From Roseobacter sp. (GTDB lineage Bacteria > Pseudomonadota > Alphaproteobacteria > Rhodobacterales > Rhodobacteraceae), in NCBI GenBank assembly GCA_011050655.1, contig DRFG01000109.1:1-32391 (forward strand): a stretch of 32,391 bases of DNA, in the 5' to 3' direction. Made by a program: the position numbers and the translations under genes. Every line of letters starts with the position of its first letter. Within the stretch, counting starts at the first letter, position 1. The notes below the pieces were generated by a model, which had not been told where the DNA came from, did no database searches, and saw nothing but the letters and a program-made list of their open reading frames with translations. Of the stretch, positions 1 through 32,391 are shown in pieces.

Positions 1-37
1 CCCGCCTCTCCTTCTCTTTCTCAAAAGGACCTCCCCG

Positions 38-1150
38 ATGGGTATTCTCGATTTTCTATCTGGCCAATTTATCGACGTCATTCATTGGACAGACGACACG
101 CGCGATACGATGGTGTGGCGGTTTGAACGCGAAGGCCACGAGATCAAATACGGCGCCAAGCTGACCGTCCGAGAAGGTCAGGCGGCGGTGTTTGTGCACG
201 AGGGTCAGTTGGCCGACGTGTTCACACCGGGGCTTTACATGCTCGAAACCAACAACATGCCGGTCATGACATCGCTTCAACATTGGGATCACGGGTTCAA
301 GAGCCCCTTCAAGTCAGAGATATATTTCGTAAATACCACGCGTTTCAGCAACCTGAAATGGGGGACCAAAAACCCGATTATCGTACGTGACCCCGAATTT
401 GGCCCAGTACGCCTGCGCGCCTTTGGCACCTATACGGTAAAGGTATCGGACCCGGCGCGTTTCCTGACTGAAATTGTTGGTACCGACGGCGAATTCACCA
501 TGGATGAAATCAGCTATCAAATCCGCAACATCATCGTTCAGGAGTTTTCGCGCCGTATCGCGCTGTCAAATATTTCGGTTCTCGACATGGCGGCGAATAC
601 CCGCGAATTGGGCAAATTGGTCAGCGGCGAAATTTCAGAGACAATAGCGGAATATGGCCTAACCATTCCCGAATTATATATTGAAAACGTATCGCTTCCC
701 CCAGCAGTAGAAGACGTGATGGACAAACGTTCTTCCATGGGGGTGATCGGGGATTTGAACAAATACACCCAATTTCAGGCAGCCGAAGCGCTTGGACAGG
801 AAGGCCCCGCTGGTAGCGCTATGCAAACTGGTTTGGGGGCCGGGCTGGGTATGCAAATGGGGCATGCTGCGGCTGCACAGACCGGGCCATGGGGGCCAAG
901 ACCTGCTGCTGTGCATACACCACCGCCACCGCCCCAACCCGAGAAAGTCTGGCATCTTGCTCAGGACGGTCAGACGAAAGGCCCATTCTCCAAGGCCGCG
1001 CTTGGTCGAATGGCAGCCGATGGCGGGCTCACCCGGAAGACGTTTGTCTGGACACCCGGTCAAGACGGCTGGTTGAAGGCTGACGATGTTGCCGAACTGG
1101 CGCAGCTTTTCACCGTGCTGCCACCGCCGCCCCCTGTGCCCGATGCCTGA
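38..1150 (+). CDS. SPFH/Band 7 domain protein (virion core protein-like, YdjI family) with C-terminal GYF_2 domain
   Basis: 370 aa ORF from ATG at 38 with AGGAC-like sequence upstream; N-terminus 'MGILDFLSGQFIDVIHWTDDTRDTMVWRFER' and SPFH core; C-terminal 'KVWHLAQDGQTKGPFSKAALGRMAADGGLTRKTFVWTPGQDGWLKADDV' resembles GYF_2. Confidence 0.85.
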   Translation: MGILDFLSGQFIDVIHWTDDTRDTMVWRFEREGHEIKYGAKLTVREGQAAVFVHEGQLADVFTPGLYMLETNNMPVMTSLQHWDHGFKSPFKSEIYFVNTTRFSNLKWGTKNPIIVRDPEFGPVRLRAFGTYTVKVSDPARFLTEIVGTDGEFTMDEISYQIRNIIVQEFSRRIALSNISVLDMAANTRELGKLVSGEISETIAEYGLTIPELYIENVSLPPAVEDVMDKRSSMGVIGDLNKYTQFQAAEALGQEGPAGSAMQTGLGAGLGMQMGHAAAAQTGPWGPRPAAVHTPPPPPQPEKVWHLAQDGQTKGPFSKAALGRMAADGGLTRKTFVWTPGQDGWLKADDVAELAQLFTVLPPPPPVPDA

Positions 1151-1245
1151 AGCGGATGCAGCCAAACTGGGATAATCTCGCGCGGTTTGTTTACCCTTCT
1201 TTTGGGTCCCCGAAACTTACGCGACGCTAAGACCGTGTATGTGGG

Positions 1246-1800
1246 ATGAACACGTTCTTGCCGTTCAAGGCTAATCAGGCGCGTAGCCTTTTCAAACTAT
1301 TGCACTGGACGATGGTGCCTTTGTTTGCTTGGTTTGTAATCGTGCAACCGGCGGATGTAGCGCGCTTTGGCCCAGTTGCCGTTCGCTTTCACGGTATCTT
1401 GGGGCTGGCGTTCGTCAGTACTGCGCTGTTTTGGACCGTCATGTATCTGCGTCGCGGATTGCTGGGCAGGCCCGGCCCAAAGCTTGGTGGTTGGTCACGG
1501 CGCGCGCACCCGGTGTTGCACAAGACATTGATCTGGGGAATGTTCGCCGTTGCTGTGACCGGTCTGCTGATTGGTTTGACGTCAACGGTGCAGCTGTGGG
1601 CGGGCGGCATAGTTCCTATCGCGGTCCCACTGAATTTGCCCCGGGCAAATAACTGGGTCGGATGGATCCACAGCATTGAATTTTACGGCTTGGCTTTCAT
1701 CGCCGCCCTGCACGCAGGATTTCATATCTGGCGCCACTTCGCCCTGCGGGACAACGCTTTGCGCATTGTCGCCCCCAAGGTCTTGCACCGTTTTTTGTGA
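1246..1800 (+). CDS. Cytochrome b/b561-family membrane protein
   Basis: 184 aa ORF with several TM-like segments and conserved-looking His (KLLHWTMVPLF, RFHGILGLAF, HAGFHIWRHF). Confidence 0.8.
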   Translation: MNTFLPFKANQARSLFKLLHWTMVPLFAWFVIVQPADVARFGPVAVRFHGILGLAFVSTALFWTVMYLRRGLLGRPGPKLGGWSRRAHPVLHKTLIWGMFAVAVTGLLIGLTSTVQLWAGGIVPIAVPLNLPRANNWVGWIHSIEFYGLAFIAALHAGFHIWRHFALRDNALRIVAPKVLHRFL

Positions 1801-1865
1801 TGGACCTCTGGTGAGCATGGTCTAGCTGCTCTATGTTTAGACCAAGCCCGACCAAAGGACGCCTG

Positions 1866-2987
1866 ATGCCGCCCACCCCTGCCTTTGACGACCCGCCACG
1901 GACCCCGGTCGAAGAACATCGGTTTCCCTGCACCACTTGCGGGTCGGATCTGCGCTTTGACCCGCAACAAAATCTGCTGGTCTGTGATTATTGCGGCAAT
2001 ACCGAATCCATATCCGATCGACGCCGACACCAACCCATCGCGGAACTTGACTTTAGCATGGCCATCGCCCGCCAATTGCCGCAAGCCGAGATGGAAGAGA
2101 CCCGGGTCAGCACCTGCCCCAACTGTGCGGCACAGGTCGAATTTGACCCCGGAAAACATGCAACGGTGTGCCCCTTCTGCGCAACACCGGTGGTGATCGA
2201 CACCGGCACCAACCGTCACATCAAACCCCGCGCCGTGCTCCCCTTTGCCTTGACCGAAACGGTTGCCCGCGATGCAATGACTCAATGGTTGGGCAGTCTT
2301 TGGTTCGCCCCCAGCAACTTGCAGGCCTACGCGCGCAAGGGCCGCCGGATGCAGGGCATTTACGTGCCATATTGGACCTATGATGCTGATACTCAATCCA
2401 GTTACTCAGGCGAACGTGGCACGGTGTATTACGTTACCCAAACCGTGATGCGGGATGGCAAGCCTGTACAACAGCAAGTGCCCAAGGTCCGTTGGCGCTC
2501 TGTCTCGGGTCGTGTCAGCCGCTTTTTTGATGACGTGCTTGTACTGGCTTCGCGCTCGTTGCCAAAGAAGTTTACCGATGCGCTAGAGCCATGGGACCTT
2601 GCCGCCTTGGAACCCTATGCCCCGGAATATCTCGCTGGATTTCGGGCGGAAGCCTATGCTGTCACGCTAGAGGAAGGCTTTGCCGAGGCCCGCGAGATCA
2701 TGGACCGGATGATAGAACGCGACGTGCGCTTTGATATCGGCGGCGACCGCCAGCAAGTTCACGACATTCAAACTAAGCTCAGCAACGTGACCTTCAAGCA
2801 TGTCTTACTGCCAGTGTGGTTGGCTGCCTATAAGTACCAAGGCAAAACCTACCGCTTCGTTGTCAACGGACGCACCGGCAATGTGCAAGGCGAACGGCCC
2901 TATTCCACCCTCAAAATCACTTTCGCGGTGATCCTCGGCCTGATTGCCGCAGGCATCATCGGATACTTCATGGCACAGCAACGATGA
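1866..2987 (+). CDS. Zinc-ribbon (TFIIB-type/primosomal-like Cys4) protein with C-terminal TM helix
   Basis: Two CxxC..CxxC ribbons (CTTCGSDLRFDPQQNLLVCDYCG; CPNCAAQVEFDPGKHATVCPFCA), C-terminal 'ITFAVILGLIAAGIIGYFMA' TM; ORF track starts at 1833, internal ATG at 1866 (MPPTPAFDD) preferred. Confidence 0.8.
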   Translation: MPPTPAFDDPPRTPVEEHRFPCTTCGSDLRFDPQQNLLVCDYCGNTESISDRRRHQPIAELDFSMAIARQLPQAEMEETRVSTCPNCAAQVEFDPGKHATVCPFCATPVVIDTGTNRHIKPRAVLPFALTETVARDAMTQWLGSLWFAPSNLQAYARKGRRMQGIYVPYWTYDADTQSSYSGERGTVYYVTQTVMRDGKPVQQQVPKVRWRSVSGRVSRFFDDVLVLASRSLPKKFTDALEPWDLAALEPYAPEYLAGFRAEAYAVTLEEGFAEAREIMDRMIERDVRFDIGGDRQQVHDIQTKLSNVTFKHVLLPVWLAAYKYQGKTYRFVVNGRTGNVQGERPYSTLKITFAVILGLIAAGIIGYFMAQQR

Positions 2988-3658
2988 CCCAGATCGATAC
3001 CTTGACCGACGTCCTGAAATCTCGCTATTCGTGCAGAGCCTTCCGGCCCGATCCGGTCCCCGATGACATAATCTCGCAGATTGTCGCCGCTGCACGCCAC
3101 GCACCGTCTTGGTGCAATGCCCAACCATGGCAAGTGGCGATCACCAAGGGCGACGCAACCGATCGTTTTCGCAATGCACTCGCCGCACAAGTCGACATGG
3201 GCTTACCGTCAAATCCTGACTTGGACTGGCCTACAAGCTACACCGGGGTCTACAATGATCGCCGCCGCGCCTGCGGCTACCAACTCTACGAAGCCGCGGG
3301 CATCGCCAGATCCGACGTCGAGCGTCGTCAGGCCCAGATGCGTCGCAATTATGCGCTTTTCGATGCGCCCCACGTTGCTATCGTTTCCACTCCCGCCGAA
3401 CTCGGGGCATACGGTGCAATGGACAGCGGCGGTTTTGTGACAGCTTTCACGCTTGCAGCCACTGCTCTCGGGGTAGCGACAATAGCACAGGCGGCCATTG
3501 CCGCCTACGCCCCTACAGTGCGCGAACACTTCGGTATCGCGGATACCAAGCTTATCCTCTGTGCTATTTCATTCGGCTATCCAGATGCTGATGCTGCGGT
3601 TAACCAGTTCCGCACCGCCCGCGCCAGTCCCTCAGACATCATCGACTGGCACAGCTAA
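2984..3658 (+). CDS. Nitroreductase family protein
   Basis: 224 aa; '[44 protein letters not shown]' is typical nitroreductase; ATGA overlap with upstream gene. Confidence 0.9.
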
Positions 3659-3659
3659 G

Positions 3660-4106
3660 ATGCGCGCATTGATCCAACGGGTAACGGGTGCGTCGGTCAC
3701 AATTGATGGCGAGGTGACCGGAAAAACAGGCGCAGGGTTGCTCGTCTTCGTTTGTGCCATGCCCAATGACACCAAGGCAACGGCGCAAGATCTCGCCGCC
3801 AAAATCACCAAACTACGTCTGTTCAAAGACAACGACGGCAAGATGAACCTCAGTCTTGCCCAGACCGGCGGCAGCGCTCTCATCGTCAGTCAGTTCACTT
3901 TGGCGGCGGACACGTCGCGGGGCACGCGGCCCGGGTTTTCAGGTGCTGGCCAACCCGACTTGGCAAAGTCGCTTTACCTGCACTTCATCGCATCTATGAA
4001 GCAGCTCGATATTCCAACCCAAACCGGGGAATTCGGTGCCGATATGTCAGTCTGCTCCACCAACCAAGGTCCCTGCACCATCTGGATCGATACAGAACGC
4101 CCCTAA
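3660..4106 (+). CDS. dtd: D-aminoacyl-tRNA deacylase
   Basis: 148 aa from ATG at 3660: '[34 protein letters not shown]...[20 protein letters not shown]', classic DTD motifs; ORF-track start at 3498 is an over-extension. Confidence 0.95.
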
Positions 4107-4136
4107 GTTCCAAATGGCACTACATCCTCGGGGGTT

Positions 4137-4155
4137 TGGGGGCAGACAGCCCCCA
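4137..4155. terminator. Perfect GC-rich hairpin between convergent genes (possible bidirectional terminator or intergenic repeat)
   Basis: TGGGGGC-AGACA-GCCCCCA: 7 bp perfect stem, 5 nt loop, in the 56 bp gap between dtd (+) and HlyD (-); no T-tract follows on the + side. Confidence 0.5.
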
Positions 4156-4162
4156 TCCTGCC

Positions 4163-5353
4163 TTACGGCTCTCGAAACGCCTCTGTGGACTTATACAAAG
4201 GCTTCAACAAATACTGCAAAACGGTCTTCGATCCTGTGTGCAATTCTACGCTTGCCTGCATGCCAGGCCTAAACTGTAACGATGCCTGCCGCTGGGTCAG
4301 GTGTTCCGTATCCACTTGCAAGGTAACCTTGTAATGTGGATCGCCATCAGCAGAGCGTGATCTTTCATCCTTGAAGGTATCCGCCGATATTACCTTAACC
4401 GTCCCTTTCAACGTGCCGTAAATGGTATAATCATAGGCTGAGAGTTTGACGGTAGCCTCCTGCCCGGGGCGCACTCCTGCGATATCCTTGGGTTTCACGC
4501 GCGCCTCGACGAAAAGCTCTTCATCAAGCGGGATGATTTGCAGTATTTCCTCCCCGGGGCGCACCACACCACCTATCGTCGTAATGCTCAGATTGTTGAC
4601 AATGCCGCGCAGCGGGCTGACCAACACGGTTCGGTTCAACTGATCGGTGCTCGCCTTCAGGTTCTGTTTCAGCGTTGCAAGCTCCTTCAGCACGTCCGAA
4701 TATTCCTGCGCACGTTCCAGTTCGGTACCGGTGATGATCTCATCCAGCTTGATCCTCGCATCGGCATGGACCTTGCGGGCACGTGTGACCTCGATCAACG
4801 ACACAATCTTCTTGCGCAGCATGTTTTCCAAAAGGTCGCGCTCTTTGGTGGCTTCCTTTAACACGCGTTTTGCCCCGTCTGATCGCGATACGAAATCAGA
4901 CTGCCGCGCCTTGAGAAGCGCGCGCTCAGATGCAACGATATCCGGAGTACGCTGCAATAATTCGGCTGGCACTTCGAAATCATACCGGCCCGCCAATTCG
5001 GCCTCTAGCCGCAGGCGACGGATTTCGAAAGCACTGATTTGATCCTCAAGGTCGTCGACAGATGATTGGAATTGCGTCCCATAAAGCCGGGCAAGCATAT
5101 CCCCCTTGTCGACAATATCGCCTTCGCCCACGCTGAGTTCAGCCAGAATGCCGCCTTCTAGGTTCTGAATGATTTGGGGTCGCGAAGATGATATCATCGA
5201 GCCTTCGGCGCGGACAATTTCATCTACCCATGCAAATGCCGCCCAAAGCAAAAAGATCAAAACGCTCGCCGCACAGAGCCAGACGACCATGGAGGGCCCG
5301 CGCATACGCAAATTTATCTGAGCGCCAAAGCGCGTCCCTTGGGCGGCGCTCAT
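4163..5353 (-). CDS. HlyD-family type I secretion periplasmic adaptor subunit
   Basis: 396 aa from ATG 5353 (MSAAQGTRFGAQINLRMRGPSMVVWLCAASVLIFLLWAAFAWVDEIVRAEG...); HlyD/LapC-like C-terminus 'PGMQASVELHTGSKTVLQYLLKPL'; ATGA overlap with upstream gene; ORF track 5' extension not needed. Confidence 0.93.
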   Translation of the reverse strand: MSAAQGTRFGAQINLRMRGPSMVVWLCAASVLIFLLWAAFAWVDEIVRAEGSMISSSRPQIIQNLEGGILAELSVGEGDIVDKGDMLARLYGTQFQSSVDDLEDQISAFEIRRLRLEAELAGRYDFEVPAELLQRTPDIVASERALLKARQSDFVSRSDGAKRVLKEATKERDLLENMLRKKIVSLIEVTRARKVHADARIKLDEIITGTELERAQEYSDVLKELATLKQNLKASTDQLNRTVLVSPLRGIVNNLSITTIGGVVRPGEEILQIIPLDEELFVEARVKPKDIAGVRPGQEATVKLSAYDYTIYGTLKGTVKVISADTFKDERSRSADGDPHYKVTLQVDTEHLTQRQASLQFRPGMQASVELHTGSKTVLQYLLKPLYKSTEAFREP

Positions 5354-7572
5354 GCAACGTTTCCTTGGTGGCTGGCCAGATGCGCCAGCACTTTTTCCTT
5401 TGGCCCATCTACTGTCATGCGCCCATCCTGAAGCACCAGTGACCGCTCCGTGAGGGCCAGAATAGGTGCGCGGTGGGTTGCGATAATCGCAGTGCGCCCT
5501 TCCATCCATTTATGCAGTCGCGCGACCAAGGACGCTTCCAATCTTTGATCTAAAGCGGCGGTGGGTTCGTCCAACAAGCAGATTGACGGATCTTGCAACC
5601 ACAACCGCGCCCAACCGATAGATTGACGTTGCCCGATGGAAAGGCCTGCGCCTGCGTCTTGAATCTCAAGATCAAGCCCTTTGTGATGGTTGCGCACGAA
5701 CATTCCCAACCCCGCAAAATCCAACGCTGCATGCAGGCGGTCGTCGTCGTGCTCTAGCATGGTCAGGTTCAGGTTATCGCGCAGCGTACCAGAAAAAAGG
5801 CGAACGTCCTGTCCCAGATAGCCAATCAGGCGGCGTAGGTCGCGTGGCTCGATCTGGCCCAATTCAGTCCCATCCAGCAAGATACGTCCCGAGCTTGGCG
5901 CATAGAGACCGCTTAAAAGCTTGAGCAGCGATGATTTTCCTGAACCGTTCGCGCCGAGCACTGCAACATGCTGTCCGGGTTGGATCAGTATCCCTTTGAT
6001 ATCGACGGTCGGAGGGCCGTCCTCTTCGTAGCGAAAGAGTACATCACGTAACTCGAACTGGCCTTTCAGCTTTTCGCGGCGAAGATAGGTCCGCTCCGCT
6101 TCACTGTCCTGCGGCGCAGCTACGATCGCTTCCAGCCCGTCGAGCGCGCCTTTGACGTTGCCCCACCGCGCCAAGGTACCCGATAATTGTGTGAGCGGCC
6201 CGAGGGTTCGCCCGGTGAGGATACCCACGGCAATGATCGACCCTACGGTGAAAGCGCCTGCAAATACCAGATAGGTGCCCACGATCACAGCGGCCACGTA
6301 CGTTGCTTGCTGGATGCCTTGGCTCCAGAAGGTCAGGAATGATGCTAACGCGCGTTGTTCAGACGATTTGATCGAGGATAACGTGTTCAGCTCGGTCCAT
6401 AGCCGGATGATACGATCTTCCGCACGTTGGGTTTTGACCGTATCGAGTTCAAAAATTGCTTCGTGCAGCAACCGCGAAGATTTGGTCGAAGCGCCTTGGG
6501 TTTCCTGCGTGAGCTGGATGGCTTTCCTTTGCAGGAAGAACCCCGGTACCAACATCAAAATGCCGCCCACGATCAATACCCACACGACGTTACCCGCGAT
6601 GCTGGCGACCAAAAACAGAAATACGAAGATAAAGGGGATGTCAGCGATGGTGCCGATGGTGGAAGCGGTAAAGAATTCACGCACAGAACCGAATTCGCGC
6701 ATGGCGGAGTATAATTGGTTCGGTGCCTGACCTCGTGTATCCGAGCGCATTCCCAGTACCCGTTTCATCAAAACATCTTGTACAGACAGCTCAATCTGAC
6801 GCCCTGCTCCATCCATCAGCCGCGCGCGCGCCATTTTCAAAAACGCCTCCATCAACAGCGCCAACATCGCACCGATGGCCAACACCCAAAGCGTCGCTTC
6901 CGATTGGTGCGGGATTACACGATCATAAACTTGAAGCGAAAACAGCGCGACCGCGACAGCCAGAAGGTTGGCGACAAACGATCCCATTGCGACTTCAACA
7001 AGCTGGCGGCGAAAACGCGGAAATTCACCCCAGAACCAGTGTACTGGTGCGGCGTCGGTCTTATGAGTCTGTGCCACGGCCTTCAACGTGGCCTCGGCGC
7101 GCACGATCACCCCGGCAAAAAAGGGATCGAAATCAGTAATCGGCACCATAGCGCGGTTGTCTGTGCAAGTTGTGTCATACACAATCAGTTCACCGCGCGT
7201 CTGGCCCATCACCAGCAAAAGCTGGCCAGAAGTCATGTAGGCAAGCGCCGGCCATAGCTCGTTGGACATCGCATCCACGCGGCTTACCTGCGTCAGCAAA
7301 CCTGCCGCCTCTAACCCCTTGGCGATGCTGCTGGCCTCTTGCTCGGCTTGCGCTCCTACGACCGAATGCCGCGATAGGATCTCAAAGATGTCGTTGGTCG
7401 GTGCGCTAACGCCTAGCAACCCCGAATAAACCGACGCCAACTTTGCCCGCGCCATCAGCCGGTCTTCCAACCGGTTGGAATTATCTGCTTTCGGCGGCGC
7501 GACCTTTGATGCGATCAAACGCCCCTGATTACCGTTGGTGATGGTCAGCGTGAAGGGGGACTTCTGAGTCAA
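5350..7572 (-). CDS. Type I secretion system permease/ATPase with degenerate C39-like N-terminal domain (LapB/BapC-like)
   Basis: 740 aa; Walker A 'GANGSGKSS', signature 'LSIGQRQS', Walker B 'ICLLDEPTAALD'; six-TM region; N-terminal ~130 aa lacks an obvious catalytic Cys motif of C39 peptidases. Confidence 0.93.
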   Translation of the reverse strand: MTQKSPFTLTITNGNQGRLIASKVAPPKADNSNRLEDRLMARAKLASVYSGLLGVSAPTNDIFEILSRHSVVGAQAEQEASSIAKGLEAAGLLTQVSRVDAMSNELWPALAYMTSGQLLLVMGQTRGELIVYDTTCTDNRAMVPITDFDPFFAGVIVRAEATLKAVAQTHKTDAAPVHWFWGEFPRFRRQLVEVAMGSFVANLLAVAVALFSLQVYDRVIPHQSEATLWVLAIGAMLALLMEAFLKMARARLMDGAGRQIELSVQDVLMKRVLGMRSDTRGQAPNQLYSAMREFGSVREFFTASTIGTIADIPFIFVFLFLVASIAGNVVWVLIVGGILMLVPGFFLQRKAIQLTQETQGASTKSSRLLHEAIFELDTVKTQRAEDRIIRLWTELNTLSSIKSSEQRALASFLTFWSQGIQQATYVAAVIVGTYLVFAGAFTVGSIIAVGILTGRTLGPLTQLSGTLARWGNVKGALDGLEAIVAAPQDSEAERTYLRREKLKGQFELRDVLFRYEEDGPPTVDIKGILIQPGQHVAVLGANGSGKSSLLKLLSGLYAPSSGRILLDGTELGQIEPRDLRRLIGYLGQDVRLFSGTLRDNLNLTMLEHDDDRLHAALDFAGLGMFVRNHHKGLDLEIQDAGAGLSIGQRQSIGWARLWLQDPSICLLDEPTAALDQRLEASLVARLHKWMEGRTAIIATHRAPILALTERSLVLQDGRMTVDGPKEKVLAHLASHQGNVA

Positions 7573-8891
7573 ATCGCGCTCCCGTCGGCAAGAACACCCT
7601 GAATGCGCGCCATCTCTACGCGCAGTGTGACCACGTCGTATTTTAATGCGACCTGAGCTTGTTGTTGCCGCGTATAGGTCTCATAGACGCCCACTACATC
7701 CATTACTTGACGCTGGCCTGCGTCGTATTGGGCCTGGAATATATCAAGGTTGCGTTTGGCTTGGGCTGCAAGCGTCGTTGCTTCGGCGGCTTGCCGGGCC
7801 TTGGCGCTAATTTGCTTTTCAAGGCGCCGCAGATCCCGGTTCGCGTCCTCGGTGGACTGGCGCAATTTTCGCGTGGCGGTTTCTTCGGCCATCTTCACCG
7901 CTTCGAGCGAGGCACTGGTCCCGAATCCCAACAGACTGTCAGATTTGACATGCAGACCCAGGTTGCTTCCCTTGCCGATGGTACCGCCCGCAGACAGACT
8001 AGGCAGAAAGCTTGCGCGATTGACCTTGGCCGAAGCGACTGCCCTGATCTTTTCCGCTTGGGCCCGGACAACGATCAGGGGTTCCGCAGCAAATGCGTTC
8101 ACCTGAAATTCGGGAATGCCACGCAAGTCGCCAAGCGGCGTGATGGACATGGCGTTCAGTTCTGAAATGGAAGTCGCATCGCGTTCGATTGACGCCTCGT
8201 AGCGGGCCCTGATTTCGGCAAGCTTCTGGCGAAGAACCGTCAGGTCAGACATGTCCGAAACACCGCCCTTGACCCTTTCTTGCATGACCCATTCAAAATG
8301 AGTCATATCCTTTAGCGTCACTACATCGAGCGCTGCGTTTTCACGCGCTTGCGCGGCGGTGGTATAAAGCTTGAGAGCTGTGGCAACGCGGTCATTGGTA
8401 TCTTGCGCCAGCGACACAGCCGCAACTTCGACATCCGCCACAGCAAAGGCACGTTCGCCAGCACGGCGCCCGTTATCAAATAACACCTGATCAACCACCA
8501 AATTCGCAGCGAGCGACCCAAGCGATGTCAGGCTGACCTGCGGGCCGATTTTTGGCAACCAGTTCTTGCTGGCCGCTTCCGACCGAAGCGTAGCTGCGCG
8601 AACCTCGGATTCAGCCGTACGACTGTTGGCCGCCAGAACCGATGACGCGACGGTGGCCGCGACGGAGTCAGCGGGCAGTACGGATGTCCGCGTCGCCAAC
8701 CCTTGGATAATCTGGCTGTCGGCGGTGATCTTTTCCGCATAGGTCGGCTTGATAGCCTGTGTCGCATCAGGCGATCTGAAGCGCGAGACGAGGTCGGCAG
8801 GCGCATACCTTTCGCTGATGTCCGACATGCAGCCGGACAGGGCCAGCGCCAAAACGCACATGCCCCCTGCCCCTTTTACGCTCTGCCCCAT
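7569..8891 (-). CDS. TolC-family outer membrane efflux/secretion protein, predicted lipoprotein
   Basis: 440 aa; N-terminal 'MCVLALALSGC' lipobox; TolC-like coiled-coil repeats ending 'YDAGQRQVMDVVGVYETYTRQQQAQVALKYDVVTLRVEMARIQGVLADG'; 4 nt overlap with the ABC gene. Confidence 0.88.
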   Translation of the reverse strand: MGQSVKGAGGMCVLALALSGCMSDISERYAPADLVSRFRSPDATQAIKPTYAEKITADSQIIQGLATRTSVLPADSVAATVASSVLAANSRTAESEVRAATLRSEAASKNWLPKIGPQVSLTSLGSLAANLVVDQVLFDNGRRAGERAFAVADVEVAAVSLAQDTNDRVATALKLYTTAAQARENAALDVVTLKDMTHFEWVMQERVKGGVSDMSDLTVLRQKLAEIRARYEASIERDATSISELNAMSITPLGDLRGIPEFQVNAFAAEPLIVVRAQAEKIRAVASAKVNRASFLPSLSAGGTIGKGSNLGLHVKSDSLLGFGTSASLEAVKMAEETATRKLRQSTEDANRDLRRLEKQISAKARQAAEATTLAAQAKRNLDIFQAQYDAGQRQVMDVVGVYETYTRQQQAQVALKYDVVTLRVEMARIQGVLADGSAI

Positions 8892-8979
8892 ATCCTGCCC
8901 TTAACGTGCCGGTATTATTATCTTGATCCGTCCGGGGAAACCGGCCCCCCGTCCCGTCTTTAACTACAGCCTATCGTCT

Positions 8980-11900
8980 TCAGATAAGCACATTGATGTC
9001 ATTATCGATCATCAATGTCCCCTCAGAGCCCAGCGTATAGATATCGTAGGTTTGGCCATCTTTGACTTCAAACCCATCCCGTACTGCGCCTGTGATTGTC
9101 ACCGTGTCGTCGCTGAAACCATTCACGATCAATGAATTTGTATTCTTCGACAAATTTACTAACGCGGCCTCGGTGATCGTCAATTGAGCTTCCTCTGCAA
9201 ATTGCAAATCAACAGTTTCGATATTGTATTGCGCCAAGTTAGGATTGCTGAGGTCGAGCCGTGTATTCGCACTTTCGTCGTCCAGCGCGAGATAGGTTCC
9301 CGACGAGTTTCCCGCCGTGTCCGTTGCCGTCACGACCAAGTCGGACCCGTCGGGCACATTGGTATTGAACTGAAAATTACGCTCCCCGATGGCATCGATG
9401 TCAAAGCTGGTGGCGTCGACTTCGGATATGGACCGATCTGCGTTGATCTGGTGAACATCCAGCGTGTCCGGGCTGATTTCGGTTGAGATTCCGCGTATAC
9501 CGTCGCCGTCGCGAGTGTAAGATGCGATGACGGGGCCCTCTGGCGCGTATGTGTCAATCGCCAACGTATCGGAGATTGAGGCGATATTGCCCACGTGGTC
9601 GGTTGCTGTAACCGATATGTCGGCATCATAAGTGCCCGGACGGATGCTCGCAGGCGGGATCATAACAGTCCAGTTGCCTGAAGAGTCCACCGACGCTGTG
9701 TAGTTCGTGCCGTCGAAATTGACCACGACAGTCGAACCCGCTTCAACGCGGCCATTCAGGTCGATCCCGGCCTCTGCTTCGCGGGCGGAGACGATAGCGT
9801 CGTTGCCTCCGGCTTGATCCATGTTCAACGGGTCAACCACAGTGTCGATGAGCACCGCATGACTTGCACTGGCAGAGTTTCCTGCCTGATCGGTAGCCTT
9901 CACAGAAACGGTTGTATTGATCGTGCCTTGAGGGATTTGACCGGGGGCAAACGTGACGGACCAGTTACCGTTCGCATCCACCACACCGTTCATTGAGGCG
10001 TTACCAAGACTTACCACTACCGATGACCCGATTTCACTGGTACCTGATACTGTTACGCCACCATCGGCAAGGCGCTCTGCACCGCTGACGATATCGTCAC
10101 CTTCAACCTTGTTGAGCGAAAGGTTGTCAACGCGTGTATCGACCTGCACGCTATCGGTTGCGCTACGGGTGTTGCCAGCACTGTCCGTAGTCGTGGCGGT
10201 GATGTCAGCGTTATAGACACCTTGAGCAACCTCGCCTGCCGCATAATAGGATGTCCACTGACCGTTTGCGTCCGCTACGACAGTGTGAGTAATTCCCGCA
10301 AGGGTAACCTGCACGACGGCTCCTGCATCAGCAGTACCTGAAATAGCAACGCCGTCACTTGCTTCGGCCGCATTGACAACGTCGTCGCCTTCAATCGGGG
10401 CCGCGTTGATGGTCAACGACCCTGCTTCGGTATCGACAGATACCGACTGAGATACGCTATCGGTGTTCCCGGCTGCATCGGTGGCTGTGGCGGTCATGGT
10501 TGTCGTATATGTACCCGCCGGAATATCCGAAGGGGCAAAAGTCACGCTCCAGCTACCGTCTGCTGCCACGGTGGCCGCATGAGACACCTGGCCAAGCTTA
10601 ACCATCACGGAAGAACCGGGTTCAACGGTGCCGGTCATAACGATACCCTGCGCCGCCTCCGAACCATTCACAATGCCGTCGCTTCCTCCGGTCTGGCCCG
10701 TAAAGGCAAGATCGCGAACCAAAGTATCGATTTGTATCTGGCCGGTTACGGTCGAGCTGTTGCCGACGCTATCGGTGGCAACAGCCGTTACTGTCGCGAC
10801 CGCTTCACCCGTGGGCACTTCGGACGCCGCGAACTGCGCGCTCCAATTTCCGTTTGCATCAACTGTCGCAGCTTTAGTTGCCGAACCAAAGGTGACATCG
10901 ACCGTCGACCCCGGTTGCGCCGTGCCTGTCAGGGTCACCCCATCGGCCCGCTCAGCCGCGTTCACTACGCCGTCCACTTCGACGCTATCCGTAGCAAGGG
11001 TTACTTCGGAAACCGTATCGACAGCTAACTGTTCTGTAACTGTAGTGGCGTTGCCGAACTTGTCGGTAGCGATAATGGTAATATCGCTGACATATTCGCC
11101 TTCCGGCAATGTGCCAGGTTGCCACGTAGCGGACCACGTGCCGTTTTCCCCTACCGTAGCTGTGCGCGTAATACCCCCAACAGTCAGTTGAATTGTGGCA
11201 CCAGGTTCGCTTTCGCCGGAGAGGGTTACACCGTTGCTAAACGCAGCCCCGTTAAAGATATCGCCTACTGATTGCGAACCTGACGTGACTGTTACCGCCG
11301 GTGCCAGCGTATCAACAACCAACGTCTCCACGCTTGTGGACGTATTGCCATATTGATCGGTCGACTTGATCGAAATTTCGGTCTCGTACTCACCAGCTTC
11401 GAGCATGCCCGGTTCGAACGTTACCGACCATGTTCCGTCGTCGGCGACGGTTGTGGTGACGACCTTTTCGCTTACTGTGACCTCTACATCTGTACCGGCT
11501 TCGCCAGTGCCCTTCAGAGTGACGCCCGTCGCAAATCCGTCGGCATTAAAGTAATCCGAAACGCCTTTGGTCCCTTCGGTCACGGTGACAACTGGGGCGG
11601 TGGTGTCGATTACGAAGCTCGGACCATCCAGTGTGGCTTCTTCTCCATCCGTTGTCACCGTAACAACGGCCTCATGGTTTCCGTCCGCCGGGAAATTATC
11701 ACCCTCGAAAACTGCCTCAAACGTACCGTCGTCACCAACAGTAGTAGTGACCTGTTTCTCGCCAACAGTAACGACAACCTCAGATCCCGGCTCACCCCCA
11801 CCGGTAACAGTGACGCTTTTTGTGGCCTCATCGCCTCCGACTGTGGCAGACGATTCAGGTTCATTTACAAATGGTGGTGCCTTGGACGCACCGCCGCCGG

Positions 11901-12447
11901 TGCCATTCCCGCCCGCACCTAGCACGGCGGCCCCACCGACTGCGGCTGCGGCCGCGACTGTCGCAGCACCACCGCCACCGACCACACCACCGAGCAAGGG
12001 CGCTGCCAACATCGAGACCTCGTCATCCCCGCCGGCAATCGCGCCACCGGGGGGCATGATTGCATCGCTGCGACCAAGATAGATCAGATCGTCCGAAGGG
12101 CTCCACTTGCCCCACTGCTCAGTAGGACCGTATTGCGCAAAAAGACTGCCCCCGTCCGCTTCAACAAAAGCCACCTCGTTCAGATATCCATCTGACGAAA
12201 TGAACAGACGATTGGGGGTGCCCGCTTGATTGAAGTAATTTTCAATGGTGATGACACGACCATCGGCAAGCGTAAGTAAAAGGTCGCTGCCCGCGCGCTG
12301 TTGAGAAAGAAAATCAGTCTGGCGCAGGTTCAGGGAAATTTCCTGACCCGACTGGGCCTGAATAATATGCGACTCGGCACCATCCAAAACCATGCCACGC
12401 TGCAATGCGCCCGCTTGATCGCGAACGACGAAATCTATCGTCTTCAT
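8980..12447 (-). CDS. BapA-like adhesin: BapA-prefix N-terminal domain, Gly/Ala-rich linker, tandem bacterial Ig-like domains, C-terminal type I secretion signal
   Basis: 1155 aa from ATG 12447 (MKTIDFVVRDQAGALQRGMVLDGAESHIIQAQSGQEISLNLRQTDFLSQQRAGSDLLLTLADGRVITIENYF); at least 8 repeats of about 95-98 aa each ending in V/I-DT; C-terminus 'DLSNPNLAQYNIETVDLQ...LTITEAALVNLSKNTNSLIVNG...MIDNDINVLI'; lies just upstream of type I secretion genes. ORF track extends to 12507. Confidence 0.88.
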   Translation of the reverse strand: MKTIDFVVRDQAGALQRGMVLDGAESHIIQAQSGQEISLNLRQTDFLSQQRAGSDLLLTLADGRVITIENYFNQAGTPNRLFISSDGYLNEVAFVEADGGSLFAQYGPTEQWGKWSPSDDLIYLGRSDAIMPPGGAIAGGDDEVSMLAAPLLGGVVGGGGAATVAAAAAVGGAAVLGAGGNGTGGGASKAPPFVNEPESSATVGGDEATKSVTVTGGGEPGSEVVVTVGEKQVTTTVGDDGTFEAVFEGDNFPADGNHEAVVTVTTDGEEATLDGPSFVIDTTAPVVTVTEGTKGVSDYFNADGFATGVTLKGTGEAGTDVEVTVSEKVVTTTVADDGTWSVTFEPGMLEAGEYETEISIKSTDQYGNTSTSVETLVVDTLAPAVTVTSGSQSVGDIFNGAAFSNGVTLSGESEPGATIQLTVGGITRTATVGENGTWSATWQPGTLPEGEYVSDITIIATDKFGNATTVTEQLAVDTVSEVTLATDSVEVDGVVNAAERADGVTLTGTAQPGSTVDVTFGSATKAATVDANGNWSAQFAASEVPTGEAVATVTAVATDSVGNSSTVTGQIQIDTLVRDLAFTGQTGGSDGIVNGSEAAQGIVMTGTVEPGSSVMVKLGQVSHAATVAADGSWSVTFAPSDIPAGTYTTTMTATATDAAGNTDSVSQSVSVDTEAGSLTINAAPIEGDDVVNAAEASDGVAISGTADAGAVVQVTLAGITHTVVADANGQWTSYYAAGEVAQGVYNADITATTTDSAGNTRSATDSVQVDTRVDNLSLNKVEGDDIVSGAERLADGGVTVSGTSEIGSSVVVSLGNASMNGVVDANGNWSVTFAPGQIPQGTINTTVSVKATDQAGNSASASHAVLIDTVVDPLNMDQAGGNDAIVSAREAEAGIDLNGRVEAGSTVVVNFDGTNYTASVDSSGNWTVMIPPASIRPGTYDADISVTATDHVGNIASISDTLAIDTYAPEGPVIASYTRDGDGIRGISTEISPDTLDVHQINADRSISEVDATSFDIDAIGERNFQFNTNVPDGSDLVVTATDTAGNSSGTYLALDDESANTRLDLSNPNLAQYNIETVDLQFAEEAQLTITEAALVNLSKNTNSLIVNGFSDDTVTITGAVRDGFEVKDGQTYDIYTLGSEGTLMIDNDINVLI
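9530..11860 (-). repeat. Array of diverged Ig-like protein repeats within the adhesin (about 290 bp period)
   Basis: Protein-level periodicity: each unit carries 'GxVxxxGxxEPGSxVxVxxGxxxxxxTVxxDGxWSVxFxPxxxPxGxYxxxxxxxATDxxGNxxxxxxxxxVDT'; boundaries approximate. Confidence 0.8.
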
Positions 12448-12810
12448 AATAATACCGCTCTGCCTCGGTGCCCGCTTTTTGCGTAGCGCCAAAATATTGA
12501 ATGACAACCGACCCTTAAATAGATCGTGTAGCCGCCTGATGATGTTCGCTATGTTAAACGAAACTTATTATTGAAACCTGTATACCCTTTTTGCCCTGAA
12601 AAAGCCAAGTTTTAATTCATAACGGCACAGTCTTGCCACATTTCACAGTGCACATTGGACACACTTTCAACCTGTGGGCGAAACAATTATCTAAATTAAT
12701 AGATCACTGCCATTCTCCAAGGATTCCAAAAACTTAAAGATCGTCCTTAAATTTCGGGGCAAATCAGGTGTCCAGTTGACAACCCCGCTGGGGCTAGCAA
12801 GTCTGCGCGC
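12448..12810. promoter_or_regulatory. AT-rich divergent intergenic region between the adhesin operon (-) and the CocE hydrolase (+)
   Basis: About 360 bp without a supported gene, visibly more AT-rich than flanks; includes ATCTA-AATTAA-TAGAT dyad (12689-12704) and TTGACA at 12776-12781; exact promoters not resolved. Confidence 0.5.
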
Positions 12811-14805
12811 ATGGAAAATACCTCTAACGAGCCTTTGCCGCTGATTGAAGACCCTGATGTTGGCATCACCCTATCCGATGGGTGCCGCCTATCCGCAAGA
12901 ATTTGGCGGCCGCAGAATGCCAATGAACAACCGGTTCCGGCGATTTTGGAATACCTTCCCTATCGAAAGCGCGACGGCACCACGGGGCGCGACGCGCTTA
13001 CACATCCCTGGTTCGCGGAACGGGGCTATGCCTGCGTACGGGTTGACATGCGCGGTAACGGTGACAGCCAAGGCATAATGGAGGACGAATATACCCCCCA
13101 GGAACAGGCGGATTGCATCGAAGTGATAAACTGGCTTGCGTCGCAGCCATGGTGCAGCGGCAGCGTCGGGATGATGGGGATTAGCTGGGGTGGCTTCAAC
13201 GGGCTGCAAGTGGCCGCGCACGATCCCAAGCCATTAAAGGCGGTTGTTACTTTGTGTTCCACCGTGGATCGCTTTGCCGATGACATCCACTATAAAGGCG
13301 GATGCCTGCTGAACGAAAACCTTGGCTGGGGCGCGACCATGTGGGCCTATTCCAGCCGGGCTCCAGACCCTGCCCTGCGTCAAGACTGGCGTGAGATGTG
13401 GCTAGAACGGCTGAAGGCAGAGCCCTTTCTTCCTTCGCTTTGGCTGCGCCATCAGACCCGCGATGCCTATTGGAAACAGGGGTCGGTGATCGAGGATTAT
13501 TCAGCGATCAAGGCCAAGGTTCTGGCGATCGGCGGCTGGGGTGACGCGTATAAAAACGCCGTTCCCCAACTGGTCGAAGCCTTGCCTGGGGCCAAGGGCA
13601 TTGTTGGTCCTTGGGTACATAAATATCCGCATTTTGCGATCCCCGAACCGCGCATCGGGTTTCTGCAAGAAGCGCTGCGTTGGTGGGACCAGTGGCTGAA
13701 AGGGATCGACACCGGCGTAGAGAAAGACCCCGACTATCGTGCCTATTTGATGGACGGAATGCGCCCCGCCGCTTGGGTATCGCAACGTCCAGGCCGATGG
13801 ATTGCGGAAACGGACGGAGCCACTTCGCATTTAGCTAAAAAGCTGCTGCACCTGACAGATAAAGGGCTAACGGATGACACCGGCACGCTAAGCACTGTCA
13901 TTCAAACGCCGGCTCATTGTGGCGCAGACGCCGGCGAATACTGTGCGATATGGCTAGGGCCGGAAATGCCAGGGGACCAGCGCCACGATGATGCATTATC
14001 GGCGACCTTTGATACTGCGCCCTTGGCGGATGATTACGATATCGTAGGGGCACCCCGTATCTCTTTCAACCTTACCAGCGACAGACCGCATGGCCAAATC
14101 GCAGTACGACTAAACCACGTACATCCTGACGGGGCCAGCGCTCGGATCACCTATGGCGTGCTTAATTTGTGTCACCGCGATAGCCCTGAAACCCCCGCCC
14201 CGGTCCCGTGCGGCGACGCAATTACGGTAAATTTTGATCTGGACCACATCGCGTATCGCATCCCTGCCGGTCACCGGCTGCGCGTGTCCGTATCCAATGC
14301 TTATTGGCCGCTGATCTGGCCAGCCCCCGAAGCATCCAGCCTTAGACTGGCGTCAGGCCATGTGGAGATGCCCCAACGTCCGACCACCGGGGGTGACGAA
14401 TATGTTTTCCCACCCCCGACTGCTGCCGCCCCTTGGACCACGCAAACGTTACGTGCCGAAAACCATGAGCGCCGTCAGGAAACTAATATGGTAACCGGCG
14501 AGGTTTCTCTGACCATCGAGGATGATTTCGGTAAGGTTCGCGATTGTGATCATGGCCTGATATCGGGGTCAATTGCCCGCGAACGTTGGACCATCAAACC
14601 CGACGACCCGTCATCGGCTATAGGTGCGTGTCACTGGACCGAAGAGCTGGAGCGAGATGACATCCGACTGCGCACAGAAACCCATTCGAAAATGTGGTCA
14701 GACGCAACGTTTTTTCATCTTACCGCCCGCGTAGAGGCGTATGAAAACGATATATTGATCTACGAACGCGACGTAGTGGATAGCATTAAGCGGCACTTTA
14801 TGTAA
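12811..14805 (+). CDS. CocE/NonD family hydrolase (X-Pro dipeptidyl-peptidase-like)
   Basis: 664 aa; 'AILEYLPYRKRDGTTGRD', 'GYACVRVDMRGNGDSQGI', nucleophile motif 'GISWGGFNGLQ', C-terminal jelly-roll-like region. Confidence 0.92.
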   Translation: MENTSNEPLPLIEDPDVGITLSDGCRLSARIWRPQNANEQPVPAILEYLPYRKRDGTTGRDALTHPWFAERGYACVRVDMRGNGDSQGIMEDEYTPQEQADCIEVINWLASQPWCSGSVGMMGISWGGFNGLQVAAHDPKPLKAVVTLCSTVDRFADDIHYKGGCLLNENLGWGATMWAYSSRAPDPALRQDWREMWLERLKAEPFLPSLWLRHQTRDAYWKQGSVIEDYSAIKAKVLAIGGWGDAYKNAVPQLVEALPGAKGIVGPWVHKYPHFAIPEPRIGFLQEALRWWDQWLKGIDTGVEKDPDYRAYLMDGMRPAAWVSQRPGRWIAETDGATSHLAKKLLHLTDKGLTDDTGTLSTVIQTPAHCGADAGEYCAIWLGPEMPGDQRHDDALSATFDTAPLADDYDIVGAPRISFNLTSDRPHGQIAVRLNHVHPDGASARITYGVLNLCHRDSPETPAPVPCGDAITVNFDLDHIAYRIPAGHRLRVSVSNAYWPLIWPAPEASSLRLASGHVEMPQRPTTGGDEYVFPPPTAAAPWTTQTLRAENHERRQETNMVTGEVSLTIEDDFGKVRDCDHGLISGSIARERWTIKPDDPSSAIGACHWTEELERDDIRLRTETHSKMWSDATFFHLTARVEAYENDILIYERDVVDSIKRHFM

Positions 14806-14936
14806 TAGAACCGTCACATATGCCACGCTATTAACTCTTGCGACACTCTGGGAAATGCTTAACGTTGTGTCATCAATCAATAAAAAAACCCGTGCAAAAA
14901 CCCACGGAAATATCACCTAATCAGGGAGAAACATAC

Positions 14937-16426
14937 ATGAATGATCAACTGGAATATATGACCGGTCAGGTGGCCAAAGGTACGATGACCCGTCGCGAAT
15001 TTGTTGGCCGGGCGGGGAATCGACCAACACGCTTGATCCGGCTTTGACAGCCTCTGAAGTGCCGCTTGATAACCTGCGCCACCTGTATGAAACGCTAGTC
15101 GAGGTGAACCCGGCGGGCGAAGTTGAACCACGCATGGCCGAGAGCTATGAAGCATCGGCCGACGCGAAAACATGGGCTTTCAAAATCCGCAAAGGGATCC
15201 AGTTCCATAACGGCAAGGACATGACCCCCGAAGACGTACTGAAAACCATGCAGCGTCACTCGGATGAAAACAGCCAGTCAGGTGCGTTGGGCATCATGCG
15301 CGGCATCGAAAACATGAAGGTCGACGGCGACAACTTGATCGTTGAACTGGGCGTCGGCAACGCTGACCTTCCCTACCTCATGGCCGATTACCACCTGATG
15401 ATCCAGCCCGATGGCGGCATGGATAACCCCGGTGCCGGTATCGGTACGGGTCCATACACGCTGGAAGTCGACGAGCCCGGCGTTCGCCACGGCTTCACGC
15501 GCAACGAGAACTACTGGGATGCCGACAACCGTGGCTTTACCGATTATAACGAAGTGCTGGTTCTGAACGATGCCACCGCGCGTACCGCGGCGCTGCAATC
15601 GGGTCAGGTCAACATGATCAACCGCGTTGACCCTAAGGTTGCTGCCCTACTGGATCGGGCGCCAAACCTAAGCGTCAAATCTGTCTCCGGTCGTGGCCAC
15701 TATGTGTTCATCGCCCATGTAGATACCGCACCTTTCGACAACAACGATCTGCGGCTGGCTTTGAAATATGCGATCAACCGCGAAGAAATGGTTGATAAGA
15801 TCCTGCGCGGCTATGGCTCTATCGGGAACGACATGCCGATCAACGCGTCCTATCCGCTGTTCGATGCGTCGATTCCTCAGCGTGAACACTCCATCGAAAA
15901 AGCTAAAGAGCATTACGCAAAATCCGGTCACGACGGCAGCCCAATTATTCTGCGCGTTGCAGATGGTGCCTTCCCAGGTGCCGTAGAGGCCGCTTCGCTT
16001 TTCCAGGAATCGGCGAAAGCCGCCGGTATCCCGCTGGAAATCAAGCGCGAGCCAAATGACGGCTATTGGTCCGAAGTCTGGAATGTGAAGCCTTTCTGTG
16101 CCTCGTATTGGGGTGGTCGTCCGGTACAGGACCAGATGTATTCGACAGCCTATCTTTCAAGTGCCGACTGGAACGATACCCGTTGGAAGCGCCCGGAATT
16201 CGACGCAATGCTGTTAGAAGCACGCGCCGAACTGGACGAAGCCAAGCGCAAGGCAATCTATTCCAAGATGGGCATGATGCTGCACAACGAAGGCGGTGTG
16301 ATATTGCCAATGTTCAATGATTTCGTGGATGGGGTTGCCAACAACGTCGGCGGTTGGATCAAAGATCCGAACGCAGAATTGATGAACAACAAAGCCCCGA
16401 TCAAATGCTGGGTTAAAGACGCATAA
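14937..16426 (+). pseudogene. Peptide-type (family 5) ABC transporter substrate-binding protein with an N-terminal deletion/frameshift
   Basis: ATG 14937 after 'AGGGAGAA' gives 'MNDQLEYMTGQVAKGTMTRREFVGRAGNRPTRLIRL*' (stop 15045-15047); mature frame begins at about 15011 (GGESTNTLDPALTASEV...) and stays open to 16426 in another frame; no hydrophobic signal core lies between them. Confidence 0.75.
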
Positions 16427-16434
16427 GGTAACAT

Positions 16435-17397
16435 ATGCTTATGCACCCTGTACTGAAACTGATCGCCCAACGCTTAGCGTTGGGCCTTCTTCTGCTCTTT
16501 GCCGCGTCGGTCTTGATCTTCGTAGGCACCTCGATTTTGCCAGGTGACGTGGCACAATCCATATTAGGGCAATCCGCCACGCCCGAAGCGTTGGCGAACA
16601 TGCGCCGCGAACTCGGCTTGAACGACCCCGCCGTAACCCGCTATTTCGCATGGCTCGGTGGTGTGTTGCAGGGCGATCTGGGCACCGCGTTGACCAATGG
16701 CCGCGACATCGCAGACAGCCTTGGCGGACGATTGAAAAACACTCTGTTTCTTGCCTTCTGGGCGGCCGCGATTTCGGTCCCGCTAGCGATTTCCCTTGGA
16801 CTTCTAGCGGTTCGATACAAAGACCGCTGGCCCGACAAGCTGATTTCAGCGGTGACGCTGACGACTATCTCTATCCCTGAATTCATGATCGGCTATATTT
16901 TGATCTATTGGGTCGCGATCAAGTGGCGGCTGTTTCCGTCGGTCGCGATCATCAACGACAGCATGAGCCTTGGTGAAAAGCTCAATGCCATCGCTATTCC
17001 GGTGATGGTTCTTACGCTGGTCGTCTTAGCGCATATGATGCGTATGACCCGCGCCGCTATCTTGAACGTGATGCAGTCGGCCTATATCGAGACCGCCGAG
17101 CTGAAAGGGCTTGGGATGCTGAAAATCATCCGCAAGCATGCCTTCCCCAACGCCATTGCACCGATTGTCAATGTGGTGATGCTGAACCTCGCTTATCTGG
17201 TGGTTGGTGTCGTCGTGGTCGAAGTGGTGTTCGCCTATCCGGGAATGGGGCAATATCTGGTCGATCACGTCAGCAAACGTGATGTTCCGGTTGTGCAGGC
17301 TTCGGGCCTGATCTTTGCCGCAGTTTATATCGGGCTGAACCTGGTTGCCGATATTGTTTCCATCCTAGCCAACCCCCGGCTGAGGCATCCGAAATGA
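16435..17397 (+). CDS. ABC transporter permease (DppB/OppB-like)
   Basis: 320 aa; 'LGLNDPAVTRYFAWLGGVLQGDLGTALTNGRDI', 'TRAAILNVMQSAYIETAELKGL', typical DppB-like permease. Confidence 0.93.
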   Translation: MLMHPVLKLIAQRLALGLLLLFAASVLIFVGTSILPGDVAQSILGQSATPEALANMRRELGLNDPAVTRYFAWLGGVLQGDLGTALTNGRDIADSLGGRLKNTLFLAFWAAAISVPLAISLGLLAVRYKDRWPDKLISAVTLTTISIPEFMIGYILIYWVAIKWRLFPSVAIINDSMSLGEKLNAIAIPVMVLTLVVLAHMMRMTRAAILNVMQSAYIETAELKGLGMLKIIRKHAFPNAIAPIVNVVMLNLAYLVVGVVVVEVVFAYPGMGQYLVDHVSKRDVPVVQASGLIFAAVYIGLNLVADIVSILANPRLRHPK

Positions 17398-18209
17398 AAA
17401 ACATTCCCATTTCTGCAATGATCGGCCTGTTTTTCACCGGGCTTTACTTTCTGATGGCAATTTTTGCGCCTTTGTTAGCGCCGTACGGCATGGCCGAAAT
17501 CGTCGGCGACGTGTGGGAGCCTTCATCTTCGCAGTTCCTGTTGGGCACGGACAGTATCGGACGCGACCTGCTGAGCCGGATGATCTATGGCGGGCGTACG
17601 ACGATCTTTATCGCCACCGCTGCTACGGTCCTCAGCTTCACCTTGGGTTCTGTACTGGGCTTTTTTGCCGCGGTATCCGGCGGCTGGGTGGATCAGGCGA
17701 TCTCGCGGTTTGTCGATCTAATCATGTCAATTCCATCGCTGATTTTTGCGCTGGTGGTATTATCAGTGATGCCGACAACTGTCCCGATCCTTATCCTTCT
17801 GATGGGGTTGCTCGACAGTACTCGGGTCTTCCGGTTGGCCCGCGCCGTTGCCGTGGATATCACGGTGATGGACTATGTCGAGGCCGCCCGTCTTCGAGGC
17901 GAGAAAATCGGCTGGATCATTTTCCGGGAAACGCTTCCAAATGCCCTTTCACCGCTGGTCGCTGAAATGGGTCTGCGGTTTATCTTTGCAGTGTTGTTCG
18001 TGTCGACCCTGTCGTTCTTGGGGCTTGGCGTTCAACCCCCGCAGGCTGACTGGGGCGGCATCGTGAAAGAGAACAAAGAAGGCATCAACTATGGCATTCA
18101 GGCAGCGCTTTATCCAGCCTATGCCATCGCCACATTGTGTATCTCGATCAACCTTGTTGCGGACTGGATCTTGACCCGCACCACATCGCTTAAAGGGGGC
18201 CGGGGATGA
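17394..18209 (+). CDS. ABC transporter permease (DppC/OppC-like)
   Basis: 271 aa; 'FLLGTDSIGRDLLSRMIYGGRTTIFIA', 'DYVEAARLRGEKIGWIIFRETLPN'; ATGA overlap with the previous gene. Confidence 0.93.
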   Translation: MKNIPISAMIGLFFTGLYFLMAIFAPLLAPYGMAEIVGDVWEPSSSQFLLGTDSIGRDLLSRMIYGGRTTIFIATAATVLSFTLGSVLGFFAAVSGGWVDQAISRFVDLIMSIPSLIFALVVLSVMPTTVPILILLMGLLDSTRVFRLARAVAVDITVMDYVEAARLRGEKIGWIIFRETLPNALSPLVAEMGLRFIFAVLFVSTLSFLGLGVQPPQADWGGIVKENKEGINYGIQAALYPAYAIATLCISINLVADWILTRTTSLKGGRG

Positions 18210-19843
18210 CCGAGCCACTTCTCAAGGTACGCGGCCTGAAAATCGGGGCAACAGCGTATCCACCCGGTGAACGCCCTGTCGCGATCAAGATCGTACACGG
18301 CGTCGACTTTGAGCTTGAAGCTGGCAAAGTGCTTGGCCTCATCGGTGAATCAGGTGCCGGAAAATCCACGATCGGCCTTGCGGCGATGGCCTATGGCCGC
18401 GGCGGGGTCGAAATTACCGGCGGCGAGGGTTGGGTCAACGGGCGCGATATCCTAAAAGAGAGATTGCGAAGCATCCGGCGCCTACGGGGGGCCGAAGTAA
18501 CCTATGTTTCGCAATCTGCTGCGGCGTCTTTCAACCCGGCCAAAAAGATCATGGATCAGGTGACCGAAGCGGCGATCTATCAAAACAAGTTTTCAAAAGC
18601 CGAGGCCGAAGATCGCGCAGTCGAGCTGTTTCGCAAACTTGGCCTGCCCGATCCGGAAACCATCGGCAACCGCTATCCCCATCAAGTGTCAGGCGGCCAG
18701 TTACAACGCTGCATGACCGCGCTCGCATTGTGCCCCGAACCCGATCTGGTGGTCTTTGACGAACCAACCACGGCACTGGATGTGACCACCCAGATCGACG
18801 TGCTGGCCGCCATAAAGGAAGCCATCGCGGCAACCGGCGTCGCAGCCCTGTACATCACCCATGATCTCGCCGTGGTTGCACAGGTCAGCGACCATATCAT
18901 GGTGCTGCAACAGGGCGAAATGGTGGAATACGGGACCACCGATCAAATCATCAACAACCCGCAAGAAGAGTATACTAAAGCGCTTGTTTCGGTTCGGTCG
19001 ATCCGGCACGAGGAAAAGACGCCGACCGACACCCCGGTGCTAAGGGTTGAAAACATTACCGCCCGCTATGCCGGTACGACCTTTGACGTTCTCAAGAAAA
19101 TCAATGTCGATATTCACCCCGGCCAGACATTGGCGGTAGTTGGTGAATCCGGCTCTGGCAAATCCACACTCGCGCGGGTGATTACCGGCTTGTTGCCGCC
19201 AACTGACGGGCAGATTACTTTCGACGGTCGTGTGTTGGCCCCTGCCCTGTCTTCGCGCCCTATTGATGACCTGCGCGAAATGCAGATGATTTATCAGATG
19301 GCGGATACGGCAATGAATCCGCGCCAGACCGTGGGGACAATCATTGGTCGGCCGCTCGAATTCTACTTTGGCTTAAAAGGCAAAGCCAAGCAGAAGCGCA
19401 TCCAAGAATTGCTGGATGAGATCGAACTGGGTGACGGGTTTCAAGATCGCTACCCCGCGGAACTATCGGGTGGACAAAAGCAACGTGTCTGTATTGCCCG
19501 TGCGCTTGCCGCCAAACCCAAACTGATCATATGTGATGAGGTCACTTCTGCATTAGATCCGCTGGTTGCTGATGGTATTCTCAAACTGTTGCTTAACCTT
19601 CAGAAAATAGAAGACGTTGCCTATCTGTTCATCACGCATGATTTGGCCACGGTGCGTGCTATCGCAGATAGTATAGCCGTGATGTATCAAGGCGAGGTCG
19701 TGCGCTATGGTCCGAAAAGCCAGGTTCTGTCGCCTCCGTTTGACGACTACACCGACCTGCTTCTCAGCTCTGTGCCAGAGATGAAAATCGGTTGGCTTGA
19801 GGAAACCATTGAACATCGCCGCATGGAAAGTGCCGGCAACTAG
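18206..19843 (+). CDS. Fused dual-ATPase ABC transporter ATP-binding protein (DppD-DppF-like)
   Basis: 545 aa with two Walker A (GESGAGKST, GESGSGKST), two signatures (VSGGQLQR, LSGGQKQR); ATGA overlap with permease gene. Confidence 0.94.
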   Translation: MTEPLLKVRGLKIGATAYPPGERPVAIKIVHGVDFELEAGKVLGLIGESGAGKSTIGLAAMAYGRGGVEITGGEGWVNGRDILKERLRSIRRLRGAEVTYVSQSAAASFNPAKKIMDQVTEAAIYQNKFSKAEAEDRAVELFRKLGLPDPETIGNRYPHQVSGGQLQRCMTALALCPEPDLVVFDEPTTALDVTTQIDVLAAIKEAIAATGVAALYITHDLAVVAQVSDHIMVLQQGEMVEYGTTDQIINNPQEEYTKALVSVRSIRHEEKTPTDTPVLRVENITARYAGTTFDVLKKINVDIHPGQTLAVVGESGSGKSTLARVITGLLPPTDGQITFDGRVLAPALSSRPIDDLREMQMIYQMADTAMNPRQTVGTIIGRPLEFYFGLKGKAKQKRIQELLDEIELGDGFQDRYPAELSGGQKQRVCIARALAAKPKLIICDEVTSALDPLVADGILKLLLNLQKIEDVAYLFITHDLATVRAIADSIAVMYQGEVVRYGPKSQVLSPPFDDYTDLLLSSVPEMKIGWLEETIEHRRMESAGN

Positions 19844-19908
19844 GAACGTTCAGTTTGGTTTCGCAAGCACAACACTGACAGTTTAACCAAGCATCGCCGA
19901 GGTATGTG

Positions 19909-20745
19909 ATGAAGAATAAACTCCTGCTGATCATTCTCGATGGCGTGCCCCATCGAAATTTCCGTCGCCTGTTTGGCAACCTTGAGGGATGGGTAGAACG
20001 CGGCGATGCCCGTGTCTGGACACAGCGCGCGGTACTGCCGTCAATTTCGGCGTCCTGCTATGCGTCGATCCACACCGGCGTCGCGCCTTCGGAACACGGC
20101 TGTACCGGCAACGGAAACGTCTTTCGGCTGAAACATAAGGACGTGTTCGCCCAAGTACGCGAAGCGGGAGGTGTGACCGGCGCGGTAACCCATTCCTTCT
20201 GGTCAGAGTTCTTTAATCGCCATCCCTTCGACTATGTGCGCGATATCGAATACGACGAACCTGAAAGCCACACGATCAACCACGGTCGGTTTCACACCAT
20301 GACCGGTTACGGGTTGATCAATCAGATGACCCCCTCTGATGTCGATCTTTTTGGAACGCTCACCAATCTGGCGGCTCGGTTTGGGCTGAACTACGGGATA
20401 CTGCACACCTGCACGCTCGACAGCATGGGCCACCGCTTTTTCCACGACTGCCAGGAAATGGACCACGCCTGCGCCGTCATGGATGAAATGCTGGCCCCGT
20501 TCATACCGAAATGGCGCGCCATGGGGTACGAGGTGATCGTCACCGCTGACCACGGACAGGATGAGCGCGGCCATCATGGCGGGCGCGGTGCATTGCAACA
20601 AGAAACCGCGTTATATTATTTCGGTGATGCCGAAGGGCCGTCCGAGGACACGGTGATTGATCAATTACAATTGGCCCCGACAATCCTGAAGCGTCTAGGC
20701 GCGCCTGTAGCTGATACGATGAAGGCCAAGTCGTTTCTTAAGTAG
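19909..20745 (+). CDS. Alkaline phosphatase superfamily protein / nucleotide pyrophosphatase-phosphodiesterase-like
   Basis: 'MKNKLLLIILDGVPHRNFRRLFG', 'RAVLPSISASCYASIHTGVAPSEHGCTGN', 'VIVTADHGQDERGHHGGRG' metal/nucleophile motifs; GTG 19906 or ATG 19909 start. Confidence 0.85.
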   Translation: MKNKLLLIILDGVPHRNFRRLFGNLEGWVERGDARVWTQRAVLPSISASCYASIHTGVAPSEHGCTGNGNVFRLKHKDVFAQVREAGGVTGAVTHSFWSEFFNRHPFDYVRDIEYDEPESHTINHGRFHTMTGYGLINQMTPSDVDLFGTLTNLAARFGLNYGILHTCTLDSMGHRFFHDCQEMDHACAVMDEMLAPFIPKWRAMGYEVIVTADHGQDERGHHGGRGALQQETALYYFGDAEGPSEDTVIDQLQLAPTILKRLGAPVADTMKAKSFLK

Positions 20746-21682
20746 CGACTTTGGGTGGCTGATCGGCGGCGCCCCTGTCCTTGATCGCGGATGTGACCGT
20801 ATCAAAGAATGTGGCCGCGCGGCGCGACATGGTTCTGGCACGCAAACAACCATGTACCAAACCCTTGGCTTCGATCCATATCGCTTGGCCTCCTGCGGCC
20901 AGTATGGCGTCCCGGTACGCTTCTCCGTCGCTTGATAAGGGGTCACATTCCACGGTGAGGATTGCAGTAGGCGGCAAGCCCGAGAAGTCGGTATCATGCA
21001 GTGGAGCATAGCGCGGGTCTCTCTCAGGGGGCGTGCCTCCGGACCGGACCTGCTGGTAGAACTCCATATCCGCAACCGTAAGCTGCGGCGCGTTGGCGTG
21101 GGTCAGGTAACTTCCCTGCGCACGGTCGCCGCCCAAGCCGGGATAAATTAACACCTGCCCTGTTACACGCCCGTCTATTCGCCCTCGGGCGTGATGCGCA
21201 ACCGCGGCAGCCAAGTTTCCACCCGCACTGTCACCTGCCAGAACAATGCTCCCCGGATAGGCAGCCGCTATCGCACCAAAGGCCACCCACGCATCGTTAA
21301 AACAACCAGGGAAAATCACCTCGGGGGCTAGGCCATAATCAACCGAGATCACCCGGAATCCGGTTGCGGCACAAATCTCGGCACAGATGTCGTCGTGACT
21401 TTCCAGCCCGCCCACGACGAAACCGCCACCGTGATAATAGACCACTGTGATACCACTCGCGCCGGTTTCGTAAACCCGACAGGGAATTCCACCAAACTGC
21501 ACGTCTGATGTGACCACACCGTCAGGGTGAGGTTGGTGAAAGGCAGCGCACATATCGTCATAGACTGCGCGCTGCTGATCAATCGTTAACCCGGTTGCGT
21601 CAGGTGGGTAAAATTCGTCCGACCTATCCATATAAGCCCAGACTTCTTCATCCAACAAAACGCGGTAGTCGGGTGGTGTCAT
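20738..21682 (-). CDS. Alpha/beta hydrolase (HSL/acetyl-esterase family)
   Basis: 'YYHGGGFVVGGLESHDD' oxyanion HGGG and 'GDSAGGNLAAAVAHHARG' motifs; ATG 21682 overlaps the upstream TGA (ATGA); convergent overlap with the + gene at 20738-20745. Confidence 0.9.
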   Translation of the reverse strand: MTPPDYRVLLDEEVWAYMDRSDEFYPPDATGLTIDQQRAVYDDMCAAFHQPHPDGVVTSDVQFGGIPCRVYETGASGITVVYYHGGGFVVGGLESHDDICAEICAATGFRVISVDYGLAPEVIFPGCFNDAWVAFGAIAAAYPGSIVLAGDSAGGNLAAAVAHHARGRIDGRVTGQVLIYPGLGGDRAQGSYLTHANAPQLTVADMEFYQQVRSGGTPPERDPRYAPLHDTDFSGLPPTAILTVECDPLSSDGEAYRDAILAAGGQAIWIEAKGLVHGCLRARTMSRRAATFFDTVTSAIKDRGAADQPPKVAT

Positions 21683-23556
21683 GCAGGCTCCCATTTGCAG
21701 ATGAACACATCCAACGCCGCGCCCACCTCGGTTTGGGAGGCACCGTTCATCTTTACCTGAGCGACCAGCCCACGTTTCTTGTCATCGACCACTGAAACCA
21801 CACGCGCGGACGAACCGGCGCTTTCAAGCGTTTCGTTAAACACCCGCGTGATGGCGCTTTTGCGCAGGTCGGGCTTGAAGATTTTACCGACAGCGGTTTT
21901 CGGCAGCTCGTCCATGATGACCAGATGCTTTGGCTGTGCGGCACGTTCGTGCACCTTCTCCTTGCAGAAATCCATCAACTCTTGTTCTGAAACAGAGGCC
22001 CCGCCCACCAATTCAACGAACGCACAGGGTACCTCACCTGCATGGGCGTCAGGCTGACCGATAGCACCGGCAAAGGCGACAGCCTCGTGGCCCAACAGCG
22101 CCTCTTCGATTTCGGCAGGGTCGATGTTGTGCCCCCCCCGGATGATCAGGTCCTTGGCGCGGCCGGTAATCCACAGATATTTATCTGCATCAATGCGCCC
22201 CAGATCGCCGGTGCGCAGGTATGTACCATTGTAATACAGATCTTTATTCTTGTCGGCTTCGGTATAGGTATTGCCTACATAGACACCGGGGTTTGAGATA
22301 CATATCTCTCCGATCTCGTCGACGCCAGCCTCGACCAATCCTGCATCGGTGCTCTTGATAATCTTGACGTCTGTATAGGGGAAAGTGATCCCGATACTGC
22401 CGACCTTTTTCACCCCATCGGTTGGGTTACACGACACAAGGCAGGTCGCTTCTGTCAGCCCGTAGCCTTCGACCAGCGTTATGCCGGTCGCTTTCTCAAA
22501 GCGACGGAACAGTTCAAGAGGTAGGGGTGCAGATCCGGAAAACGCAGTCTTCACCGTGGAAATATCTGCATTAATCGGGCGCTGCATCTTAGCCGAGATC
22601 GCTGTTGGAACAGTGATAATGAAGGTGATTTTCCAACGCTCTACCAGTTTCCAGAAGTTGTCGAAAACCCCGTCACCGCGATAGCCCTGCGGCGTGGGGA
22701 ACACGACATGCGCCCCCGATGCGACAGCAGCCATCAAGATCACGTGACACGCGAAAACGTGGAACAACGGCAGCGGACACATGATGTTGTCGTCTTCCGT
22801 ATACAGCAAGGTGTGGCCCAGCCATCCGTTATAGACCATGCCGGAATACTTGTGCTGTGCAACCTTTGGCATACCGGTCGTACCGCCGGTATGGAAGTAA
22901 AACGCTACCCGATCCTGTTGAGGATCATCAAAGGTCAGGTCAGTCGGTTGTTTCGCGATCTCGGCGTTAAAATTCTTGTAGGTTGCCTGATTTGTCACGC
23001 CCAGCTTTGGCCGGATCAGGGGCACGATCCATGACTTCGGTGCGGTCAGATAGCGACAAAGATCCACCTCGAGCACTGTGGTCACGTTGGGGGCTAGTTT
23101 AACAGCCTCGGCGGTTTTCTCGGCCACATCGGTTTTCGGGAAAGGCCGCAGTGTTACAACCACCTTGGCGTTTGTTTCGCGAAGGATCGACCCGATCTGT
23201 TCGGCGTCCAGCAGCGGATTGATCGGATTGGCAATACCCGCGACAGCGCCACCCAGCAAGGTAATCACCGTTTCATTGCAGTTGGGCAGCACGTAAGCGA
23301 CGACATCCGAAGGTCCAACGCCAAGCGAGCGGAACAGGTTGGCTGCGCGCGCCACCTGCCCCCGCAACTGCGCCCAACTCAGTGTTTCGGCATGGTCTTT
23401 CGGGCCCGATAAAAGTTGAAAGCTGATGGCATCATGGCTGGGAAACTTTCCTGCCGTTCCGCTAAGCAGGCTCCAAAGCGTCTTGGGGACATCGCGATCT
23501 TCCCACGGCATCTCCGCTTCGATAGCATTACGGTCTTCAATCCCGGCAAATGTCAT
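21679..23556 (-). CDS. Acyl-CoA synthetase (AMP-binding ligase)
   Basis: ATG 23556 preceded by AGGGAGGA; 'FYFHTGGTTGMPKVAQHKYSGMVYN', 'GYGLTEATCLVS', 'TGRAKDLIIRGGHNIDPAEIEEAL', 'PKTAVGKIFKPDLR'. Confidence 0.93.
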   Translation of the reverse strand: MTFAGIEDRNAIEAEMPWEDRDVPKTLWSLLSGTAGKFPSHDAISFQLLSGPKDHAETLSWAQLRGQVARAANLFRSLGVGPSDVVAYVLPNCNETVITLLGGAVAGIANPINPLLDAEQIGSILRETNAKVVVTLRPFPKTDVAEKTAEAVKLAPNVTTVLEVDLCRYLTAPKSWIVPLIRPKLGVTNQATYKNFNAEIAKQPTDLTFDDPQQDRVAFYFHTGGTTGMPKVAQHKYSGMVYNGWLGHTLLYTEDDNIMCPLPLFHVFACHVILMAAVASGAHVVFPTPQGYRGDGVFDNFWKLVERWKITFIITVPTAISAKMQRPINADISTVKTAFSGSAPLPLELFRRFEKATGITLVEGYGLTEATCLVSCNPTDGVKKVGSIGITFPYTDVKIIKSTDAGLVEAGVDEIGEICISNPGVYVGNTYTEADKNKDLYYNGTYLRTGDLGRIDADKYLWITGRAKDLIIRGGHNIDPAEIEEALLGHEAVAFAGAIGQPDAHAGEVPCAFVELVGGASVSEQELMDFCKEKVHERAAQPKHLVIMDELPKTAVGKIFKPDLRKSAITRVFNETLESAGSSARVVSVVDDKKRGLVAQVKMNGASQTEVGAALDVFICKWEPA

Positions 23557-23831
23557 ATATTCCTCCCTTTTGGTGCAGTTTACCTGCATCCTCATTCCCT
23601 GCGGTCAAAGATGATGGCAAATGAAACCTTGCGCAAGCATTTGCATCGTCCGACAAGCGCCTACGCTGTCATTTGACCCAACGGAATGAAGGAAAAAATC
23701 ACGGGGTTGATGATTTACGCACCCCTTTTACGGGAATTTATAGTGAGTTCACTGAAAGGTAGTTCAGTTTAATCCCCCCTGCACCGTGCGCTAACATTGC
23801 CAGTGAAAAGCAGACCACACTCAAACCTGCC

Positions 23832-23847
23832 CGGGTGTTTGCACCCG
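23832..23847. terminator. Perfect 6 bp stem hairpin downstream of ABC exporter gene (candidate terminator on - strand)
   Basis: CGGGTG-TTTG-CACCCG, about 25 bp past the exporter stop; weak T-tract, so low confidence. Confidence 0.3.
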
Positions 23848-23871
23848 TTAATACATCAGATTATCTATGCG

Positions 23872-25671
23872 TCATTCGGCGGCAATTCCGTCAGTGAATT
23901 GCAAGCGTGCCAATCTTGCATAAAGCCCGCCCTTTGAAACCAGTTCATCATGGGTGCCGGTGTCCACGATTTGGCCTGCTTCCATAACAACAATGCGGTC
24001 GGCTTTTTTCACCGTTGCCAAGCGATGTGCCACAATCAAAGTCGTGCGATCGGCGCTTAGCTTGTCGACAGCAGCCTGTACCGCCCGTTCGCTTTCGGCA
24101 TCCAGCGCACTTGTTGCTTCGTCCAATAGCAGCACAGGCGCGTCACGCAGGATCGCCCGCGCGATAGCGATACGCTGTTTCTGACCGCCCGATAGCATCA
24201 CACCACGCTCACCCAGATAGCTGTCGTACCCTTCGGGCAGCTCGCTGATAAAACTATCAGCAGCAGCGGCCTTGGCGGCAATCACGATTTCCGCGTCAGT
24301 TGCATCAGGCCGCCCGAACCGGATGTTTTCTCGGGCAGATGAAGCGAATATCACCGGGTCTTGCGGCACAAGAGCAACCGATCGGCGGAAAACGTCGCGT
24401 GCAACTTCGCGCAAGTCTACACCATCCAGTGTGATACGACCCGAACTGGGGTCATAAAAGCGCAAGATAAGTTGAATGATCGTCGTTTTACCTGCCCCCG
24501 ATGGCCCGACGAACGCAATAGTTTCGCCCGGGTTTATCACCAGATTAACCCCATTCAGCGCAGGGGCCGCAGGGCGCGCCGGATAGGCAAACTGGACATT
24601 TTCGAATGCGATGCGCCCTGCGACCGGTGCTGGCAACGTCGCTGAGTTGACAGGGTCCTTGACCGAGTCCGTGGTATGCAGCAATTCGACCAGACGTTCG
24701 GTTGCGCCGGCGGCGCGTTGTAATTCGCCCCAGATTTCGGACAAGGCAGCGACGCCCCCCGCAACCATCACGGCATATATCACAAACTGCACCAATGCGC
24801 CCGGCGTCATGTCTCCGGCACGTACATCGCGTGCACCCATCCAAAGCACACCCACCACCCCGGCAAACACCAGGAAAATTACAATGACCGTCATAACGGC
24901 GCGTGTCTTGATCCGCCTTTGGGCCGCGTCATACGACAGCTCCGTCAAACGTGCGAACTGGGCACGGCTGGCGATCTCATTGGTAAATGCCTGCACGGTC
25001 TGCACCGCGCCAAGGCTTTCCGAGGCATTGCCGGAACTTGCGGCGATCCAATCCTGGTTTTCCCGGCTCATCACCCGCAACCGGCGCCCCAACACCAATA
25101 TGGGCACAATCACGGCAGGAACGATTAACAGCACCATCGCGGCCAGCTTGGCCGAGGTCAGCAGCATGAAAACCAATCCCCCTGTTACGATCAGAAGATT
25201 TCGCAAGGCGATGGATACCGACGACCCGATGACCGATAGGATCACGGTAGTATCCGTCGTGATCCGGCTCAGGACTTCGCCAGTCATGATTTTTTCGTAA
25301 AACTCGGGGCTCATCCCGATCACACGGTCGAATACAGCTTTGCGGATGTCCGCCACCACCCGTTCACCGAAACGTGTCACCAATGCATATCTAAGGCCGG
25401 TTCCGAGCGCTAAGAGCGCGGCGATAATTAGCGCTGCGACGAAATACTGGTCCAGTAGTTCGGTTTCGCCACTGCCGAAATTATCTATAACCCTGCGGAC
25501 CGCCAAGGGAAGGGTCAGCGATATCATCGCGGTGATCATCAGCGCCAGGATAGCGGCAATCATCAGGGGACGATAAGGGTGGACGAACGGAACCAACGCC
25601 CGCAGCGCCCCCAGTTTGCGCGACTTCTTGCGTTCTTCTTGAGTCGGGCCGGGCGTGGGGGTGCGTGCCAT
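23872..25671 (-). CDS. ABC transporter, fused TM/ATPase (MsbA/lipid-drug exporter-like)
   Basis: 599 aa; 'GPSGAGKTTIIQLILRFYDPSSGRITLDGVDLREV', 'LSGGQKQRIAIARAILRDAPVLLLDEATSALDAESE', N-terminal six-TM domain. Confidence 0.94.
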   Translation of the reverse strand: MARTPTPGPTQEERKKSRKLGALRALVPFVHPYRPLMIAAILALMITAMISLTLPLAVRRVIDNFGSGETELLDQYFVAALIIAALLALGTGLRYALVTRFGERVVADIRKAVFDRVIGMSPEFYEKIMTGEVLSRITTDTTVILSVIGSSVSIALRNLLIVTGGLVFMLLTSAKLAAMVLLIVPAVIVPILVLGRRLRVMSRENQDWIAASSGNASESLGAVQTVQAFTNEIASRAQFARLTELSYDAAQRRIKTRAVMTVIVIFLVFAGVVGVLWMGARDVRAGDMTPGALVQFVIYAVMVAGGVAALSEIWGELQRAAGATERLVELLHTTDSVKDPVNSATLPAPVAGRIAFENVQFAYPARPAAPALNGVNLVINPGETIAFVGPSGAGKTTIIQLILRFYDPSSGRITLDGVDLREVARDVFRRSVALVPQDPVIFASSARENIRFGRPDATDAEIVIAAKAAAADSFISELPEGYDSYLGERGVMLSGGQKQRIAIARAILRDAPVLLLDEATSALDAESERAVQAAVDKLSADRTTLIVAHRLATVKKADRIVVMEAGQIVDTGTHDELVSKGGLYARLARLQFTDGIAAE

Positions 25672-25855
25672 TACAGATCCTTTTCAGCTACCGTGTCATC
25701 GCCCGCACACCCCACGGCGTCAAGACCTGCAAAAGTGCCCAAGCTGCGCTAGAACACGTCATATTCAAAAAAACCCACCCGCGCCTAGCCGCAAAGAGAA
25801 TTCGCGCCATTCCAAGCTTTGGGCATCTTGGGATAATCTGCTTGCGGGAAAGGTG

Positions 25856-25929
25856 TGGAGCGGGCGGCGGGAATCGAACCCGCGTCTTCTGCGTGGAAGG
25901 CAGAGGTCTTACCATTACACAACGCCCGC
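25856..25929 (-). tRNA. tRNA-Gly (anticodon TCC), CCA 3' end encoded
   Basis: Reverse complement GCGGGCG TTGTGTAATGGTAAGACC TCTGC CTTCCAC GCAGA AGACGCGGGTTCGATTCCCGC CGCCCGC T CCA: 7 bp acceptor stem, anticodon loop CTTCCAC, T-arm GGTTCGATTCC. Confidence 0.95.
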
Positions 25930-26097
25930 GCTACGCTGATGAGGTATGACATACGTCAGGGGCCGTCAAGTGGTTCATCGCCTGCAAACAGCACGCGCTA
26001 ATAAAACAAACAGGAATCACGACCCTTTACCTGTGCCATTCAATGGAGCAAGTTCCAGCACGACCACAATGCGAAACCGAAGCAAAGAATCTGCGAT

Positions 26098-27612
26098 ATG
26101 CCCAACCCGCTTTACGACGCTCTTTTCGCCCGCCACGCGGCACAGGACACTCCGTTTTTGCACCTGCCCGATGGACGTACCATTACCCATGGTCAGTTCA
26201 TCGATACGGCTTCTCGCTATGCCAATGCCTTTACTTCCAAGGGGTTGGTACCCGGCGACCGTGTTGCGGTGCAGGTTGGAAAATCGCCGGATGCCTTGGC
26301 GCTTTATGCGGCCTGCGTGCAAGTCGGATTGGTGTTCTTGCCATTGAACCCTGCGTACACACCCACAGAGGTAGAATACTTTGTTTCAGACGCCGGTGCG
26401 AGGCTGCTGATTTGCGACCCTGCATGTGTCAATGATTTTGCCGTCGTCGCGGCCAACAGCGGTGCTGAGCTTGAGACGATGGATATCACGGGCCGTGGCA
26501 CCATGCGCGACCTCGCGGCCGGCCATGGCCATGCGTTTACGACAGCCGAGCGGACCAAGGATGACCTAGCGGCGCTTTTGTATACATCTGGCACCACGGG
26601 CCGATCAAAAGGAGCGATGCTGAGTCAGAAGAACCTGTTGAGCAACGCAGAGACATTAACCAAGGCTTGGCAATTCACCAAAACCGATGTGCTGTTGCAC
26701 GCACTGCCGATCTTTCACACTCATGGTTTGTTTGTCGCGACAAATATCATGCTACTGTCTGGCGGTGCGATGGTATTTTTGCCGAAACTGGATGCCGATC
26801 AATTGATCCGTTTCATGCCACGGGCCACGGCATTGATGGGGGTACCGACGTTTTACACCCGTCTGCTGGCGCATGATGATTTCACGGCCTGTTTAACCGC
26901 CCATATGCGCCTGTTCATCTCGGGTTCCGCCCCCTTGTTGGCCGATACTCATACTCAGTTCGAAGCCCGGACGGGTCATCGCATCCTGGAACGCTACGGC
27001 ATGACCGAAACCAACATGAACACCTCCAACCCTTATGACGGGTCGCGTCGTGCCGGCACAGTGGGAATGCCCCTGCCAGGGATAGAGATTAAGGTTTGCG
27101 ACCCGGAGACTGGCAAAACATTACCCCATGGTGACATAGGTGTTGTCGAAGTCCGGGGGCCGAACGTATTCCAAGGCTATTGGCGAATGCCGGAAAAGAC
27201 GGCCTCTGAACTGCGCGCCGATGGTTTCTTCATTACCGGCGATCTGGGAGTGATGGATGATCAGGGGTATTTGAGCATCGTCGGTCGCGGCAAAGATCTC
27301 ATCATTTCGGGTGGCTATAATATCTATCCTAAGGAAATAGAGCTGTTGCTAGACGATCAGCCCGGCGTCATGGAAAGTGCAGTGATTGGCGCACCTCATG
27401 CCGATTTAGGCGAAGCACCTGTCGGCGTACTGGTGGCGCAGGTTGACGCAACGCTGGACCTAGAAGCGATAAAAACCGCACTTGCTGGCAGCCTCGCAAG
27501 GTTCAAGTGCCCGCGCGAACTTGTCGTCATCGACGAATTGCCGCGTAACGCGATGGGGAAAGTCCAAAAAAACCTGCTGCGCGAGCAGTATGCAGATGTT
27601 TTCACCTGCTAG
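26098..27612 (+). CDS. matB: Malonyl-CoA synthetase
   Basis: 504 aa; 'LLYTSGTTGRSKGAMLSQKNLLSNAETL', 'ERYGMTETNMNTSNPYDGSRRAGTVGMPLPG', 'GRGKDLIISGGYNIYPKEIE', 'LPRNAMGKVQKNLLRE', typical MatB. Confidence 0.9.
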   Translation: MPNPLYDALFARHAAQDTPFLHLPDGRTITHGQFIDTASRYANAFTSKGLVPGDRVAVQVGKSPDALALYAACVQVGLVFLPLNPAYTPTEVEYFVSDAGARLLICDPACVNDFAVVAANSGAELETMDITGRGTMRDLAAGHGHAFTTAERTKDDLAALLYTSGTTGRSKGAMLSQKNLLSNAETLTKAWQFTKTDVLLHALPIFHTHGLFVATNIMLLSGGAMVFLPKLDADQLIRFMPRATALMGVPTFYTRLLAHDDFTACLTAHMRLFISGSAPLLADTHTQFEARTGHRILERYGMTETNMNTSNPYDGSRRAGTVGMPLPGIEIKVCDPETGKTLPHGDIGVVEVRGPNVFQGYWRMPEKTASELRADGFFITGDLGVMDDQGYLSIVGRGKDLIISGGYNIYPKEIELLLDDQPGVMESAVIGAPHADLGEAPVGVLVAQVDATLDLEAIKTALAGSLARFKCPRELVVIDELPRNAMGKVQKNLLREQYADVFTC

Positions 27613-28337
27613 ATCGTGCCCAGTCTTCCCGGTACGTTTGCCGTTATGCCCGCAGCACGCGCCATATCCCACCCCAAGACCTGATTGCTCGAGAGGCATG
27701 GGATCCCCGTAGCCGCTTCTATCTTATCAATCACGTTGAGCGTACGCATGTTCGTACAGCTTAAAAACAGCGCATCTACTTTTTCCTGCCGGGCTAGGTC
27801 TAGGGCCGCGCCGATGATTGAACGGGCGTCAATCCGCACGACCTTTGCCTCTTCGGCTTCGTCAAAGCTACCGAAAACCGGTGTGGCGATACCGACGTCG
27901 TCAAGGGCGGTACGCAGTTTAGCCGATACGTTAGCAACATAAGGCGACAGTAGCGCCAGTCGCGTCGCCCCCAAAGCGCCGCAGGCTTTGACCAGTGCCG
28001 CCAGCGGGTTGGTGACATGCGGGCTTGAGGCAGTTTGACGAACACAATCTGCCACCCTGTCAGAACCTATTTCAGCGGCCCCCGATGTGCATCCATATCC
28101 GATACTGGCAAAGCGGGCCGCTTTGGGCAATAACCCCGCCGAGGTTGCCAGATGCTTTTCCATTTCGGCTAACGTGTCGGTAGTGACTTTGTCACCACTT
28201 TGAATGCGGCTTACGTACAGCGCCACATCCATTGGCAACACGGCCCGCATATCACCTTCCAAGGTCTCGTCAGCCTGCAAGACGATCATGCCGAGCGCGT
28301 CACCCAGATCGGGAACCGACGTATAACCATAGCTCAT
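27609..28337 (-). CDS. Asp/Glu racemase superfamily protein (maleate isomerase / arylmalonate decarboxylase-like)
   Basis: 242 aa; paired Cys motifs 'IGYGCTSGAAEIG' and 'LFLSCTNMRTLNVID'; 'PCLSSNQVLGWDMARAAGI'. Confidence 0.88.
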   Translation of the reverse strand: MSYGYTSVPDLGDALGMIVLQADETLEGDMRAVLPMDVALYVSRIQSGDKVTTDTLAEMEKHLATSAGLLPKAARFASIGYGCTSGAAEIGSDRVADCVRQTASSPHVTNPLAALVKACGALGATRLALLSPYVANVSAKLRTALDDVGIATPVFGSFDEAEEAKVVRIDARSIIGAALDLARQEKVDALFLSCTNMRTLNVIDKIEAATGIPCLSSNQVLGWDMARAAGITANVPGRLGTI

Positions 28338-29479
28338 TGTAGCACGGTCAGATCATGCCCGGCACGGGGTGAGAGAAACCGGTTCCCTGTCTCGGTTATC
28401 ACTATATTCTCTTCGTGAACCATGATCCTGCCCCCCATGGTTTCAATTCCCGGTTCAAGCGTAATGACCATACCGGGAACCAGCGCTGTTTTATCTTCGG
28501 GGATTAACGACAGACCTTCAGTTAACTGCATGCCCAACCCGTGCCCCAGCCGCCCAGTATCGGGGCCCCCGACCCCTCCGGTCACGATAGTGTCCATGAC
28601 GTGAAACAGTTCTGCGGCGGTGGTGCCTGGCTGTGCGCTTTCAGCCGCAGCATCCACGGCGTCGATCAAGCACCGTTGTGAGTCCATTGCGGCCGTTGAT
28701 GCCTGTGTGATTGCGAAATTACGGTCAAAATCGCAGAAATACCCATCGTATACCGCACCTGTGTCCAGCATCAGGATGTCCCCCCGCTGCAAGGGCGCGT
28801 CGGTCGCGGGGGAAATCACATCCCCATATCCGTTAGGCCCCGCCCCGCCCGCCAGATAAGGTACCCAATCGGCCCCCTCCTCCAGAAGTAATCGTTGGAA
28901 ATCGCGGAAAACTGACGACAATGGGCGTTGTTCAGTTGCGATCTCCGGCACCCGGGCAAAGGCCCGGCCTGCGATCGAACAGGCCCTTTCGATCTTTTCT
29001 ATCTCAGACACCGATTTGATCGCCCGCAAGCGTGCCGTAATCGCGCCGTCTGCCACGAAAGTTCCGGTCACTGATCCCTTGACCCGCTGCCAATCGGTTT
29101 GCGGGATCCGCAAGTATGTTTCTGGTCCTGACGGGATGCCAATACGGCCATGCGGCGCTGTTTCGTTCAAGGTATCCGAAAGTAAGGTTATCCCATCATC
29201 GACGGGGTGTGGGGAACGCCATGTACGAATATCGCTCACCCAGGTCTGCGCCATAAGCGCAGCCCCGATCAAAGGAATCACGGCCACCGGCTTTCCTGCT
29301 GCTGGAATTACCAGAAACCAGGGGCGTGACGGACTTTCCCAGAAGCGTGTGAGAAAGCCGGTAAAATAGCGTATTTCCGCCTCGGTTGTTAGCAAAAGAG
29401 CCGCCAGATCCTGCGCCGCCATCATGCTTTGTGCCCGTGCCAGCCGGGCCTCGTACTCTGATAGTGCAAAGCCGCGCAT
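28334..29479 (-). CDS. M24 family peptidase (Xaa-Pro aminopeptidase/creatinase-like hydrolase)
   Basis: 'MLDTGAVYDGYFCDFDRNFAI', 'GRLGHGLGMQLTEGLSLIPEDKTALVPGMVITLEPGIE', 'HEENIVITETG' metal-binding motifs; ATGA overlap with the downstream gene; ATG 29479 (alternative GTG 29482). Confidence 0.9.
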   Translation of the reverse strand: MRGFALSEYEARLARAQSMMAAQDLAALLLTTEAEIRYFTGFLTRFWESPSRPWFLVIPAAGKPVAVIPLIGAALMAQTWVSDIRTWRSPHPVDDGITLLSDTLNETAPHGRIGIPSGPETYLRIPQTDWQRVKGSVTGTFVADGAITARLRAIKSVSEIEKIERACSIAGRAFARVPEIATEQRPLSSVFRDFQRLLLEEGADWVPYLAGGAGPNGYGDVISPATDAPLQRGDILMLDTGAVYDGYFCDFDRNFAITQASTAAMDSQRCLIDAVDAAAESAQPGTTAAELFHVMDTIVTGGVGGPDTGRLGHGLGMQLTEGLSLIPEDKTALVPGMVITLEPGIETMGGRIMVHEENIVITETGNRFLSPRAGHDLTVLQ

Positions 29480-30519
29480 CACGCGGCGGGGCCTTCGCTA
29501 AGCACCGTCAGCACGACTGATCGCGCCGATATGCCCAACGTATCTTTTTGCGCGTCCGACAACGCCAAAAGCGCTGCTATGCCTGCCGTCCCAGAGGGGC
29601 TCGATCCAAGCCCTGCCACCATGGCGGCCCCTGCCCCCGCCTGCCCCTCGCCTTCTGAGATCAACGCAAAGGCATCAGCGTCACGCGCTAAACCCTTTAA
29701 TGCGATGAGCGACGGCATCTTGCAATCAAGCCTTCCCATATCACTGACCGGCCCCCGGCTTTCGGTCGGTGCGCCCGCTTTGATCGACCCATATAGCGCC
29801 GCAGCAACTGTTGGTTCGACGACGATAATAGTTGGCGCATCGACCCAGGCCTCACGTGCCAATGCCGCACACGCACCCGCCAAGCCACCCACCCCCGCCT
29901 GCAAAAAGATATGGGTGGGCGGGCTGGCCATTTGTTCAATCACTTCTGCCATCAACACCAGATAGCCCTCCATCAACCGGTGAGGGCGTTCAATATAGCC
30001 AGGCCACGAGCTGTCTGACAACAGCGCCCACCCATTCTTGTCGGCAGCGGCCTGAGCGGCTGCCATGCTGTCTTCGTAAGTCGCGCCTTCGCGAATGACC
30101 TCCGCACCCTGCTCTGCCAGACGCGCAGCAAAGCTGTCGGGGACAGTCTGGGCGATATAAACCACCGAAGCTGCTCCAAACGCCTGTGCGCCTGCTGCCA
30201 CGGACATGCCATGGTTCCCGGCGCTGGCGGTGACATAGGTGCGGCCACGATGGTCGCCGCGTTCCTTGTCGCACGCAATGACATAGGCAGCACCCAACGC
30301 CTTGAAGCTGCCCAACCCCATCCGCCCGCGTTCGTCCTTGACCCAAACCTCGGCCACACCTGCCTCAACTGCGAGAGCTTCGGCCTGAAGCAACGGGGTT
30401 TGCGCCGCCACGGGACACCGGGCCACCAGCGTTTGAGCCGCCTGCGCATCTGTCGACGGCAGCGGAACAGCATCAAGACCTGATACGGCTATGGGGCGGG
30501 TGATGTGCAAAATATCCAT
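29479..30519 (-). CDS. PLP-dependent lyase, diaminopropionate ammonia-lyase-like
   Basis: 346 aa; 'VWVKDERGRMGLGSFKALGAAYVI' (PLP Lys), 'TASAGNHGMSVAAGAQAFGA', 'YEDSMAAAQAAADKNGWALLSDSSWPGYIERPHRLMEGY', 'PTHIFLQAGVGGLAG'. Confidence 0.88.
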   Translation of the reverse strand: MDILHITRPIAVSGLDAVPLPSTDAQAAQTLVARCPVAAQTPLLQAEALAVEAGVAEVWVKDERGRMGLGSFKALGAAYVIACDKERGDHRGRTYVTASAGNHGMSVAAGAQAFGAASVVYIAQTVPDSFAARLAEQGAEVIREGATYEDSMAAAQAAADKNGWALLSDSSWPGYIERPHRLMEGYLVLMAEVIEQMASPPTHIFLQAGVGGLAGACAALAREAWVDAPTIIVVEPTVAAALYGSIKAGAPTESRGPVSDMGRLDCKMPSLIALKGLARDADAFALISEGEGQAGAGAAMVAGLGSSPSGTAGIAALLALSDAQKDTLGISARSVVLTVLSEGPAA

Positions 30520-30586
30520 GATTTACCGAACAAGACACAAGGTCACGGGTCAAGGATTTTCGCTATATGCGCGATCAGCGCCGCTT

Positions 30587-32391
30587 TTACACAAAGTCGA
30601 TTGATTTCGATAAGGGCAGTTCGCGGATACGCTTGCCAGTCGCCGCAAAGATCGCATTGGCCAAAGCCGGGGCCGCTGGTGGCACGGCAGGTTCGCCTAT
30701 TCCCCTGATCTTAGCGCCGTTCTCCAAACCCCGAACCATTATCTCGGGGGTTTGGTGCAAACGCATGCCCTGATAGGCGTGATAGTTGTCCTGCTGAGGG
30801 ACACCGTCTTCATAGGTCAGTTCACAGTTCATCGCGTGACCCAGCCCAAAGATCATCCCGCCTTGCACCTGCGCTTCGAAATTTTTCGGGTCCAGAACCC
30901 GGCCAACGTCTGCGGCTACATACGCGCGGTCTATGCGAATGCCCTGATCGGTTTGCGTCACCTCGACCACCTCGGCCACCGGCACGCCGAAGGACAGCGT
31001 AAAAGCAACGCCGCGACCGCGCCCCGGCCCCAGATCGCTGCCCCAGTCTGACATCTCGCCGACGGCCTCGAGCACCTTTTGCGATGGCATGTGCCAGCAC
31101 AGTCGCAGACGTTCAGCCAACGGGTCGGTACCTGCCGCATCGCACAGTTCATCGAAAAAGCTCTCATGCATGAAGCTATTTCCCGACGCCCCGACAGACC
31201 GCCATGAGCTGATCGGTACCATTGCGGGGGCACGGTACCCAGTGACCCGATAGTTGGGGATCGAGAACGGCTGGTCCCAAGCACCGGCAACGATCGCCAC
31301 GTCGGGGCCGATCGCAGGTTGTCGCAACCGGGCCAGAGAAGATTCAGCCACGGAAGGGGCCGCAATAGATAGGTCAAACGCATCGATTGCGCCGCTGTTC
31401 ACCGTACCATACGCTCGCGCAATCGCGAGCGGCCGGGGGAAATCATGGGTGAAATCCTCCTCTCGCTGCCAGATCATTTTGATCGGCGTGTCAGGTAGTT
31501 GCAAGGCAATTTCTACCGCTTGCGCAATGTAGTCGTCTTCTAGCCGGCGACCAAAACTGCCGCCGGACATCAAGACGTGTACATGGACATCTTCGGCAGC
31601 CAATTCGGTCAAACGGGCCATGTTTGCTTGGACAAAACGAGGTATCTGCGTACCAGTCCAAATGTCGAGCCGTTGCTTGGACATTTTGACCACGACGCTC
31701 ATGGGTTCGAGAGGCGCGTGAGCAAGGTAGGGAATACGGTATTCCGCTTTGATAAGTGGCCCGTGGCGCAACGCTTCGGCCACGTCGCCTTGATCTTTCA
31801 GGCGACTGTCCTGATGGTCGTCGGTAAACGAGCTTGCAACAACTTCGAACTGTTCGGCGCTGGTGCCTGGGTACGGTGCCGGCCCCCAATCGCATTCGAC
31901 GGCCTGAGCTGCTTGAAATGCTCTCCAGGTATTATCGGCGATAACGGCAATGCCGCCAGTGATGGGCAATATCGCTTGAATGCCGCGCATCTTGCGGGCG
32001 CTTTCAGCTTCAAACCCGATCAGACCACCGCCGATTGCAGGGTTGGTGCGGGTCGTGGCAATCACCATACCGTCCATCCGCATGTCGATGCCATAATCCT
32101 GGGTTCCGGTCGATTTAGCGACCATATCAGTGCGCTGCTGCGGTTTGGTAAGATAGCGCCATTGCAAAGGGTCGCGCAGGGTAACTGTCTGCACAGGCGG
32201 GATTTCGGCTGCAATCGTGGCAAGATCAATGTATTCGATCTTGAGACCGTCCGGCAAAACGACGCAGCCGTTTTCCGTAGAGAGCTGGTCACGCCGCAAA
32301 CCGGTTTGTTTCATCGCGGCCTTGATCAGGGTTTCGCGAGCAACAGCACCGGCCATCCGCAACCGGTCATACATATCGGGCACGGTAGAGG
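30587..32391 (-). CDS. Xanthine dehydrogenase family molybdopterin-binding subunit (isoquinoline 1-oxidoreductase beta-like), 5' end truncated by window edge
   Basis: 'MSGGSFGRRLEDDYIAQAVEIALQLPDTPIKMIWQREEDFTHDFPRPLA', 'SWRSVGASGNSFMHESFFDEL', 'IRGIGEPAVPPAAPALANAIFAATGKRIRELPL'; frame is open through position 32391, so 32383 is probably not the true start. Confidence 0.92.
   Translation of the reverse strand, partial: STVPDMYDRLRMAGAVARETLIKAAMKQTGLRRDQLSTENGCVVLPDGLKIEYIDLATIAAEIPPVQTVTLRDPLQWRYLTKPQQRTDMVAKSTGTQDYGIDMRMDGMVIATTRTNPAIGGGLIGFEAESARKMRGIQAILPITGGIAVIADNTWRAFQAAQAVECDWGPAPYPGTSAEQFEVVASSFTDDHQDSRLKDQGDVAEALRHGPLIKAEYRIPYLAHAPLEPMSVVVKMSKQRLDIWTGTQIPRFVQANMARLTELAAEDVHVHVLMSGGSFGRRLEDDYIAQAVEIALQLPDTPIKMIWQREEDFTHDFPRPLAIARAYGTVNSGAIDAFDLSIAAPSVAESSLARLRQPAIGPDVAIVAGAWDQPFSIPNYRVTGYRAPAMVPISSWRSVGASGNSFMHESFFDELCDAAGTDPLAERLRLCWHMPSQKVLEAVGEMSDWGSDLGPGRGRGVAFTLSFGVPVAEVVEVTQTDQGIRIDRAYVAADVGRVLDPKNFEAQVQGGMIFGLGHAMNCELTYEDGVPQQDNYHAYQGMRLHQTPEIMVRGLENGAKIRGIGEPAVPPAAPALANAIFAATGKRIRELPLSKSIDFV

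Follow-up and report, generated by a model that had tools for sequence, protein, structure and literature searches.

Type I importers require their binding protein. In DppBCDF/NikBCDE-type operons, the genes for the substrate-binding protein (SBP), two permeases and the ATPases lie together, and the SBPs of these dipeptide/nickel-type ABC importers are DppA/NikA-like proteins of family 5 (PF00496). The closest counterparts of the locus described here are the orthologous Tat-leader SBPs of Sulfitobacter, Ruegeria, Roseobacter and their allies, which share with it the locus, the neighbouring genes and the leader n-region MNDQL..MTRREFVGRA. In these orthologues, for example that of Sulfitobacter sp. 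HGT1, about 38 more leader codons follow in one frame, whereas the window, i.e. the whole stretch of 32,391 nucleotides of Roseobacter sp. DNA that was analysed, lacks 115 nt. We consider it likely that the gene is a recently inactivated, Tat-exported family-5 SBP of the adjacent dipeptide/nickel-type importer, disrupted by a single 115-bp deletion.

The importer locus and its split binding-protein gene

The mature SBP domain, the adjoining permeases and the double ATPase match those of the PF00496 DppA/NikA-like systems (Table 1), and all components of a DppBCDF/NikBCDE-type operon are found together, with the SBP itself broken. The PF00496 (SBP_bac_5) match of the mature part has an E-value of 1.9e-66 and spans profile positions 1-367 of 368. 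Together with the domain matches of the permeases and the double ATPase, this agrees with the original prediction that the rest of the SBP reading frame and the downstream importer genes are intact. In contrast to the DppA/NikA-like SBPs, the gene in the window has neither an export signal nor a continuous frame, and it reaches no curated SBP equivalog cut-off. Models for nickel, dipeptide, glutathione and opine binding proteins are matched far below their curated cut-offs, and the nearest solved relatives are likewise mixed. A literature search on the SBP and importer locus retrieved nothing, and scans for promoters and terminators around the SBP gene gave nothing convincing.

Table 1. Features of the SBP gene and the adjacent importer genes in the window.
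Feature	Position	Strand	Description	Basis
CocE/NonD-family S15 hydrolase	12811..14805	+	intact, conserved upstream neighbour	TIGR00976, PF02129; synteny
Remnant leader ORF	14937..15047	+	36 aa + TGA; Tat n-region with RR motif (MTRREF), without h-region, then out-of-frame residues	translation and alignment to intact leaders
Deletion junction CGGGC	15009..15013	+	two matching pieces overlap here; 115 nt missing	
Mature SBP part	15011..16426	+	471 aa, family 5, frame -1 relative to leader, without good start codon of its own	PF00496
Restart candidate TTG	15044..15046	+	overlaps leader stop (TTGA); only near in-frame restart; product would be cytoplasmic, minus first 11 retained residues	
Permease, DppB/NikB-like	16435..17397	+	intact	PF00528
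Permease, DppC/NikC-like	17394..18209	+	intact	PF00528
Fused double ATPase (DppD-DppF type)	18206..19843	+	intact	PF00005, two domains
Type I phosphodiesterase/nucleotide pyrophosphatase-like	19906..20745	+	intact, usually near importer	PF01663; synteny

The ATG at 14937 is preceded by an RBS-like AGGGAGA and opens the Tat-type leader MNDQLEYMTGQVAKGTMTRREFVGRA. Its frame is lost at 15009-15013 and runs into the out-of-frame residues GNRPTRLIRL; the complete translation of this frame is MNDQLEYMTGQVAKGTMTRREFVGRAGNRPTRLIRL, ended by a TGA at 15045-15047. The mature sequence GGESTNTLDPA... begins at 15011 in the -1 frame, which stays open to the stop at 16424-16426. Hence no single open frame joins start and stop as in a Tat-exported SBP, and the frameshift does coincide with the junction, as had been claimed. 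The -1 frame is also open back to 14945, and between 14945 and 15011 it contains no ATG, GTG or TTG. The overlap of a TTG with the leader stop was confirmed; reading of the sequence 5-10 nt upstream of this codon revealed no Shine-Dalgarno-like run.

The remnant leader retains the twin-arginine motif and has no in-frame hydrophobic region. Its maximum 15-residue hydropathy is -0.25, compared to 1.17-1.86 in the named relatives, and it gives no match to TIGR01409 (TAT_signal_seq), while the intact orthologue scores 20.1, above the cut-off of 16.7. When the two frames are rejoined, the maximum rises to 0.29. The signal-peptide core is thus lost and joining both frames does not restore it, two points that the original prediction had made; without a hydrophobic core in the rejoined sequence, neither frameshifting nor re-initiation could yield an exported protein.

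Further downstream, the stop of dppB and the start of dppC overlap in an ATGA at 17394-17397, a common state in the family. A second 'deletion' of about 134 bp at this position (17394), seen against the genomes G019, G033 and G012, was considered as a paired lesion and rejected, because across the named loci the overlap is widespread and the presence of the spacer depends on the clade. The spacer of about 134 bp is thus an insertion in these three genomes and the window is normal. Another intergenic region, at 23646-23887, is 243 bp long in the window, about 390 bp less than in the same three genomes, where it measures about 630-646 bp.

The deletion and its junction

The relatives of the window's genome (4.1 Mb in 315 contigs, of which the window is contig 109) belong to Sulfitobacter, and the mature SBP is 95% identical to that of Sulfitobacter sp. 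HGT1. An in-frame RR (twin-arginine) leader of 60-67 aa is present in 80 of 80 named related loci, which range from Sulfitobacter to Ruegeria and Thalassovita. Each of the 29 whole-genome relatives (L002-L030) likewise has a Tat leader that reads in a single frame; the two sets overlap, as some of the latter are the same organisms as the named loci. The short N-terminus of the window was found in none of them. As in a pseudogene, the lesion blocks the ancestral product and is absent from the orthologues.

Alignment to the orthologous loci, which the original prediction had called for, allowed the deletion to be measured. The distance from the ATG to the GGEST motif is 74 nt in the window and 189 nt in G019 and the closest relatives; relative to G019, G033, G016, G012 and G011, 115 nt (38 codons plus one base) are missing. 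This fits the predicted loss of roughly 30-40 residues with a length not divisible by three. With the removed segment went the hydrophobic region of the Tat signal, the cleavage region and what is predicted to be the first beta-strand of the mature domain; structure prediction places this strand at residues 57-62 of the intact orthologue (regional pLDDT of about 76-87). Seven residues that are invariant in 38 full-length relatives are deleted along with it, namely A28, L29, G30, A36 and A46 of the leader and G55 and G56 of the mature part.

The sequence common to both breakpoints is short. CG (15009-15010) is certainly shared, and depending on the sequence of the lost left copy the match may extend to CGGGC (15009-15013); in an intact relative the segment has no larger direct repeats on its two sides, with at most 5 bp shared. 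The missing segment was not found elsewhere in the 315-contig genome. A phase-variable locus would have repeats or recombinase sites for reversal, or would keep the segment elsewhere; here the breakpoints have no repeat beyond 5 bp and no copy of the segment is retained. A breakpoint homology of 2-5 bp and the absence of the removed DNA from the genome rule out ordinary phase switching and any switching back, so that the earlier suggestion of a phase-variable lesion does not hold.

Illegitimate recombination, or slippage during replication, at the 2-5 bp of shared sequence probably removed the 115 bp and so fused leader codon ~26 to the codon of residue 64 with a shift of one base. Started at the normal ATG, translation would then end in a 36-residue dead-end peptide, and even if TTG 15044 were occasionally used for re-initiation, or the ribosome changed frame, the product would at best be a cytoplasmic protein without a signal. 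The importer would be left without its cognate binding protein and would not work in the strain of the window; given the need of type I importers for a binding protein, it is most likely inactive. In its single lesion, small breakpoint homology and unrelaxed selection, the gene resembles recent bacterial pseudogenes that arose from short illegitimate deletions, and nothing distinguishes it from these.

Age and origin of the lesion

When the window is compared pairwise with three relatives, the mature SBP gives dN/dS values of 0.034-0.051, and intact relatives among themselves give 0.059-0.075. For dppB, dppC, dppDF and the phosphodiesterase gene the values are 0.018-0.035, and for the hydrolase gene 0.07-0.08. 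As the synonymous distances between the window and the relatives are large (0.7 to over 2), these low ratios indicate that the SBP gene was functional almost throughout the time since the split from the compared relatives. By dN/dS, nothing but the single lesion points to decay of the mature SBP. The strong purifying selection on the mature SBP and the operon (dN/dS 0.02-0.08) implies that the lesion is either very young or of culture or assembly origin. The strongly conserved mature domain could also mean that the protein is still in use, though this is hard to imagine without a start codon or a signal.

A very young lesion may have arisen in culture or be confined to a part of the population, with the wild gene intact. 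This is a special case of a real deletion and overlaps with the explanation that we favour; we regard it as possible, but clearly on the less probable side. The lack of decay past the single lesion is consistent with it. Nothing points to culture specifically, however, since a natural recent loss would look the same in one assembly.

It is rather unlikely that the 115 bp are present in the organism and were lost from the draft assembly by a sequencing or assembly artefact. The draft nature of the genome, with its 315 contigs and an estimated contamination of 3.26%, would be compatible with such an error, as would the clean purifying selection on the remaining SBP gene and the fact that no sister genome carries the deletion. 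However, any repeat at the breakpoints is limited to about 5 bp, which makes an error by repeat collapse unlikely, and no other contig contains the missing DNA. A survey of broken genes points in the same direction. Here, 347 kb of the genome were compared to 1.6 Mb of the relative G033, as a sample of the genome, and stops and gaps were counted in about 70 aligned orthologues after removal of antisense shadow ORFs. If an ORF antisense to paaA is set aside, no compared orthologue other than the SBP had an internal stop or a gap of at least 12 residues. The idea of a genome full of broken genes was hence rejected, and the absence of any other broken gene among about 70 argues against a poor assembly.

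Most likely, then, a single gene was lost in an ordinary and apparently recent event, either in nature or in culture; the chance of an assembly error is minor. Annotations and metabolic models should mark the SBP as disrupted and credit the genome with no working copy of this importer. The locus is a clean case in which a Tat leader was lost very recently inside an otherwise conserved operon, and it opens no general question.

Other binding proteins and short forms

The importer might instead rely on an orphan SBP in place of its own, whose loss would then be tolerated or adaptive. The genome encodes nine other family-5 SBPs, and the search for an orphan SBP proposed in the original prediction yielded one with a Tat leader (L141; 555 aa, G000:C291:16769-18433), near which no permease gene was seen in the stretches read. 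None of the nine is a close paralogue of the broken SBP, the best being about 27-30% identical to it. Moreover, hits like the orphan (~27% identity) occur in nearly all Sulfitobacter relatives beside an intact cognate SBP, so the orphan is not a replacement; it is suggested by its distribution to be a genus-wide stand-alone SBP. We thus judge the earlier proposal that the importer borrows another SBP to be very improbable. Still more improbable is that the importer switched to the orphan, or that the leaderless SBP took on a cytoplasmic role, in such a way that the loss of export was adaptive rather than damaging.

That re-initiation at the TTGA, or a programmed -1 frameshift, yields a functional protein in a short or cytoplasmic form can practically be dismissed. 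The TTG overlapping the stop and the G-run at the junction could speak for it, but the rejoined frames have no hydrophobic region, the predicted first strand of the fold is missing, the TTG has no Shine-Dalgarno-like sequence and none of the relatives (80 named loci) uses such a form.

Upstream of the disrupted SBP gene and its operon, the translations at 4163-12507 of the window show an apparent type I secretion set (HlyD-like protein, ABC exporter and outer-membrane factor) and, next to it, a protein of 1175 aa with repeated Ig-like segments which, by its translation, is probably a large secreted adhesin.
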